DNA of 64,000 nt. Source: Candidatus Rokuibacteriota bacterium. GTDB lineage: Bacteria; Methylomirabilota; Methylomirabilia; Rokubacteriales; CSP1-6. The stretch spans positions 1 to 64,000 of the forward strand of contig QHTB01000132.1 in NCBI GenBank assembly GCA_003220615.1, given 5' to 3'. Below, piece by piece: positions 1-64,000 of the stretch. The position numbers and the translations under genes are program-made. The notes under the pieces were generated by a model. It had not been told where the DNA came from and searched no databases. It saw nothing but the letters and a program-made list of their open reading frames with translations. Each line of letters starts with the position of its first letter. The stretch's first letter is position 1.

Positions 1-568
1 TCACGACGATCGCCGCCAGAGAGATGAGCGCGAGGCCCCAGGGCCGCGATCCCTCGTCGTCGGCCCAGCGGATGAGAACGAGCGCGAGCAGGGGCAACAG
101 TGCCCATCCGAGCCGCGCGGGCAGCATCCCGATGTGAACGCCGCCTTCCACTCCGCTGGCCACTCCCGTCGAGAGTGTGAGCGCGACCAGGGAGCCGGGA
201 AGCGCCAACCAACCATTGCCGACGGCGCGCAGGAGCAGGACGTACACGGTGACGCCGGGAGCCAGCCACGTCAGCCACAGCAGGACCTGGTAGATCAGAT
301 TGGGGGAGAGCGCGCCGAGAGAGAGCCAGCGCAGGAGCAGGCCGACGTAGAAGAAGCCGGGCGGATAGAACTGCATCTCGGGGTACCCCGTCCACCAGCC
401 GGGGTTCCACGCCCACGGCGCCGGGCCTCGCGTGAGCACGTGCCAGAGCCGATACACCTGGCCGGGATGGTCGTCGAAGGCGGGGAGTGTGAATCCAAAC
501 GCCGAAGCGCCGAAGCCGAGGCCATACGCCAGGAGCAACGCGAGCGGGACGAGGCGGCTCCGCGCCAC
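1..568 (-). CDS. Polytopic membrane protein, N-terminal part (runs off left edge)
   Basis: The minus-strand frame is open from a GTG at 568 to the window edge, giving about 189 residues. It begins with a hydrophobic helix (LVPLALLLAYGLGFGASAF). A soluble loop follows with many Trp/Pro/Tyr residues (PGQVYRLWHVL, WNPGWWTGYPEMQFYPPGFF), then further hydrophobic segments. The W-x2-G-x-P-E-x-x-F-x-P-P pattern resembles loops in large polytopic proteins of the PTPS-related or glycosyltransferase-like type, but I cannot name the family. Other frames here give arginine- and serine-rich translations typical of antisense noise. The start is tentative: it is the first GTG that places a hydrophobic segment directly at the N-terminus. 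Confidence 0.6.
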   Translation of the reverse strand, partial: MARSRLVPLALLLAYGLGFGASAFGFTLPAFDDHPGQVYRLWHVLTRGPAPWAWNPGWWTGYPEMQFYPPGFFYVGLLLRWLSLGALSPNLIYQVLLWLTWLAPGVTVYVLLLRAVGNGWLALPGSLVALTLSTGVASGVEGGVHIGMLPARLGWALLPLLALVLIRWADDEGSRPWGLALISLAAIVV

Positions 569-621
569 GGCGACGCATGATACTTCAGTTGCGCGATCGA
601 GGAGTTCGTTGAGTTCTCCGA

Positions 622-650
622 TTGACTTCGCGCACTGTTCATTGTTAAGT
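622..650 (+). promoter_or_regulatory. Possible promoter upstream of the threonine-synthase-like gene
   Basis: TTGACT at 622-627 and TTAAGT at 645-650 are separated by 17 bases. The -35 matches consensus at 5 of 6 positions; the -10 is weak. A short hairpin (GGGG / CCCC, 7-nt loop) lies in the leader before the ATG at 720. Confidence 0.35.
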
Positions 651-719
651 ATGCGAAATGTCTTGCTGTCGGTGCAGTACAACTCGGGGCTCAATTCCCC
701 TACCGATGGAGACGCGCTC

Positions 720-1979
720 ATGGAGAAGTTGAGAGGCTTGAAGTGCCGCGAGTGTGGCCGCGGCTACCCGTCGGCTCCCGTGCATGTCTGCGAGTTCTGT
801 TTCGGTCCCCTCGAGGTCGATTACCACTACGAAGCGCTGAAGGGCGTCGTCACGCGTCAGTCGATTGCCGCCGGGCCGCCCAGCATGTGGCGGTACAAAG
901 ACCTGCTCCCGGTGGACGGCGACGTCGCGGTCGGCCATCACGTCGGCTTCACGCCGCTGGTCCGCGCGCGAAATCTCGCCGACGAGCTGGGCTGCCGCGA
1001 GATCTGGATCAAGAACGATTCCGTCTGCCATCCCACGTGGTCGTTCAAGGACCGCGTGGTGTCCGTCGCGGTGACCAAAGCGCGCGAGTTCGGCTTCGAC
1101 ACGGTGGCGTGCGCGTCCACCGGTAACCTGGCCAACTCGGTGGCGGCTCACGCGGCCGAGGCGCAGATGAAGTCGTACATCTTCATCCCGGCCGACCTCG
1201 AGCAGGGCAAGATCCTGGCCACGCTGGTCTACAACCCGACGCTGGTGGCCGTCGAGGGCACCTACGACGAGGTCAACCGGCTCTGCTCAGAGATCGCCGA
1301 CAAGTATCGCTGGGCGTTCGTCAACGTGAACTTCCGGCCGTACTACTCGGAGGGCTCCAAGAGCTACGGCTTCGAGATCGTCGAGCAGCTCGGCTGGCGC
1401 GCCCCCGACCATATCGTCGTGCCCTGCGCCGGGGGCTCGCTCATCACGAAGATCTGGAAGGCCATCAAGGAGCTCAAGATGCTCGGGCTCGTCGAGGGCC
1501 CGGTGCGCACGCACATGCACGCCGCGCAGGCCGAGGGCTGCGGGCCGATCGTCACGATGATCAAGAACGACACCGACGTGCTCAAGCCGGTCCGGCCCAA
1601 GACCATTGCCAAGTCGTTGGCCATCGGCAATCCCGCCGACGGCTTCTACGCGTACCGCACGACCAAGGACTCCGGCGGCTTCGGCGCCCACGCCACCGAC
1701 GAGGAGATCATCGAGGGCATGCTGCTGCTGGCGCGGACCGAGGGCATCTTCACCGAGACGGCGGGCGGCGTCACGGTGGCCGCGACCAAAACGCTCATCG
1801 AGACCGGCGTCATCCCGCGCGATCAGTCGATCGTCGTCTGCATCACCGGCAACGGGCTCAAGACGCCCGACGCGCTCTACGACCGTCTGGAGACGCACGT
1901 GAAGATCCGTCCGACGCTGTCGGCGTTCGATCGGGCCCTGACCGTTCTGAAGTCGCAGGGGGAGCCGCGCCCCCTTTGA
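720..1979 (+). CDS. thrC: Threonine synthase family PLP enzyme with N-terminal zinc ribbon
   Basis: A PLP-dependent fold-type II enzyme of 419 residues. Threonine synthase converts O-phosphohomoserine to threonine. An N-terminal CxxC pair (CREC, CEFC) forms a zinc ribbon common in this subfamily. The PLP lysine lies in WSFKDRVVSVAV, followed by the substrate or phosphate loop CASTGNLANS and the glycine-rich cofactor loop CAGGSL. I chose the ATG at 720 because it starts just before the zinc ribbon; the open frame extends upstream to 432 without domain support. The gene is followed 15 bases later by a ThiS/MoaD-like protein and then a NIL-domain protein. This suggests a sulfur-carrier-linked role, so a cysteine- or homocysteine-forming activity is a possible alternative to plain threonine synthesis. 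Confidence 0.85.
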   Translation: MEKLRGLKCRECGRGYPSAPVHVCEFCFGPLEVDYHYEALKGVVTRQSIAAGPPSMWRYKDLLPVDGDVAVGHHVGFTPLVRARNLADELGCREIWIKNDSVCHPTWSFKDRVVSVAVTKAREFGFDTVACASTGNLANSVAAHAAEAQMKSYIFIPADLEQGKILATLVYNPTLVAVEGTYDEVNRLCSEIADKYRWAFVNVNFRPYYSEGSKSYGFEIVEQLGWRAPDHIVVPCAGGSLITKIWKAIKELKMLGLVEGPVRTHMHAAQAEGCGPIVTMIKNDTDVLKPVRPKTIAKSLAIGNPADGFYAYRTTKDSGGFGAHATDEEIIEGMLLLARTEGIFTETAGGVTVAATKTLIETGVIPRDQSIVVCITGNGLKTPDALYDRLETHVKIRPTLSAFDRALTVLKSQGEPRPL

Positions 1980-1994
1980 TCTAAAGGAGGCTCA

Positions 1995-2270
1995 ATGCCG
2001 CTGGTACGCATTCCGACACCGTTGCGCGCGCTCACCAAGGGCACCGCCGAAGTGCAGGCTAAGGGCGGCAGCGTCGCCGCCGTGGTCGACGATCTCGAGC
2101 GCCAGTTCCCCGGGCTGCGCGAGCGCCTGGTGGACGAGGGCGGAGAGCTTCGCCGCTTCATCAACATCTACGTGAACGAAGAGGACATCCGTTTCCTCGA
2201 CGGCAAGAAGACGGTGCTCAAGGAGAGCGACCAGGTGTCGATCGTTCCCGCCATCGCCGGAGGGGCCTGA
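1995..2270 (+). CDS. MoaD/ThiS-family sulfur-carrier protein
   Basis: A 91-residue ubiquitin-like sulfur carrier. The N-terminus MPLVRIPTPLRALT and the C-terminal region DQVSIVPAIAGGA are typical of the MoaD/ThiS/CysO fold. Such carriers are adenylated and thiocarboxylated on a C-terminal Gly-Gly. Here one Ala follows the Gly-Gly, so a mature carrier would need that residue removed, as in precursors trimmed by JAMM peptidases. No JAMM gene is in the window. A strong ribosome site (AAAGGAGG, 1983-1990) precedes the ATG. The neighbouring threonine-synthase-like enzyme and NIL protein suggest sulfur delivery to an amino acid rather than only to molybdopterin. Confidence 0.85.
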   Translation: MPLVRIPTPLRALTKGTAEVQAKGGSVAAVVDDLERQFPGLRERLVDEGGELRRFINIYVNEEDIRFLDGKKTVLKESDQVSIVPAIAGGA

Positions 2271-2285
2271 GCGCTGGTCCTCGCC

Positions 2286-2528
2286 ATGGCTCGCCTGCGC
2301 GTGCGGCTGACGTTTCCCGCCGACCTCATCCAGGAGCCGATCATCTATCGCCTGGTGAAGGACTTCGACATCGTCATCAACATCCGGCGCGCCGACGTGA
2401 AGGCGGATTACGGATGGGTGGCCCTGGAGATGGAGGCAGACGAGGGCACGCTCCAGCGGGGCGTGAGCTGGCTCAAGCAGCGCGGTGTCCAGGTCGATCC
2501 CATCGAACGCGACGTCATCGTCCCCTGA
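2286..2528 (+). CDS. NIL-domain protein
   Basis: An 80-residue stand-alone NIL domain. The sequence carries the typical strand-helix pattern (RLRVRLTFPADLIQEPIIYRL, then VVINIRRADV-like) and ends DPIERDVIVP. NIL domains occur at the C-terminus of methionine-type ABC ATPases and with ferredoxins in genes tied to sulfur amino-acid synthesis. It starts 15 bases after the sulfur-carrier gene and is probably co-transcribed with it. Its precise biochemical role is unknown; from context, a ligand-binding or sulfur-transfer accessory protein is likely. Confidence 0.8.
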   Translation: MARLRVRLTFPADLIQEPIIYRLVKDFDIVINIRRADVKADYGWVALEMEADEGTLQRGVSWLKQRGVQVDPIERDVIVP

Positions 2529-2550
2529 CGGGCACGCGATCGCGTGGTGT

Positions 2551-2677
2551 GCGGCCGGGGCCGGTGTGCCCCTCGTTGACCACGCCAACCGACGCTACGC
2601 CACAGCCAGTTCGATACGCGTATCCGAGACGGTGCCCTGAGACACGGGTCTCCGAGGGGCACACCAGTCCCGGCCGC
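2551..2677. repeat. Imperfect 25-bp inverted repeat enclosing 77 bp
   Basis: The arm at 2551-2575 (GCGGCCGGGGCCGGTGTGCC, continuing CCTCG) matches the reverse complement of 2653-2677 at all but two positions. The enclosed spacer contains a perfect 12-bp palindrome GATACGCGTATC and a small GAGAC/GTCTC hairpin. It lies in the 210-base gap between the NIL-domain gene and the aminotransferase. It could be a structured terminator, an operator or a small non-autonomous element; no target-site duplication is evident. Confidence 0.6.
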
Positions 2678-2738
2678 GACCATCCAGGCGCGTGCTCGTC
2701 CGGAGCGGTAACATCGCGGTCATGACATCGACGAGGAC

Positions 2739-3923
2739 GTGCCGCGCATGAGCGGCGATCGGATATCGAGGAGGGTGCAGGGGTTCACGGAGTCGGTGAT
2801 CCGTGAGATGACGCGCGTGGTGGACCAGCTCGGTGGCGTGAACCTCGCGCAGGGCATGCCGAACTTTCCGCCACCTCGCGAGCTCATCGACGCCGCCCAC
2901 CAGGCGCTCGAGGGCGACTTCCACCAATATTCGGTGACCTGGGGAGCGCCGCCGCTCCGGCGGGCCATCGCCGACAAGTACCGCAAGTTCTACGGCCTCG
3001 ACATCGACCCGGAGCGTCACGTCACGGTCTGCTGCGGCTCCACCGAGACGATGCTGTCCACACTGCTGGCCGTGCTCAACCCCGGTGACGAGGTCATCAT
3101 CTTCGAGCCCTTCTACGAGAACTATGGGCCCGGGTGCATCATCTCGGGCGCCGAGCCGGTGTGGGTGCCTCTCGAGCCGCCGGGTTTCGTGTTCGACCCC
3201 GACCGGCTGCGCAAGGCCGTGTCGCCACGCACGAAAGCGATCGTTTTCAACAGCCCGAACAACCCGACCGGCAAGGTCTTCTCGCGCGGGGAGCTGGAGG
3301 TCATCGCCGAGCTGTGCCGTGAGCACGACCTGCTCGCCATCACCGACGAGATCTACGAGCACATCGTCTACGACGGCCTCGGCCACACGCCGATCGCCAC
3401 GCTGCCAGACATGGCCGAGCGCACGATCACGATCTCTGGCATCTCGAAGTCCTACTCGGTCACCGGCTGGCGCATCGGGTACGCCGTCGCGCCCGCTGAC
3501 GTCAGCGTCGGCATTCGCCGGGCCCATGACTTCGTGACGGTGGGAGCGCCGCATCCGCTCCAGGAGGCCGCCGTCGTCGCGCTGACACTGCCGGACAGCT
3601 ACTACGTCTGGCTCCGCGAGATGTATCAGGCCAAGCGCGACGTGTTGTTCGGCTGGCTCGAAAGGGCGGGATTCGTGGCCTGGAAGCCGCACGGGGCCTA
3701 CTACATCCTCACGGACGCGGCCCACTTCTTGACGCGTTACGGGATCGAGGACGACACGGCGTTCGCCATGTTCCTCATCAAGCACGTCGGCGTGGCCACC
3801 GTCCCGGGATCGTCCTTCTATGCGCACCCCGAGCTCGGGCGCACGAAGATCCGGTTCTGCTTTCCGAAAACCGACGAGGTCCTGCAGGAAGCGGGAGAAC
3901 GGCTCCAGAAGCTCCGTTCTTGA
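2739..3923 (+). CDS. Class I/II pyridoxal-phosphate aminotransferase
   Basis: A 394-residue aspartate-aminotransferase-fold enzyme. Visible motifs are the substrate loop NLAQGMPNFPPP, the PLP-contacting NSPNNPTGK, the TDEIYEHI aspartate region and the Schiff-base lysine in SGISKSYSVTGWRIGY. A conserved arginine follows in KIRFCF. The order and length fit the MalY/AspB/YbdL-like group; the amino-acid substrate cannot be read from sequence. The start may be the GTG at 2739 or the ATG at 2748. Its stop overlaps the TTG start of the glycerate kinase gene, so the two are probably co-translated, consistent with serine or glyoxylate-type carbon flow. Confidence 0.85.
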   Translation: MPRMSGDRISRRVQGFTESVIREMTRVVDQLGGVNLAQGMPNFPPPRELIDAAHQALEGDFHQYSVTWGAPPLRRAIADKYRKFYGLDIDPERHVTVCCGSTETMLSTLLAVLNPGDEVIIFEPFYENYGPGCIISGAEPVWVPLEPPGFVFDPDRLRKAVSPRTKAIVFNSPNNPTGKVFSRGELEVIAELCREHDLLAITDEIYEHIVYDGLGHTPIATLPDMAERTITISGISKSYSVTGWRIGYAVAPADVSVGIRRAHDFVTVGAPHPLQEAAVVALTLPDSYYVWLREMYQAKRDVLFGWLERAGFVAWKPHGAYYILTDAAHFLTRYGIEDDTAFAMFLIKHVGVATVPGSSFYAHPELGRTKIRFCFPKTDEVLQEAGERLQKLRS

Positions 3924-5203
3924 CGCCGCGCGAGGCGGCGCGCGCCATCTGGAACGCGGCGCTGGCGGCCGGCGACGTTCGCGGCCTCGTCGACCGGGCC
4001 CTCCAGCGCGAATCCCGTCACCTCGCCGGCGCCGAGCGCGTCCTCGTGCTCGGGTGCGGCAAGGCGAGCGCGGCGATGGCGCGTGCGGCCGAAGACGTCC
4101 TGGGGGACCGCATTGCTGGCGGCTTCGTCGTCGTCAAGGACGGTTACACCACGCCCACGCGGCGCGTGACGATCGCCGAGGCCGGTCATCCAGTGCCCGA
4201 CGCTCGCGGCGAAGCTGCCGCCGACCGCTTGCTGGCGCTCGCCCGTGATGCCGGGGCGGGCGAACGCCTGCTCTTCCTGGTGTCCGGTGGCGGTTCGGCG
4301 CTGACCCCGGCGCCCACCCCGCCGGTCACGCTGGCGGAGAAGCAGGCGGTGACGCGGCTGCTGCTCGCCTCCGGCGCCACCATCGACGAGCTCAACGCCG
4401 TCCGCAAGCACCTCTCGCGCTTCAAGGGCGGCCAGCTTGCCCGGGCCGCGGCTCCGGCCCCGATCCTCACGCTCGCCCTCTCCGACGTCATCGGTGATCC
4501 GCTCGACGTGATCGCCTCCGGTCCGACGGCGCCGGACCCGACGACGTTCGCCGATGCGCTTGGCGTCCTCGAAGCACGGAAGATCCGCGGTCAGGCTCCC
4601 ACCTCTGTGGTGCAGCGGCTCGAAGCCGGCGCCCGCGGCGAGATCGCCGAGACGCCGAAGCCGGGCGACCCGTTGTTCCGGTCGGTGACGAACGTGGTGA
4701 TCGGTAACAACGAGCTGGTCGTCCGGGCCGCCGCCGATGCGGCGAGGCGGATCGGTTACGTGCCAACCGTTCTCGGGAGCGGGATCGAAGGCGAGGCCAG
4801 GGTCGTCGCCCGCGACCTCGTCGCGCGTGGTCGGGCGTTGACGCCGCCGGCCTGTCTGATCGCCGGCGGTGAGACGACGGTAACGGTCCGGGGGCGGGGA
4901 CGTGGCGGTCGTTGCCAGGAGCTGGCGTTGGCCGCAGCGCTCGAGCTCGGCTCGGCCGACGATCTCGTCGTCCTCGCCGCCGGGACCGACGGAACCGATG
5001 GACCGACAGACGCCGCCGGCGCGATCGTCGACGGCAGGACGCTCGAACGCGGGGGAGCGGACGCGCGTCGATGGCTCGACGACAACGACACCTATGACTA
5101 CCTCGCGCGCAGCGGCGACTTGCTCACGACGGGGCCGACGAACACCAACCTCCTCGACGTCTACCTCGTTCTCCATCCGGGCAGCCACGTGCCTCATCGC
5201 TGA
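3920..5203 (+). CDS. Glycerate 2-kinase (MOFRL family)
   Basis: A 427-residue kinase of the GckA/TtuD type, which phosphorylates D-glycerate to 2-phosphoglycerate. The N-terminal half has the family's LVLGCGKASAAMA glycine loop and FLVSGGGSAL. The middle has LNAVRKHLSRFKGGQLA and LSDVIGDPLDVIASGPT. The C-terminal MOFRL domain has LIAGGETTVTVRGRGRGGRCQ and AAGTDGTDGPTDAAGA. The start is a TTG that overlaps the stop codon of the aminotransferase upstream (TTGA), which argues for translational coupling. The pair suggests conversion of serine/hydroxypyruvate or glyoxylate products into central metabolism. Confidence 0.9.
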   Translation: MTPREAARAIWNAALAAGDVRGLVDRALQRESRHLAGAERVLVLGCGKASAAMARAAEDVLGDRIAGGFVVVKDGYTTPTRRVTIAEAGHPVPDARGEAAADRLLALARDAGAGERLLFLVSGGGSALTPAPTPPVTLAEKQAVTRLLLASGATIDELNAVRKHLSRFKGGQLARAAAPAPILTLALSDVIGDPLDVIASGPTAPDPTTFADALGVLEARKIRGQAPTSVVQRLEAGARGEIAETPKPGDPLFRSVTNVVIGNNELVVRAAADAARRIGYVPTVLGSGIEGEARVVARDLVARGRALTPPACLIAGGETTVTVRGRGRGGRCQELALAAALELGSADDLVVLAAGTDGTDGPTDAAGAIVDGRTLERGGADARRWLDDNDTYDYLARSGDLLTTGPTNTNLLDVYLVLHPGSHVPHR

Positions 5204-5578
5204 GCGAAGTGCATAAGTGATGGAAACTTTGCGGAGCGAGTGCGCTCACCCACACGCTTATCCACCACTCGACCACAGAATGTGTGGATAGTGGGTCTGA
5301 ACAAACTTAGAACAAGTGTCCGCGGACAGTGTTCTCGTCGAAACACCATCGTGCGCGTCGAGCCTCCGGTCTGCGAGCGCGACAGACGCCACACCGCCAC
5401 GCGGCCATCGATCGGGCTGGTATGTTACTTGCGCGGGGTATGGCGGAGCCGCTGAGGAAAGACTGCCTCGTTCACTTCGACTGCCGCGACGGTGCTCCGA
5501 CGTAGGACCTTTCGGATCGAGCCTCGCGCCCTGTCACCTCCCCGGGGCGTCCGAACCCTTCGTGATATTCTTCGTGCG
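5204..5578. other. 375-bp non-coding region with DnaA-box-like 9-mers and dyads
   Basis: No convincing gene is present. TTATCCACC (5258-5266) and TGTGGATAG (5283-5291, complement CTATCCACA) each differ by one base from the DnaA box TTATCCACA and face each other. Just downstream is the palindrome TGTCCGCGGACA (5317-5328) inside a larger GAACA/TGTTC dyad (5310-5334), operator-like in form. A weak sigma-54-like GG-N10-GC element, TGGTATGTTACTTGCG, lies at 5418-5433. The region leads into the rlmN operon. Confidence 0.5.
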
Positions 5579-6622
5579 ATGTCAGCTCCCCCCAACCTGA
5601 TTGGCATGCTTCCGTCGGAGCTCGAAGACCTTGCCGTCGAGCTCGGCGCGTCTCGGTATCGTGGCCGTCAGCTCGCGACGTGGATCTACCGGAAGAGCGT
5701 CTACGCGCTTGATGCGATGTCAGACCTCCCGAAGGATTTTCGGAGCGCACTCTCCGATAACAGGACGGTGACGCTGCCCGACGTCGCGCGAGTGACACCG
5801 TCGCTGGATGGCAGTCGAAAGCTCGTGTTCCGGCTCGAGGACGACAGTCGGGTCAGCGCGGTGATCATGCCGGACGACGATCGGATCACCCTGTGCCTCT
5901 CGACCCAGGTGGGCTGCGGCTACGCCTGCGCGTTCTGCCTGACGGGCACCATGGGCCTCGAGCGCAACCTGACGGCCGGTGAAATCGTCGGCCAGCTCCT
6001 GGCCGCCAACGCGCTGCTGGCCGGGGAGGGGCAGCGCGTGACGCATCTGGTCTTCATGGGAATGGGGGAGCCGCTCGCCAACTTCGCCGCGCTCGTCAAG
6101 GCGGTGCGGATCTTCACCGACGCCAAGCTCGGACTCGGCTACTCCCCCCGCCGCATCACCGTCTCGACGGTCGGCCTCGTCTCGGGCATCGAGAAGCTCG
6201 GCCGCGAGGACCTCAAGGTCAACCTCGCCGTCTCGCTGCACGCATCCTCGGACGATGTAAGGTCTCAGCTCATGCCGGTGAACAAGTCCTGGAACCTGTC
6301 GGCACTCATGGAAGCGGTGCGGAAGTACCCGCTCACCCACCGGCAGCGCGTGTTCTTCGAGTACGTGATGCTCGACGGGGTCAACGACGACGTGGAAGAC
6401 GCCCGGCGGCTGGCCCGGCTGTTGCGCGGTGTGAAGGCCAAGGTCAACCTGATTCCCTTCAACGACTGGGAGGGCTCGACGTTCCAGCGGCCGCCGTTGC
6501 CGCGCATCCTGGCCTTCCAGTCGGTCCTGCTCGACGCCGACATCACCACGACGGTGCGCTGGAGCAAGGGCGAGGACATCGGCGCCGCCTGCGGTCAGCT
6601 TCGCGAGCCGGTCCCAGCGTGA
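5579..6622 (+). CDS. rlmN: Dual-specificity 23S rRNA/tRNA adenine-C2 methyltransferase RlmN
   Basis: A 347-residue radical-SAM methyltransferase that methylates A2503 of 23S rRNA and A37 of some tRNAs. The Fe-S motif is CGYACAFC (CxxxCxxC). The upstream Cys of ITLCLSTQVG and the C-terminal Cys of GAACGQL fit the two catalytic cysteines of the RlmN/Cfr mechanism. SAM-binding strands (GMGEPLANF, ISVSTVGLV-type) are present. The ATG at 5579 is preferred over the longer open frame because the protein then begins at the normal RlmN N-terminus. Its stop overlaps the GTG start of mtaB. Confidence 0.95.
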   Translation: MSAPPNLIGMLPSELEDLAVELGASRYRGRQLATWIYRKSVYALDAMSDLPKDFRSALSDNRTVTLPDVARVTPSLDGSRKLVFRLEDDSRVSAVIMPDDDRITLCLSTQVGCGYACAFCLTGTMGLERNLTAGEIVGQLLAANALLAGEGQRVTHLVFMGMGEPLANFAALVKAVRIFTDAKLGLGYSPRRITVSTVGLVSGIEKLGREDLKVNLAVSLHASSDDVRSQLMPVNKSWNLSALMEAVRKYPLTHRQRVFFEYVMLDGVNDDVEDARRLARLLRGVKAKVNLIPFNDWEGSTFQRPPLPRILAFQSVLLDADITTTVRWSKGEDIGAACGQLREPVPA

Positions 6623-7926
6623 CGCGGACCGTCGCCTTCGCCACGCTCGGCTGTCGCCTCAACCAGGTGGACGGCCACGAGATGCAGGCGGCCCTGAGCG
6701 CGAAGGGGTTTCGCCCGGTGCCGTTCGGCGAGCCGGCCGACGTCGTCGTCGTCAACACCTGCACGGTCACAGCGCGCGCGGACTTCTCGGATCGACAGAC
6801 CATCCAGCGGGCCGTACGCGGCAATCCGCGGGCGCGTCTCGTGGTGACCGGCTGCTGGGCCCAGACCGACCCCGAGACGGTGGCGCGGGTGCGCGGTGTC
6901 GATCTCGTGGTCGGCAACGCCGACAAGGCCCGCCTGCCCGAGATGGTCGCCGATCTCCTCGACGGCCGGACGACGTCGCGCGTTCGCGTTTCGGACATCG
7001 GCGCGGCCCGGACACTCGCGCCGGCGCCCCTGGCCGAGGTGGAGCGGAGCCGCGCCTTCGTCAAGGTGCAGGACGGTTGCCAGCACCGCTGCGCCTTCTG
7101 CATCGTGCCGCAGGCCCGAGGCGCGTCCCGGAGCCGCGAGCCCGAGGCTGTGCTCGATCAGGTGCGGTGGCTCGTGGAGGCGGGACACGCCGAGGTCGTG
7201 CTGACAGGCGTCGATCTCGGTCACTACGGCTTCGATCTCACGCCGCGCACCACGCTGGCGGCGCTGGTGCGCGCGATGGTGGAGATTCGTGGGCTGCGCT
7301 TCGTCCGGCTCTCGTCGGTCCTGCCCGCCTATTTCACGTCCGAGCTGCTCGACATCGTCACGGGCTCGTCGGTGATCGCGCCTCATCTGCACGTCCCGCT
7401 TCAGAGCGGCAGCGATCGCGTCCTCAGGCGCATGCGCCGGCCGTACACCGTCGCGATGTACCGCGCGCTCGTCGAGCGCCTGGCGACGGCGATTCCCGAT
7501 CTCGGCCTCGGCACCGATGTGATCGTCGGCTTTCCAGGAGAGACGGACGTGGACTTCGAGGCGACGCAGGCGCTCGTGTCCGCGCTGCCGTTCACCTATC
7601 TCCACGTCTTCGGCTACTCTGATCGGCGCGCTACCGAAGCCGTGCGACTGGACGGCCACCTGGAGCCGCGCGTCATCACGGCTCGCAGCCGGACGCTGCG
7701 CGCGCTCGGCGGGACGAAGGGCCTGATGTTCCGGCGGAGGCTGGTGGGCACGGTGCACGACGTGGTCGTCCTCGATCGCAGCGACCGGACCACGGGAACG
7801 CTGGTCGGGCTCACCGGGAACTACGTCGAGGTGACGTTCGACGGCCCCGACACGTTTCGGCGCCGTCTGGCGAGAGTGCGGATCACCGGGATCGAAGGCG
7901 AGAAGGCGAGAGGGGAGCTCACGTGA
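6619..7926 (+). CDS. mtaB: tRNA t6A37 methylthiotransferase MtaB
   Basis: A 435-residue radical-SAM methylthiotransferase that converts t6A37 to ms2t6A37 in tRNA. The N-terminal UPF0004 domain carries three cluster cysteines (LGCRLNQ, NTCTVT, VTGCWAQ). The radical-SAM cluster is CQHRCAFC and is followed by PQARGASRSR. A TRAM-like RNA-binding tail (GTLVGLTGNYVEVTFDG) ends the protein. The start is a GTG overlapping the rlmN stop. It heads a tightly packed run with mtnP, a PfkB kinase and larE. Confidence 0.92.
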   Translation: MTRTVAFATLGCRLNQVDGHEMQAALSAKGFRPVPFGEPADVVVVNTCTVTARADFSDRQTIQRAVRGNPRARLVVTGCWAQTDPETVARVRGVDLVVGNADKARLPEMVADLLDGRTTSRVRVSDIGAARTLAPAPLAEVERSRAFVKVQDGCQHRCAFCIVPQARGASRSREPEAVLDQVRWLVEAGHAEVVLTGVDLGHYGFDLTPRTTLAALVRAMVEIRGLRFVRLSSVLPAYFTSELLDIVTGSSVIAPHLHVPLQSGSDRVLRRMRRPYTVAMYRALVERLATAIPDLGLGTDVIVGFPGETDVDFEATQALVSALPFTYLHVFGYSDRRATEAVRLDGHLEPRVITARSRTLRALGGTKGLMFRRRLVGTVHDVVVLDRSDRTTGTLVGLTGNYVEVTFDGPDTFRRRLARVRITGIEGEKARGELT

Positions 7927-8828
7927 AACGGCGTCAAGAAGGCAGCGCTTCGCGACCCGCGATCGGCATCATCGGCGGCAGCGGGCTCTACGAGCTGGAA
8001 GGGATGACGGACGTTCGCTGGCGTCGTGTCCGAACGCCGTTCGGCGATCCGTCCGACGAGTTTTGCGAGGGCCGGCTCGATGGCCGGCGCGTGGTCTTCC
8101 TGCCGCGCCACGGCCGCGGCCATCGGCTGGCGCCGAGCGAGCTGAATTTCCGCGCCAACATCTGGGGGCTGAAGTCGCTCGGCGTCGAGTGGGTCGTCTC
8201 GGTCGCCGCCGTCGGCAGCATGAAGGAGAAGATCGAGCCCCGCCACCTCGTCATCCCGGAGCAGTTCTTCGACGCGACCAAGCGCCGCGTGTCGTCGTTC
8301 TTCGGCGACGGCATCGTGGCCCACGTGGGGATGGCTGAACCCGTGTGCCCCGACCTGGCGACGGCGCTCGAGAAGGCAGCCCGGCAGACGCCGGCCACCG
8401 TGCACCGCGGCGGGACCTACATCTGCATCGAGGGCCCACAGTTCTCGACGCGGGCCGAGTCGCAGGTGTACCGGAGCTGGGGCGTGGACGTCATCGGCAT
8501 GACCAGCATGCCCGAGGCCAAGCTCGCCCGCGAGGCCGAGCTGTGCTACGCCACGCTGGCGCTCGCCACCGACTACGACGTCTGGCACCAGACTCACGAG
8601 GCTGTCAGCGTCGAGACCGTCGTCCAGAATCTCCAGAAGAACGTCGCCTCGGCCAAGGACGTGCTGCGCCGGCTGATCCCGCTGCTCGGGCCGCCCCGGA
8701 CGTGCGAGTGCCCGCGGCTGCTCGCGAACGCCGTGATCACGAGCCCGAAGGCGTTTCCGCCGGCCACGCGCAAGCGCCTCGACCTCCTCATCGGCCGGTA
8801 TTTCTCCAAGGCACGCCGCCGTGACTGA
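7923..8828 (+). CDS. mtnP: S-methyl-5'-thioadenosine phosphorylase
   Basis: A 301-residue phosphorylase that splits methylthioadenosine with phosphate to adenine and methylthioribose-1-phosphate (methionine salvage). Recognisable motifs are GIIGGSGLYELEG, the phosphate-site LPRHGRGH, the purine-site GGTYICIEGPQFSTRAES, GMTSMPEAKLAREAE and the base-binding LATDYDVWH. The length is typical of MTAP. The GTG start overlaps the mtaB stop (GTGA). The adenosine-kinase-like PfkB gene next door fits purine-nucleoside recycling from SAM-derived products. Confidence 0.93.
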   Translation: MKRRQEGSASRPAIGIIGGSGLYELEGMTDVRWRRVRTPFGDPSDEFCEGRLDGRRVVFLPRHGRGHRLAPSELNFRANIWGLKSLGVEWVVSVAAVGSMKEKIEPRHLVIPEQFFDATKRRVSSFFGDGIVAHVGMAEPVCPDLATALEKAARQTPATVHRGGTYICIEGPQFSTRAESQVYRSWGVDVIGMTSMPEAKLAREAELCYATLALATDYDVWHQTHEAVSVETVVQNLQKNVASAKDVLRRLIPLLGPPRTCECPRLLANAVITSPKAFPPATRKRLDLLIGRYFSKARRRD

Positions 8829-9825
8829 TCGTGGCGACATCGACGTCGTCGGCATCGGCAATGCGCTGGTGGACGTCCTCTGTCACGAGAACGAGGGATT
8901 CCTCCTGAGCCACGGCCTGGTCAAGGGGACCATGCAGTTGATCAACGAGGCCGGAGCCCGCCGGCTCTACGAAGCCATGGGCCCGGGCGTCGAGATGTCG
9001 GGCGGCTCGGCAGCGAACACGATCGTCGGAGTGGCGTCGTTCGGTGGACGAGCGCACTACGTGGGCAAGGTCCGCAACGACCAGCTCGGTGACGTGTTCG
9101 CCCACGATCTGCGCTCGACCGGCGTCGAGTACGACACGCCTCCGGCCACCGAAGGCCCGCCCACGGGCCGCTGCCTCATCATGGTCACGCCGGACGCTCA
9201 GCGGACGATGGGGACCTTCCTCGGCGCGTCGGTATCGCTCAGCCCCGACGACATCGACGCCGATCTAATCGCCCGGGGAAAGATCCTCTACCTCGAAGGC
9301 TATCTGTTCGATCCGCCCCGGGCCCAGGACGCATTCCGGGTCGCGGCGTCCATCGCTCACGAGCGTGGGCGGGTCGTCTCGCTCACGCTGTCCGATCCCT
9401 TTTGCGTGGACCGTCATCGGCACGCGTTCCTCGAGCTCGTCAAGGGCTACGTCGACGTCTTGTTCGCCAATGAGGCCGAGATCTGCTCGCTGTACGAGGT
9501 CCACGACTTCGACGCTGCGCTCCAGCACGCTCGCCAGCACTGCCAGATCGCGGCCCTCACGCGGAGCGCGAGAGGCTCGGTGATCGTCGGGGGCGACGAG
9601 GTCCACGTCATCGACGCTCATCCGATCGAGGCGCTCGTCGACACGACCGGCGCCGGAGATCTGTACGCGGCCGGATTTCTCTTCGGTCTGAGCCGCGGAT
9701 TGGATCTCGCTTCCTGCGGCAGGCTCGGGTCGGTGGCCGCAGCCGAGGTCATCTCCCACGTCGGGGCACGTCCTCAGGTACCGCTGGCCAAGCTGATGGA
9801 CACCGCGCTCGGATCGACCCGATGA
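8821..9825 (+). CDS. PfkB-family carbohydrate/nucleoside kinase
   Basis: A 334-residue ribokinase-fold kinase, most like adenosine kinases. The N-terminal strand GIGNALVDVL and the substrate motif MSGGSAANTIVGVASFGG are typical. The C-terminal DTTGAGDLYAAGFLFG contains the catalytic Asp and anion hole. The gene overlaps mtnP by 8 bases and larE by 4. Next to MTA phosphorylase a nucleoside substrate is likely, but the substrate is not proven by the sequence. Confidence 0.85.
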   Translation: MTDRGDIDVVGIGNALVDVLCHENEGFLLSHGLVKGTMQLINEAGARRLYEAMGPGVEMSGGSAANTIVGVASFGGRAHYVGKVRNDQLGDVFAHDLRSTGVEYDTPPATEGPPTGRCLIMVTPDAQRTMGTFLGASVSLSPDDIDADLIARGKILYLEGYLFDPPRAQDAFRVAASIAHERGRVVSLTLSDPFCVDRHRHAFLELVKGYVDVLFANEAEICSLYEVHDFDAALQHARQHCQIAALTRSARGSVIVGGDEVHVIDAHPIEALVDTTGAGDLYAAGFLFGLSRGLDLASCGRLGSVAAAEVISHVGARPQVPLAKLMDTALGSTR

Positions 9826-10640
9826 GCAAGTACGACCGCCTCCTCGACGTCGTGCGCCAGATGGAGAGCGTGGTCGTGGCATTTTCGGGTGGCGTCGATT
9901 CGACGTTCCTCGCTCGGGCCGCCAGGGACGCCGTCGGTGAGCGCGCGATTCTGGTGACGGCGGACTCCGAGACGTACCCGGCGGCCGAGCTGGCCGAGGC
10001 GCGGCGCCTGGCGGGGATTCTGGGCATGCGACATCTGGTGGTCTCCACCCATGAGCTCCAGAATCAGGACTATGCGCGTAACCCTGCGAATCGGTGCTTC
10101 TTCTGCAAGGAGGAGCTGTTTGGCACGCTCGAACCCATCGCGCGCCGCGAGGGGGCCCGCTTCCTTATATATGGGGCCAACGTGGACGACCTGGGGGACC
10201 ACCGGCCCGGCATGCAGTCCGCCCGACAGCGGGGCGTACGAGCGCCGCTGATCGAGGCCGAGCTGACGAAGGCCGAGATCCGTGAGCTGTCGCGAGAGCT
10301 CGGGCTGCCGACGTGGGACAAGCCGTCGTTCGCGTGCCTCTCCTCACGCTTCCAGTACGGCGACCCGATCACCTCGGAGAAGCTGCGCCGGGTCGACGCG
10401 GCCGAGGAGTTCATTCGCTCGCTCGGCTTCCGCCAGTTCCGCGTCCGCCACCACGACCGCCTGGCGCGGCTCGAGATTCCGCTCGACGAGATCGCGCGGC
10501 TCTGGGAGGACGGGCGCCACGAGGCGATCGTGCGGCGGTTCCGTGAGCTCGGTTACGTCTACGTCGCGGTGGACCTGTCGGGCTTCCAGTCGGGGAGCGC
10601 CAACATCCTGCTCAAGCTCGGGCGGGCCGCGAATGGATAG
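9822..10640 (+). CDS. larE: ATP-dependent sulfur transferase LarE (nickel-pincer cofactor)
   Basis: A 272-residue PP-loop enzyme that supplies sulfur to pyridinium biscarboxylate mononucleotide during nickel-pincer nucleotide synthesis. The PP-loop is FSGGVDSTFL (residues 21-30). Cys92 and Cys95 (NRCFFCKEE) and Cys172 (FACLSSRFQYG) are present. A single Cys at the last position acts as a sacrificial donor in the Lactobacillus enzyme. The CxxC plus third Cys suggests the type that holds an Fe-S cluster and can turn over catalytically. larB starts inside its 3' end, and larC follows. Confidence 0.93.
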   Translation: MSKYDRLLDVVRQMESVVVAFSGGVDSTFLARAARDAVGERAILVTADSETYPAAELAEARRLAGILGMRHLVVSTHELQNQDYARNPANRCFFCKEELFGTLEPIARREGARFLIYGANVDDLGDHRPGMQSARQRGVRAPLIEAELTKAEIRELSRELGLPTWDKPSFACLSSRFQYGDPITSEKLRRVDAAEEFIRSLGFRQFRVRHHDRLARLEIPLDEIARLWEDGRHEAIVRRFRELGYVYVAVDLSGFQSGSANILLKLGRAANG

Positions 10641-11391
10641 GGCCGCGGTGCGCGCGCTGCTGGAGGCGCTGAGCTCGGGGCGGATGAGTGTCGACGACGC
10701 GCTTGGCCGGCTCCGCTCGCTGCCCTACGAGGACCTCGGCTTCGCCAAGGTGGATCAGCACCGCGGACTTCGCGCCGCCGCCGTCGAAGCCATCTTCTGT
10801 CAGGGCAAGACGCCGGAGCAGGTGGTAGCGATCGCGCAACGATTGGCCGCCCACGCCTCCAACGTGATCGCCACCCGCGCCGATGCCGGCGTGGCCGCGG
10901 CCGTCGCGGCAGCCGGGCTGGCGCATGCCTATCACGCCGCGGCCCGTCTCATCATCGTCAGGCCGACGCCGAGCGATGGGATCGGTCTCATCGCGGTCGT
11001 GTCGGCGGGAACGGCCGACATCCCCGTCGCCGAGGAAGCCGCGCTGGTTGCCGAGGCTCTCGGGAATCGCGTCGAGCGCCTGTACGACTGCGGCGTCGCC
11101 GGCCTCCACCGTTTGCTCGCTCACTACGACACTCTCGCCGAGGCCAATGTGATCGTGGCCGTGGCCGGCATGGAGGGGGCATTGCCGAGCGTGATCGGCG
11201 GCCTCGTCGATCGCCCCGTCATTGCGGTGCCCACCAGCATCGGCTACGGCGCGTCCTTCGGCGGGATCGCCGCGCTGCTGGCCATGCTGAACTCGTGCGC
11301 GCCGGGCGTCTCGGTCGTGAACATCGACAACGGCTACGGCGCCGCGCACCAGGCCAGCCAGATCAATCGCCTGATCGCCAAGATCCGGTAA
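10633..11391 (+). CDS. larB: Pyridinium-3,5-biscarboxylate mononucleotide synthase LarB
   Basis: A 252-residue PurE-like carboxylase/hydrolase that makes the dicarboxylated pyridinium nucleotide from nicotinic acid adenine dinucleotide. It shows the LarB signatures LGFAKVDQHRGLR, EAIFCQGKTPEQV, VVSAGTADIPVAEEA, DCGVAGLHRL and VAGMEGALPSVIGGLV, then GYGASFGGIAALLAMLNSCAPG. The ATG at 10633 overlaps the larE stop by 8 bases; a longer open frame upstream (from 10282) lies inside larE and is not coding. Confidence 0.93.
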   Translation: MDRAAVRALLEALSSGRMSVDDALGRLRSLPYEDLGFAKVDQHRGLRAAAVEAIFCQGKTPEQVVAIAQRLAAHASNVIATRADAGVAAAVAAAGLAHAYHAAARLIIVRPTPSDGIGLIAVVSAGTADIPVAEEAALVAEALGNRVERLYDCGVAGLHRLLAHYDTLAEANVIVAVAGMEGALPSVIGGLVDRPVIAVPTSIGYGASFGGIAALLAMLNSCAPGVSVVNIDNGYGAAHQASQINRLIAKIR

Positions 11392-11501
11392 CCAGGACTG
11401 CGTTACGTGTTGTCGCGACTCGAGCCGAGTTGGAGAATAACCAGCAACTGTGATCGCGGCGGGGCACGGCCCGCAGTGCGAGCCGAGGCGCGCCGCGCGA
11501 C

Positions 11502-11519
11502 GAGGCGAGCGGTGAAATG
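11502..11519 (+). repeat. Dispersed GAGGCGAGCGGTGAAATG motif ending in the larC start codon
   Basis: The 18-base motif GAGGCGAGCGGTGAAATG ends with the ATG of larC. Related copies lie at 18196-18211 (before the form I coxL gene) and four times at 40364-40550, the last of which supplies the sufU ATG. GAGG is placed like a ribosome site but unusually far (10 bases) from the ATG. Confidence 0.7.
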
Positions 11520-12722
11520 GCCGAAGAACGGTCTCCGTGCCCTGTGAAAGTCGTCTATTTCGACTGCCCGAGCGGCGCGGCCGGCGACATGATCATGGCC
11601 TCGCTGCTCGACGCGGGCGTGTCGCTGGACGCGCTGCGCACCGAGCTCGCGAAGCTGCCGCTGACCGGCTGGGAGCTGGTCGTTCGCGAGGTCAGGAAGG
11701 GCGCGTTTCGAGCCACGAAGGTCGACGTCGAGATCGACCACCACGCTCATCACCATCACCGCACGCTCGGTGACATCGTCGCCATCCTGGACGCCAGCAC
11801 GCTGCGCGACTCGATCAAGGACAAGGCGCGGCGGATCTTCACGCGGCTGGCCGACGCCGAGGCGCGCGCTCACGGGACGACGCGTGACCAGGTGCACTTT
11901 CACGACGTCGGCGCCGTGGACGCGATCGTGGACGTCACCGGTGGCGTGATCGCGCTCGAGCTGATCGGCGCCCGGGCCCTTCACGTCTCCGCGCTGCCGA
12001 TCGGTGGAGGCTTCGTCGAAGGAGCCCACGGGCGGATACCGATCCCGGGGCCGGGCACCGCCGAGCTGTTGCGTGGATTCCCGGTCGTGGACACCGGAGT
12101 CAAGGCGGAGCTGGTCACGCCGACGGGCGCTGCGATCCTCACCACGCTGGCCAACGGCGCGGGCTCGATGCCGGCGATGACGGTGACGAGCGTCGGATAT
12201 GGCGCCGGCACCCGCGATCTCGAGGTCCCCAACGTCCTCCGCTGCTTCGTGGGCGAGGTGGCCGACACGGCTGCACAGGAGACGATCGTCCAGGTCGAGA
12301 CGACGATCGACGACATGTCGCCCCAGCTCTACGAGCCCGTGATCGACCGGCTCTTCGAGGTGGGAGCGCTCGACGTCTTCCTGACCCCCGTCGTCATGAA
12401 GCGCAGCCGGCCCGGCGTCGTGCTGACCGCGCTGGGGCCGCCCGACCTCGCCGGCGCGCTGGCACGTGTGCTGTTCGAGGAGACGACCACGATCGGCGTG
12501 CGCTGGTCGGAGTGGCGGCGCGCCCGGCTCGACCGCGAGATGGTGACGCTGACCACCGCCTACGGCGCGCTGCCGTTCAAGATCTCGCGCCTCGACGGCA
12601 GGATCGTCACCGTGACCCCGGAGTTCGCCGACGTCACGCGGATCGCGCGCGACAAGGCGCTGCCCGTGCGCGAGGTCCTCGAGCAGGCCCGCGCCGACGC
12701 CCGCCGTCAGATCGGTCTATAG
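11517..12722 (+). CDS. larC: Nickel insertion protein LarC (cyclometallase), full length
   Basis: A 401-residue CTP-dependent nickel insertase completing nickel-pincer nucleotide synthesis. The family N-terminus YFDCPSGAAGDMIMASLLDAG is present. A histidine-rich nickel-binding stretch (HHAHHHH) lies near residue 75. HFHDVGAVDAIVDVTG and the C-terminal ETTIDDMSPQLYEPVIDRLF / TPVVMKRSRPG motifs follow. In some Lactobacilli larC is split by a programmed frameshift; here it is one frame. The lactate racemase LarA itself is not in the window, so the cofactor serves an enzyme encoded elsewhere. Confidence 0.93.
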   Translation: MAEERSPCPVKVVYFDCPSGAAGDMIMASLLDAGVSLDALRTELAKLPLTGWELVVREVRKGAFRATKVDVEIDHHAHHHHRTLGDIVAILDASTLRDSIKDKARRIFTRLADAEARAHGTTRDQVHFHDVGAVDAIVDVTGGVIALELIGARALHVSALPIGGGFVEGAHGRIPIPGPGTAELLRGFPVVDTGVKAELVTPTGAAILTTLANGAGSMPAMTVTSVGYGAGTRDLEVPNVLRCFVGEVADTAAQETIVQVETTIDDMSPQLYEPVIDRLFEVGALDVFLTPVVMKRSRPGVVLTALGPPDLAGALARVLFEETTTIGVRWSEWRRARLDREMVTLTTAYGALPFKISRLDGRIVTVTPEFADVTRIARDKALPVREVLEQARADARRQIGL

Positions 12723-12750
12723 GTCACGCCCTCGTCGAGGAGACGCTCTG

Positions 12751-13938
12751 ATGCCCCAACTGACGCTTTCGGTCCAGGAGTCGATGCCGAGGGACGGCCA
12801 CGCCCTGCTGGTCGGACGCGCCTGGTTGCCGTCCGACGACGGCCCGGCCGTCATCGGCGTGCGCGGTGCCGAGGCCGTGAATCTGACGCGCGCGTATCCG
12901 ACCGCCAGCCATCTGCTGAACGTGGCCAAGCCCGAGGAGATCAGCTCCGCGATCCGTCAGGCGCCCCCGCTGGGTCGCCTCGACGCGCTGGTTGCCAACA
13001 GCGTCGAGGGTGCGCGCGACCGCGCGAAGCCGTGGCTCCTCGCGCCGTGCGATCTCCAGGCCGTGAAGGCGAGCGGCGTCACGTTCATCGCGAGCTTGCT
13101 CGAGCGGGTCATCGAGGAGCGCGCGCGCGGGAACCCCACGCTCGCCGACGGCGCCCGACGCGAGATCCAGGCGATCATCGGACCCGATCTTCGTGGCATC
13201 CGTCCTGGCTCGCCCGAAGCCGCCCGGGTCAAGGACGTGCTCGTTGCCAAGGGCATGTGGTCGCAGTACCTCGAGGTCGGCATCGGCCCGGACGCAGAGC
13301 TGTTCACGAAGTGCCCACCGATGGCGGCCGTGGGGCCCGGTGCCCGTGTGGGGATCCATCCGAAGTCGGTCTGGAACAATCCGGAGCCCGAGCTGGTCCT
13401 CGTGATCAACAGCGCGGGCACGATCGTCGGCGTGACGCTCGGCAACGACGTCAACCTTCGGGATGTGGAGGGCCGCAGCGCGCTCCTGCTGGGGCGCGCG
13501 AAGGACAACAACGCGTCCTGCGCGATCGGCCCATTCATCCGGGTGCTGGACGACACGTTCACGCTCGACTCCGCGCGCCGGATCGTCTTCGAGACGACCG
13601 TCACCGGCCCCGACGGGTTCGCGATCACGCACACCACGCGTGTCGGCGAGATCGGCCGCGACCTCGGCGATCTCGCGTCGCAGCTCCACAGCCGGTATCA
13701 CCAGTATCCGGACGGCGTGATGCTCTTCATCGGCACGATGTTCACACCGCTCGACGACCGCGGCGCACCCGGGAGCGGCTTCACCCACAAGGTCGGCGAC
13801 GTGGTGAAGATCTCGGCGCCGGAGCTGGGCATGCTGGTCAACGAGGTCGTGCACTGCGATGAGGCCGAGCCGTGGACGTTCGGGACCGGCGCGCTGATGG
13901 CGAACCTCGCTCGCCGCGGTGTGCTCCGAGGAGCGTGA
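12751..13938 (+). CDS. Fumarylacetoacetate hydrolase family protein
   Basis: A 395-residue FAH-fold protein, hydrolase or decarboxylase of 2-keto acids. The metal-binding core NNPEPELVLVINSAG...VGVTLGNDVNLRDVEGRSALLLGRAKDN provides the conserved Glu/Glu/Asp ligands. The N-terminal 150 residues are less conserved. It resembles the longer FAA-hydrolase proteins found near 2-keto-3-deoxy sugar acid pathways, but the substrate is not assignable. It begins 28 bases after larC. Confidence 0.85.
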   Translation: MPQLTLSVQESMPRDGHALLVGRAWLPSDDGPAVIGVRGAEAVNLTRAYPTASHLLNVAKPEEISSAIRQAPPLGRLDALVANSVEGARDRAKPWLLAPCDLQAVKASGVTFIASLLERVIEERARGNPTLADGARREIQAIIGPDLRGIRPGSPEAARVKDVLVAKGMWSQYLEVGIGPDAELFTKCPPMAAVGPGARVGIHPKSVWNNPEPELVLVINSAGTIVGVTLGNDVNLRDVEGRSALLLGRAKDNNASCAIGPFIRVLDDTFTLDSARRIVFETTVTGPDGFAITHTTRVGEIGRDLGDLASQLHSRYHQYPDGVMLFIGTMFTPLDDRGAPGSGFTHKVGDVVKISAPELGMLVNEVVHCDEAEPWTFGTGALMANLARRGVLRGA

Positions 13939-13942
13939 CGCG

Positions 13943-14665
13943 ATGGCCGACGCCCGTCTGAGAGATGCGATGTTTCACCGCATCATGCGCGGACTCGTGG
14001 ACACGGGCCGCGCCCCGCACTACGCCGAGCTCGCGCGTCCGCTCGGACTGTCCGTCGAGAACGCCCGGCTCCTGTTGCACGAGGTGATGCAGGCCTACCC
14101 GATCGGCTGGCTCCACCCCGAGACCGACTACATCGCCTCGTTCCCGCCGCTGAACAACTTGCCGACGCAATACCGAGTCACGGTCGGTGGTCGCCAGATC
14201 TGGTTCGCGCAGTGTGGCTTCGAGGCGACGTCGGTCACCTGGTTGTTCCCCGGCGAGATCGTCCGCGTGGACGCGCCATGCCTCGACTGCGGCGATCCGG
14301 TGACCCTCGAGATGCGCGATGGGCGCATCACCCGCGTCGAGCCGGCCGGCGTCATCGGCCACCTCAACTTCGGCTTCGGTCCGTCCCGCGGGCGCCCGGC
14401 GTTCCTCTGAACGGGCATGAATCTCTTCCGGTCGGAAGATCACGCGCGACGCTGGCCGGCATTCCTGCCACGGTCCGAGGAAGGATTCATCGCGCTGCCC
14501 GACCTGGCCGGCTTCTTCGCCACGGAGTCGCGCCATCACATGCTCGAGCCGGACTACCTCTCAACGTGGTATCCGCGCCGCGCGGCCGAGCGCCGCGCAT
14601 ACCTCGAGCGCATCGGCAAGACCACGCCCTTCTGGCTCGGCACGCCCGATGAGGCGAGCCGGTGA
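13943..14665 (+). CDS. MerB-like alkylmercury lyase family protein, probable selenoprotein (in-frame TGA at 14408)
   Basis: Two open frames in the same phase, 13943-14410 and 14417-14665, are separated by a single TGA and one more codon pair. Read through, they give one 240-residue protein. The N-terminal 60 residues form a winged-helix-like region. WFAQCGFEATSV gives Cys91 and Glu94, matching Cys96 and Asp99 of plasmid MerB. RITRVEPAGVIGHL matches its later strand. The TGA is codon 156, at the place of MerB Cys159, followed by GMNLFRSEDHARRW, which aligns with the MerB segment after that Cys. A SECIS-like hairpin sits 13 bases past the TGA. I read the TGA as selenocysteine; a nonsense mutation giving a dead gene is the alternative. 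Start ATG 13943 has AGGAG ten bases upstream. Confidence 0.75.
14424..14439 (+). promoter_or_regulatory. Bacterial SECIS-like hairpin after the TGA at 14408
   Basis: TCTTCC (14424-14429) pairs with GGAAGA (14434-14439) around the four-base loop GGTC. The loop begins 20 nt after the TGA and starts with GG. Bacterial SECIS elements typically have the apical loop about 16 to 37 nt after the UGA, with a G in the first two loop positions. Confidence 0.65.
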
Positions 14666-14675
14666 CGATGGCCCG

Positions 14676-15467
14676 TCAGGTCAGCAGCGCGCGGGCCTCC
14701 GCCACCTGCGCCTGCATCGACTTCAGCATCCGCACCTCGGGCGAGGGCGCGCAGTTGCAGTAGCCGACGCCGAGCTCCTTGAGCTCGGCCGCGTTGCGCG
14801 GCAGCGCCCCGTGGTTCATCGGCAACGCGAGACGAGCGACGCCGCCCTTTCGCACCGCGTCGGCCACGCGGTGGACGACCTCGACCAGCTTTGGATGATT
14901 CGACGTGCCGCCCACGCCGAGGGCGCGTGACATGTCGGACGGTCCCACGGCCACGATGTCGACGCCCTCGACCGATGCGATGGCGTCGATGTCCTGCACG
15001 GCCGGCAGGTCCTCGACCATGACCGCCAGCGTGATCTCGCGGTTCGACTGCTCCATGTGCTCCTTGAGCGGGATCTTGCCGAACTCCGACGCGCGAGACG
15101 CGCCCGCCATGCCGCGGTCGCCGAGGGGTGCGTAGCGTACGGCCTTGACGGCCTCACGGGCCGCGCGCGCGTCGCTGATGTGCGGGACCTGGATGCCCTG
15201 TACGCCCATGTCGAGCAGGCGCAGGATGAAGGCAGGATCGAAGCCGGGCGTGCGCACGATCGGCGTGATGCCCACGCGCTCGGCCGCCATGACCATGAGC
15301 TGGATGTCGCGCAGGTCGAAGCTGGTGTGCTCCATGTCGATGAAGGCCGCGTCGTAGCCGGCGTGCCCGATGATCTCGACGATCTGGGGATCGGCGATGC
15401 CGCCCGTGTAGGTGCCGAGCGCGAGACCGCCCGAACGCAGGATCTTCTTCACTCGATTGGGCTGCAT
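14676..15467 (-). CDS. HpcH/HpaI family aldolase
   Basis: A 263-residue TIM-barrel class II aldolase of the HpcH/HpaI/citrate-lyase-beta superfamily, which cleaves 2-keto-3-hydroxy acids. Family motifs are the metal/phosphate strands FIDMEHTSFD, GVQGIQVPHISDA and VMVEDLPAVQDIDAIA. DIVAVGPSDMSRALG follows. The start ATG has GGAGG a few bases upstream. It overlaps the end of the FAD oxidoreductase gene by 19 bases, and the two are one minus-strand transcription unit. Confidence 0.87.
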   Translation of the reverse strand: MQPNRVKKILRSGGLALGTYTGGIADPQIVEIIGHAGYDAAFIDMEHTSFDLRDIQLMVMAAERVGITPIVRTPGFDPAFILRLLDMGVQGIQVPHISDARAAREAVKAVRYAPLGDRGMAGASRASEFGKIPLKEHMEQSNREITLAVMVEDLPAVQDIDAIASVEGVDIVAVGPSDMSRALGVGGTSNHPKLVEVVHRVADAVRKGGVARLALPMNHGALPRNAAELKELGVGYCNCAPSPEVRMLKSMQAQVAEARALLT

Positions 15468-16678
15468 GGCTCATTCCTCCCAAGTGTGTGCGCGCGCTCC
15501 CGGATACAGCGCGCGGGATCTGCCTCGGCCAGCACCGGGGCCGGCCTGCCCGTGTGGAGATAGTCCGCGAGCAGCTTGCCGGCCATCGGGCCGCGGCCGA
15601 AGCCCGACGACGCGAGCCCGGTGACGATCCACAGATTGTCGCGGCTGGCGATACGGCCGATCAACGGCTTGCCGTCGAGCGGGAAGGGCATCAGGCCCGC
15701 CCACGTGCGCGCGATCGGGACGTCCGCGAGGAAGGGCAGGACCGAGATCGCGTGGTCGCGGTTCACGTCGATGCCCTTGGGGTCGGGGGTCGTGTCGTAT
15801 CCCATCAGCTCGCGATCGCCGCCGAAGATGATCTCGCCATTGCGCCGCTGGCGCCCGTAGAGATGTCGCGTCACGCGCCGGCCGTCCCGGATCGTGAGAT
15901 CGGGCGGCGCGCCGCCATGATCACGCGTCCACGCCATCGCCGACTCCGCGGCCGAGATCGTGTGGAAGCTGCGCGGCGGCCACGGCGCCGTCGCCCACAT
16001 CTGCCCGCGCACGGGGACGATCGGAATGTCGAGGTCGAGTAGCGCACCGAGGGGCCCACACCACGCGCCGGCGGCGATGACCAGCGCGCCGGCCACGACC
16101 TCGCCGCGAGACGTCGTGAGTGAATAGCCTGCGCGTGGTCGGGGCGCCACCGCGACCACTTCGTGGTTGGTCAGCACGCGCGCGCCGCAACGCTCCGCGA
16201 GCCGCGCGAACGCCTGTGTCGCCTTGACCGGATCGGCCTGCCCGCGGCGCGGCGAGTACATCGCGCCGAGCATCGCCGGCGAGAATCCGGGCTCGATGCC
16301 GCGCGCCTCGCGCGTCGTGAGGAGCTCCGCCACGTGCCCCCGCTTGCCCAGGGTCTCGATACGCTCGCGTTCCCACTCGTACGCTTCGGCGGTGTGGATC
16401 GCCTGGATCCCGCCCGAGCGCCGGAACTCGATGTCCTCGCCGAGCTCCGTCTGCACGGTCTCGAAGATCTCGATGCTCCCGGCCGTGAGATGCGCCTGGA
16501 GGTCGGGCGCGTCGCCCCACCCGTACGAGTCGATGCCGCCCATGTTCTGCCCGGATGCCGCCGATGCGATCGTGCCGCGCTCCAGCAAGACGACCCCGCG
16601 ACCGTGTGACGCCAGATGAAAGGCCGTCGAGCAGCCTGCGATGCCGCCCCCCACGATGACGATCTCGGACTCGATCAT
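15449..16678 (-). CDS. DAO-family FAD-dependent oxidoreductase
   Basis: A 409-residue glycine/D-amino-acid oxidase-like flavoprotein. It starts MIESEIVIVGGGIAGCSTAFHL with the GxGxxG dinucleotide fold. LLERGTIASAASGQNMGGI gives the substrate-side motif. The C-terminal IVTGLASSGFGRGPMAGKLLADYL closes the FAD site. Such proteins oxidise secondary or tertiary amino acids (sarcosine- or glycine-oxidase-like); the substrate is unclear. The ATG at 16678 is preferred to an upstream ATG at 16825 because the FAD motif then lies at the N-terminus and GGAG precedes it. It is divergent from the form I cox operon. Confidence 0.87.
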   Translation of the reverse strand: MIESEIVIVGGGIAGCSTAFHLASHGRGVVLLERGTIASAASGQNMGGIDSYGWGDAPDLQAHLTAGSIEIFETVQTELGEDIEFRRSGGIQAIHTAEAYEWERERIETLGKRGHVAELLTTREARGIEPGFSPAMLGAMYSPRRGQADPVKATQAFARLAERCGARVLTNHEVVAVAPRPRAGYSLTTSRGEVVAGALVIAAGAWCGPLGALLDLDIPIVPVRGQMWATAPWPPRSFHTISAAESAMAWTRDHGGAPPDLTIRDGRRVTRHLYGRQRRNGEIIFGGDRELMGYDTTPDPKGIDVNRDHAISVLPFLADVPIARTWAGLMPFPLDGKPLIGRIASRDNLWIVTGLASSGFGRGPMAGKLLADYLHTGRPAPVLAEADPARCIRERAHTLGRNEPCSPIE

Positions 16679-16798
16679 GGAGCCTCCGATGCCGGGTATC
16701 CTGCCATGCACGTGACCTCTCCGCCCGCGAGACTTGCGCTTGACATGACTGCACGTGACACGTACGGTGCGCCTTACTCTTCCGGAGGGGGCCGCTCG

Positions 16799-17674
16799 AT
16801 GATCCCAGCCGCCTTCGAGTATCACGCGCCGACGTCGATCATCGAGGCGAGCGCGCTGCTGGCGCGGCTCGGCGAGGACGCCAAGATTCTATCGGGCGGG
16901 CAGAGCCTCATCCCGTTGATGAAGCTCCGTCTGGCCAATCCGCATCACCTCGTTGACATCAACGGGATTCCCGGCCTGTCGTTCATCCGGGAAGCCGAGG
17001 GGTTCCTCCGCATCGGCGCGCTCACGCGCGAGTCGGATCTCGAGGAGTCGGAGCTGATCCGGACGCGGTATCCACTCATTCACGACACGTCGCAGGTGAT
17101 TGCCGATCCGGTCGTGAGGAACCTTGCCACCATCGGCGGCAATCTCGCTCACGCCGATCCCGCCAACGATCATCCCGCGGCGATGCTCGCCGCGGGCGCC
17201 GAGATCGTCGCGGCCGGCCGCGGGGGCGAGCGCCGGCTCCCGATCGAGTCGTTCTTCACCGGGCCGTTCGCGACGGCGCTCAAGGCCGACGAGATCCTCA
17301 CCGAGATCCGCGTGCCCGTTCCCACGGCTAGGAGCGCCGGCGCCTATCTCAAGGTGGAGCGCAAGGTCGGTGACTTCGCCACGGCCGCGGTCGCCGTTCA
17401 GATCACCCTCGCCGCCAACGACCTCTGCTCGCGGATCGGCATCGGGCTCACCAACGTGGGGCTGACGCCGATCAAAGCCGGGAAGGCGGAAGGCGCGCTG
17501 CGGGGCCAACGCCTCGACGACAAGGCGATCAAGGAAGCCGCCCGGCTGGCCGCCGACGCTGCTCAGCCCGCTGCCGATCTCCGCGGGCCCGTCGAGTACA
17601 AGAAGGATCTCGTGCGCGTCCTGACGGTCCGGGCGCTCCATCGAGCCCTGGAGCGGGCCGCTCGAGCACGTTGA
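16799..17674 (+). CDS. coxM: Form I CO dehydrogenase-type FAD-binding medium subunit
   Basis: A 291-residue FAD subunit of a molybdenum hydroxylase. The two FAD pyrophosphate motifs are [17 protein letters not shown] and [14 protein letters not shown]. The C-terminal CO_deh_flav domain ends with [19 protein letters not shown]. It passes electrons from the Fe-S subunit to the acceptor. The start ATG at 16799 has a GGAGGG site upstream; the longer open frame is not supported. It is first in an M-S-L gene order, the order typical of true aerobic CO dehydrogenases. Confidence 0.9.
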
Positions 17675-17687
17675 GGAGGTGGGCACG

Positions 17688-18161
17688 ATGCAGGTCCAGG
17701 TTTCCATCAACGGCGAGAAGCACCAGGCCGACGTCGAGCCGCGCCTCTTGCTCGTCCACCTGATCCGCGACGTTCTTCGCCTGACGGGAACGCATATCGG
17801 CTGTGACACGACCCACTGCGGAGCCTGCACCGTGCTCCTCGATGGCCGCGCCGTGAAGTCGTGCACGATGTTCGCGGTTCAGGCCCGCGGCAAAGAGATC
17901 ATGACGGTCGAAGGCCTCGAGCAGAACGGCCAATTGCATCCGCTCCAGGAAGGGTTCATGGCCGAGCACGGCTTGCAGTGCGGCTATTGCACCCCGGGGA
18001 TGCTCATGACCAGCTACGCGTTCCTCGGCAAGCACAAGGCGCCCAGCGACGACGACATTCGCCGCGCCATCTCCGGCAACCTGTGCCGGTGCACCGGCTA
18101 CGTGAACATCGTCAAGGCCGTGCAGCACGCCGCGGCCAAGATGCGTAGCCGTGCGAGCTGA
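17688..18161 (+). CDS. coxS: Form I CO dehydrogenase-type [2Fe-2S] small subunit
   Basis: A 157-residue iron-sulfur subunit with two [2Fe-2S] clusters. The N-terminal plant-ferredoxin cluster uses [13 protein letters not shown]...SC. The C-terminal alpha-helical cluster uses CGYCTPGM and CRCTGY. The ATG at 17688 lies 8 bases after GAGGAGG (17673-17679); a GTG at 17679 is a less likely start. It is the middle gene of the operon between the FAD and molybdenum subunits. Confidence 0.93.
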
Positions 18162-18195
18162 ACCGGGTCCGCGCTGCCGCAGGCACGCGCCCGGC

Positions 18196-18211
18196 GAGGC
18201 GAGCGGTGAAA
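18196..18211 (+). repeat. Degenerate copy of the dispersed GAGGCGAGCGGTGAAA motif
   Basis: The sequence GAGGCGAGCGGTGAAA followed by C, where other copies have T, lies in the 69-base gap before the form I large-subunit gene. Here a separate ribosome site (GAGGGAGG, 18217-18224) and ATG (18231) follow, so this copy does not provide the start codon. Confidence 0.65.
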
Positions 18212-18230
18212 CGACCGAGGGAGGCAAGTG

Positions 18231-20540
18231 ATGGCGCTCAGAACCTCGCCCGAGGTCGGCGGGATGGGGCACTCGATCAAGCGGAAGGAAGATCCGCGCT
18301 TCATCCGTGGGAAGGGCACCTATGTCGACGACGTCGAGCTTCCAGGCATGCTGTACCTCGACATCGTCAGGAGCCCTCACGCCCACGCGAAGATCAAGAA
18401 GATCGACATCGCGAAGGCGATGGCCGTTCCCGGAGTGCTCGCCGTCATTACCGGTCAGGATCTCGCCAAGTACAACCTCCACTGGATGCCGACCCTCATG
18501 TCGGACACGCAGATGGTGCTGCCGGTGGAGAAGGTGATGTACCAGGCGCAGGAAGTGGCGGAGTACGAGCCACTGCCGGTGGTCGTCGATCCGAAGAAGG
18601 CGCTGTTGCCTGGTGCTCCGGTGCTGCGCACGGATAAGAAGGACAAGAAGGACAATCACATCTGGCACTGGGAGTGGGGCGACAAGGCGGCCACCGACCG
18701 CACCTTCGCCGAGGCCGGTGTCACCGTGAAGCAGGACATCTACATCCCACGTATCCACGTGTCCTCCATCGAGACCTGTGGCTGCGTGGCTCACTTCGAC
18801 AAGGTCAACGACAAGCTCACCGTGTGGATGACGACGCAGGCGCCCCACGCCATCCGCACGGTTTTCGCGCTGGTGGCCGGCCACGTCGGCCTCGCCGAGC
18901 ACAAGATCCGCATCATCTCGCCCGACATCGGTGGCGGCTTTGGCGGCAAGGTCCCGGTCTATCCCGGCTACGTGATCGCCGTCGCCGCCTCGGTCCTCAC
19001 CGGCAAGCCGGTGAAGTGGATCGAGGACCGGATGGAGAACCTCCAGGCCGACTCGTTCGCGCGCGATTACCACATTACGGCCGAGCTGGCGGCGAAGAAG
19101 GACGGCACGCTCACCGGGCTCAGGATCAAGACGCTCGCCGACCACGGCTATACCGATGCCGCCGCCAACCCGTCGAAGTTCCCGGCCGGTCTCTTCCACG
19201 TCTGCACGGGCTCGTACGATCTCAAGGCCGCCCACGTCGAGGTCGACGGCGTCTACACCAACAAGCCTCCGGGCGGCATCGCCTATCGCTGCTCGTTCCG
19301 CGTGACCGAAGCGGTGCACACGATCGAGCGCATGGTGGACTTGATGGCCCGCGAGCTCGGCATGGACGCCGCCGACTTCCGGATGAAGAACTTCATCAAG
19401 CCGGAGCAGTTCCCGTACAGATCGGCGCTCGGGTGGGAATACGACAGCGGCAACTACGGCGCGGCGCTCCAGAAGGCGATGGATCGCGTCGGCTACGCCG
19501 AGCTGAAGCGCGAGCAGGCCGAGAAGCGCAAGCGCGGCGAGCTGATGGGCATCGGCATCTCGAGCTTCACCGAGATCGTCGGCGCCGGGCCCTCGAAGCA
19601 CTTCGACATCCTCGGGCTCAAGATGTTCGATTCCTGCGAGATCCGCATCCACCCGACGGGCAAGGCGATCGCGCGCTTCGGGACGAAGTCGCAGGGCCAG
19701 GGCCACGAGACGACGTACGCTCAGATCCTGGCCGAGGAGCTCGGCATTCCCGCGAAAGACATCCAGGTCGAAGAGGGCGACACTGACACCGCGCCCTATG
19801 GCCTCGGCACCTACGCCAGCCGGTCGACTCCGGTGGCTGGCGCCGCCGCCGCAATGGCCGCGCGCAAGATCCAGGACAAGGCGCGGAAGATCGCGGCGCA
19901 TCTGCTCGAGGCCGCGCCCGAGGATCTGGTGTGGGAGCCCGGCAAGTTCTCGGTCAAGGGCGCGCCCGACACGTTCAAGACCATCCAGGACATCGCGTTC
20001 GCCGCGTACACGAACCATCCGCAGGGGATGGAAGCCGGGCTCGAGGCCGTGAGCTATTACGATCCGCCGAACCTGACCTATCCGTTCGGCAGCTACATCG
20101 CCGTCGTGGACATCGACAAGGGCACCGGTGAAGTGAAGATCCGGCGCTTCGTCGCCGTCGACGATTGCGGCAACATCATCAACCCCATGATCGTCGAGGG
20201 CCAGATTCACGGTGGGTTGACGATGGGACTGGCGCCCGCGCTGTACGAGGAGATCACCTACGACGAGATCGGCAACGTCCAGGGCGGCAGCTTCATCGAC
20301 TATCTCGTGCCCACCGCGGTGGAAACGCCGAACTGGGAGACCGACAAGACGTGCACGCCGTCGCCCCACCACCCGCTCGGCGCCAAGGGCGTCGGCGAGT
20401 CGGCGACGGTGGGCGCGCCTGTGGCCATCGCCAACGCCGTCGTAGACGCGCTGTGGCACCTGGGCGTTCGCCACGTCGACATCCCGATCACGCCACCGAA
20501 GGTGTGGCGACTGTTGCGCGACAAGGGTGTCGATGAGTGA
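18231..20540 (+). CDS. coxL: Form I CO dehydrogenase-type molybdenum large subunit (internal deletion)
   Basis: A 769-residue molybdenum-cytosine-dinucleotide subunit. The loop GGIAYRCSFRVTEA carries AYRCSFR, the AYxCSFR signature of form I CoxL whose Cys binds the Cu of the Mo-Cu centre. Other motifs are DIGGGFGGK (Moco), QGQGHETTYAQ and GAKGVGESATVG with the catalytic Glu. The protein is about 40 residues shorter than typical CoxL (~809). Near residue 110 the sequence jumps from YQAQEVA straight to EYEPLPVVVDP, omitting about 20 residues that normally connect these motifs. CO oxidation is likely by signature, but the deletion leaves activity uncertain. The start follows GAGGGAGG by 6 bases. 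Confidence 0.87.
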   Translation: MALRTSPEVGGMGHSIKRKEDPRFIRGKGTYVDDVELPGMLYLDIVRSPHAHAKIKKIDIAKAMAVPGVLAVITGQDLAKYNLHWMPTLMSDTQMVLPVEKVMYQAQEVAEYEPLPVVVDPKKALLPGAPVLRTDKKDKKDNHIWHWEWGDKAATDRTFAEAGVTVKQDIYIPRIHVSSIETCGCVAHFDKVNDKLTVWMTTQAPHAIRTVFALVAGHVGLAEHKIRIISPDIGGGFGGKVPVYPGYVIAVAASVLTGKPVKWIEDRMENLQADSFARDYHITAELAAKKDGTLTGLRIKTLADHGYTDAAANPSKFPAGLFHVCTGSYDLKAAHVEVDGVYTNKPPGGIAYRCSFRVTEAVHTIERMVDLMARELGMDAADFRMKNFIKPEQFPYRSALGWEYDSGNYGAALQKAMDRVGYAELKREQAEKRKRGELMGIGISSFTEIVGAGPSKHFDILGLKMFDSCEIRIHPTGKAIARFGTKSQGQGHETTYAQILAEELGIPAKDIQVEEGDTDTAPYGLGTYASRSTPVAGAAAAMAARKIQDKARKIAAHLLEAAPEDLVWEPGKFSVKGAPDTFKTIQDIAFAAYTNHPQGMEAGLEAVSYYDPPNLTYPFGSYIAVVDIDKGTGEVKIRRFVAVDDCGNIINPMIVEGQIHGGLTMGLAPALYEEITYDEIGNVQGGSFIDYLVPTAVETPNWETDKTCTPSPHHPLGAKGVGESATVGAPVAIANAVVDALWHLGVRHVDIPITPPKVWRLLRDKGVDE

Positions 20541-21426
20541 CGATCTCCTCGCGCTCGCCGCGGATCTGCAACGTCGGGGCGAGCCGTTCGCCCTCGCCAC
20601 GGTCGTTCGCTGCGAGCGACCGACATCGGCCAAGCCAGGCGCCAAGGCGCTGATCCGCGACGACGGTACCGTTTCGGGATGGGTGGGGGGCGCCTGCGCC
20701 GAGCCCACCGTCGTGCGCGAGGCGATGAACGCGCTCCGCGACGGCCGGCCGCGGCTGCTCGGGCTGGTGGGCGAGGGCGGTCGGGGCCCGTCGCGGACCG
20801 AGGGGATCGTCGAGTACCCGATGACGTGCCACAGTGGAGGCACGCTGGAAATCTACGTCGAGCCCTATCTGCCGAAGCCGCTGCTCGTGCTCGTGGGTCA
20901 CGGCCCGGTGATCGACGCGCTGTCGACGCTCGGGCGTGGCGCAGACTACGCCGTCGTCGTGACCACCGGAGGACCCGCGGAGCTCGGACAGCTTCGCCTG
21001 ACGCCGCGGGCCTCGGTCGTCGTCGCGACGCACGCAGACACCGACGAGGACGTGCTGACGCACGTTCTGACCACGGACGCCGGGTACGTGAGCCTGGTGG
21101 CCAGCCGCCGCCGCGCGGCCGTGATCGTCGATCGCTTGAAGGAGCGCGGCGTCGCGAGCGACCGCCTGGGACAGCTGAAGGCCCCGGCCGGGATCGACAT
21201 CGGCGCCACCGAGCCAGCCGAGATCGCCGTGAGCATCCTCGCCGAGATCATCCAGCATCATCGCAGCGGCAAGCCCGAACCGGCGACTGCTGATTCGATG
21301 GAGGCGACCGACCCGATCTGCGGGATGGTCGTCGACGTGGCCAGCGCGAGGTATCGCTCCCAGATCGGCGATCGGACCGTGTACTTCTGCTGTCGCGCCT
21401 GCAAAGAGACGTTCGACCGGCGATGA
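20533..21426 (+). CDS. XdhC-family molybdenum hydroxylase maturation protein fused to a YHS domain
   Basis: A 297-residue protein. Residues 1-250 are XdhC/CoxI-like: WVGGACAEPTVVREA, TCHSGGTLEIYVEP and a Rossmann-type second half ending GATEPAEIAVSILAEI. XdhC proteins bind molybdenum cofactor and help insert its sulfido form. The last 40 residues are a YHS domain (DPICGMVVD...YFCCRACKETF), a small metal-binding module. The ATG at 20533 overlaps the coxL stop; the GTG at 20527 is an alternative. It is co-transcribed with the form I operon and the MobA-like gene that follows. Confidence 0.88.
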   Translation: MSDDLLALAADLQRRGEPFALATVVRCERPTSAKPGAKALIRDDGTVSGWVGGACAEPTVVREAMNALRDGRPRLLGLVGEGGRGPSRTEGIVEYPMTCHSGGTLEIYVEPYLPKPLLVLVGHGPVIDALSTLGRGADYAVVVTTGGPAELGQLRLTPRASVVVATHADTDEDVLTHVLTTDAGYVSLVASRRRAAVIVDRLKERGVASDRLGQLKAPAGIDIGATEPAEIAVSILAEIIQHHRSGKPEPATADSMEATDPICGMVVDVASARYRSQIGDRTVYFCCRACKETFDRR

Positions 21427-22022
21427 GGAGGCCGTTCGTGTGCGGCCTCGTCCTCGCGGCCGGCGCCTCGACTCGTCTCGGCCAACCCAAGCAGCTCCTC
21501 CCGCTCGGCCCCACCACGCTGCTGGGCGCCGTCGTCGGCCACGCCTCGGCGGCGACCGCCCTCGATCAGGTCGTCGTCGTCATCGGTGGCGCGGCCGCCG
21601 AGGTCCGGGAGCGCGTCAATTTCGGCTCCGCGACGGTCGTCGAAAACCCGGAGTTCGGCGACGGCTGCGCCTCGTCCTATCGCACGGGGATCGCCGCGCT
21701 CGATCCGCGCGCGGAGGCTGTGGCGGTGCTGCTGGGTGATCAACCGGACGTGACGGGCAGCGTGATCGACGAGGTCGTGGCCGAGTGGCGGCGCGCCCCG
21801 GCGCCGATCGTGCTGGCGTCCTATCGCGGGAGAGAGGGACACCCGCTTGTCTTCTCCCGCACGCTCTTCGAGGTGCTCGTCGGGCTCCGCGGCGACAAGG
21901 CGGCCTGGAAAATCGTCGACCGGCACCGCGATCAGGTGCGTCCGGTGGAGCTCGACCAGCCCCATCCGCGTGACGTCAATACCTGGGCCGAGTACGTCAG
22001 CCTTCGATCCGTTCCCCGTTGA
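21423..22022 (+). CDS. MobA-like NTP transferase (Moco cytidylyltransferase type)
   Basis: A 199-residue nucleotidyltransferase. The N-terminal [22 protein letters not shown] is the NTP-binding signature. LLGDQPDV holds the metal-binding Asp and [12 protein letters not shown] the substrate loop. MocA-type enzymes add CMP to molybdopterin, giving the MCD cofactor used by CO-dehydrogenase-family enzymes. The ATG overlaps the stop of the XdhC-YHS gene. Its position between two cox-type operons supports this role. Confidence 0.88.
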
Positions 22023-22101
22023 CAGAGCCAGGGGCGCGGCTTACCCTCTGTCGCGCCAAGACGCCGTCGGACTCAAACCGCTAAATCCCGGAGGACGCGC
22101 C

Positions 22102-22578
<477 letters not shown>

Positions 22579-22587
22579 AGAAACGCC

Positions 22588-24987
22588 ATGGCACCCGCCA
22601 CTGCAGAGCGGCTGTTCGGCAAGTCGATCAAGCGGCGCGAGGATCCACGCTTCATCACGGGGCGCGGCAGCTACGTCGATGACCTGAAGATTCCCGGCAT
22701 GACGTACGCCGCGTTCGTGCGCAGCCCTCATGCTCACGCGCGCATTCGACGGATCGACACGGCGGCCGCCAAGGCGCATCCCGGGGTCGTAGCCGTCTTC
22801 ACCGGCAGCGACATGAAGGGCGTCAACTCGCTCCCGTGTGGCTGGGACCTGCGCAAGGCCAAGAACGTCCCCGGCGTCGTCCAGGATCTGGCGATGGTGC
22901 CCCACATGCCGCTGACGTCGGACGTGGCCCGCCACGTGGGTGATCCGGTCGCGGTCGTGATCGCCGACAGCCAGGACGCAGCGACGGATGCCGCGGAGAA
23001 GGTGCGCGTCGACTGGGAGCCACTGCCGTCGGTAACGGCGACCGAGAAGGCGTCCGCGAGCGGCGCCGCGGCGATTCATGCCGACGCGCCCGGCAACGTC
23101 GCCTTCAAGTGGGCGCTGGGCGATGCTGCGGCGACGGACGCTGCCTTCAAGAACGCTGCCGTGACCGTGAAGAAGCGCATCGTCAACCAGCGTCTGGTCG
23201 CCAACGCGATGGAGCCGCGCGCCTGCGTGGCCCGCTTCGATCCGGCCACCGGCGAGCTGACGCTCTGGGTCACGTCCCAGAATCCGCACGTGCACCGGCT
23301 CCTGATGTGCGCCTTCGTCCTCGGCATTCCCGAGCACAAGGTGCGGGTGATCGCGCCCGACGTCGGCGGCGGCTTCGGCTCGAAGATCTTCCTCTACAAC
23401 GAGGAGGTCGTGTGCTCGTGGGCGTCGCGCCAGCTCCAGCGGCCGATCCGCTGGACGGCCAGCCGCCGCGAGGCGTATCAGACCGACGCCCATGGGCGCG
23501 ATCACGTGACCGACGCCGAGCTGGCGCTGTCGAGGGACGGCAAGATCCTCGGGCTGCGCGTGAAGACCGTGGCCAACCTCGGAGCCTATCTCTCGACGTT
23601 CGCTCCGGCCGTTCCTACGTTTCTCTACGGCACGCTGCTCAACGGCGTCTACACGATCGGCGCCATCCACGTCGAGGTGACCGGCGTCTTCACCAACACG
23701 ACGGCGGTCGACGCGTATCGCGGTGCCGGACGGCCGGAAGCCTGCTACGTCGTCGAGCGGATGGTCGACGCGGGCGCCCGCGCGCTCAACATGGACGTGG
23801 CCGATCTCCGCCGGAAGAACTTCATCCCGAAGTTCGCCGGCGCGTTCCAGACCCTCGTCGCCGTGACGTACGACAGCGGCAACTACGCGGCGGCCCTCGA
23901 CAAGCTGCTGCAGATCTTCGACTACAAGAAGTTCAGGGCCGAGCAGGCGGAGGCGCGCAAGCAGGGCAAGCTCCTCGGCGTCGGCTTCTCGACCTACATC
24001 GAGGCGTGCTCGATCGCGCCGTCCAAAGTCGTCGGCGCTCTCGGGGCCGGGGCGGGGCTCTACGAGTCGGGCAAGGTGCGCGTCCATCCGACCGGGATGG
24101 TCACGGTCTACACCGGATCGCACTCCCACGGCCAGGGCCACGAGACCACGTTCGCTCAGCTCGTGGCTGACGACCTCGGGATTCCGATGGAGCAAATCGA
24201 GATCGTCCACGGCGACACCGGGTCGATTCCGTTCGGCATGGGCACGTACGGGAGCCGCTCGGCCTCGGTCGGCGGGACCGCCATCCAGATGTCGCTCGAC
24301 AAGATCAAGGAGAAGGGCAAGCGGATCGCCGCCCACCTGCTGGAGGCTTCGCCCAAAGACATGGAGTACGCCAACGGGCAGTTCCAGGTGAAGGGCGTGC
24401 CGAGCAAGGCGGTGCCGTTCGGCGCCGTGGCGCTCACCGCGTACATCCCTCACAACTATCCCGAAGGGCTCGAGCCCGGGCTCGAGGAGACGAGCTTCTA
24501 CGATCCCTCGAACTTCTGCTTCCCGTTCGGCGCTCACGCCTGCGTCGTCGAAGTCGATGCCGACACGGGCAAGGTGAAGCTGCTGCGCTACGTCGCAGTC
24601 GACGACGTCGGTAACGTGATCAATCCGATGATCGTGGACGGCATGGTGCACGGCGGGATCGCCCAGGGCGTCGGCCAGGCCCTTTGGGAGGGCGCGGTCT
24701 ACGACGGCGACTCCGGGCAGCTCGTGACGGGCAGCATGATGGACTATGCGATGCCCAAGGCCGACATGCTCCCGAACTACGAGACGGACCGCACGGTGAC
24801 GCCGACGCCCGTGAACCCGCTGGGCGTCAAGGGCGCGGGCGAGACGGGCACGATCGCGGCGACGCCCGCCGTCGTCAACGCGGTGGTCGATGCGCTCGCC
24901 CCGTTCGGCGTCGATCACATCGAGACGATGCCGCTGACAGCCGAGCGCGTGTGGAAGACGATCCAGGCCGCCAAGGCCAGGCGATAG
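22588..24987 (+). CDS. Form II CoxL-like molybdenum hydroxylase large subunit
   Basis: A 799-residue molybdopterin-binding subunit. The active-site loop reads VDAYRGAGRPEACYVVERMVD, the AYRGAGR signature of form II CoxL-like enzymes, which lack the Cu-binding Cys. DVGGGFGSK, HGQGHETTFAQL and GVKGAGETGTI with the catalytic Glu are present. Unlike the form I copy it keeps the region HVGDPVAVVIADSQDAATDAAEKV before the WEPLPSV segment. The physiological substrate of form II enzymes is not established; aldehydes or N-heterocycles are possible. Confidence 0.9.
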   Translation: MAPATAERLFGKSIKRREDPRFITGRGSYVDDLKIPGMTYAAFVRSPHAHARIRRIDTAAAKAHPGVVAVFTGSDMKGVNSLPCGWDLRKAKNVPGVVQDLAMVPHMPLTSDVARHVGDPVAVVIADSQDAATDAAEKVRVDWEPLPSVTATEKASASGAAAIHADAPGNVAFKWALGDAAATDAAFKNAAVTVKKRIVNQRLVANAMEPRACVARFDPATGELTLWVTSQNPHVHRLLMCAFVLGIPEHKVRVIAPDVGGGFGSKIFLYNEEVVCSWASRQLQRPIRWTASRREAYQTDAHGRDHVTDAELALSRDGKILGLRVKTVANLGAYLSTFAPAVPTFLYGTLLNGVYTIGAIHVEVTGVFTNTTAVDAYRGAGRPEACYVVERMVDAGARALNMDVADLRRKNFIPKFAGAFQTLVAVTYDSGNYAAALDKLLQIFDYKKFRAEQAEARKQGKLLGVGFSTYIEACSIAPSKVVGALGAGAGLYESGKVRVHPTGMVTVYTGSHSHGQGHETTFAQLVADDLGIPMEQIEIVHGDTGSIPFGMGTYGSRSASVGGTAIQMSLDKIKEKGKRIAAHLLEASPKDMEYANGQFQVKGVPSKAVPFGAVALTAYIPHNYPEGLEPGLEETSFYDPSNFCFPFGAHACVVEVDADTGKVKLLRYVAVDDVGNVINPMIVDGMVHGGIAQGVGQALWEGAVYDGDSGQLVTGSMMDYAMPKADMLPNYETDRTVTPTPVNPLGVKGAGETGTIAATPAVVNAVVDALAPFGVDHIETMPLTAERVWKTIQAAKARR

Positions 24988-24996
24988 GAGACGACC

Positions 24997-25869
24997 ATGT
25001 ACCCTGCCGCATTCGAATATCACTCCCCGACCAGCGTACGCGACGCCCTCGGGCTGCTCGGTCGTCTCGGTGACGACGCCAAGCTCCTGGCCGGAGGCCA
25101 CAGCTTGATCCCGATGATGAAGCTCCGGCTGGCCCAGCCGAAGCACGTGATCGACCTCCGCAAAGTGCCCGGGCTCACCGGGATCAAAGAGGACGGCGGC
25201 ACCATCGTCATCGGCGGCATGACGACCCACTGGCAGATGGAATCGTCGTCGCTGCTCAAGTCGAAGTGCCCGATCCTGGCCGAGACGGCCGCCATGATCG
25301 GTGATCCGGCGGTCCGGAACCTCGGAACGATCGGAGGCTCGCTGGCTCACGCCGACCCCGCCGCCGACCAGCCCGCGACCGTTCTCGCGCTCGGCGTCGA
25401 GTTCGTCTGCGAGGGGCCGAAAGGCCGGCGGACCGTGAAGGTCGACGACTGGTTCAAGGGCCTGATGTCCACCGCCGTCGGCGAGGACGAGATCCTCGTC
25501 GAGATGCGCGTGCCCGCGTGGCCGGCGGGCAGCGGCGGCGCCTACCTGAAGTTCCCGCACCCCGCCTCGCGCTTCGCTGTCGTCGGCGTCGCCGCGATGG
25601 TGACGCTCGACAAGGAAGGCAAGTGCACGAAGGCGAGCGTGGGAATCACGGGCGCCGGCACGAAGGCGATACGCGCCAAGGGCGTCGAGGCCGGGCTCGT
25701 CGGCAAGAAGCTCGATGCGGCGACGATCGAGGCGGCGGCCCAGAAGGCCGCCGAAGGCATCGACGTCCAGGCCGACCTTCAGGGATCGGTCGAGTACAAG
25801 TCGCACCTCTGCCGCGTCTTCGCGAAGCGCGCGATCACGGAGGCTGTCAAGCGCGCGGGCGGCAAGTAA
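24997..25869 (+). CDS. Form II molybdenum hydroxylase FAD-binding medium subunit
   Basis: A 290-residue FAD subunit that closes the S-L-M operon. The FAD motifs are KLLAGGHSLIPMMKLRLA and TIGGSLAHADPAAD. The C-terminal flavin-domain tail GSVEYKSHLCRVFAKRAI matches the family. It is a paralogue of the form I medium subunit and begins 9 bases after the large-subunit stop. The transcript appears to end in the 270-base gap downstream, where it meets the convergent P450 gene. Confidence 0.9.
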   Translation: MYPAAFEYHSPTSVRDALGLLGRLGDDAKLLAGGHSLIPMMKLRLAQPKHVIDLRKVPGLTGIKEDGGTIVIGGMTTHWQMESSSLLKSKCPILAETAAMIGDPAVRNLGTIGGSLAHADPAADQPATVLALGVEFVCEGPKGRRTVKVDDWFKGLMSTAVGEDEILVEMRVPAWPAGSGGAYLKFPHPASRFAVVGVAAMVTLDKEGKCTKASVGITGAGTKAIRAKGVEAGLVGKKLDAATIEAAAQKAAEGIDVQADLQGSVEYKSHLCRVFAKRAITEAVKRAGGK

Positions 25870-26139
25870 GAGTTCGGTCGGGGCACGGGGGCGTATTTCC
25901 GGACCACGTGCGCGGCGGCGAGGTACGAGAACCCCGCCCGTCCCCGGGCCGCATCATTCTTCGCCGCGCGCGCGTGTCTTCAACGATCGCCATCCCTCAG
26001 CAATGCGAGAGCGAAGCAGATCCTCACGCGCCCAACATTTTCGCGCGCGCTTTATAGACTGACACCGCGCGCTTGAGCTGCGGCAGTCGGATGCTCGTGC
26101 GGGCTCTCCGGTACGCCAGATCCCCTGATGCGAGGTAGC
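25870..26139. other. 270-bp gap between convergent genes
   Basis: The gap separates the plus-strand form II operon from the minus-strand P450. GC-rich inverted segments (for example around CCCCGGG at 25947-25953) could form a terminator, but no hairpin with a T-tract was found. A possible 42-codon minus-strand frame ends at 26024; it has no recognisable feature. Confidence 0.5.
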
Positions 26140-27495
26140 TCAGCCGGCGCATAATCGATGGAGACGAGACGGCAGGGCCGGGCTCGGGCGCAGCGTGAGG
26201 CCAGCGGCGGGGATAACGGACACGCCGCGTGCCAGCGCGAGCCGGTAGTGCTGGGCCACGGAAGCGACGATGAGCTGCATCTCGGTTGTGGCGAAAGCGC
26301 TCCCGATGCAGTGGCGCGGGCCGCCGCCGAAGGGAAAGTAAGCCAAGGTCGGGCGTGCGGCGGCTCGGGCGGGTGTGAAGCGGTCGGGATCGAAAACCTC
26401 GGGCGCTTCCCACACCGCGGGATGGCGGTGCGTGACGTAAGGGGATAGCAGCACGATCCCTCCGGCCGGGATGGTGTAGCCGGCGAGCGTGTCGTCCTCG
26501 ACGGGCGTACGCGCGGTCAGCCAGGTCGGCGGATAGAGGCGCAACACCTCCTCGATCACCCGCCGTGTGTAGTCGAGGCGTGGAAGCATTTCGACGCCTG
26601 GCGCGCGACCGCCGAAGAGGGTACGGCATTCCTCCTCGAGTTGTGCTCGCACAGCGGAACGTTCCGACAGCACATACCAGGTCCAGGCGAGCGCGCTCGC
26701 GGTCGTGGTCTGCCCTGCGACGAGGAAGGCCTTCAGCTCGTCGCAGAGGTCGGCGTCGGTGACTGGCTCGCCGGCGCCGGGCGAAGCCAGAAGCGCGGCG
26801 AGCAGGCTACCTGGCGGTGGAGTCGTGCGGCGCGCCTCCCTGACCTTTTGGGACACGAAGGCGTCGATCGCCCGGAGGGCGCGCCGATAGCGACCGGCCG
26901 CCAGCGTCGGAATTTCGAGCCAACCCAGTGCACTCCAGAGACGACGGTCGACGTGGCCCACGGCCACATCCAGGGAGTGACCGAGCGCCTCGATCTCCGC
27001 GGTGGCGATATCGCCGAAGCACGCCCGGATGATGATCGTCTGGGTCAGGCGTCGCATCTCGGTTACCGCGTCGACGGGCTCGCTTCCTTCGGCCAATGAC
27101 CGCCAGCGCTCGAGCATTTCTTGCGTGGCCAGGGTGACAACGGAAGCGAACTGCGCGTGTTGGCCGGGCTGAAAGGCAGGCTGCACCTGGCGACGCCGCT
27201 GGCGCCAGCGGTTGCCATCAACCACGGTCAGGCTATCGCCGAAGAGCCCGCGCACGCGCGTGGCTGGCGGACCCTTGGCATAGGCACGGGCATTGTCCTG
27301 CAGCACATGCCTAACGTGATCGGGATGGCTCAGCAGATAGACCTGTCGCGGACCGAGCCGCATGGAAAGAACGTCGCCATAGCACCGTGCGCATTCCATG
27401 AAGAAGCCAAGGGGGTCGCGTCGCGCCCTCGGAAACACGCCCACGAACGGGTAGCCCGTGGGCCCCGCGGCGCGTTGGGACGGAGCGATGGACAT
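26140..27495 (-). CDS. Cytochrome P450
   Basis: A 451-residue heme-thiolate monooxygenase. The I-helix oxygen-binding motif is AFLVAGQTTTASALAW, the K-helix ExxR is EEVLRLYPP and the heme loop is FPFGGGPRHCIGSAFA with the axial Cys. The class is bacterial but with a eukaryotic-like CYP4/CYP102 style heme region; the substrate is unknown. The ATG at 27495 (MSIAPSQRAAGP) is chosen because it leaves a normal-length N-terminus; an ATG at 27546 would overlap the epimerase gene. It follows the hopanoid-type epimerase gene by 8 bases, so a lipid or terpenoid substrate is a reasonable inference. Confidence 0.88.
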   Translation of the reverse strand: MSIAPSQRAAGPTGYPFVGVFPRARRDPLGFFMECARCYGDVLSMRLGPRQVYLLSHPDHVRHVLQDNARAYAKGPPATRVRGLFGDSLTVVDGNRWRQRRRQVQPAFQPGQHAQFASVVTLATQEMLERWRSLAEGSEPVDAVTEMRRLTQTIIIRACFGDIATAEIEALGHSLDVAVGHVDRRLWSALGWLEIPTLAAGRYRRALRAIDAFVSQKVREARRTTPPPGSLLAALLASPGAGEPVTDADLCDELKAFLVAGQTTTASALAWTWYVLSERSAVRAQLEEECRTLFGGRAPGVEMLPRLDYTRRVIEEVLRLYPPTWLTARTPVEDDTLAGYTIPAGGIVLLSPYVTHRHPAVWEAPEVFDPDRFTPARAAARPTLAYFPFGGGPRHCIGSAFATTEMQLIVASVAQHYRLALARGVSVIPAAGLTLRPSPALPSRLHRLCAG

Positions 27496-27503
27496 CCGGG
27501 CGC

Positions 27504-28520
27504 TCACGCCACGCGAGCTCGATAGGCCGGCGGCGGTGGCACGCAACCGTGGGCGGTGAACCAGTCGACGGCCTCGAGCAGCGCCTGCTCGACCGGAGTT
27601 TGGGGCAGCCCGAGTTCTCGCACGGCTTTCTCGGCGCTGAAGTACATGTGCTTGCGCGCCATGCGCACGCCGGTGAGCGGCACGCGCGGCGGGCGGCCGG
27701 TGGCGCGCGCCACGCCTTCGTTGACCAGCGCCACGAGATAGATCAGGGCATGGGGCACTCGCACGCGCGGAGCGCGGATGCCGGTAATGCTCTCGAGCAT
27801 CTGGAAGATCTCAGTGAGCGAGCGGTTTTGGCATCCCAGGATGTATTTCTCTCCCACACGCCCGCGCTGCGCAGCCAGGAGATGTCCCCGCGCCACGTCG
27901 GCGACGTGGATCAGGTTGAGACCTGTGTCGAGAGTGGCGACCATGCGTCCCAGAAGATAGTCGAGGATCATCTGGCCGGTAGGCGTGGGCCTGACTTCCC
28001 AAGGGCCGATGGGATTGCTCGGATTGACGATGACCACGGGCAGGCCGCGAGCGGCGTACTCCTCGGCGACACGCTCGGCGAGAAACTTCGAGCGCTTGTA
28101 GGGGCCGATCATGTCGTCGAGCTGGACGGGTGTGGTCTCGGTGCCGAGGCCACCGTCGCGGGGCAGGCCGAGCGTGCCGACGCTCGAGGTGTAGACCACG
28201 CGCTCGACGCGCGCCCGCGTGCACGCCTCGAGCATGGTGCGCGTGCCATCCACGTTGTTGCGGTAGATCTCGGCCGGGTCCTTCGCCCAGAGCCGGTAGT
28301 CCGCTGCGACGTGGAAGATCTGCGCGCAGCCCTGGATCGCGCCGGCCACGGAAACGGGGTCGAGCATGTTGCCGCGCACCACCTCGACCGCGCAGCCTTC
28401 GAGCGCCCGGAGGCTGCTTGCCGGACGCGCGAGGACTCTCACGCGATGGCCCTCGGCGACGAGCAGTCGCGCCACGTTGGCCCCCACGAAACCGGTGGCG
28501 CCGGTGACCAGCACATTCAT
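27504..28520 (-). CDS. hpnA: Hopanoid-associated sugar epimerase-like NAD(P)-dependent protein
   Basis: A 338-residue extended SDR protein. The NAD-binding TGATGFVGANVARLL and catalytic YKRSK (YxxxK) with upstream TSSVGTLG are present. The segment FHVAADYRLWAKDPAEIYRN is characteristic of HpnA, a family linked to hopanoid biosynthesis clusters. The final step attributed to HpnA is uncertain. No squalene-hopene cyclase is in the window, so its role here rests on similarity. It heads a minus-strand pair with the P450. Confidence 0.8.
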   Translation of the reverse strand: MNVLVTGATGFVGANVARLLVAEGHRVRVLARPASSLRALEGCAVEVVRGNMLDPVSVAGAIQGCAQIFHVAADYRLWAKDPAEIYRNNVDGTRTMLEACTRARVERVVYTSSVGTLGLPRDGGLGTETTPVQLDDMIGPYKRSKFLAERVAEEYAARGLPVVIVNPSNPIGPWEVRPTPTGQMILDYLLGRMVATLDTGLNLIHVADVARGHLLAAQRGRVGEKYILGCQNRSLTEIFQMLESITGIRAPRVRVPHALIYLVALVNEGVARATGRPPRVPLTGVRMARKHMYFSAEKAVRELGLPQTPVEQALLEAVDWFTAHGCVPPPPAYRARVA

Positions 28521-28617
28521 GGCGGGCGACTCCGGAGTTCAGCATACGCTCCCCGGAGACAGGAGACACGATCAGCATCATAGAAGCATCACGGCCCGAG
28601 GACCGGGCGCGGTGTCA

Positions 28618-29850
28618 TCAGGCGTGGGCCGCCCGCTCGAGGGCAATGAAAGCACGGCGGACGCACGAAGCGTAGAGCACGGCGGCGAGCACGGACAGGC
28701 CGAGGAGCATCGCCGCGAGCGGCTGCACGCTGTGAGGTGAGAAGCGGCTGACCACGGCGGAGACGAGCGAGGTCCCCAGGATGAAGAGAGTGCCGAGCAC
28801 GGCGCTGGCGATGCCCGCCGACGAGCCGCTCCGGGACATGGCGACGGTGAACAGGTTCGGGAAGAGCAGGCCGCCGGAGAAGAACAGCAGTGCCGTCGGA
28901 ATCACGATGAGCGTCAGGCTGAGCGGCACGACGAGCGACAGGACGAGCATCGACAGCGGGGCCAGGATCGCCAGCAGGAAGGCGCTGAGGACGGTGAGCT
29001 GGTGTCGGCGGCTGTTGCCGAGGAGTGCGCGGTTGACGCTGTTGCCGGCAAACCAGGCGACGCCCATCCCCAGGCCGATCCAGCCGTAGTCGCCCGCCGA
29101 GTAGTGCAGCACGCGCTGTACGAGGAAGGGTGCCACCATGCTGAACACCGCGATGTACGAGTACATCAGGGCGAGCACGAGTGCGGCCGCGACGAACACG
29201 TGGTCCTTCAGGAACGACCCGAGCTCACGGGTGAGCGCGGCGACGTCCAGCGGCCGGCGGTGGGCGATGGTCTCAGGCAAGGACGTGAGCAGCAGGACGA
29301 AGAGGGCGAGGCCGTATGCAGTCAGGAACCAGAAGCAGGACTGCCAGCCGAAGCGCTCGTGGAGCCAGGCGCCCAGCACCGGTGCCACGATCGGCCCGAG
29401 CGCCCAGGCGAGGGTCATGGCGTTCGATGCCTTCGCGAGCTCGGCGCCGCTGAACGTGTCCGTGAGGATCGACCGGTTCAGGGTTCCGGTCGCCGAGAGG
29501 GCGACACCCTGCAGAAACCGGAAGGCGAGCAGGACCGGCACGGTCGGCGACAGTGCGACCCCGAGCGCCGTCGCCGTGTAGATCAGGCTCCCGGCCACGA
29601 CGACCGGCCGCCGTCCGAGGATCTCGGACGCCGCCCCCATCGCGAGCTGTGCCGATCCGTAGCCGAGGAGATACATCGTGATCGTGAGCTGAATGAGGGC
29701 CGGCGTGGTGTGGAAATACTCGGTCATCGAGGGCAACGACGGAACATAGATGTCGATGCCGGCGCCCGAGAGCGGCGTCATCAACACCACGAGGCCGAGG
29801 ATCCGACCCGGCGAGCCTACGCGGATGCCGGCAGGGGCCAGCCGAGCCAT
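28618..29850 (-). CDS. MFS drug-resistance transporter (Bcr/CflA type)
   Basis: A 410-residue, roughly 12-helix major facilitator. The first helix LGLVVLMTPLSGAGIDIYVPSLP and the motif-A-like region GAASEILGRRPVVVAG are typical of Bcr/CflA exporters. ILTDTFSGAELAKASNAMTLAWALGPIVAPVLG follows helix 4. Homologues export drugs or small metabolites with proton antiport. I start it at the ATG at 29850, which overlaps the end of the amidohydrolase by 34 bases; longer upstream reading is in the wrong frame for the family. Confidence 0.85.
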   Translation of the reverse strand: MARLAPAGIRVGSPGRILGLVVLMTPLSGAGIDIYVPSLPSMTEYFHTTPALIQLTITMYLLGYGSAQLAMGAASEILGRRPVVVAGSLIYTATALGVALSPTVPVLLAFRFLQGVALSATGTLNRSILTDTFSGAELAKASNAMTLAWALGPIVAPVLGAWLHERFGWQSCFWFLTAYGLALFVLLLTSLPETIAHRRPLDVAALTRELGSFLKDHVFVAAALVLALMYSYIAVFSMVAPFLVQRVLHYSAGDYGWIGLGMGVAWFAGNSVNRALLGNSRRHQLTVLSAFLLAILAPLSMLVLSLVVPLSLTLIVIPTALLFFSGGLLFPNLFTVAMSRSGSSAGIASAVLGTLFILGTSLVSAVVSRFSPHSVQPLAAMLLGLSVLAAVLYASCVRRAFIALERAAHA

Positions 29851-30641
29851 TCGCAGACGCCGCGGCCCATGACCCAGTCGAGATCCTCGCCTTTGAGCCA
29901 GGGGAGGTGGTCGGTGAAGAGGTGGATGCACTCGTAGTAGGTGCAGGGCATGCGCGTGAGATCGGTGCCCCAGAACATCCGCTTCGGGCCGAAGGCGTCG
30001 AACAGCGTCTTCATGAATGGCTGCACGTCGCGATAGGGATAGCTCTGGTTGGACAGCGATGGGACGCCCGAAGCCTTCACCGCGACGTTCGGATATTTGG
30101 CGAGCGCGCACACCTTCGGCAGATCCTCGAACACGTCCGGCCCGCGGGTGAACCGGCGCAGCCCGACGTGGTCGATCGTGAGACGGAGTTCGGGATGGCG
30201 CTCGGCGATCTTCGCCAGCGCATCCAGCGATCCCGGCACCAGCACCATGAGCGGGATCCTCGCCTTCTCGGCCGCCGGCCACAGCCAGTCCGCCGTGCCG
30301 TCCGTGAGCCACGGGCGTTGCAGATCGGTGTGGAAGGTGAAGCGCATGCCGAGCATGCCCGGCTGCTTCTTCCAGTCCGGCACGAGCGCGCGGCTCTCCG
30401 GCTTCTCGAGTGCGATCCGGCCCATGACCGCGAAGCGGTCGGGATAGAGGCGCGCCGCTTCCAGCGCGAGCTCGTTGCGGTCGCCCTCCCACGAGGGAGG
30501 CACGATCACGATCCGGCTGACGCCGGCCAGATCCATCTGGAGGAGCAGCGCTTCCTTGGTGACGGGATAGGGTTTCTGAGCTTGGGCCGCGCGACCCGGC
30601 GGCCACGGACGGTTTGGCGTGTCAGCCGCCCAGAGGTGCAC
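29817..30641 (-). CDS. Amidohydrolase (TIM-barrel) family protein, start uncertain
   Basis: At least 274 residues of an amidohydrolase-2 family barrel, related to 2-pyrone-4,6-dicarboxylate lactonases. Motifs are GMRFTFHTD, LTIDHVGLRRF, VAVKASGVPSL and FWGTDLTRMPC (last Asp). The conventional GTG at 30641 would cut off the metal-binding first strand IVDSQVHLW. Seven codons upstream an ACG at 30662 is preceded by AAGGAG at ideal spacing and would restore it. There is no ATG, GTG or TTG between the asnB stop and the GTG. The usual DxHxH motif reads DSQVH, with a Gln for the first His. Confidence 0.8.
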   Translation of the reverse strand: MHLWAADTPNRPWPPGRAAQAQKPYPVTKEALLLQMDLAGVSRIVIVPPSWEGDRNELALEAARLYPDRFAVMGRIALEKPESRALVPDWKKQPGMLGMRFTFHTDLQRPWLTDGTADWLWPAAEKARIPLMVLVPGSLDALAKIAERHPELRLTIDHVGLRRFTRGPDVFEDLPKVCALAKYPNVAVKASGVPSLSNQSYPYRDVQPFMKTLFDAFGPKRMFWGTDLTRMPCTYYECIHLFTDHLPWLKGEDLDWVMGRGVCEWLGWPLPASA

Positions 30642-30683
30642 CTGCGAGTCGACGATATGCGTGCGATGACTCCTTCCGCCCGC

Positions 30684-32588
30684 TCAGGACCAGCGAATGT
30701 CGGGCAGGTACGCCTCGCGCCACAGCTCGAGCGTGAGCAGGCTCCACAGCGCCTTGCCGTGATTCTGGCGTGCGGTGACGTGCTCGGTCACCAGCCGCGA
30801 CACGCCGTCGGGATCGAGCAGGCCGACGGCGCGTAGCCGCACCGGCGCGAGCGTCGCCTCGAGCAGCGGCCGCAGCGGACCGCGAAACCACTGAGCGATC
30901 GGCACGCCGAAGCCCTGCTTGCGACGAGTCAGGATCTGGTCGGGCAGTCGGCCCTGCAGCGCGCGCTTCAAGACGGCCTTGGTGGTAAAGCCTCGGACTT
31001 TCACCGACGACGGCATCGCGCACGCCAGCGCCACCAGTGCCGGATCGAGGAACGGCGCCCGGGCCTCCACGCCGTGGGCCATGGTCGCCCGGTCCATCTT
31101 CACGAGCGTCTGCCCCGCGAGATAGAGCTTGCAGTGGTGGTAGACGAGCCGGCTGATCGGATCGTCGGTGGGCGCCCACGTCATGGTGCTGACGACGTCG
31201 TCGTAGGGATTGCCCCCGACGTTCGCCGCACGCACCGCGCTGCCGACGAGGCTCGCCTGCTCGTTCGGCGTGAGCCCATTCATCATGATCTGGGCCGCGA
31301 CGTCGAATGGATTGACGGCGCCTCGGAAGAACTGCTTGAGGAGGAAGCTCGGGCTGCCGTAGCGCGTGGAACCCGGCAAGACCTCGACACCGCGGCCGGC
31401 GGTGCTGATGAGGCCGGCGGGCAGGCGGTTGACCCACTGCATCGGCTTCACGGCGAGGAACGTGGGATAGCCGCAGAGCAGCTCGTCGCCGCCATCACCG
31501 CTGAGCGCGACCGTGACCCATTCCCGGATGTGCCTGGCGAGATGGACGGTCGGCAAGAAGGCAGGATCGGCGAGGGGCTCGTCGAGCAGCTCGCCCAGTC
31601 GCGGGAACAGCGCGGCGGCGTCGCCGGCCGTGAACGTGAACTGGCGATGCTCGGTCCCGAGCCGCTCGGCCACCGCGCGAGCGTAGGGCTCCTCGTTGTA
31701 GGTCGTCTCCTCGAAGCCGATGGAGAAGGTCTTGAACTTCTGGCCGGGCGCCACCGTCACGGCCGCGGCGGTCGTCGCGCTCGAATCGAGGCCGCCGCTC
31801 AGGAAGATGCCGACGGGCACGTCGCTGACGAGGCGGTTCTTCACCGAGGTGCACAGCGAGTCCCAGAGCGCCTGCGACCACCCGGCCTCGCTCGTCGGCC
31901 GTGGCTCGCCGACGGTGAAGGGGAGATCCCAGTAACGGCCGACCCGGACCTTGCCCGCGGTGAGGTGGAGGAAATGACCGGGCGGCAGCTTCTGCACGCC
32001 GGCCAGGATCGTGTGAGGATCGGGCACGTAGCCGTTGCCGAGGTAGCGGGCCACGCTGCGCAGGTCGAGGTCGCGGCGGATCTCCGGGTGCGCGAGCAGC
32101 GCCCGCAGCTCGGAGCCGAAGACGAACCAGCCGTTGCGCTCCGCGTAGTAGAAGGGCTTCTCGCCCATCCGGTCACGAGCCGCGAACAGCGTCTGCCGCT
32201 CGGCGTCCCAGATCACGAACGCGAACATGCCGTCGAACTCCGCCAGACAGTCCTCGCCGAACTCTTCCCAGGCGTGGACGATCACCTCGGTGTCGGAGCT
32301 GGTGGTGAACCGATGGCCCCGCGCGCGGAGCTGCTCCGCCAGGCGGCGGTAGTTGTAGATCTCGCCGTTGAGGATGGCATGAACCGTGCCCGTCTCGTTG
32401 GCAATCGGCTGATGCCCGGTGGTGAGATCGATGATCTGCAGGCGCCGGTGGCCGAGCGCCACCTGACCGTCGACGTAATATCCTTCGTCGTCGGGGCCGC
32501 GATGACGCAGCGTCGCCGTCATCCGGCGGACGATGGCCGGATCGGCCCGCCGATGGTCGGGCGCGACGAAGCCGCTAAGCCCGCACAC
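30684..32588 (-). CDS. asnB: Asparagine synthase (glutamine-hydrolysing)
   Basis: A 634-residue class-2 glutamine amidotransferase. The start codon is GTG and the catalytic Cys2 follows in MCGLSGF. The glutaminase half has RHRGPDDEGYY and LNGEIYNYRRL; the synthetase half has FLSGGLDSSATT (PP-loop) and GDGGDELLCGY. KMDRATMAHGVEARAPFLD is a typical late motif. Such long AsnB forms also amidate cell-surface glycans. The gene is divergent from, and only 40 bases from, the GT39 gene, and sits beside glycosyltransferases, so an envelope role is possible. Confidence 0.93.
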   Translation of the reverse strand: MCGLSGFVAPDHRRADPAIVRRMTATLRHRGPDDEGYYVDGQVALGHRRLQIIDLTTGHQPIANETGTVHAILNGEIYNYRRLAEQLRARGHRFTTSSDTEVIVHAWEEFGEDCLAEFDGMFAFVIWDAERQTLFAARDRMGEKPFYYAERNGWFVFGSELRALLAHPEIRRDLDLRSVARYLGNGYVPDPHTILAGVQKLPPGHFLHLTAGKVRVGRYWDLPFTVGEPRPTSEAGWSQALWDSLCTSVKNRLVSDVPVGIFLSGGLDSSATTAAAVTVAPGQKFKTFSIGFEETTYNEEPYARAVAERLGTEHRQFTFTAGDAAALFPRLGELLDEPLADPAFLPTVHLARHIREWVTVALSGDGGDELLCGYPTFLAVKPMQWVNRLPAGLISTAGRGVEVLPGSTRYGSPSFLLKQFFRGAVNPFDVAAQIMMNGLTPNEQASLVGSAVRAANVGGNPYDDVVSTMTWAPTDDPISRLVYHHCKLYLAGQTLVKMDRATMAHGVEARAPFLDPALVALACAMPSSVKVRGFTTKAVLKRALQGRLPDQILTRRKQGFGVPIAQWFRGPLRPLLEATLAPVRLRAVGLLDPDGVSRLVTEHVTARQNHGKALWSLLTLELWREAYLPDIRWS

Positions 32589-32628
32589 GCCGATTTCCGA
32601 GCATCACGGCGAGCAAGAGTCGCATAGT

Positions 32629-34293
32629 ATGAGGCCCCGAGGACCCCTCGTGACGAACGAGCCGAGCCGAAACCACACGCTGGATCACCGCCGGGGTTTC
32701 ATTGTACTCGCGCCGCTCGCTGTGGCGGCTCTGCTTTTCCTGCCCGGCATCGGCCAGCGGATCCTCTACAGCGGGGACGAGGCGCGGTATGCGCTGCTGG
32801 CGCGCAACATGGTCGAGACGGGCGACTGGCTCGTGCCGCGGATCGGCGATGACGTCCACATGGAAAAGTCGCCGCTCTTCATCTGGTCGATCGCCGCGTT
32901 CTCGCTGGCCCGTCGCGACGTGACCGAGCTGACCGCGGTCCTGCCCGCTGCCCTGAGCGGTATCGCCGGCGTCGGGGCCACGTTGCTCCTCGGCCGGCGG
33001 ATGTTCAATGCCGGGACGGGGCTGCTCGGCGCGCTGATCCTCGCGACCACCTGGGGCTACTACTGGCACGCCCGGCTCGCCCTGGCCGACATGATGGTGA
33101 CCTTCTTCATCGTCGTGAGCCTCGTCGCGTTCTGGGCGGGAGCCGCGGACGGTGCGGGCCGCCGGTTGCCGATGGCGCTCTTCTGGCTGTGCCTTGGCCT
33201 CGGCTACTCGGCGAAGGGCCCGGCCGGCCTCATGCCGCTCTTGCCCTGCGCCGTGTTCCTGGTCATGGAGCATGGCTGGCGCGGCCTTGGGAGGCTCCGG
33301 CCCCTCATGGGTGTCGCCATCGTTGCGCTCGTCTCGGCCCCGTGGGCGCTCGCGTTCGCGCTCCAGCGCGACGAGAGCTACGTGCAGAGTGTGCTGCTCG
33401 GCGACTACCTCGCGCCGCGGCTTCAGCCCTGGGACCGGTTCTCCGAGCTGTTCTTCGTCGTCGGTCCCATCGGCGTCGGCTTCCTGCCCTGGACGCTGTT
33501 CCTGCCGTCCGCCGTGCGCCACGGATGGTGGAGCGCTGAGGACGAGGACGTCCGTCGGCGGTTCCGCTTTCTCCTCATCTGGGTGGTCGTCTACGCCGTC
33601 GTCATCACGATCTTGCCGCACAAGCGGGAGCGATATCTGCTCCCGACCTATCCCGTTCTCGCGATCATGATCGGCTGGTTGTGGGACCAGTGGGCCCGGC
33701 GGCCGGCACCGAGCTCGTTGCGCAAGCACGGATGGGCGTGGGCGGTGCTCGCGATCGCGATGTCGCTCGTCGTGCAGCTTCCGCCCCCGGTCCGCCTGGA
33801 ACAGGCCGTGTTGATTCCAGCCACGTTCGGCGGGAAGCTCGTCCTCGTGGGATTGCTGCTGGCGACGGCGGTCATCACGATCGTCACCGCGCAGATGGGG
33901 CGACCGCTCCTGGCGTTCGCGGCCGTGTGCGCGCCGATGGCGCTGATCCTGGCGTACGAGACCAGCATCTTCGTGCCGGCCTTCAACCGGAGCTTCGACG
34001 TGAAGAGCTTCTCGCAGCGACTGGCGACCAAGCTCGCGCCCGAAGCCCGGCTGGTGACGCTCGGAGTCGGGGCGCTTCCGGTCGAGTTCTACTCGCACCG
34101 CAGCGCCCGGGCCGTGCGGGATCCGATGGAGGTCGAGGAGTCCCTCCAGGACGGCGGGCCGGTTCATCTCGTCGCCGACGAGCGGTGGTGGCGAGTCGTC
34201 AACGACACGACGGGCCGGCCGTGGTCGGTCTGGGACCGGACGAGCTTCGCCGGTAAAGCCGTGGTCGTCGCCAGCCCGGGAGAGCGCCGGTGA
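32629..34293 (+). CDS. ArnT/PMT-like membrane glycosyltransferase (GT39/83 type)
   Basis: A 554-residue polytopic transferase. The N-terminal SGDEARYALLARNMVETGDW holds the conserved acidic residue of the periplasmic loop. Around twelve hydrophobic segments follow, and the soluble C-terminal part lies after residue 440. ArnT transfers aminoarabinose from undecaprenyl phosphate to lipid A. The adjacent polyprenyl-phosphate-type GT2 fits that two-gene arrangement. The ATG at 32629 is preferred; a GTG at 32650 is possible. It is translationally coupled to the GT2 gene by a 4-base overlap. Confidence 0.85.
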   Translation: MRPRGPLVTNEPSRNHTLDHRRGFIVLAPLAVAALLFLPGIGQRILYSGDEARYALLARNMVETGDWLVPRIGDDVHMEKSPLFIWSIAAFSLARRDVTELTAVLPAALSGIAGVGATLLLGRRMFNAGTGLLGALILATTWGYYWHARLALADMMVTFFIVVSLVAFWAGAADGAGRRLPMALFWLCLGLGYSAKGPAGLMPLLPCAVFLVMEHGWRGLGRLRPLMGVAIVALVSAPWALAFALQRDESYVQSVLLGDYLAPRLQPWDRFSELFFVVGPIGVGFLPWTLFLPSAVRHGWWSAEDEDVRRRFRFLLIWVVVYAVVITILPHKRERYLLPTYPVLAIMIGWLWDQWARRPAPSSLRKHGWAWAVLAIAMSLVVQLPPPVRLEQAVLIPATFGGKLVLVGLLLATAVITIVTAQMGRPLLAFAAVCAPMALILAYETSIFVPAFNRSFDVKSFSQRLATKLAPEARLVTLGVGALPVEFYSHRSARAVRDPMEVEESLQDGGPVHLVADERWWRVVNDTTGRPWSVWDRTSFAGKAVVVASPGERR

Positions 34294-35093
34294 CGCGCGC
34301 CGCCGTCGAGCTCTCGGTGGTGCTGCCCGTCTACAACGAGGCCGACAACATTCCGATCCTCTGGGATGAGCTGGCGGCGGTGCTGCCTCGGGTCACCACG
34401 TCCGCCGAGGTCATCTTCGTCGACGACGGATCCACCGACGGCAGCGCCGACATCGTGGAGGGCCTCGCCAAGACCGATCCGCGGATCCGCTTCATCCGCT
34501 TCGAGGCCAACGCCGGCCTCAGCGCGGCGTTCTATGCCGGATTCCAGGCGGCTCGCGGCCGGGTCGTGGTGTCGATGGACAGCGACCTGCAGAACGATCC
34601 CCGCGACATCCCACTCCTGCTGGCGCGTCTGGACAGCGCCGACGTCGTGGTGGGATGGCGGCAGATCCGGCGCGATCGGTGGCTCCGGCGCATCTCCTCG
34701 ACGCTCGCCAACCGCGTGCGGACGCGGCTGACCCACGATCCCGTGGCGGACAGCGCGAGCAGCTTCCGGGCCATGCGCCGTGAGTGCGTGGCCGCCATTC
34801 CCCCGTACGCCGGCATGCACCGGTTCGTGCCGACACTGATGAAGATCGCCGGGTTCCGCGTCGTCGAGATTCCCGTGAGTCATCGTCACCGGCGGTTCGG
34901 CGCGTCGAAGTTCGGCGTGAGAAACCGCGCGCTACGGGCCTTCGTCGATCTGCTGGCCGTCCGCTGGATGATCCGCCGGCGCTTGCGCTACAAGATCGCG
35001 CAGCAGCCGTGCGATCTCGACGCCGGCGAGAGCGGCACCGCCCCGCGTTCGCAGGAGAGCCGTTCGCAGGAGAGCCGGGAGCCCTCGCGCTGA
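34290..35093 (+). CDS. Family 2 glycosyltransferase (polyprenyl-phosphate type)
   Basis: A 267-residue GT-A transferase. VVLPVYNEADNI, VDDGSTDGS and MDSDLQNDP are the nucleotide-sugar and DxD-type motifs of the Dpm1/ArnC group. SHRHRRFGASKFGVRN is the usual C-terminal motif. No C-terminal transmembrane helices remain. The tail holds two SRSQE-type repeats encoded by a tandem 15-bp DNA repeat at 35047-35076. It likely charges the lipid-linked sugar used by the GT39 protein upstream. Confidence 0.9.
   Translation: MTRAAVELSVVLPVYNEADNIPILWDELAAVLPRVTTSAEVIFVDDGSTDGSADIVEGLAKTDPRIRFIRFEANAGLSAAFYAGFQAARGRVVVSMDSDLQNDPRDIPLLLARLDSADVVVGWRQIRRDRWLRRISSTLANRVRTRLTHDPVADSASSFRAMRRECVAAIPPYAGMHRFVPTLMKIAGFRVVEIPVSHRHRRFGASKFGVRNRALRAFVDLLAVRWMIRRRLRYKIAQQPCDLDAGESGTAPRSQESRSQESREPSR
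35047..35076 (+). repeat. Tandem 15-bp repeat at the end of the GT2 gene
   Basis: Two perfect copies of GTTCGCAGGAGAGCC, in frame, encode the repeated SQESR segment. They also carry AGGAGAG just upstream of the MobA-like start. Confidence 0.8.
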
Positions 35094-35665
35094 TCGCCGG
35101 GATCGTGCTGGCGGCGGGCTTTGCCAGGCGGATGGGCCGCCAGAAGCTGCTGCTGGCGGTGCGCGGCGCACCGATCGTGCGTCTCAGCGTTGAAGCGCTC
35201 CGGCCTCACGTCGAAGACCTCGTCGTCGTCACCGGTCGTGACGACACCGGCGTGCGCGAGGCGCTCGCCGGCATCGACACGCGCTTCGCGACCAATCCGC
35301 GGCCCCAGGACGGCCAGGGCTCGTCGATCGCCATCGGCGTCGCCGCGCTGATGCCCTGGACGAGCGCGGCGCTCGTCGCGCTCGGCGACCAGCCGCGCGT
35401 GCCCTCGACGGTCGTGCCGGCGCTGCTGGACGCGTGGAGGCGGACGGGCAAGCCCATCGTGGCGCCCGTCTATCACGGCACGCAGGGGACGCCGGTGCTC
35501 TTTTCCGCCGACGTCTTCGCCGAGTTGCGCGCGCTCTCCGGCGACAGCGGGGCGAAGTCCATCGTGCAGGCACGCCGCGAGCGGGTGGAGCTCGTCACGA
35601 TCGACGCGCCGATGCCGGCCGACGTGGACACCCCCGAGGATTACGCGCGGCTTCATGTAGAATAG
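35090..35665 (+). CDS. MobA-like NTP transferase with apparent CTG start
   Basis: A 191-residue nucleotidyltransferase of the MocA type. AGIVLAAGFARRMGRQKLLL is the nucleotide loop, LVALGDQPRVPST the metal motif and GTPVLFSADVF the substrate loop. It probably makes molybdopterin cytosine dinucleotide. The only start that keeps the first strand is a CTG at 35090 overlapping the GT2 stop, with GGGAG 8 bases upstream. A GTG at 35105 would remove that strand; the frame stays open upstream to 34784, but those codons lie inside the GT2 gene. It leads a cluster of cox maturation genes. Confidence 0.82.
   Translation: MIAGIVLAAGFARRMGRQKLLLAVRGAPIVRLSVEALRPHVEDLVVVTGRDDTGVREALAGIDTRFATNPRPQDGQGSSIAIGVAALMPWTSAALVALGDQPRVPSTVVPALLDAWRRTGKPIVAPVYHGTQGTPVLFSADVFAELRALSGDSGAKSIVQARRERVELVTIDAPMPADVDTPEDYARLHVE
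35658..35663 (+). promoter_or_regulatory. -10 element TAGAAT, 8 nt before the coxD start
   Basis: TAGAAT ends 8 bases before the GTG at 35672, placing the expected transcript start at or near the start codon. It overlaps the stop of the MobA-like gene. Confidence 0.4.
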
Positions 35666-35671
35666 GCGTCC

Positions 35672-36565
35672 GTGCGCCCCGAGATCGAGAAGATCCAGAA
35701 AATGATGGAGGCGGCCGAGTACGTCACCGACGCCCCCGTCGCCACCTCCGTTCACCTCGCCCTGTCGCTCCGGAAACCGCTGCTGATCGAGGGCCACGCC
35801 GGCGTCGGCAAGACGGAAGTCGCCAAGGTGATGTCGCGGGTCCTCGGCACGAACCTGATCCGACTCCAGTGCTACGAGGGCCTCGACGCCTCCACCGCGC
35901 TCTACGAGTGGAACTATCAGAAGCAGCTCCTGCACATCAAGCTGGCCGAGACTGCGCCGGGCCGCTCCGTCAGCGAGCAGGAGCACGAGATCTTCTCCGA
36001 GCCCTTTCTCCTGCGACGCCCGTTGCTCCAGGCCATCAGCCAGGAAGGCCAGTCGCCGGTCCTGCTCATCGACGAGGTGGACCGGTCGGACGAGGAGTTC
36101 GAGGCCTTCATGCTGGAAGTGTTCGCGGAGTGGCAGGTGACGATCCCCGAGATCGGCACGATCAAGGCGACCCATCCGCCGCACGTGATCCTGACCTCGA
36201 ACCGCACGCGCGAGCTGTCGGACGCGCTCCGCCGCCGGTGCCTCTACCTCTGGATCGACTATCCCGCGTTCGAGAAGGAAGTGCGGATCGTCAGCCTCAA
36301 GGTTCCGGGGATCAACCGCCGTCTGGCCGCCGAGGTCACGCGCTTCATGGAAGCGCTGCGCCGCATGCGGCTCAGCAAGGTGCCCGGCGTGGCCGAGACG
36401 CTCGACTGGGCGCAGGCGCTGGCGGCGCTGCACGCCGACCACCTCGACGAGGCGCTCGTCAGCGAGACGCTCGGCTGCGTGCTCAAGGACGCCGAGGACA
36501 TCAAGCGTTTCCGGGCCGAAGTGGCGCGCTCCGGCCTGACCCCGTTCGTCCCCGCCCAGCCGTAA
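35672..36565 (+). CDS. coxD: MoxR-type AAA+ ATPase CoxD
   Basis: A 297-residue AAA+ protein. Walker A is EGHAGVGKTEVAK, Walker B is VLLIDEVDRSDEEFE and sensor 1 is VILTSNRTRELSDALRRRC. In Oligotropha CoxD helps mature the Cu-S-Mo centre of CO dehydrogenase. The start is a GTG. A VWA-domain coxE begins 2 bases after its stop, the usual MoxR/VWA pairing. Confidence 0.88.
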   Translation: MRPEIEKIQKMMEAAEYVTDAPVATSVHLALSLRKPLLIEGHAGVGKTEVAKVMSRVLGTNLIRLQCYEGLDASTALYEWNYQKQLLHIKLAETAPGRSVSEQEHEIFSEPFLLRRPLLQAISQEGQSPVLLIDEVDRSDEEFEAFMLEVFAEWQVTIPEIGTIKATHPPHVILTSNRTRELSDALRRRCLYLWIDYPAFEKEVRIVSLKVPGINRRLAAEVTRFMEALRRMRLSKVPGVAETLDWAQALAALHADHLDEALVSETLGCVLKDAEDIKRFRAEVARSGLTPFVPAQP

Positions 36566-36567
36566 CC

Positions 36568-37707
36568 GTGCCGTCGCGCGACCTCGGGAGCGCGATGATC
36601 CGCTTCTCCGCGCTCCTCAGACGGGAAGGCCTTCCCGTCACGCTCAGCCAGACCACCGACGGCGTGCGAGCGCTCGAGGTCCTCGACGTCGGTGATCGCG
36701 ACGAGCTGCGGCTCGGGCTGCGCACGGTGTTCATCGGCCGGCCCGAGGAAGTGCCCGCATTCGACCGCTGCTTCGACACGTTCTGGCGTCAACAGAGCGA
36801 GGCGGAGGCCGGCCTGCCCGGGCTGGTGCAGCCAACCCGGGAAGGCGAGGACGATGCGGCGCCGAGCGCGAGCACCCAGAAGCGCGAAGCACTCGCGCTC
36901 GAGACGTGGGGAACCGAGGAAGAGTCGGAGAGCGACGAGCCGCTCGGCGTTCCCGCCGTGTCGGACCAGGAAGCCCTGACCGGGCGTGACTTCTCGACGT
37001 TCACGCCGGACCAGCTCGACGAAGTCTATCGGCTCACCGTGCAGATTGCCCGGCGACTGGCCCGGCGGCTCAGCCGTCGCCGGCGGCCGGTCGCCCGGCG
37101 CGGGCGCGTCGACCTGCGGCGGACGCTGCGCGCCAACCTGAGCCGCGGCGACCTCATCGACCTGAAGTTCCGCCGGCGCAAGCGGCGCAAGGTGCGGTTG
37201 GTGCTCCTGTGCGACGTGTCGGGCTCGATGGACCTCTACAGCCGTTTTCTCCTCCAGTTCCTCTTCGCGCTCCAGAATGTCTTTGAACGAGTGGAGACCT
37301 TTACATTCTCGACGCGGCTGACGAGGGTGTCCGACCATCTGAAAGGACGTTCATACCGGCAGGTGCTGCGACGACTCACCGACGTGCGCGACTGGTCGGG
37401 AGGGACGCGGATCGGAGAATCTCTTGCACAGTTCAACCGCGAGTGGTCGCGCGTGGTCGATCGCCGGACGATCGTGATCGTGCTCTCCGACGGCTGGGAC
37501 ACGGGCGAGCCCGACCTCCTGGCCGGCGAGCTCCTGCGCATCAAGCGCCGCGCCGGGCGCGTGATCTGGCTGAATCCCTTGCTCGGCAATCCCTCGTACG
37601 AGCCGCTCACCCGGGGCATGGCCGCGGCGCTGCCCCTCGTCGACGATTTTGCCGCTGCGCACAATCTTGCCTCCCTGCGCGATCTCGCGGCCCGCTTGAC
37701 GCTGTAA
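36568..37707 (+). CDS. coxE: VWA-domain protein CoxE
   Basis: A 379-residue protein. The C-terminal half is a von Willebrand A domain with the MIDAS sequence LLCDVSGSMDLYS (DxSxS), TFSTRLTRV and VLSDGWDTGEPDLL. The N-terminal region and the basic segment RRRRPVARRGRVD are usual for CoxE. CoxE works with the AAA+ CoxD in inserting sulfur and copper into CO dehydrogenase. The start is a GTG at 36568 (ATG 36595 is an alternative), 2 bases after the coxD stop. Confidence 0.88.
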   Translation: MPSRDLGSAMIRFSALLRREGLPVTLSQTTDGVRALEVLDVGDRDELRLGLRTVFIGRPEEVPAFDRCFDTFWRQQSEAEAGLPGLVQPTREGEDDAAPSASTQKREALALETWGTEEESESDEPLGVPAVSDQEALTGRDFSTFTPDQLDEVYRLTVQIARRLARRLSRRRRPVARRGRVDLRRTLRANLSRGDLIDLKFRRRKRRKVRLVLLCDVSGSMDLYSRFLLQFLFALQNVFERVETFTFSTRLTRVSDHLKGRSYRQVLRRLTDVRDWSGGTRIGESLAQFNREWSRVVDRRTIVIVLSDGWDTGEPDLLAGELLRIKRRAGRVIWLNPLLGNPSYEPLTRGMAAALPLVDDFAAAHNLASLRDLAARLTL

Positions 37708-37762
37708 CGCGATCACCGACTTTCGCAGTCCGCTCCACAGCCCGACGGCCAGGCTGCGGGAG

Positions 37763-37782
37763 TTCTGCAAGCGGTTGCAGAA
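37763..37782. promoter_or_regulatory. Perfect 8-bp inverted repeat, possible activator site
   Basis: TTCTGCAAGCGGTTGCAGAA is an 8-bp perfect inverted repeat with a 4-base centre. It lies about 40 bases upstream of a sigma-54-like promoter and may be an activator site or a coxE terminator; it has no T-tract. Confidence 0.4.
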
Positions 37783-37822
37783 GGCTCCAGCGGGTTCGCC
37801 TGATTTCTCGTCGCCCGGCGCA

Positions 37823-37838
37823 TGGCGCCGGCCTTGCA
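37823..37838 (+). promoter_or_regulatory. Sigma-54-type promoter candidate
   Basis: TGGCGCCGGCCTTGCA has GG and GC exactly 10 bases apart, as in TGGCACG-N4-TTGCW. The predicted start, near 37849, is about 30 bases before the small membrane-protein gene at 37880. Confidence 0.5.
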
Positions 37839-37879
37839 ACCACTTCAAAGTGCTGGCGAGAGGAGAGGCCTTGGGTCGG

Positions 37880-38161
37880 ATGCGTAAGATCGTGACACCC
37901 GTGATTCTGCTGCTCGTGGCCGTCGTCCACGCACCGATACCGGCCCAGGCCCGCCTGTTCGAGCTGCTGCCCTACAACTTCACGACCAGCGAGCCGGTCG
38001 TCCTCTTCCTGACCGGCATCGCGCTCCTGAGTCTCGGCCGGTTCGGATCGCACCGCACGCGCTCGCGTGACGAGCAGGTCGCCGTCTCCGAGACTCCGGC
38101 CCGTCCGGGCGCCGCGCCGATTCGCCGCGAAGAACCCGCACCGATCAAGCGCGCCGCGTAG
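37880..38161 (+). CDS. Small exported or membrane protein of unknown function
   Basis: A 93-residue protein. A signal peptide (MRKIVTPVILLLVAVVHAPIPAQA) is followed by a short loop and a second hydrophobic helix in SEPVVLFLTGIALLSLGRFG. That segment resembles a PEP-CTERM anchor (Glu-Pro, hydrophobic run, basic end) but is followed by a 38-residue charged, proline-rich tail, so it is not a classic C-terminal signal. The ATG at 37880 follows GAGAGGAGAGG; an upstream in-frame ATG at 37775 lies before the signal peptide and the promoter candidate. The function is unknown. Confidence 0.7.
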   Translation: MRKIVTPVILLLVAVVHAPIPAQARLFELLPYNFTTSEPVVLFLTGIALLSLGRFGSHRTRSRDEQVAVSETPARPGAAPIRREEPAPIKRAA

Positions 38162-38199
38162 CCGTCGGCACGCCCGTTTCGTTTTCCTTTTCGGCAGCG

Positions 38200-38205
38200 T
38201 ATGAT
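38200..38205 (+). promoter_or_regulatory. -10 element TATGAT, 9 nt before the XdhC-family gene
   Basis: TATGAT is separated from the ATG at 38215 by 9 bases. An unusually T-rich stretch (TTTCGTTTTCCTTTT) lies just upstream. Confidence 0.4.
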
Positions 38206-38214
38206 TGTCCTGCC

Positions 38215-39264
38215 ATGCCCGAAATCTTCGAACATATTGATCAATTAGGTCGCGCTCCCGGTCGCGTCGCCGTCGCCACGCTCGTCAACACCCGCGGCAC
38301 CACTCCACGAAAAGAAGGCGCCAAGATGCTCGTCGGCGAGGGCGGTGGCGTCCTCGGCTCGGTGACGATCGGAGGCTGCGTCGACGCCCAGGTCATCGAA
38401 GAGACCGCCGACGTGCTCGACAAGAATCGCCCGCGCTTGCTCGAGCTGAACCTCGGTGACGAGGAAGCGTGGGAGATCGGGCTGACGTGTGGCGGGACCA
38501 TCGAGGTCTTCGTCGAGCCGCTGACGCCCGAGCTCTACGTGAAGGTGCGCGAGCACGCCGCCCGCGGCGGACACGCGGCGATCGTCACGCGGCTCGATAC
38601 CGGCGCCAAGCTCCTCCTGCTCGATGACGGCACGAGCGAGGGCACGCTGGGCGAGGCGTTCCTCGACGAGCGCTTCGGCGCCGAAGCGCGGGACGCGATG
38701 GCCGCCGGCCTCTCGCGCACGCTCGTGCTCGAGGGCGTGCGCGCGTTCCTGGAGGTCATCGCGCCGCCCGCACTGCTCCTCGTCGTGGGCGCCAGTCACG
38801 TCGCGATGCCGCTCACGACGCTGGCGCGGACGCTCGGCTACCACACGGTGGTCATGGACGGGCGGCCGCGCTTCGCCACTCGCGAGCGCTTCGCCGACGT
38901 CGACGAGCTCCGCATCGGCATCCCGTCGGAGATGATTCGCGAGTACGCGCTGACGCCGTCGGCCGCGCTCGTCCTCGTCGCTCACGACTACAAGTACGAC
39001 CTCCCGGTGCTGCGCCACGCCCTGGGAACCGACATCGGCTACATCGGCATGCTCGGCTCGGCGCGCCGCGGCGCCACCATCCTCAAGTTCCTCGCCGACG
39101 AAGGCGTGGGTGACGCCCAGCTCAAGCGCGTGCGCGTGCCCATCGGGCTCGATCTCGGCGCTCGCAGCGCGCCGGAGATCGCGCTCGCCATCCTGGCCGA
39201 GATCCAGGCCGCGCGAGCCGGCGGGACCGGTCAGCCGCTCTCCGCCAAGGTGAAGGCGCGATGA
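38215..39264 (+). CDS. XdhC/CoxF-family molybdenum hydroxylase maturation protein
   Basis: A 349-residue two-domain XdhC protein. The N-terminal XdhC_CoxI domain has VNTRGTTPRKEGAKMLVGEGG, GGCVDAQVIEE and LTCGGTIEVFVEP. The C-terminal Rossmann domain has LLVVGASHVAMPLTTLARTLG and YIGMLGSARR, ending LDLGARSAPEIALAILAEI. XdhC binds Mo cofactor and protects or delivers its sulfurated form. It follows coxDE and lacks the YHS domain of its paralogue at 20.5 kb. Its stop overlaps the ATG of the molybdopterin-binding gene (ATGA). Confidence 0.9.
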   Translation: MPEIFEHIDQLGRAPGRVAVATLVNTRGTTPRKEGAKMLVGEGGGVLGSVTIGGCVDAQVIEETADVLDKNRPRLLELNLGDEEAWEIGLTCGGTIEVFVEPLTPELYVKVREHAARGGHAAIVTRLDTGAKLLLLDDGTSEGTLGEAFLDERFGAEARDAMAAGLSRTLVLEGVRAFLEVIAPPALLLVVGASHVAMPLTTLARTLGYHTVVMDGRPRFATRERFADVDELRIGIPSEMIREYALTPSAALVLVAHDYKYDLPVLRHALGTDIGYIGMLGSARRGATILKFLADEGVGDAQLKRVRVPIGLDLGARSAPEIALAILAEIQAARAGGTGQPLSAKVKAR

Positions 39265-40301
39265 AGGCCCTGGCCCAACGGCGTGCGGATGCCACGGTCG
39301 AAGGGCTCACCGGCACCGTGCTCTGCTACGACGTGCGCGACGCCGAGGGCAAGGTCGTGGGCGGCAAGGGCGCCCAGCTCGACGAGGCGACCGCGCGGAG
39401 CGTGCTGGCGGCGCCGTGGGACGAGCTGCACGTGCTGGCCATCGAGCCGGGCGATCTCCACGAGGAAGACGCTGGAGCACGCCTGGCGCGTGCCGTGGTG
39501 GGCGACGGCGTCGAGGTGAAGGCCTACACGGGCGGGCAGTGGACGCTGGCGTCGACCCGGCGCGGCCTGCTCGCGATCGCAGCATCGGCGCTGGCCGAGA
39601 TCAATGCTCACGAAGGCATCGCGGTCTTCACGCTCTTCCATGGCCAACCCGTCGAGCCCGGCGAGACCGTGGCCAAGGCCAAGGTGACGCCGCTGGTCAT
39701 CGCCGAGCAGACCATGGCGACCGTCGAGAAGGCGGCACGCGCCGCCGGCGGCGTCCTCGCCGTCCGCGCGTTCCGGACGCTGACCATCGGTGCCGTCGCG
39801 CGTGAGAAGCTCGAGCCCAAGCAGCGCGCGCGCTTCGAGGCGGCGCTCGGCCAGAAGATCGACTGGTTCGGGAGTCGTCTGCTGCCGGTGCGGTACGCCG
39901 GCGCCAGCTCGCGATCCGTCGCCGAGGAGCTCGAGGCGCTGCGTCGAGGCGGCGCCGACGTGCTCATCGTCGCGGGCGCCAGCGCGCTCGATCCTCTCGA
40001 TCCCGTGTTCGGCGGATTGGAGCTCCTCGGAGCGCGGATGGAGCGTCACGGCGCGCCGGCCCATCCCGGCAGCCTGCTGTGGGTCGCGCGCTGGGACGGC
40101 CTGTCGGTCCTCGGCATGCCGACCTGCGGCATGTTCTCTCAGGCGACGACGTTCGACCTCGTGTTCCCGCGGATCCTGACGGGCGAGCGCGTCGGCAACC
40201 GCGAGGTCGCCGATCTCGGTCACGGCGGTTTGCTCTCGCGTGACTCGGCGTCGCGCTTCCCGCCGTACAAGGCCAGCGCCGCGCGCGGAGAGCTCGAATG
40301 A
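39261..40301 (+). CDS. Molybdopterin-binding (MoeA/MogA-like) domain protein
   Basis: A 346-residue protein. The first third is unassigned. The middle and C-terminal parts resemble the molybdopterin-binding fold (MoCF_biosynth): LTIGAVAREKLEPKQRARF, DVLIVAGASALDPLDPVF and SLLWVARWDGLSVLGMPTCGMFSQATTFDLV. Such proteins follow XdhC in many CO-dehydrogenase-like operons and may move molybdopterin between MobA and the apo-enzyme. The stop lies at the edge of the 128-bp tandem repeat. Confidence 0.75.
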   Translation: MKALAQRRADATVEGLTGTVLCYDVRDAEGKVVGGKGAQLDEATARSVLAAPWDELHVLAIEPGDLHEEDAGARLARAVVGDGVEVKAYTGGQWTLASTRRGLLAIAASALAEINAHEGIAVFTLFHGQPVEPGETVAKAKVTPLVIAEQTMATVEKAARAAGGVLAVRAFRTLTIGAVAREKLEPKQRARFEAALGQKIDWFGSRLLPVRYAGASSRSVAEELEALRRGGADVLIVAGASALDPLDPVFGGLELLGARMERHGAPAHPGSLLWVARWDGLSVLGMPTCGMFSQATTFDLVFPRILTGERVGNREVADLGHGGLLSRDSASRFPPYKASAARGELE

Positions 40302-40554
40302 TGTGCGAGCCGAGCCGCGCCCGAGTTGCCGTGGCCGTGCGAGGTGAGCTGCGCTCGGGCAGCGAGGCGAGCGGTGAAATGGTTCGGAAGATGACGAGCG
40401 CGGCGAGGTGAGCGGTGAAATGACCGGGATGTGCGAGCCGAGCCGCGCCCGAGTTGCCGTGGCCGTGCGAGGTGAGCTGCGCTCGGGCAGCGAGGCGAGC
40501 GGTGAAATGGTTCGGAAGATGACGAGCGCGGCGAGGTGAGCGGTGAAATGACCG
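40300..40554 (+). repeat. Perfect tandem duplication of a 128-bp unit
   Basis: Positions 40300-40427 and 40428-40554 are identical over 127 bases. Each unit carries two copies of the dispersed 18-base motif GAGGYGAGCGGTGAAATG (40364, 40405, 40492, 40533). The last copy ends in the sufU start codon. The region fills almost the whole gap between the molybdopterin-binding gene and sufU. Confidence 0.9.
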
Positions 40555-40940
40555 AAATAAGGGCGACGGTGAGGCCCGCGCTCTATAGCGACGTGATCCG
40601 CGCCCGCTGGCGGAATCCCCAGCGCCGGGGCGACCTGCCCGGCGCGACGGCGGTCGCCGAAGACGTCAACCCGCTCTGTGGAGATCGCGTCCGCATGATG
40701 CTGCAGCTCGGCGACGGCCGGATCACCGCGGCGCGATTCGTCGGAGACTCGTGCGCCATCTGCACCGCGTCCGCCGACGTCGTGGCCGAGCTGGTGGAAG
40801 GTCGCCGGCGCGCCGAGGCCACGGCGCTCGGCGTGGCCGACGTGCTCGACGTCCTGCACGCCGACATCCGGCCGACCCGCATGCGCTGCGTCACGCTGCC
40901 GCTCACCGTGCTCGGCGCCGCGCTCGGAGGGACCTCGTGA
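40548..40940 (+). CDS. sufU: SufU-type iron-sulfur/sulfur-relay protein
   Basis: A 130-residue IscU/SufU-fold protein. Three conserved cysteines are in NPLCGDRV, GDSCAICTASADV and RMRCVTLPL, and the Asp after the first Cys fits the zinc site of SufU. SufU accepts sulfur from SufS for Fe-S assembly. The ATG at 40548 is supplied by the last copy of the dispersed motif; an in-frame GTG at 40536 is the alternative. It overlaps the sufS start. Confidence 0.9.
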   Translation: MTEIRATVRPALYSDVIRARWRNPQRRGDLPGATAVAEDVNPLCGDRVRMMLQLGDGRITAARFVGDSCAICTASADVVAELVEGRRRAEATALGVADVLDVLHADIRPTRMRCVTLPLTVLGAALGGTS

Positions 40941-42154
40941 GACTGGACGAGATCACGCGCCCGGATTTCCCGATCCTCGAGCGGATCGTCAACGGCCGGC
41001 CGCTGCTGTACCTGGACTCGGCCGCGTCCAGCCAGAAGCCGCGGTCCGTGCTCGAAGCGATGACGCGCTACTACGAGCGCAGCCACGCCAACGTGCATCG
41101 CTCCATCCACACGCTCGGCGAGGAAGCGACCGAGCTCTACGAGATCGCGCGCGATCGCGTCCAGCGCTTCATCGGGGCCACCGCCCGTGAGGAAGTCGTC
41201 TTCACGCGCGGGACCACCGACGGCCTGAATCTCATCGCCGACGCCCTCGCTCACACGCTGCGGCGGGGCGACGAGATCCTCATCACCGAGATGGAGCACC
41301 ACTCCAACGTGATTCCGTGGCAGATGGCCGCCCGCCTGGCCGGAGCGACGGTGCGGGCGATTCCGGTCACCGGCGACGGCCTGCTCGACCTCGCCGCGTT
41401 CCGGCGGCTGCTGGGCGAGCGGACGCGCGTGGTCGCCTTCACTCACGTCTCGAACGTGCTCGGAACGATCACGCCCGTCGCAGAGATCTCCCGGCTGGCT
41501 CGCGCCGCCGGCGCGTTGACGGTGGTCGACGGCGCTCAGGCGGCTCCGCACATGCCGCTCGACATGCCGGCGCTCGACTGCGACTTCTACGTCTTCTCGG
41601 CCCACAAGATCCTCGGTCCCACGGGGATCGGTGTGCTCTGGGGCCATCGCGAGGTCCTCGAGCGGCTCGAGCCGACGCGCGGGGGCGGCGAGATGATCAA
41701 GGAGGTCTGGATCGACCGCGCTCAGTGGAACGATCTCCCGTGGCGGTTCGAGCCGGGCACACCTCCCATCGCGGAGGCGGTCGGGCTGACCGCGGCCATC
41801 GAGTACCTCGAAAAGCTTGGCATGGAGCGGATTCAGGAGCACGGCCGCGAGCTGGCGACCCGGTGTGTCGACGCGCTGTCCGCGGTGCCTGGCGTCACCG
41901 TCTACGGGCCGCGGCGGCCCGAGCCGCGCGGCGCCGTGGTGGCCTTCAGCGTGGCCGGGCTCCATCCTCACGACGTCGCCGCGCTGCTCGACGCCGAAGG
42001 CATCGCCGTGCGAGCGGGGCACCATTGCGCCCAGCCCCTGATGCGCTGCCTGGGCGTCACGGGCACCTCACGCGCCAGCTTCTCCGTGTTCAACTCCCCG
42101 GAGGACATCGACCGGCTGGCCACGGCGGTGGCCGGGCTCTCCTCCGCGCTCTAG
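40937..42154 (+). CDS. sufS: Cysteine desulfurase SufS
   Basis: A 405-residue class V PLP enzyme (group II NifS-like). The PLP lysine is in FSAHKILGPTGIG and the active-site Cys in RAGHHCAQPLM. LYLDSAASSQKP and SNVLGTITPV are further typical motifs. SufS removes sulfur from cysteine and passes it to SufU. The start is a GTG overlapping the sufU stop (GTGA); the longer upstream open frame is not coding. Confidence 0.94.
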   Translation: MRLDEITRPDFPILERIVNGRPLLYLDSAASSQKPRSVLEAMTRYYERSHANVHRSIHTLGEEATELYEIARDRVQRFIGATAREEVVFTRGTTDGLNLIADALAHTLRRGDEILITEMEHHSNVIPWQMAARLAGATVRAIPVTGDGLLDLAAFRRLLGERTRVVAFTHVSNVLGTITPVAEISRLARAAGALTVVDGAQAAPHMPLDMPALDCDFYVFSAHKILGPTGIGVLWGHREVLERLEPTRGGGEMIKEVWIDRAQWNDLPWRFEPGTPPIAEAVGLTAAIEYLEKLGMERIQEHGRELATRCVDALSAVPGVTVYGPRRPEPRGAVVAFSVAGLHPHDVAALLDAEGIAVRAGHHCAQPLMRCLGVTGTSRASFSVFNSPEDIDRLATAVAGLSSAL

Positions 42155-43090
42155 ATGCAGCTCGAGCCGCGGAATCCGTTCCTGTCACCACGCTTCGGCC
42201 AGATCGCGACCTTCATGCTGTTGCCCGCGGCGAGCTCGCCGGCGGGGCTCGACGTGGCGCTCATCGGCGTGCCGTACGACGGCGGCACGTCGTATCGGCC
42301 GGGCGCCCGCTTCGGCCCTCGCGCCGTCCGCGAGCAGTCGTCGCTGATCCGGACGTGGAACCCCGTCCTCAAGGTCCATCCCTTCCAGCGGCTCCGCGTG
42401 GCGGATTGCGGTGACATCGACGTCGTGCCGATCTCGATCGAGCGGACGTTCGAGGCCATCACGGCCAAGATGGACGAGGTCGTCGCCGCCGGCGCGATGC
42501 CCCTCTGCGTCGGTGGTGATCACTCGGTGACGCTGCCGATTCTCCGCTCGGTCGCGCGCCGCCACGGCCCGCTCGGCATCGTCCACTTCGACGCCCACCC
42601 CGACACGTGGGACGAATACTTCGGGAGCAAGTTCTTCCACGGCACGCCGTTCCGCCGCGGGGTCGAAGAAGGACTGATTGATCCGAGGCGGATGATCCAG
42701 GTCGGCATCCGCGGGCCGCTCTACGGCCCCGAGGACTTCGCCTTTCACGATCAGCACGGCATCGAAGTCGTCCGCATCGAGGCCGTGAAGGAGCAGGGAA
42801 CGGCGTGGGTGGCCGAACGCTTCCGTCGCCTCGGCGGCGGCCCCGTCTACTGCTCGTTCGACATCGACGCCGTCGATCCCGCGTTCGCGCCGGGCACCGG
42901 AACACCCGAGGTCGGCGGGCTGACGTCCTACGAGGCGCTCGTGCTCGTGCGCGCGCTGGCCGAGCTCAACATCATCGGCGCCGACGTGGTGGAGGTGGCG
43001 CCCCAGTGGGACGGCCCGGGGCAGGTGACGGCGCTGATGGCCGCCAACCTCATGTTCGAGCTGGTCAGCGTGATGGCCCTCCGGCGATGA
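42155..43090 (+). CDS. speB: Agmatinase/arginase family ureohydrolase
   Basis: A 311-residue ureohydrolase. Mn ligands are in [18 protein letters not shown] and [19 protein letters not shown]. The N-terminal [23 protein letters not shown] is typical of agmatinase and guanidinobutyrase. Agmatinase makes putrescine and urea; substrate choice between agmatine and other guanidino acids cannot be fixed. It begins directly after the sufS stop and overlaps the nfeD-like gene start. Confidence 0.88.
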
Positions 43091-44394
43091 GGCGCGTGGC
43101 CGGCGCACTCGCCGGTCTCGTCCTCTCGCTGATCGCGGCCGCTCCGGTGGCGGCCGAGCCCACGCCCGTGTCGCTCATCCACATCGACGGGGTGATCAAT
43201 CCCGTCACCATGCGGCTGGTCGAGCTGGCCATCGATCGGGCCCAGGCCCAGCGCAGCCAGGCGCTCATCATCGAGCTCGACACGCCCGGTGGGCTCGAGC
43301 GCTCGATGCGCGGGATCGTGCAGCGGATGCTCAACGCCGAGCTGCCGGTGATCGTCTACGTCGCACCCACCGGCGCGCGCGCCGCGTCCGCCGGGGTCTT
43401 CATCACGATGGCCGCTCACGTCGCGGCCATGGCGCCGGCCACCAACATCGGCGCCGCCCATCCGGTGGCGCTCTCCGGCGGCGTGGACAAGGAGAGCATG
43501 AAGAAGATCGAGAACGACGCGGCCGCCTTCATCCGCACCGTCGCGCTCGAGCGTGGCCGCAACGCGGACTGGGCGGAGAAGGCCGTGCGCCAGTCGGTCT
43601 CGATCACCGAGCGGGAAGCCGTCCAGCTCAAGGTCGTCGACCTGATCGCCGCCTCGGTGCCGGAGCTGCTGGACAAGATCGACGGCCGGACGGTGAAGAC
43701 GATCAAGGGCCCGCGCACGCTGGCCACGCGGGGCGCGCCGGTCAAGCCGATCGAGGTCGGCTTCCGCGATCGTGTCCTCAACGTCATCACCGATCCCAAC
43801 GTCGCCTACATCCTCATGATGCTCGGGACGATCGGCTTGCTGGCGGAGCTCTACAATCCTGGCGCCATCTTTCCCGGCGTCATCGGCGCCATCTCGATCA
43901 TCCTGGCGTTCTTCGCCTTCCAGAGCCTGCCCATCAATTACGCGGGGCTGCTGTTGATCCTCCTCGGGCTCGTCCTGTTGATCGCGGAGATCAAGTTTGT
44001 CAGCCACGGCGTGCTGGCCATCGGAGGCGTCGTGGCCATGGGGCTCGGGTCGCTCATGCTCTTCGACGCCCCGGAGGCGAGCGGGCTGCGCATCTCGTGG
44101 GGAGTCATCATCGCGACGGTCGGCACGACGGCCGGGCTCTTCCTCTTCGTCATCACGGCCGGCGTGCGCGCGTTCGCGCGCCGCCCGCTGCTCGGCGTGT
44201 CCGGCCTCGTCGGGGAAACCGCGGTGGCTCGGGGGCCGCTCGCGCCCGAAGGGCAGGTGGCGGTGCACGGCGAGATCTGGCGCGCGGTGGCCGAGGGCGG
44301 CTCGGTGGAGGACGGCGCGGTCGTGCGCGTCGTGGACGTTCAGGGGCTCACGCTGAAGGTCGTGAAGGCCAGCGGGGCTGGGGGGGCACCATGA
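43087..44394 (+). CDS. NfeD family membrane serine protease (ClpP class)
   Basis: A 435-residue long-form NfeD. After a signal peptide, the ClpP/SppA-like domain shows [17 protein letters not shown] and the catalytic-Ser region [24 protein letters not shown]. Four to five transmembrane segments follow from about residue 240. A C-terminal OB-fold NfeD domain ends the protein ([21 protein letters not shown]). Long NfeD proteins act next to slipins, as here, and cleave the slipin C-terminus in archaeal examples. The ATG overlaps the agmatinase stop. Confidence 0.93.
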
Positions 44395-45185
44395 TCACGT
44401 TGGATTCACTGTTATTGCTCGTCCTCGTCGCAGTGGTCGTCTTCTTCGTCGGCTCGTTCGCCCGCATTCTCCGCGAGTACGAGCGCGCCGTGATCTTCCG
44501 TCTGGGCCGCTCGACCAAGGCCATCCTCAATCCGGGCGGGCAGGGCAACGGTCCCGGCCTCGTGTTGCTGGTGCCGCTGATCGACAAGATGGTGAAGGTC
44601 AGTATGCAGACGGTGGCTCTGGACGTGCCGCCCCAGGACGTCATCACGCGCGACAACGTCTCGCTGAAGGTGAGCGCCGTTATCTACTTTCGCGTCATCG
44701 ATCCCGAGAAGGCGATCGTCGCGGTGCAGGACTATCTCTACGCGACGTCCCAGATCGCCCAGACGACGCTCCGCAGCGTCCTCGGCCAGGTCGAGCTGGA
44801 CGATCTCCTCTCCGCGCGCGACAAGATCAATCAGCAGCTCCAGCGGATCATCGACGAGCACACCGAGCCGTGGGGAATCAAGGTGGCGACGGTAGAGGTG
44901 AAGCAGATCGACCTGCCCCAGGACATGCAGCGGGCGATGGCCAAGCAGGCCGAGGCCGAGCGCGAGCGGCGGGCGAAGGTGATCAACGCCGAGGGCGAGT
45001 TCCAGGCGGCGGCCAAGCTGGGGGAGGCGGCCGAGGTGCTGACGCGCTTCCCAGTAGCCGTGCAGCTCCGCTATCTGCAGACGATGCGGGAGATCGCCTC
45101 CGAGCGGAACACGACGACGTTTTTCCCGCTCCCGATGGACATCCTCGGGCATCTCTTCAACGCCAAGGGTGGCGAGGCGAAGTAA
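44391..45185 (+). CDS. Slipin (stomatin/SPFH family) protein
   Basis: A 264-residue SPFH protein. An N-terminal membrane helix ([17 protein letters not shown]) precedes [15 protein letters not shown] and the SPFH core [18 protein letters not shown]-type. A coiled segment [21 protein letters not shown] follows. Slipins form membrane scaffolds. The ATG overlaps the NfeD stop by 4 bases, the classic nfeD-slipin pair. Confidence 0.93.
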
Positions 45186-45191
45186 TCCGTG

Positions 45192-45197
45192 TAGAAT
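45192..45197 (+). promoter_or_regulatory. -10 element TAGAAT upstream of tRNA-Ala
   Basis: TAGAAT lies 18 bases before the tRNA 5' end, suiting a short leader. No clear -35 was found. Confidence 0.35.
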
Positions 45198-45215
45198 GTC
45201 GGCGTTCAACCGTTC

Positions 45216-45291
45216 GGGGGGTTAGCTCAGTTGGGAGAGCGCGGCGTTCGCAACGCCGAGGTCGAGGGTTCGAATCCCTTACCCTCCACCA
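45216..45291 (+). tRNA. tRNA-Ala (anticodon CGC)
   Basis: A full 76-nt cloverleaf with encoded CCA. The acceptor stem pairs GGGGGGT with ACCCTCC and includes the G3-U70 wobble that identifies alanine tRNAs. D arm GCTCAGTTGGGAGAGC, anticodon loop TTCGCAA (CGC, positions 34-36) and T loop TTCGAAT are normal. It reads GCG codons. Confidence 0.95.
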
Positions 45292-45302
45292 ATCAAAAAC
45301 TC

Positions 45303-45487
45303 CGCGTAAAACGCGAGCTCTGAGGCCCGAGACGGCCCGAAGCAGGCGCTGGACGAGCGGACCACGAACTCGAAGCGCTCGTCAACCCCGGCGCCCGGTA
45401 CGTGGGGTGCCGGGTGATGCCTCGAAGCGAGGACGTGGCTAGCGGGCCTCCTACGAAGCAGGAGGGCCGGGAAGTCGATCCCGGCCC
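45303..45487 (+). ncRNA. Hairpin-rich region after tRNA-Ala, candidate structured RNA
   Basis: Several short stems follow each other: CGCG/CGCG (45303/45312), GACGAGCG/CGCTCGTC (45352/45376, 8 bp), CTCG/CGAG (45421/45428), CCTCCT/AGGAGG (45447/45460) and GGGCCGGGA/TCCCGGCCC (45464/45479, 9 bp, 6-nt loop). The last two share bases, so they cannot form together and could switch. No open frame with coding character covers this part. It may be a terminator or attenuator complex, or a small RNA. The family is not recognised. Confidence 0.4.
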
Positions 45488-45670
45488 CTCGGCGCTTATG
45501 CCCGCGACCCTCCGACCGACTCGGTCAGCATCTTCGGCACGGCCATCAAGTCTTTCAGCTTGCCGCCCAGCCCCAGCTCGCCACCCGGTCGCGCGGCGCC
45601 GCGGCAGTCGTAGTTTTCGGGCGGAAAGGCGTGTTGCCGCCGCCGCCGCCGACTCCGTTCATATTTTTCG

Positions 45671-46276
45671 ATGCTGACGCTGCGTGAACGAGCGCTCATT
45701 TTCCGCGCCTGCTGGGAGCATCCGGTCGCGAGCTGCGCACGTTGCAGACGCTCGTTCAGGAGCGTTGAACTCGCGGGACACATCTCGCGTGCGCTCAGTA
45801 CGCTGTGCCCGACGTGTCGCCTCGACCTGACCGACTCTATGCGAGAGCACTTGATCGCGTGTGTCGTGGCGGCCGGTCTGGACGCTCAGAACGTGCGCGC
45901 CGAGGCGAAGGCCCTCGTCGAGGCGACCACCGCGCTCCGCAAGGAGGCCCGCCAACACCGTGATGCGGCGGCGGTCGCCAGAGCCGAATCCGAGGCATCG
46001 CGCCAGAGGCGCGAAGACGACGCAAAGCCATCCGAGAAGACGACCCTCCAGCACGTCGCCCTCGTCCTTGCAGATGCCGGTCGGGTCTGTGCTCGCTGTC
46101 TTGCCCATGATGACGGTGTCACGCCGGACGATGTGACGCAGCAGCTGCAGGTCATCGCCGCCACCATCAGCATCATGGTCGACCACGGAACGTGCCGTGT
46201 GTGCGGCCGGCAGGACAACGTGTTCGCGTTCGGCGACGGGCAGTCGGCGCCACGTCGGTCGCCAGAACGAGCCTGA
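45671..46276 (+). CDS. Hypothetical protein with two CxxC zinc-ribbon-like regions
   Basis: A 201-residue soluble protein of unknown function. The N-terminal half has a CxxC pair set (CARCRRSF and LCPTC) and the C-terminal half another (CARCLAHD and CRVCG), so two zinc sites are likely. The central 60 residues (EAKALVEATTALRKEARQHR) are charged and predicted helical or coiled. The ATG follows a T-rich stretch. The gene sits in the accessory stretch after the tRNA; I know no named family. Confidence 0.6.
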   Translation: MLTLRERALIFRACWEHPVASCARCRRSFRSVELAGHISRALSTLCPTCRLDLTDSMREHLIACVVAAGLDAQNVRAEAKALVEATTALRKEARQHRDAAAVARAESEASRQRREDDAKPSEKTTLQHVALVLADAGRVCARCLAHDDGVTPDDVTQQLQVIAATISIMVDHGTCRVCGRQDNVFAFGDGQSAPRRSPERA

Positions 46277-46609
46277 CCTCGACCGCTCAGGCGAGGGGAG
46301 ACATCGCCGAGCACATTAAAGAGCTCGCGCGAATTCTCGCGCACGTCATTCCACAGCGCGCCAGCGCCGGTCGGTCGGGCGCCGTGGGCGTGCGTTCTGC
46401 GAGACATTTCAGCGTCACGCCAGCGTCGAGAAGCCACTCGCGATCAGGCACGCCTGGGACCGAATGACACGCCGTGGGGCTGCCACCGTTTGTCACCGCT
46501 TCCTAAGTCGAGGATATGGCCTCTCGGGGCTGTCTGGCATCCACGTTGCTATTCCCCCCACCCGACGCTTCGGTCGCTCGACCTTGCCCTGAGGAGTGGA
46601 GGTGCCGAC
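46277..46609 (+). other. 333-bp gap with a sigma-54-like promoter
   Basis: No convincing gene was seen; the short frames here give arginine-rich translations. The notable element is the promoter candidate at 46535-46550, upstream of the following membrane-protein gene. Confidence 0.5.
46535..46550 (+). promoter_or_regulatory. Strong sigma-54 promoter candidate
   Basis: TGGCATCCACGTTGCT matches TGGCACG-N4-TTGCW closely and keeps the GG-N10-GC spacing. The predicted start near 46561 leaves a 49-base leader before the GTG at 46610. Confidence 0.6.
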
Positions 46610-47236
46610 GTGAGGCCATCGGAAAAAGAGAGCACCGCTCACGACAAGGACCGTCTCATCGTCGATCAGCTTCTCAGGAAGCTTCGACGAGCCACACCGG
46701 CGCCCCTGCGGAGAACCAGCGCTCCAGCGGCCGCACCCCAAGCGGTCGTGAGCAGCGTCGAGCGCGCCATCAGCTATCCGACTGGAACCGTCGGCGTGGT
46801 TGGAACCGTAGGAACCGTTGGAGCAGTCGGCACATCTGGACAGGTGCTCCGCCGCCCCGCCGCGATGCGAACGATGCGGTCGTCGCGCGCCGTCGGCATC
46901 TGGGCGCGCGCGATCCTCGGCGTGTGCCTCGGCATCGCGCTCATGCAGTGGCCATACGGGCGCGCGTGTGGTCCTCGACTCTTCTTCTACCTCACGGCCG
47001 TCGTCGCGCTGTTCACGACGGGCCTGTGGGCCGCGGTCTTCGCCTGGAAAGGCCGGCTCGGAGCGGCGCACGTCATCGCGTTGGTCATCATGCTGTGGGG
47101 CCTGGTGCTCGTGGCCGACGAGGTGCTCCCGCGCTCCGGATACGCGAAGTATTCAGCGACGTGGTGGTGCGCTGATGTCGGTGCGGACGCAGGCGGCCGC
47201 CAGCGCATCGCACTGTGGTCCTTGAGCCCGAACTGA
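46610..47236 (+). CDS. Hypothetical membrane protein with VGTVG-repeat linker
   Basis: A 208-residue protein with a charged N-terminus and a low-complexity linker (VGVVGTVGTVGAVGTSG). Three hydrophobic segments follow from about residue 98 (GIWARAILGVCLGIALMQWPYG, FFYLTAVVALFTTGLWAAVF, ALVIMLWGLVLVADEVL). The linker is encoded by degenerate 9-base repeats of the GGAACCGTN type. The start is a GTG with GGAGG 7 bases upstream. The function is unknown; a sigma-54-type promoter upstream suggests conditional expression. Confidence 0.6.
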   Translation: MRPSEKESTAHDKDRLIVDQLLRKLRRATPAPLRRTSAPAAAPQAVVSSVERAISYPTGTVGVVGTVGTVGAVGTSGQVLRRPAAMRTMRSSRAVGIWARAILGVCLGIALMQWPYGRACGPRLFFYLTAVVALFTTGLWAAVFAWKGRLGAAHVIALVIMLWGLVLVADEVLPRSGYAKYSATWWCADVGADAGGRQRIALWSLSPN

Positions 47237-47261
47237 CCGGAGAGCGCCAGCAGAGCGTGAG

Positions 47262-47281
47262 CCGTAGCCGTTCGGCTACGG
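47262..47281. terminator. Hairpin between convergent genes
   Basis: CCGTAGCC and GGCTACGG form an 8-bp stem with loop GTTC. It lies between a plus-strand and a minus-strand gene, with no T-tract on either side; it may be a weak bidirectional terminator. Confidence 0.5.
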
Positions 47282-47331
47282 CCTGGTGGGTAGAGGCTCC
47301 AGGGGATTGCCGACGAAGCCGACGTGCACGC

Positions 47332-47454
47332 TCAGGGCTTCTTCGATTTGGCGGCGCGCGTGACCGGACAGCTCTTGTGGTACCAGACGGTCCCGAGCTT
47401 CACGTGGTTACCGTTCTTCCGGATACGGAGCTTGCACTTCGGGCACGTCCCCAT
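47332..47454 (-). CDS. Small zinc-ribbon-like protein (40 aa)
   Basis: A 40-residue basic protein, MGTCPKCKLRIRKNG followed by VWYHKSC. CPKC and HKSC could bind one zinc. AAGGAG lies about 12 bases upstream of the ATG. It is divergent from the HIT gene by 51 bases. The function is unknown; it is recognised by its compact CxxC/HxxC pattern and good ribosome site rather than homology. Confidence 0.6.
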   Translation of the reverse strand: MGTCPKCKLRIRKNGNHVKLGTVWYHKSCPVTRAAKSKKP

Positions 47455-47490
47455 GCGCGGCTTGTCTCCTTCTCGCGTGATTCGACGGCG

Positions 47491-47496
47491 TATTAT
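47491..47496 (+). promoter_or_regulatory. -10 element TATTAT, 9 nt before the HIT gene
   Basis: TATTAT is followed by 9 bases and then the ATG at 47506, so the transcript probably starts at the start codon. There is no clear -35. Confidence 0.5.
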
Positions 47497-47505
47497 ACAG
47501 GACCG

Positions 47506-47853
47506 ATGACGACGGCCGGCGCCGACTGCCTCTTCTGCCGCATCGTCGCCCGCCGGAGTGACGCCGAGATCGAGTACGAGGACGATCACGTGCTCGCCTT
47601 CAAGGACATCTATCCGAAGGCGGCGATCCATCTGCTCATCGTTCCCAAGCGCCACATCGCGTCCATCCTGACGATGGAGACGGGCGACGCCGAGGTCATC
47701 GGCCGTTGCCTGCTCGCCGCGCGCACGATCGGCGCGGCCAAGGGCTTCGGCGAGCGAGGATATCGGGTCAGCGTCAACTGCGGGCCGGAGGGCGGCCAGC
47801 ACGTGTATCACGTTCATTTCCACTTCATGGCCGGAGGACGACGGGGCGCCTAG
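47506..47853 (+). CDS. HIT-family nucleotide hydrolase
   Basis: A 115-residue HINT-type protein. DCLFCRIVARR and the histidine triad HVYHVHFHFMAG are diagnostic. Family members hydrolyse AMP-lysine or nucleotide phosphoramidates. The ATG at 47506 gives the standard length; upstream codons are not coding. It converges on the protease-rhodanese gene, whose read-through end lies 2 bases away. Confidence 0.93.
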   Translation: MTTAGADCLFCRIVARRSDAEIEYEDDHVLAFKDIYPKAAIHLLIVPKRHIASILTMETGDAEVIGRCLLAARTIGAAKGFGERGYRVSVNCGPEGGQHVYHVHFHFMAGGRRGA

Positions 47854-47855
47854 CG

Positions 47856-49316
47856 TTAAGCTTTCGACTCCAGCGGCAAGCCGGCGTTCGCCCAGCTTCC
47901 CAGGCCGCCCTTGAGAATGCGCACGTCGCGGTATCCCTGCTTCCTCAGCAGCAGCGCCACCCGGGCGCTGGTCGCCTCGTCCGGTCAGGTGCAGTAGGCG
48001 ACGAGCGTCCGGTCAGGCGCGATGTCGAGATCCGGGCGGGTGGCCTCGAGCGATTGCGGCGTGACGTGGTGCGAATTCGGGATCCGCACCGGGCTGCGCT
48101 CGTAGGTCTTGGCGTCCCGCACGTCGAGGATCACCGGCGGCTCCGCGCTGTCGATCATGCGCACGAGCTCGCTCGGCTTGATCCGGAAGCGGTTGCGCCG
48201 CCAGCGCAGCACGAACATCGCCGCGTAGGCGCCGAGACCGACCAGGGTCACACTGGCGGCGACGAGGGTCCACGGGAAGGGTCGGGGTGGTGGATGGTTG
48301 ACCTTCTCGTCGTTCTCGCGAGTGACGCGCATGACGTCCGGCAGCTCCGGCATCAGGCGGTTGGCTTCGGCGAGGGCGCTGGCGGCGCGGGAGTGGTTGC
48401 CGGCGAAAAAGTCGCTGAGGCCGGCCTGCCACGCATGATTGAAGCGACTGGGCTCGCCGAGCTTCACCTCCGTGCCCGCGAGAAAGTCCTTCACCGCCTG
48501 CGCCGGAATGACGAAGTTGAAGCCCTGCACGATCGAGCCCTGATCGGTACCACTCTGCGTGATGAACGTGAGCACGCCGACCACGCGGCCACGATCGTCG
48601 ATCGTCGGGCCACCGCTATCGCCGCCGGCGGCCGACGCGTCGGTCTGGATCACGGGCTGGCCGGATTTGTCCTGCTTGAAGCCCGAGACGGCACCGTTGG
48701 TGACCGAGGCCTCCACTTTGGCCGACGCATTCAGGAGCTCGTGGGTGAGGACCACGCCCGGAAAGCCGATGATGTGCACGGGGTCACCGATCTGGAGCGC
48801 GCCGGAGTCGCCGAGCGTCAGCGCCGGCAGATCGGCGGCCTCGAGGCGCAGCAGCGCGAGGTCGCGCCCCGACATGCCCTCACCGGCGATGGGCGGGCTG
48901 TACTTCGCGATCGTCGCCGGCATGCGGATGCCGTTCGAGAGCACGACGGAGATCGACGGCTCCAGCTTGACGTCGGTCGCCCGACAGCCGGGGCGCGTCG
49001 CGCTCTTCGCCATCTCGGCGTTGAGCCAGTCCGGGGGGCGCTGAGCAGGGGAGACGACGTGGGCGTTCGTCACGAGCCAGCCGATCGGGCTGACGAACCA
49101 TCCGGTCCCGGTCTCCCGGAGCGGAGCGGGCTCGACGGTCGTGACCACGCCGCCGCAATTCACCGTGACGCGGGCAGCAACTTCCGAGACGACGAGCGCG
49201 ACGGCCGGCTTGGCGCGCAACAGGACTTCCTGAAGGCTCTGCGCTCGTGCGGTTCTCGGGGACGCGGCGAGGACAACGAGAACGACGAGCCCGAGCACGA
49301 CCATCGAGCGTTTCAT
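47856..49316 (-). CDS. Membrane trypsin-like protease fused to a rhodanese domain, probable selenoprotein (in-frame TGA at 47985-47987)
   Basis: Reading through a TGA gives one 486-residue protein. Residues 1-25 are a signal peptide. The periplasmic HtrA/trypsin domain shows His (WLVTNAHVV), Asp (GRDLALLRLE) and Ser (AAGGDSGGPTID). A TM helix lies near 349-371, and a rhodanese domain follows (VILDVRDAKTYE). The first frame ends ...LVAYCT-TGA. The next codons continue PDEATSARVALLLRKQGYRD and GGLGSWANAGLPLES, completing the rhodanese fold to a TAA at 47856. The TGA is codon 444, giving Cys442-Thr-TGA where relatives have CTC. A hairpin 14 nt past the TGA fits a bacterial SECIS. I infer selenocysteine; a nonsense mutation is the alternative. 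TAGAAT lies 6 bases before the ATG. Confidence 0.8.
47952..47970 (-). promoter_or_regulatory. Bacterial SECIS-like hairpin after the rhodanese TGA
   Basis: On the minus strand CAGCGCC pairs with GGCGCTG (7 bp, perfect) around the loop CGGGT. The stem starts 15 nt and the loop 22 nt after the TGA, and the second loop base is G, meeting the usual bacterial SECIS rule. Confidence 0.65.
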
Positions 49317-49322
49317 GAGTGC

Positions 49323-49328
49323 ATTCTA
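49323..49328 (-). promoter_or_regulatory. -10 element TAGAAT, 6 nt before the protease-rhodanese start
   Basis: On the minus strand TAGAAT is followed by GCACTC and then the ATG at 49316. It fits the short-spacing pattern seen at several genes here. Confidence 0.4.
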
Positions 49329-49350
49329 GCTCGTACGGTCGATCATGCCC

Positions 49351-49389
49351 GAAAAGCGAAAGGCTCCGGGGAACACCCCGGAGCCTTTC
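49351..49389 (-). terminator. Rho-independent terminator of the repeat-protein gene
   Basis: A perfect 14-bp stem (49358-49371 with 49376-49389, loop AACA on the plus strand) is followed on the minus strand by GCTTTTC. It lies 33 bases after the repeat-protein stop. A second 7-bp hairpin (CGGAGCG/CGCTCCG) is at 49402-49418. Confidence 0.85.
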
Positions 49390-49421
49390 TGGTGCCTCGA
49401 TCGGAGCGTTGCGCTCCGGTG

Positions 49422-50138
49422 TTACTTCATCGCGGAGATCGCGGCCTCCGCCTTCGCCTTGGCCGTCTTCATATCACCCGCCTTGCACGCGGCCTCGGCC
49501 TCGCTCACCAACGAAGAGGCCTTGCTCATGCCAGCAGGCTGCTTCGCACCGGCCATCGTCCGCGGAGCCTGGACTTCCTGACCGCGCGGAGCCTGGACTT
49601 CCTGACCACGCGGAGCCTGGACTTCTTGACCGCGCGGAGCCTGCTGCGTCGTGGTCCGCGGAGCCTGGACCTCTTGACCACGCGGAGCCTGAACTTCCTG
49701 ACCGCGCGGAGCCTGGACTTCCTGACCGCGCGGAGCCTGAACTTCCTGACCGCGCGGAGCCTGGACTTCCTGACCACGCGGAGCCTGGACTTCCTGGCGA
49801 GCACCCGCGAGCGACCGCGGAGCCTGGACTTCTTGACCGCGCGGAGCCTGCTGCGTCGTGGTCCGCGGAGCCTGGACCTCTTGACCACGCGGAGCCTGAA
49901 CTTCCTGGCCACGCGGAGCTTGCACTTCCTGACCACGCGGCGCCTGGACCTCCTGACGCGCGCCAGCCAGCGTGCGCGGCGCCTGGATGTCCTGCCCCTT
50001 CGCCACGCTCTTCTGGGCCAGCATCTCCTTCGCCTTCGTCACCTCGGGCGGGCACGCAGACTGCGCGTCGGCCATGGGCACGAAGGCGGAGAAGAACGCT
50101 ACGCTCACGACCGTTGCCGCCGCCATCAGCTTCTTCAT
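49422..50138 (-). CDS. Secreted octapeptide-repeat protein
   Basis: A 238-residue exported protein. Signal peptide MKKLMAAATVVSVAFFSAFV...ADA is followed by a short helical head (CPPEVTKAKEMLAQK). About fourteen copies of G/R-QEVQAPR follow, spanning residues 48-193 with TLAGA/TTTQQ interruptions, then a helical tail with one Cys (EAEAACKAGDMKTAKAKAEA). The repeats are encoded by near-identical 24-bp units, so all frames look open; only this frame has a signal peptide. Head and tail each carry one Cys, which could pair. The function is unknown. The start is the ATG before the signal peptide; a sigma-54-type promoter lies upstream. Confidence 0.8.
   Translation of the reverse strand: MKKLMAAATVVSVAFFSAFVPMADAQSACPPEVTKAKEMLAQKSVAKGQDIQAPRTLAGARQEVQAPRGQEVQAPRGQEVQAPRGQEVQAPRTTTQQAPRGQEVQAPRSLAGARQEVQAPRGQEVQAPRGQEVQAPRGQEVQAPRGQEVQAPRGQEVQAPRTTTQQAPRGQEVQAPRGQEVQAPRGQEVQAPRTMAGAKQPAGMSKASSLVSEAEAACKAGDMKTAKAKAEAAISAMK
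49560..49997 (-). repeat. 24-bp tandem repeat array encoding GQEVQAPR
   Basis: About fourteen near-perfect 24-base units, arranged in blocks of 4, 1, 6 and 3 copies separated by TTTQQAPR and xLAGA spacers. The spacers repeat too, suggesting a larger duplication of a block. Confidence 0.9.
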
Positions 50139-50274
50139 CGCGTTTTCCTTCCTCGTGTAAGTGGTTGTTGCACCGAGATCGCTGCGATCCCCATCGAGAC
50201 CGTTCGATCCCACCTCCCTACCGTTCACCGCACCCTCGACGTTCTATTGGGTGACCGTCTCGAGAGGGGAGTAG

Positions 50275-50290
50275 AGCAAGTGAGGTGCCA
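50275..50290 (-). promoter_or_regulatory. Strong sigma-54 promoter candidate
   Basis: On the minus strand TGGCACCTCACTTGCT matches TGGCAC at -24 and TTGCT at -12 exactly, with correct spacing. The predicted start near 50264 gives a leader of about 125 bases before the repeat-protein ATG at 50138. Confidence 0.65.
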
Positions 50291-50415
50291 CGCCCGGAAA
50301 TGAGTTAAACCGCACACAAAAGTAGATACTTACGTCGCGTGACCACCACACGGACTCGGCGTTGTGCCCGAGCGTTCGAGTGAGCCGGGTCCGGCATTCT
50401 GCCTGCCTGCTGTGA

Positions 50416-50421
50416 TACCTT
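50416..50421 (+). promoter_or_regulatory. -10-like TACCTT, 9 nt before the M16 gene
   Basis: TACCTT is followed by GAGGCGCCC and the ATG at 50431. It is a weaker match to TANNNT with the same spacing as at other genes in the window. Confidence 0.3.
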
Positions 50422-50430
50422 GAGGCGCCC

Positions 50431-51771
50431 ATGGCCGCCTCGACGCGCATCGCGGTCGCGTTGCTCGTCACGCTTCTGACGTTGGTGGCGAGCGCGTGTT
50501 CCACGAAGCGCACGGCGCTCGTTGCTCCTCCGACCTCGGCCCCGATTCGTCACGTCCTGTTCAACGGCGTTCGCGTCATCATCGAAGAGCATCGGACGAG
50601 CGACGTTGTCGCCGTTCAACTGTGGGTGAAGGCGGGCGGACGCGACGAGGTGGCGAACGAGCTCGGCCTCGCCCACTATCTCGAGCACATGCTCTTCAAA
50701 GGCACGCCGACCCGGCCCGGACGCCTCATCGATCGAGAGGTGGAGGGGACCGGAGGCCGGATGAATGCCGGCACCTCGCTCGACTTCACGTACTACCACA
50801 TGGTGTTGCCCGCGAGCCGAGCCGTGGCCGGCGTCGAGATTCTCGCTGACATCGGCGTGAACGCGAGCTTGGACGAACCGCTGCTCGAGGCAGAGAAGCG
50901 CGTGGTGCTCGAGGAGATCCGGCTGGGCGAGGACAGTCCGATGCGGTTCCTGTTCAAGAAAACGTACGAGAGCGTGTTCGACGGTCATCCGTACGGTCGC
51001 CCGGTCATCGGAACGCCCGAGCTCATCCGCGCGCTCACGCGCGAGCAACTGGTCCGGTTCTACCGGCGTCTCTACAGCCCTGAAAATTTCACGCTCGTCG
51101 TGGTGGGCGCCGTGAACCCCGACCAGATCCGGGACGTCGCCACGCGCGCCTTCAGCCGCCTTCCGCGCGGCGGCACCGCACGCTTGCCCGCGCCACCCAT
51201 CGCCGATCTCAAACCGCGCGCCGTGGCGCTGCCGCGACCCGGGACGCAGGCGTATCTGACGATGGCCTGGATGGCGCCGAAGCTCGACCACGCCGACACT
51301 CCAGCGCTGGACCTCGTGGTGGCGATCCTCGGTCAGAGACGCGCATCGCGGCTGACCGAGGCGCTGCGCGAGCGCCTCGGTCTCGTCAACTCGATTTCGG
51401 CGGGGTACACCGCGATGGAGGCGGCGGGTGTGCTGACCGTGACCGCCCAGCTGGAGACCGACAATCTCGCCCGCGCCGAGCGCGAGATCCTGGCCGAGAT
51501 CCAGCGCGTGCGTGACGGTGGTGTGACGGAAGCGGAGCGCGAGCGCTCGGTCACGGCGGCCGAGGCCGGCCGCGAGTTCCAGATGGAGACGGCGGAGGGA
51601 CGAGCCTTCACGCTGGGCCGGGCCGAGACCGTGTGGCGACTCGAAGACGAGCTGCTCTACCTCGATCGCCTCCGCTCCGTGACCATCGAGCAGATGCACG
51701 CGGCGGCGCGGCGTTACTTCGATCCCGAGCGGTACGTCAAGGTCACGCTGGTCCCGAGCCGGACCCGATGA
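50431..51771 (+). CDS. M16 family zinc metallopeptidase
   Basis: A 446-residue pitrilysin-type peptidase. The inverted zinc motif is HYLEHMLF (HxxEH) with the downstream Glu in EAEKRVVLEEI. A lipoprotein-like N-terminus (TLLTLVASACS) suggests export and possible lipid anchoring. GRPVIGTPELIRALTREQL is typical of the family. The next gene is a second M16 protein lacking the zinc motif; such pairs form active/inactive heterodimers. Confidence 0.9.
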   Translation: MAASTRIAVALLVTLLTLVASACSTKRTALVAPPTSAPIRHVLFNGVRVIIEEHRTSDVVAVQLWVKAGGRDEVANELGLAHYLEHMLFKGTPTRPGRLIDREVEGTGGRMNAGTSLDFTYYHMVLPASRAVAGVEILADIGVNASLDEPLLEAEKRVVLEEIRLGEDSPMRFLFKKTYESVFDGHPYGRPVIGTPELIRALTREQLVRFYRRLYSPENFTLVVVGAVNPDQIRDVATRAFSRLPRGGTARLPAPPIADLKPRAVALPRPGTQAYLTMAWMAPKLDHADTPALDLVVAILGQRRASRLTEALRERLGLVNSISAGYTAMEAAGVLTVTAQLETDNLARAEREILAEIQRVRDGGVTEAERERSVTAAEAGREFQMETAEGRAFTLGRAETVWRLEDELLYLDRLRSVTIEQMHAAARRYFDPERYVKVTLVPSRTR

Positions 51772-53063
51772 GATTTCCGCTGCTCGTGGTTGGCCTGCTC
51801 GTTCTCGTGCTCACCGAGGCGACGTCCGCGCAGACGGGCAACGTCAGCCGCTACACGCTGCCCAACGGGCTGCGGCTCCTCGTGCGCGAAGATTCGTCGG
51901 CGGGCGTCGTGGCCGTGTCGCTCCAGTCCCGTGCAGGATCGCGCTTCGAGACACCGGAGACGGCCGGGATCACGAACTTCCTCCAGCGCACGACGGTCCG
52001 GGGCACCGCGCACTTCACGGGAACCCGTCTCGCCGACGCGGCCGAGCGCCTGGGCGGTAACATCGACGCATCGGGTGATATCGACTTCGCCGAGATCAGC
52101 GCCCGGGCGCTCGCACGGAACTGGGAGGCCCTGCTGGGGCTGGTGGCCGAGGTCGCGCTCACGCCGACCTTGCCCGCCGCCGAGGTCGACCGTGAGCGGC
52201 GACTGATTCTCAGCCAGATCCAGACGCGCGGCGACAATCCATTTCCGCTCGCGTTCGATACGCTGCTGACCGACTTGTATGGGCCACATCCCTACGCGCT
52301 GCCCAACCTCGGACATCGTGCCGTCGTCGAACGGCTCACACGTGAGGAGCTTCTGGCGCACTATCACGCGCTCTATCGGGCCGACCGGCTCGTGCTCGCC
52401 GTGAGCGGGCGCGTCGAGCACGATCGTGTCCGGCGCGCGGCCGAGCGGCTCTTCGCCAAGCTGCCCGGCGGCGGAACGCCGTCGACCGATCCGGCGGTGG
52501 CTCCTGTTCCGTCGGCCCAGCGCCGTGTGATGGAGCGGGCCGCTCAGCAGGCCCAGGTGCTCGTCGGTTACCTGGGGCCGGGCGTGGGCGACGCGGACTA
52601 TGCGGCGGTGAAGGTGATGAGCGCGCTTCTCGGCGGCGGCATGTCCGGGCGCTTCTTCACCGAGCTCCGCGACGTGCAGGGCCTCGCGTACTCGCTGGGG
52701 GTCATGAATCCGGCGCGTATCGGGCCGGCGCCGATCGTGGCGTATCTGGGAACGGTCCGTGCCAGCGCGGCGGCGGCGGAAGCTGGTGTCATCCAGCAGC
52801 TCGAGCGGATCCGCACGGAAGGCGCCACGGACGACGAGGTCGCCCGCGCGCGGGCGTATCAGCTCGGCGTGCTCGCCATGGATCGCCGGACGAACGCGCG
52901 CCACGCCTGGTACCTGGCGTTCTACGAGCAGGCTGGCGTCGGTTGGGACTTCCCCGACCGGTACGCGCGCGCCCTGGCCGCCGTCACCGCCGCGGACGTG
53001 ACCGCTGTGGCCCGACGCTATCTCGTGCGGCCGACGAGCGTCATCCTGCTGCCGCGCGAATGA
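51768..53063 (+). CDS. M16 family peptidase-like protein, non-catalytic partner
   Basis: A 431-residue exported protein with a signal peptide (PLLVVGLLVLVLTEATSA). The position of the HxxEH motif reads GITNFLQRTTVRG, so zinc ligands are absent. The C-terminal GGGMSGRFFTELRDVQGLAYS is a conserved substrate-binding motif (the R/Y pair) of M16 subunits. It probably pairs with the catalytic protein upstream, whose stop it overlaps (ATGA). Confidence 0.9.
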   Translation: MRFPLLVVGLLVLVLTEATSAQTGNVSRYTLPNGLRLLVREDSSAGVVAVSLQSRAGSRFETPETAGITNFLQRTTVRGTAHFTGTRLADAAERLGGNIDASGDIDFAEISARALARNWEALLGLVAEVALTPTLPAAEVDRERRLILSQIQTRGDNPFPLAFDTLLTDLYGPHPYALPNLGHRAVVERLTREELLAHYHALYRADRLVLAVSGRVEHDRVRRAAERLFAKLPGGGTPSTDPAVAPVPSAQRRVMERAAQQAQVLVGYLGPGVGDADYAAVKVMSALLGGGMSGRFFTELRDVQGLAYSLGVMNPARIGPAPIVAYLGTVRASAAAAEAGVIQQLERIRTEGATDDEVARARAYQLGVLAMDRRTNARHAWYLAFYEQAGVGWDFPDRYARALAAVTAADVTAVARRYLVRPTSVILLPRE

Positions 53064-53770
53064 TCCCGCTCAAGGACGACATCCCGAGCTCGAGCCTCCC
53101 GTTCGTCACCATCGGCATCATCGTCCTGAATGTGCTCGTCTTCCTCTATCAGCTCTCCCTCGGTGGCAGCGGGGAGCCCGGCGCGACGCAGGCCGCCGAA
53201 CAGTTCGTCTTCGAGTTCGGCGCGATTCCGTGCCGCCTGACCGGAGCGTGCAGCATTCCGGACACGTTTCCGCACCCCGCGGTCACGGTGCTCACGTCGA
53301 TGTTCCTCCACGGCGGGCTGTTTCACGTCGCCGGCAACATGCTCTATCTGTGGATCTTCGGCGACAACGTCGAGGATGCTCTGGGCCACGGCCGCTTCCT
53401 CGTGTTCTACGTGCTGTCGGGAATCGTCGCCGCGGTTGGCCAGGCGGTGGTGAGCCCTTCCTCGAGCATCCCGATGATCGGCGCCAGCGGCGCCATCTCG
53501 GGAGTCCTCGGCGCCTACCTGCTGCAGTTCCCGTACGCACGGATCCTGACGCTCATCATGATCGGGTTCTTCATTCGGTTCGTGTACATCCCGGCCGTCT
53601 TCGTCCTCGGGTTCTGGGTCGTCGTCCAGTTCCTGAACGGCCTCCTGACCTTCAGCGTGGCGGCTGGTCACGAGGCGGGGGGTGTGGCCTGGTTTGCCCA
53701 TATCGGGGGCTTCCTAGGCGGCATGGGCCTCCTCTTTGTTCTGCGCCTCCACCGCCCAAGTCGCCTATAA
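53060..53770 (+). CDS. Rhomboid-family intramembrane serine protease
   Basis: A 236-residue polytopic protease. The nucleophile Ser is in IGASGAISGVLGAY, the catalytic His in GGVAWFAHIGGFLGG, and the loop-1 helix has HGGLFHVAGNMLYLWIFG. It has six to seven hydrophobic segments. The ATG overlaps the M16 stop, so it is in the same operon. A substrate is not predictable; it may act in envelope protein quality control with the M16 pair. Confidence 0.92.
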   Translation: MIPLKDDIPSSSLPFVTIGIIVLNVLVFLYQLSLGGSGEPGATQAAEQFVFEFGAIPCRLTGACSIPDTFPHPAVTVLTSMFLHGGLFHVAGNMLYLWIFGDNVEDALGHGRFLVFYVLSGIVAAVGQAVVSPSSSIPMIGASGAISGVLGAYLLQFPYARILTLIMIGFFIRFVYIPAVFVLGFWVVVQFLNGLLTFSVAAGHEAGGVAWFAHIGGFLGGMGLLFVLRLHRPSRL

Positions 53771-53771
53771 T
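53766..53771 (+). promoter_or_regulatory. -10 element TATAAT, 9 nt before tlyA
   Basis: A perfect TATAAT spans the rhomboid stop and is followed by 9 bases and the tlyA ATG. It fits leaderless transcription. Confidence 0.5.
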
Positions 53772-53780
53772 TAAGGTCCT

Positions 53781-54572
53781 ATGGCCACCCGCATCAGGAT
53801 CGATCGGATGATTGTCGAGCGCGGATTGGTGGACAGTCGAGAGAAGGCCACGAAATTGATCATGGCCGGCGACGTGTTCGTGGACGGTGAGCGAGTCGAC
53901 AAAGCCGGCGCCCTCATCTCCCCCGAAGCCGAAGTCGAGTTGCGGGGGCGGTCGCCCTATGTGAGTCGCGGCGGTGAGAAGCTGACGCACGCCCTCGACC
54001 ACTTCAACATCAACGTCGTCGGCAAGATGTGCATCGACGTCGGCGCATCCACCGGCGGTTTCACCGACTGTCTTCTCCAGCGTGGCGCCTCGCGCGTGTA
54101 TGCGGTCGACGTGGGCACCGGACAACTCGATGCCCGCCTGCGCCGCGATCCGCGCGTCGTCGTCATGGAGCAGACGAACGCGCGCACGCTCGACCCGCGC
54201 ATCTTCGGTGACCAGCCGACCCTGGCCGTCGTCGACGTCTCGTTCATCTCGCTGGAAAAGGTGCTGCCCGCCGTCTTCAACGTCCTCGCGCCGCGTGGTG
54301 AAGCGGTCGCGCTCATCAAGCCACAGTTCGAGGTAGGTAAGGACCTCGTCGGCAAAGGCGGCGTGGTCCGTGAGCCCGCGCTCCACCGGCAGGTCGTGGC
54401 CCGGCTCGCCCGCTACGTCGTGCTGCGTGGGTGGCACATCTTCGGAGTCTCGGCGTCGCCACTGCGCGGCCCCAAGGGCAACCGCGAGTTCTTCCTGCAC
54501 GTGTCCTCTCACGGCAAGACCGCCGCCAACGTCGAGACGCTCATCTCGCGGGCCGTGGAGGCCTTGGCCTAA
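53781..54572 (+). CDS. tlyA: TlyA-family rRNA 2'-O-methyltransferase
   Basis: A 263-residue protein. The N-terminal S4 RNA-binding domain (RIRIDRMIVERGLVDSREKA) is followed by an FtsJ-type SAM domain with DVGASTGGFTD and VAVVDVSFIS-like strands. TlyA methylates 16S and 23S rRNA ribose and is required for capreomycin sensitivity in Mycobacterium. Haemolysin labels of this family are historic. nadK follows closely. Confidence 0.92.
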   Translation: MATRIRIDRMIVERGLVDSREKATKLIMAGDVFVDGERVDKAGALISPEAEVELRGRSPYVSRGGEKLTHALDHFNINVVGKMCIDVGASTGGFTDCLLQRGASRVYAVDVGTGQLDARLRRDPRVVVMEQTNARTLDPRIFGDQPTLAVVDVSFISLEKVLPAVFNVLAPRGEAVALIKPQFEVGKDLVGKGGVVREPALHRQVVARLARYVVLRGWHIFGVSASPLRGPKGNREFFLHVSSHGKTAANVETLISRAVEALA

Positions 54573-54586
54573 CGAGGCGTCCGGTC

Positions 54587-55444
54587 ATGAATCGAGTCGG
54601 GATCGTCGCCAAGCCCGACGCCAGCCAGGCGCGTGATGTCGTCGAGCGGTTGATTGCGTGGCTCGAAGAGCGCGGCCGCTCCGTCGTGCTCGACAAGGAG
54701 ACGGCTGGGCTCGTCCCCCACGCGCCGGTCACCGTAGTCGGGCGCGTCGATCTTCCCGGACAGGTCGACCTCGTCATCGTCCTCGGTGGGGACGGCACGC
54801 TGCTCTCGGTCTCACGCTCCGTCGGCGATCTCGGCACCCCGCTCCTGGGCGTGAACCTGGGCGGCCTCGGCTTCCTCACGGCCACGACGCTCGACGAGAT
54901 GCTGCCCGCACTCGAAGCGTTCCTCGACGGCCGGATGGTGGTGGACGAGCGAATGATGCTGGCCGCCCGGGTGCGCCGTGACGGGGCCGTGGTCGCCGAC
55001 TTCCTGGCCCTCAACGACCTGGTCATCATGAAGTCCGCGATGAGTCGCATCATCGACTTCACGGTCGCGGTGGACGGCCAGGCTGCGACGGCCTATCGGG
55101 CCGACGGGCTGATCATCTCCACGCCGACCGGGTCGACGGCGTACTCGCTGTCAGCGGGCGGTCCGATCCTGTTCCCGACGATGGACGCCGTGGTCATCAC
55201 GCCGATCTGTTCGCACACGTTGACCAACCGGCCGATCGTGCTGCCGGGGACGCAGCGCATCGAGCTGACGTTGCGGGCGAACCAGGAAGTGATGCTCACC
55301 GTGGACGGGCAGGTGGGCTTCGGCCTTCGTGAGGACGACGTGGTCGAGACCCAGCGGGCGGCGGCCCGCATCCGTCTCGTCAGGTTTCCGCACAAGCACT
55401 TCTTTTCCGTCCTGCGTACGAAGCTCAAGTGGGGGGAACGCTAG
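54587..55444 (+). CDS. nadK: NAD kinase
   Basis: A 285-residue NAD+ kinase that makes NADP+. The phosphate-binding LGGDGTLL and the substrate motif STPTGSTAYSLSAGGPI are present. NDLVIMKSAMSRIIDF matches the conserved NE/D loop. The ATG at 54587 is preferred over the longer frame; the order tlyA-nadK-recN is a common bacterial cluster. Confidence 0.95.
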   Translation: MNRVGIVAKPDASQARDVVERLIAWLEERGRSVVLDKETAGLVPHAPVTVVGRVDLPGQVDLVIVLGGDGTLLSVSRSVGDLGTPLLGVNLGGLGFLTATTLDEMLPALEAFLDGRMVVDERMMLAARVRRDGAVVADFLALNDLVIMKSAMSRIIDFTVAVDGQAATAYRADGLIISTPTGSTAYSLSAGGPILFPTMDAVVITPICSHTLTNRPIVLPGTQRIELTLRANQEVMLTVDGQVGFGLREDDVVETQRAAARIRLVRFPHKHFFSVLRTKLKWGER

Positions 55445-55453
55445 CCCACCGCT

Positions 55454-55475
55454 CGGTGTCTCAATCGAGATACCG
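55454..55475. terminator. Hairpin after nadK
   Basis: CGGTGTCTC pairs with GAGATACCG (9 bp including one G-T) around AATC, 10 bases after the nadK stop. There is no T-tract; possible terminator. Confidence 0.45.
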
Positions 55476-55500
55476 CTTGAGGCTGACGCCGTCGTTGACC

Positions 55501-55506
55501 TAGCAT
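55501..55506 (+). promoter_or_regulatory. -10-like TAGCAT, 7 nt before recN
   Basis: TAGCAT is followed by 7 bases and the recN ATG at 55514, consistent with a start-proximal promoter. Confidence 0.35.
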
Positions 55507-55513
55507 CCTCGCG

Positions 55514-57181
55514 ATGCTTCGCGAGATCCGCATCAAGAACTTCGCGGTGATCGAGACGGTCACGGTGCCGTTCGCGCCCGGCCTCAACGTGCTGACGGGA
55601 GAGACGGGCGCTGGGAAATCGATCGTGATCGACGCGATCCTGCTCGTCAGTGGCGGACGCGGTCAGACCGACGTCATCCGGAGCGATGCCGAGACGGCGA
55701 CCGTCGAGGCGGTGTTCGACCTGCCTCGCGGCGGAGGCGCTCGCCGGGTCCTCGAAGAAGCGGGAATTCCGGCCGATGAGAGCGCTCTCGTCATTCGGCG
55801 TGAGCTGGCCCGCTCGGGCCGTCACCGCGCCTTCGTGAACGATTCGCCCGTGACCGTGGGGCTGCTGGAGCGGCTCGGCGAGCAGCTCGCCGAGATCCAC
55901 GGTCAGCACGAACACCAGCGTCTCCTCCAGCCCCTTGCCCAGCTCGAGCTGCTCGATCGCTTCGCCGACGCCGAGGACGCGGTCGCGCGAATGGCGGCGC
56001 TCCACGCCGAGTACCGCGCGGCCGCCGAAGAGCTCGAACGGCTCCGCGGCGCCGATCGCGATCGGGCTCAGCGTGAGGATCTCCTCCGCTTCCAGGTCTC
56101 CGAGCTGGACGCCGCACGATTGAGGGTCGGCGAGGAGGAGGAGCTGCGTGCCGAGCGCCGGCGATGGCAGCACGCCGAACGCTTCAGCAGCGGCCTGGCC
56201 GAGGTGACGCAACTACTCCTCGAGGATCGCGACGCGGCCGCCGGCCGGGTGGCTCGGGCCGCCCGCGTCCTGGGTGACCTGGGCCGGCTCGACGGCGCCT
56301 TCGCCGACGCCGCCACGCCGCTCGACGCGGCGGCCGCTCAGATCGAAGAGGCGTTGCTGGCCGTGCGCAAGCTCCGCGAGGGAATCGATGCCGAGCCGGG
56401 GCGCCTGGAAGCGATCGACGAGCGGCTGGACGCGATCGCGCGCCTCAAGCGCAAGTACGGCGACACCGAAGCCGCCATGCTCGAGTTCCGAGACGCTGCG
56501 GCCGCCGAGCTCGACCGTGGGCAACGTCACGACGAGATCGTCGCCGCGAAGGAACGTCGCGCGGCGGAACTCCTGACCCAGCTCAGGGCGGCTGCATCGG
56601 CGGTCAGCGAGACGCGGCGCGAAGCGGCCGGGCGGCTCGGGCCGCGGGTCCAGCGCGAGCTCCGCGAGCTCGGCGTGGAGCGGGCCCGCTTCGACATCGT
56701 GGTCGAGGCGGCGCCGGCCGAGCAGATCCAGGCACGCGGTCTCGATCGTGTCGAGTTCCGGCTGTCTGCGAACCCAGGCGAGGATCCGAGACCGCTCGCC
56801 CGCGTCGCGTCGGGTGGGGAGCTCTCACGGACGATGCTGGCCGTCGAAGTCGTACTCGCGAACTACGAGCGCGTCCCCACGATGGTCTTCGACGAGGTGG
56901 ACGCGGGTGTGGGCGCCCGCGTCGCCGGAACGGTGGCCGACAAGCTCGCGGTGACGGCCCGCGGTCGCCAGGTACTCTGCGTCACCCATCTGGCGCCGAT
57001 CGCCGCCCGTGCTGGTCATCATCTCCTGGTGGCCAAGGCCGTGCGCGCTGGTCGGACTCGGGCCGGGGTCGCCGTGCTGTCTGGCGCCGCCCGGGTGGAA
57101 GAAATCGCCCGCATGTTGGGCGGCGAGCGGCTCACCGACACCGCGCGTCGCCACGCCCGGGAGCTGCTCGCCGGCAAGTAG
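55514..57181 (+). CDS. recN: DNA repair protein RecN
   Basis: A 555-residue SMC-like ATPase for double-strand-break repair. Walker A is [14 protein letters not shown], the ABC signature is [15 protein letters not shown] and Walker B is [13 protein letters not shown] coiled-coil region lies between, rich in Arg/Glu. [13 protein letters not shown] is a further RecN marker. It is followed 37 bases later by secA, which has its own -10. Confidence 0.95.
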
Positions 57182-57203
57182 CCGGACCAAAAACGCCGGC
57201 CTG

Positions 57204-57209
57204 TATAAT
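57204..57209 (+). promoter_or_regulatory. -10 element TATAAT, 9 nt before secA
   Basis: A perfect TATAAT in the short recN-secA gap is followed by 9 bases and the ATG at 57219. The predicted transcript starts at or within a few bases of the start codon. Confidence 0.55.
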
Positions 57210-57218
57210 GGTCAACGC

Positions 57219-60017
57219 ATGCTGAATACCCTCCTCCGTAAGGTCTTCGGGACGAAACACGAGCGTGACGTCAAGCGGCTTCAACCGAACGTCGTGGCCA
57301 TCAACGCGCTCGAGCCTCAGCTCAAAACACTGGACGACGCGGCGCTCCAGGCGAAGACCGCGGAGTTCCGCAAGCGTCTCGAGGACGGCGCCGACGTCGA
57401 CGACGTCCTCGCCGAGGCGTTCGCCGTCTGCCGGGAGGCGGCCCGGCGCGCGCTCGGCATGCGTCACTTCGACGTCCAGCTCATCGGCGGCATGGTGCTG
57501 CACGAGGGCAAGATCGCCGAGATGGCGACGGGCGAAGGCAAGACGCTGGTGGCGACGCTCCCCGCCTATCTCAACTCGCTGACCGGGCGCGGCGTCCACA
57601 TCGTCACCGTCAACGATTATCTGGCCAAGCGCGACGCGCAGTGGATGGGGCCCGTGTACCAGGCGCTCGGGCTCAGCGTGGGCGTTATCCAGCACGAGGC
57701 CTCGTTCCTCTACGATCCGCGCTTCGTCACGCCGGACGTCCGGATGACGGCGCTCCGACCGTGTAGCCGGCCGGAAGCGTACCGGGCCGACATCACGTAC
57801 GGCACCAACAACGAGTTCGGGTTCGACTACCTGCGCGACAACATGCGGTTCTACCGGGAGGAGTTGGTCCAACGCGAGCTGCATTACGCGATCGTCGACG
57901 AGGTGGACTCGATTCTCGTCGATGAGGCGCGGACGCCGCTGATCATCTCGGGTCCGGCCGAGGAGTCGACCGAGCTCTACTACAAGATCGATCGCATCAT
58001 TCCGAAGCTCAAGCGGGCGGCGACGATCGTCGAGGGCAAGCTCTCCGAGGTCGAAGCGACCAAGGAAGGCGACTACATCGTCGACGAGAAATCGAAGGCC
58101 GTCGCGCTCACCGAGGCCGGTATCGCCTCCTGCGAGCGACTCCTCACCGTCGACAACCTGTACGATCCGAACAACATCGACGTCCTCCATCACATCCAGC
58201 AGGCCCTGCGCGCGCACGCGCTCTACAAGCGCGACGTCGACTACGTCGTCAAGGACGGCCAGGTCATCATCGTCGACGAGTTCACCGGCCGCATGATGCC
58301 GGGCCGCCGGTGGTCGGACGGTCTGCACCAGGCGGTCGAGGCCAAGGAAGCCGTGCGCATCGAGCGGGAGAACCAGACGCTCGCCACGATCACCTTCCAG
58401 AACTATTTCCGCATGTACGACAAGCTGGCCGGCATGACGGGCACCGCCGAGACCGAGGCCGAAGAGTTCGCGAAGATCTACAAGCTCGACGTCGTCGTTA
58501 TCCCGACCAACCGGCCGCTCACGCGCGTGAACAATCCCGACGTCGTCTACAAGACCGAGCGCGAGAAATTCAACGCGGTCGTCGAGGACATCATCGAGCG
58601 TCACGGGCGCGGGCAGCCCGTGCTCGTCGGCACGATCTCGATCGAAAAGTCCGAGCGGCTATCCACGCTCCTCAAGAAGCGCGGCGTCCGCCATGAGGTG
58701 CTCAACGCCAAGTACCACGAGCGCGAGGCCGAGATCGTCGCTCAGGCCGGGCGCCAGAGCGCCGTCACCATCGCCACCAACATGGCGGGGCGAGGCACGG
58801 ACATCCTGCTCGGCGGCAATCCCGATTTTCTCTCCAAGGAGTTGTTGCGAAAGAAGGGCCTCGATCCGGCCACCGCGCCGGCCGAGGCACGCCAGGCCGC
58901 GCTGGTCGAGTCCCGGCGCATCACCGAGCCCGAGCACGAGAAGGTGGTGGCGACCGGCGGGCTCCACATCGTGGGCACGGAGCGCCACGAGTCCCGGCGC
59001 ATCGACAACCAGCTGCGTGGCCGCTCCGGCCGTCAGGGAGATCCCGGCTCGTCACGCTTCTACCTCTCGCTCGAAGACGATCTGCTCCGGATCTTCGGGT
59101 CCCAGCGCATCCAGCGGATCATGGATCGCCTCGGCATGGAGGAAGGCGAGCCGATCGAGCACAAGCTCGTCACCCGCGCCATCGCCACCGCGCAGAAGCG
59201 CGTCGAGAACCACAACTTCGAGATCCGCAAGCACCTTCTCGAGTACGACGACGTGATGAACAAGCAGCGCGAGATCGTCTACGGCATGCGGCGCCAGATT
59301 CTCGACGGCGCCAACCAGACCGACACGATTGCCGAGTGGATCGAGGACCTGGCGCCGGTCACGCTCGACAGCTTCGCCGGCCCCGCCGTGCACCCCGAGG
59401 AGTGGGATCTGGCCGGCCTGAACGAGGCGCTCTTCCAGCAGTTCGACGTCCGCATTCCGGCGTCCGCTTACCAGGAAGTCACCTCACGAGACGGGCTGAA
59501 CGAGCTCGTCCTGGACGCGGTGAAGAGCCGGTACGTCGACCGCGAGCGCGAGCTGGGCGAGGAGCTGATGCGGGCCCTCGAGCGCCACGAGATGCTCATC
59601 GTCATCGACACGCAGTGGAAGGACCATCTGCTGTCGATCGACCATCTCAAGGAGGGCATCGGCCTTCGCGGCTATGGTCAGCGCGATCCGCTGACCGAGT
59701 ACAAGAAGGAAGCGTTCGACCTCTTTCAGGACATGGCGGAGCGCGTGAAGGCCGCGGTGGTGGAGCGGCTCTTCAAGGTGCAGGTCGTCCGGGAGGCGCC
59801 GATGGCGATGCCGACGTTGACCGCCCGGGCCGATACCCAGGAGAGCCGGGGCGAGATGCCCTCGGTCGGCGGCGAGGCGCCACGCGCGGCCCCCTTGGCG
59901 GCACCGCCCCGACCAGCGCCGCGCACGGCCACCGGAGACAAGGTCGGCCGCAACGACCCGTGCCCGTGCGGGTCCGGCAAGAAATACAAGAAGTGCTGTT
60001 ACCTCAAAGGCACTTGA
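57219..60017 (+). CDS. secA: Preprotein translocase ATPase SecA
   Basis: A 932-residue Sec translocase motor. It has [15 protein letters not shown] (Walker A), [20 protein letters not shown] (DEAD box) and [36 protein letters not shown] completes the helicase core. The C-terminal zinc-binding tail is [16 protein letters not shown]. The ATG at 57219 is chosen over the open frame from 57009, which is within recN. The acidic-free tail ([14 protein letters not shown]) before the zinc motif is proline-rich. Confidence 0.97.
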
Positions 60018-60111
60018 TCAGCCTCGACATCTAGCGTCATCGGTGCCCGCGCCCCCCAGGCGTGGTGCTTTTTCGTAGGCCCCCAGAAGCCGCCCGTGCT
60101 AGAAGGTTTTC

Positions 60112-63100
60112 ATGCGCCTCGATTCTATAACCCTGCACGGATTCAAGTCGTTCGGCGAACGCACGGAGCTGAGGATCCTTCCCGGCGTGAGCTGCATCGT
60201 GGGCCCGAACGGCTGCGGCAAGAGCAACATCTCTGACGCCGTTCGCTGGGCACTGGGTGAACAGAGCGCCAAGTTACTCCGTGGCCAGCGCATGGACGAC
60301 GTCATCTTCTACGGCTCGGCGTCCCGCAAGCCCGTCGGCCTGGCCGAAGTCGAGCTGAGGTTCTCCAACGATGGCGTTCTGGCCGTGCCGTGGAGCGAAA
60401 TCGCCGTGGCGCGGCGGCTCTACCGGACGGGTGAGAGCGAGTACCTCCTCAACAAGCAGCCGACCCGGCTGCGCGACATTCTCGACCTCTTCGCCGGGAC
60501 CGGCGCCAACCCGCGTGCGTATTCGGTGATGGACCAGGACAAGCTCAACCATGTCCTGACCGCCAAGCCTCACGAGCGTCGCGTGTTCATCGAGGAAGCG
60601 GCCGGCATCGCACGCTACAAGCAGCAGCGCAGCGAGACGCAGGGAAAGCTCGACGGCGCCCGTGGAAACCTGGTTCGTGTGAAGGACGTGATGGACGAGG
60701 TCAAGCGCCAGCTCGGCTCGCTCGAGCGCCAGGCCAAGCGCGCTCAGCAGTACAAGGCGCTCGAACAGGAGCGCCGAGACGGTGCCCTCGTGCTGGCCGC
60801 CGCCGATTTCGCCGGACTCGTGGCCGAGGCCGACCGCCTGGAACTCGAGATCGCTCAGCACCATGAGCGCGAAGAGGTTCTCCGCACGACGGTGAGCCGG
60901 CTGGCCGGCCATCAGGCCACCCAGCGCGAGGCGATCCAGGTGAGCGATCACCGGCTCTCCGATCTGCGCCAGGGTGTACAGAAAGTCCAGGCGGACCTCG
61001 AGCGACTCCTCGAGCGTCGTGAGCAGATGGGCGTGCAGCTTCGCGAGGCGGCCGAAGAGGTGGTGCGACTCGACGAGGAGATCCGTGTGACGGGCGAGCG
61101 CCTCGACGTCCTCGCCGCCGAGCGCGAGACCACTCGGGGTGCGCTGGGCGAGGCCGAGCGTCTCGTCGCGGAGCGCACGCAGGCCGCTGACCATCTCGCG
61201 GGCCTCGTCGAGAGCCGGCGTAGCGGATTGGCCGAAGAGCGCGATCGACTGGAGGGATTGCGTCTCGAGCAGATTCGTATCGCTGCCGAGCGCACGGATC
61301 TGATGCGCTCGGCCGGTGAGCTCCGCGAGCGCGAGAGCCAGCTCGCGCGCCGAGGCGAGCGCCTGGCCACCGAGTTGCGCGAGGCCGAGACCGAGGCGGA
61401 GCGGATCGTGGCGGCTCGCACCGGGCTCGAGGCCGCGCGTGATCGCGCTCTGGCCGAGCTCGCGGCGCTGATGAGTCAGCGCGAAGAGCTGGCCGTTCAG
61501 CTGGCCGCACGTGAGCGCGGGCTGGCAGACGCCGAGACACGACTGGCCGATGCGCGCTTGACCCTGGCCGCCCGCACCTCTGCCGCGGAGTCGCTACGCG
61601 AGCTCGAACGTGTCCGCGAGGGATATGACAGCGGGGTCCGCGCGATCTTCGAGGCGGCCGAACGCGAAGGCCGTGTCGGCGTCGACGGCGTGGTGGGAAC
61701 GGTCGCTGATCTCCTCGACGTTCCTCCCGACCTCGAGCGGGCTGTGGAGGCGGTGCTGGCCGAGCGCCTGGCTTGGGTCGTGGTCGAGCGCTTCGACCAG
61801 GCCCGCGCCGCCGTCACGTTTCTCCAAGAACGCGGCGCCGGCGCCGCGACGTTCTTGCCCCTCGAGTGCCTGTCGTCAGCCTCCGACCCTTTGCCCGAGG
61901 ACGACGGTGTGCGCTGGATCGCTCGTCGCGTTACGGCGCCTCGCGAGAGCCTCGTCCACTTCCTGCTCGGCCAGGTTGCGATCGTCGATCATCTGGATCA
62001 GGCGGAGACCCTCTGGCGGCGGAACGGTGTCAGCGCGACGTACGTCACGCCGAACGGCGAGGTGCTGGCGCCGACGGGGCGACTGCGCGGCGGTGCGGGG
62101 GGCGGCGAGGCCCGGCACTCGCTGCTGGCCCGCAAACGCCAGCTGCGGGAGCTGGACGAGCAGATCCGCGAACTGACCGAGACGGTGGGGATCACGCAGA
62201 CCACGGTCGCCCAGACCGAAGCTGATGTCGCGGCGCTGCGCGTGCGCATCGCCGAGTGCGAGCAGACAGTCGGCCAGCGCCAGGCCGAGCGCGTCGCCGG
62301 TGAGAAAGATCTGGAACAGGCGATCCGTGAGCACGAACGCGAACACCGGCACGCCGAGACCGTGCGCATCGAAGCCGGCCAGGTGACCCGGGAGTCCGAC
62401 GAGACACGGGCGATGCTGGCCCGACTCGAGCAGCGCGTCGCGGCGGCACGCGAGGCGGAAACCGCGCACGAGAGCACGATTCGCGGAATCCGCGACGCGC
62501 TCGAGAACGCTCAGGCCGAGGAGACCGCGCTGGTGACCCAGCTCACCGCGTGCCGGGTCGAGGTCGGCTCGATCGGTGAGCGCGTCGAGGCCCTCGGGCG
62601 GGAGCTCGTGCGCGCCGACCAGATGGAGGCCGATCTCACCCAGCGCCTCGAGCAGGGGAAGACCCGGCAGCAGCAGCTCGGCGAGCGGCGGGTGTGGTTG
62701 GAGGAGGAGCGGCAGCGCACGGATTCGACAGCGCGCGACGTGGCGATGGACCGCGACCGCGCGGAGGCGGCGGCGCGCCAGGCGGCGGAAGCCCACGAGA
62801 CGCTCCTGGACGGGCTGCGCGGCATCGAGCAGGAGCTGCGCGCGGCCGAGGGCGATCTCCATCGCCTGGTGAGCGCGATGCACGAACTCGAGCTGCAGGC
62901 GACCGAGCGGCGTGTCCGACGCGAGGAGCTGGCGCTCGACGCCCAGCGGACGTACGGCGTGGATGCGGCCGCGCTGCTGGCCCGCCACGATCCCAACCGG
63001 GACCTCGCGACGCTTGGCCAGCGGGTGCGAGAGCTCGCGGAGAAACTGTCCGCCATCGGCCCCGTCAACCTCGTCGCCGACGAGGAGTATCGCGAGCTCG

Positions 63101-63666
63101 ACGAGCGGCTCACGTTTCTGCGCACACAGCACGACGACCTCACCGCGTCGATCAAGGACCTCGAGAAGGCGTTGCGGGGAATGACGCACACCGCGCAGGA
63201 ACGCTTCGTCCAGGCCTTCGAGCAGATCAACCGCGACTTCGCGAAGATCTTCGAGCGGCTGTTCGAAGGCGGCCGCGCGGAGCTGCGGCTCGTGGAGGCC
63301 GAAGAAGGCGGCGATCCCCTCGACACGGGCGTCGACCTGATGGCGCAGCCTCGGGGCAAGCGCCTGCAGTCCGTGACGCTGCTCTCCGGTGGTGAGCGCG
63401 CCCTGACCGGACTGGCCCTCCTGTTCGCGATCTTCTACTTCCGCCCGAGCCCATTCTGCGTGCTCGACGAGGTGGACGCGCCGCTCGACGATGCCAACAT
63501 CCATCGTTTCCTGAGAGTCCTGCGTGAGCTGACCAGCCAGACGCAGTTTCTGGTCATCACTCACAACCGGCGCACGATGGAAGCGGCGGATGTTCTCTAT
63601 GGCGTGACGATGGAGGAGCCCGGCCTTTCGAAGCTCGTCTCGGTCAACCTCAATCCTGATGAATGA
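60112..63666 (+). CDS. smc: Chromosome segregation protein SMC
   Basis: An 1184-residue SMC. The N-terminal Walker A is VGPNGCGKSNISDAVRWALGEQ. Two long coiled coils flank a hinge near residues 510-640. The C-terminal signature is LLSGGERALTGLALLFAIF with Walker B FCVLDEVDAPLDD. It forms the condensin ring with ScpA/ScpB, which are not in the window. A 94-base gap separates it from secA. Confidence 0.96.
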   Translation: MRLDSITLHGFKSFGERTELRILPGVSCIVGPNGCGKSNISDAVRWALGEQSAKLLRGQRMDDVIFYGSASRKPVGLAEVELRFSNDGVLAVPWSEIAVARRLYRTGESEYLLNKQPTRLRDILDLFAGTGANPRAYSVMDQDKLNHVLTAKPHERRVFIEEAAGIARYKQQRSETQGKLDGARGNLVRVKDVMDEVKRQLGSLERQAKRAQQYKALEQERRDGALVLAAADFAGLVAEADRLELEIAQHHEREEVLRTTVSRLAGHQATQREAIQVSDHRLSDLRQGVQKVQADLERLLERREQMGVQLREAAEEVVRLDEEIRVTGERLDVLAAERETTRGALGEAERLVAERTQAADHLAGLVESRRSGLAEERDRLEGLRLEQIRIAAERTDLMRSAGELRERESQLARRGERLATELREAETEAERIVAARTGLEAARDRALAELAALMSQREELAVQLAARERGLADAETRLADARLTLAARTSAAESLRELERVREGYDSGVRAIFEAAEREGRVGVDGVVGTVADLLDVPPDLERAVEAVLAERLAWVVVERFDQARAAVTFLQERGAGAATFLPLECLSSASDPLPEDDGVRWIARRVTAPRESLVHFLLGQVAIVDHLDQAETLWRRNGVSATYVTPNGEVLAPTGRLRGGAGGGEARHSLLARKRQLRELDEQIRELTETVGITQTTVAQTEADVAALRVRIAECEQTVGQRQAERVAGEKDLEQAIREHEREHRHAETVRIEAGQVTRESDETRAMLARLEQRVAAAREAETAHESTIRGIRDALENAQAEETALVTQLTACRVEVGSIGERVEALGRELVRADQMEADLTQRLEQGKTRQQQLGERRVWLEEERQRTDSTARDVAMDRDRAEAAARQAAEAHETLLDGLRGIEQELRAAEGDLHRLVSAMHELELQATERRVRREELALDAQRTYGVDAAALLARHDPNRDLATLGQRVRELAEKLSAIGPVNLVADEEYRELDERLTFLRTQHDDLTASIKDLEKALRGMTHTAQERFVQAFEQINRDFAKIFERLFEGGRAELRLVEAEEGGDPLDTGVDLMAQPRGKRLQSVTLLSGGERALTGLALLFAIFYFRPSPFCVLDEVDAPLDDANIHRFLRVLRELTSQTQFLVITHNRRTMEAADVLYGVTMEEPGLSKLVSVNLNPDE

Positions 63667-63698
63667 GGCGCCACATCTGATAGGCTAGACACACTGAG

Positions 63699-64000
63699 AT
63701 GTCGGGAACGACGTCGCTCGGCACTTATCTGCGTGATTTAAGGGCTCGGCGTGGACTGTCGCTCGACGAGGTCGCGCGTCTGACTCGTGTCGCGTCGCGT
63801 TATATCGAGGCCCTTGAGGCCGATACCTTTGGCGCGCTTCCGGCCCCGGTCTTCACCAGGGGGTACATCCGGGCCTATTGTCAGGCGCTCCACGAACCGG
63901 TCGAGGAGGCCCTGGCTCTCTACCACTCCCAATCGGTACGGACGCCTTCCGTTCCGACGCAACCCGTCAAGGTGGCGGCCCCACCACCGTCGGCGGAGAC
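63699..64000 (+). CDS. RodZ-like helix-turn-helix protein (truncated at window edge)
   Basis: An open frame from ATG 63699 to the window end, about 100 residues. LGTYLRDLRARRGLSLDEVARLTRVASRYIEALEADTFGALPAPVFTRGYIR-type residues form a HTH_25 domain as in the cytoskeletal protein RodZ. Start and frame are clear. A transmembrane segment and periplasmic domain would be expected further on but lie outside the window. Confidence 0.8.
   Translation, partial: MSGTTSLGTYLRDLRARRGLSLDEVARLTRVASRYIEALEADTFGALPAPVFTRGYIRAYCQALHEPVEEALALYHSQSVRTPSVPTQPVKVAAPPPSAE

Follow-up and report, generated by a model that had tools for sequence, protein, structure and literature searches.

A predicted selenoprotein that joins an HtrA-like protease to a Cys-Thr-Sec rhodanese in Candidatus Rokuibacteriota

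Results

The locus and its reading frame

We analyzed a 64,000-nucleotide stretch of DNA from Candidatus Rokuibacteriota (contig QHTB01000132.1, positions 1 to 64,000; hereafter the window), in which a minus-strand gene between a HIT-family gene and a gene for a secreted repeat protein carries an in-frame TGA. The features of the locus are as follows, with Sec (U) standing for selenocysteine.

47506..47853, plus: convergent HIT-family gene (PF01230, 72.6 bits)
47856..49316, minus: predicted selenoprotein coding sequence, 486 residues with TGA read as Sec; ATG at 49316, TAA stop at 47856-47858
49242..49316, minus: probable signal peptide, residues 1-25, with A-R-A at its end (sequence and model helix 2-17; cleavage site inferred)
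48573..49109, minus: trypsin-like (HtrA-like) protease domain, residues 70-248 (PF13365, 102 bits)
48297..48446, minus: three-helix linker, residues 291-340 (AlphaFold2 model)
48192..48272, minus: predicted transmembrane (TM) helix, residues 349-375 (model helix and sequence), with RWRRNR at the helix end
47886..48176, minus: rhodanese domain, residues 381-477 (PF00581)
47991..47993, minus: Cys442, the expected rhodanese catalytic Cys (C-T-U), kept in 49/49 near-full-length Sec members of the family
47985..47987, minus: predicted Sec codon TGA, residue 444, after LVAYCT
47954..47968, minus: putative bacterial SECIS core, stem GCGCC/GGCGC, loop CGGGT, 16 nt downstream of the TGA
49358..49389, minus: intrinsic-terminator-like hairpin upstream of the gene; the surrounding 60-nt stretch folds at -32.9 kcal/mol
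49422..50138, minus: upstream secreted repeat protein (QEVQAPRG repeats), on the same strand as the Sec gene

A preliminary description of the window had reported that the frame stops at ...AYCT-TGA and that a further 42 codons run to a TAA 2 bases from the HIT gene. This held: the frame is interrupted once, by the TGA at 47985-47987, and the 42 codons that follow, ending ...GLPLESKA, lead to a TAA that lies 2 bases from the end of the HIT gene. Because the HIT gene is on the opposite strand, the two genes converge and form no operon; a HIT gene adjoins 27 family loci, 26 of them Sec loci. The QEVQAPRG repeat protein is also conserved beside the Sec gene, its N-terminal part in 25 loci (24 Sec) and its C-terminal part in 21 (19 Sec). 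Its function is unknown, and it is possible that it is a partner or a substrate of the Sec protein. An operon with this same-strand gene was considered but is not claimed, since the terminator-like hairpin stands between the two, and the selenoprotein gene is therefore likely to be its own transcription unit.

Domain anatomy of the read-through protein

An AlphaFold2 model computed from 28 aligned Sec members (mean pLDDT 87.7, pTM 0.68) laid out the read-through protein as a signal helix, a protease body, the linker at residues 291-340, a long helix at 349-375 and the rhodanese at 381-486. Foldseek and sequence searches grouped the protease with DegQ, DegS and HtrA1 (Foldseek E ~1e-17 for DegQ and DegS), and the rhodanese matched 6mxv in the sequence search. 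Residue columns, including those of the protease triad, could be read in 85 of the 90 family members described below. His86, Asp152 and Ser234, which we take by motif to be the triad, were invariant in 85/85, as were Asp398, Arg400 and Glu447; Cys442 we take, from rhodanese enzymology, to be the catalytic Cys. Neither the window protein nor any of the 28 Sec members scanned matched a PDZ domain at E 0.001, and where such a domain is expected, C-terminal to an HtrA-type protease, the model places helices and the TM segment instead.

The long helix at 349-375 is predicted, by the model and the sequence together, to span the membrane. According to the positive-inside rule, the positively charged side of a TM helix is the cytosolic one. 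Because the RWRRNR stretch marks the positive side of this helix, we placed the rhodanese in the cytosol, an inference made from sequence alone. The architecture first proposed for the protein, namely an export signal, an HtrA-like protease, a TM helix and a cytosolic rhodanese, thus held, with no PDZ domain found.

The TGA is shared by 51 family members

We searched the read-through protein in 195 genomes and took the family set from part of the matches. After removal of 19 doubly extracted loci, it comprised 90 distinct members whose sequence covers the Sec column. TGA stood at this column in 51 of the 90, down to 31% identity, and because the same TGA recurs in 51 genes from 46 genomes, a base-calling error at this codon is untenable. 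The 39 other members carry Ser or Thr (35), Cys (2; L058 and L105), Glu (1) or Ile (1), showing that Sec is replaceable in the family. The preliminary description had stated that related rhodaneses read CTC at this loop, which is true of few, Cys being found in only 2/39 non-TGA members and Ser or Thr in most.

Of the 57 genomes in family-level group f1, 43 yielded a Sec form, as did 3 more genomes from elsewhere in the class. Sec and non-Sec forms occurred together in 23 genomes, only non-Sec members were found in 12, and 3 f1 genomes had no copy covering the Sec column. On a family tree of 84 of the 90 members (6 truncated ones were dropped), built by a quick method and with support below 80 on 21 of its 81 inner branches, the Sec column required at least 6 residue changes, and Sec was absent in several lineages. 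A scan of a named collection confirmed 97 stretches and listed 79 distinct loci, Sec and non-Sec together, all named Candidatus Rokubacteria/Rokuibacteriota or NC10/Methylomirabilota; the scan used two peptide patterns from this family and says little about other phyla. One hundred genomes sharing only the domain Bacteria gave weaker matches, of which the best, at 32% identity over residues 135-372, had E 7e-31.

The frame beyond the TGA is under purifying selection

Reading through the TGA gave the rhodanese domain 50 bits for PF00581, against 23.1 bits without the tail and a gathering cut-off of 22.2. Over the 40 codons after the TGA, pN/pS was 0.31, and pN was the lower of the two in 1034 of 1035 pairs. 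This set comprised 47 of the 51 Sec members, 4 copies from group f9 being excluded, and 1035 of the 1081 pairs could be used after the TGA, one copy ending at a contig edge. For the 40 codons preceding the TGA, pN/pS (0.907) was computed with indels unaligned and was not used as evidence. Given the rise in the rhodanese score and the pN/pS after the TGA, the frame past the TGA is real coding sequence under purifying selection. A loss of similarity past the TGA, which would have refuted the Sec reading, was not seen, the tails being conserved in the 51 TGA copies.

A hairpin downstream of the TGA is conserved beyond chance

The 7-bp hairpin with loop CGGGT that had been noted 15 nt after the TGA was confirmed (nucleotides 15-21 pair with 27-33, the base after the TGA being 1), and its conservation exceeds chance. 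The pattern GCGCC-NG[GT]NN-GGCGC, 16 nt past the TGA, was present in 51/51 Sec genes versus 2/39 genes without the TGA, and none of the 51 TGA-bearing relatives departed from the inner 5 bp or from the loop G. The same counts hold for GCGCC-N-G-N-N-T-GGCGC with its first base 17 nt past the TGA. The loops of the Sec genes are CGGGT (26), CGTGT (14), AGTGT (5), AGGAT (3) and AGTAT (3), all of the form NG[GU]NN. The core folded as 5 bp with a 5-nt loop in 40 genes and as 6 bp with a 3-nt loop in 11, with a minimum free energy (MFE) of -7.6 to -8.7 kcal/mol and a spacing of 21 nt to the 5-nt loop. The published bSECIS model prescribes a stem of 4-16 bp, a loop of 3-9 nt with G in the first two positions, a spacing of 16-37 nt and an MFE <= -7.5 (PMC13188914); the hairpin satisfies all four constraints. 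MFE folding of a fixed 42-nt stretch often picked pairings other than the SECIS hairpin in many members.

Since the stem never varies, no compensatory covariation could be counted, and the case for the hairpin rests on synonymous constraint. The four third codon positions in the stem underwent 0, 0, 0 and 0 changes on the tree (48 Sec rows), compared with a mean of 9.3 and a minimum of 2 changes at 26 other third positions in the Sec rows, and with 2, 11, 12 and 11 changes at the same four positions in 36 non-Sec rows. The SECIS stem is therefore under synonymous constraint in Sec genes. A Fisher test of hairpin against TGA (8e-20) ignores relatedness, and the change count on the tree is the better control. 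Two non-Sec genes retain an intact hairpin, L105 (genome G085; Cys, TGT) and L047 (genome G027; Glu, GAA). Both are likely to be very recent losses of Sec, a sequence error being also possible for L047.

Sec machinery and other TGA-bearing genes in the source genome

A search for sel genes in the source genome found a tRNA-Sec (69.7 bits, UCA anticodon) near selA and selB, SelA (594 bits), SelB (366 bits) and SelD (345 bits). SelD has its own in-frame TGA near the start, at what we take to be the site where the Sec or Cys of SelD is expected. Co-occurrence of the family with Sec machinery was tried as a test and set aside as non-discriminating, selB being over the cut-off in 85/99 relatives and tRNA-Sec in 81/99. 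Most relatives are thus likely to be able to make Sec, and some with selB and tRNA-Sec have no Sec copy among the matches examined (e.g., G003, G007 and G011). In 19 of the 51 Sec genes TGA serves as the closing stop as well, counting the first stop at least 38 codons on, which shows that the codon has not simply been reassigned.

The TGA-N16-hairpin pattern occurs four times in the source genome: in the present gene, in two DedA/VTT-rhodanese fusions and in C96. The C96 match was rejected as a Sec rhodanese, because it reads as no rhodanese, and was taken as chance. The two fusions, on C144 (L153:122-1096) and C221 (L156:2638-3612, minus strand), have FCSU and LYCTU loops and the same hairpin. 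Over 94 genomes the pattern occurred 96 times, 89 times with a CxU-type rhodanese loop and 7 times without, and a backward control gave 5. The second residue after Sec in those 89 is Asp or Glu in 52 and Asn, Ser, Lys or Gly in 37. When 29 TGA-hairpin loci were typed by N-terminal motifs, 12 were protease, 8 VTT and 9 undecided, so that the 52/37 split is only a rough guide to fusion type.

Besides the present gene, four rhodanese genes in the genome have an in-frame TGA at plausible sites. The short rhodaneses on C39 (L155:2516-3049) and C59 (L152:1421-1972) have theirs at YCGGPNU and FYUTCPHA, respectively, Sec positions that differ from the CxU type. An in-frame TGA was also seen at RVUHSA in a formate dehydrogenase-like alpha subunit, L158 (C52:29164-29922), and another fragment with a TGA lies at C5:50200-50640.

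Paralogues with a cyclic-nucleotide-binding domain

In 34 of the 39 non-Sec members the rhodanese is followed by a cyclic-nucleotide-binding (cNMP-binding) domain, scoring 80.7 bits in the copy from the source genome (L090:3663-5621, minus strand, C195). We identified the 34 by length and sequence; 32 are near-full-length long copies and 2 are truncated. All 34 have Ser or Thr at the Sec column, and among the 32 long copies Ser occurs in 27 and Thr in 5, Cys442 is missing in 3 and the triad is kept in all. The domain was found in none of the 28 Sec members scanned, and no extracted Sec protein (n = 51) exceeds 576 residues. A loose motif for the cNMP phosphate-binding loop was met by 26/32 and a second pattern by 0; neither was used as evidence. 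A single origin of the cNMP form was rejected on a quick tree (p 1.8e-5), a result that recombination of the 3′ part could equally produce.

Discussion

Proposed mechanism

We consider it very likely that the window gene encodes a selenoprotein in which TGA is read as Sec. The evidence is computational only, and neither chemical nor proteomic data show Sec in the protein. This Cys-Thr-Sec reading, already proposed in the preliminary description, is supported by coding past the TGA, by the hairpin and its absence from 37/39 relatives without the TGA, by the Sec machinery and by Cys homologues, of which there are only two. In the proposed mechanism, SelB and tRNA-Sec would decode the internal UGA as Sec, directed by the hairpin 16 nt downstream, and the product would combine a cytosolic Cys-Thr-Sec rhodanese with a serine protease of HtrA-like type in the periplasm, the TM helix and the helical linker joining the two. 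The Cys442/Sec444 pair may then alternate between a reduced state and a selenenylsulfide (or persulfide-loaded) one, and the state of the rhodanese, relayed through the TM helix and the linker, may set the activity of the periplasmic protease from the inside out.

We inferred such control because the triad is invariant and a ligand-binding domain has been added in paralogues without Sec. No data tie the state of the rhodanese to the protease, and that the Cys442/Sec444 state sets protease activity is a proposal about which our doubts outweigh our confidence. Signalling across the membrane, as first suggested for this protein, thus remains an inference with indirect support from the cNMP paralogues, which suggest that cytosolic control of the periplasmic protease may be exchangeable.

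Alternative explanations

The main rival accepts the selenoprotein but holds that the rhodanese is a membrane-tethered sulfur/selenium transferase or reductase and that the protease is not controlled, and we find the reasons for and against it nearly balanced. In its favor, the same Sec-rhodanese module and hairpin are also fused to DedA/VTT membrane proteins, so that membrane attachment may be the point of the fusion. Against it stand the invariance of the triad in 85/85 members, the retention of the fusion in both f1 and f9, which have only the class in common, down to 31% identity, and the addition of a ligand-binding domain in paralogues that lack Sec, a change easier to reconcile with control than with catalysis.

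A second rival, in which a near-cognate tRNA or a code with TGA reassigned to Trp or Cys reads the codon in place of Sec, is all but excluded. A TGA followed by C is a leaky context, and C follows the TGA in 44 of the 51 Sec genes. However, TGA closes the frame in 19/51 of the same genes, the hairpin fits the bSECIS model, the Sec machinery is present, and the hairpin is missing in 37/39 non-TGA relatives. A true stop, giving a product of 443 residues with half a rhodanese and a decaying tail, would agree with the mechanical ORF listing, which ends at the TGA, and with the absence of Sec in several lineages, but is practically ruled out by purifying selection after the TGA, the invariant hairpin and the 51 TGA copies with conserved tails.

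Significance of the protease-rhodanese fusion

Returning to inside-out control of the protease, a bolder version remains possible, in which the Cys-Sec rhodanese would sense reactive sulfur, selenium or redox state and gate the protease, the Sec input having been swapped at least twice for a cNMP-binding input. If true, control would run from the cytosol to the periplasm, an unusual direction. To our knowledge, no earlier Sec residue has been shown to control proteolysis across a membrane, and the switch, if true, would be the first. Rhodanese CxU selenoproteins are not known to have an established function. Here the CxU domain is fused to a protease, whose proteolytic activity is easy to measure, and the same protein exists naturally in Sec, Cys, Ser and cNMP-binding forms; the role of the CxU rhodanese is therefore directly testable. 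The architecture was not found in the selenoprotein catalogues that we could search and belongs to an uncultivated soil/groundwater group, and a plain ORF ends at residue 443.

A protease-rhodanese selenoprotein fusion was not found in the literature searched, a partial search with relevant selenoprotein-catalogue and groundwater-genome papers outside our reach. In term searches, protease, peptidase, trypsin and HtrA were absent from PMC13188914, rhodanese and protease were both absent from PMC12013277, and protease was absent from PMC5029168, PMC1088965 and PMC5322559. A 2026 groundwater paper reportedly describes a Methylomirabilota genome with 63 selenoprotein genes.

Comparison with known systems

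The protease resembles HtrA, DegS and DegP in its trypsin-like fold and H-D-S triad. Unlike in them, no PDZ domain was found in the window protein, and its anchor is C-terminal to the protease and bears the rhodanese; it also misses the NCBIfam HtrA cut-offs (for TIGR02037, 75 bits versus 416). DegS is itself membrane-anchored, and the direction of its control is opposite to cytosol-to-periplasm. Among selenoproteins named as proteases, a 'trypsin-like serine protease' and a 'secreted serine protease MucD' were predicted in the GOS data (PMC2398784). In these proteins Sec takes the place of a conserved Cys within the trypsin domain or forms part of a CxxU motif, unlike in the window protein. 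A PDZ/thioredoxin-7 CxxU protein catalogued from PMC2398784 is likely to be the MucD-named one.

Two further systems join a rhodanese to a membrane protein or a similar part. TsoB (rhodanese/DsbD fusion-like, NF045694; PMC13188914) likewise has a Sec rhodanese joined to a membrane-protein-like part, but its motif is UxxxxU and its partner DsbD-like, and NF045694 gave no match to the window protein at E 0.001. DedA-rhodanese fusions are known (PMC10127716, PMC12893004) and are likewise membrane proteins with a C-terminal rhodanese, the copies in the source genome having CxU and the same SECIS. By contrast, their membrane part is VTT, of flippase type, and not a protease, and Sec is not mentioned in the parts of PMC10127716 and PMC12893004 that bear on the fusions.

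A further relation is to the CxU rhodanese selenoproteins already catalogued (PMC9312934, PMC13188914). The model NF041203 (rhodanese_LYCAU) likewise describes a rhodanese with a predicted Cys-x-Sec, which is C442-T-U444 in the window protein; from the motif in the model name and the catalogued CxU, we infer that the Sec columns of the two are the same. The window protein scores 80.1 bits against NF041203, under the curated cut-off of 115, and differs in that a membrane protease carries the rhodanese at its C-terminal end. As far as the literature searched allows us to say, what is new here is a protease fusion of a known CxU rhodanese selenoprotein type.
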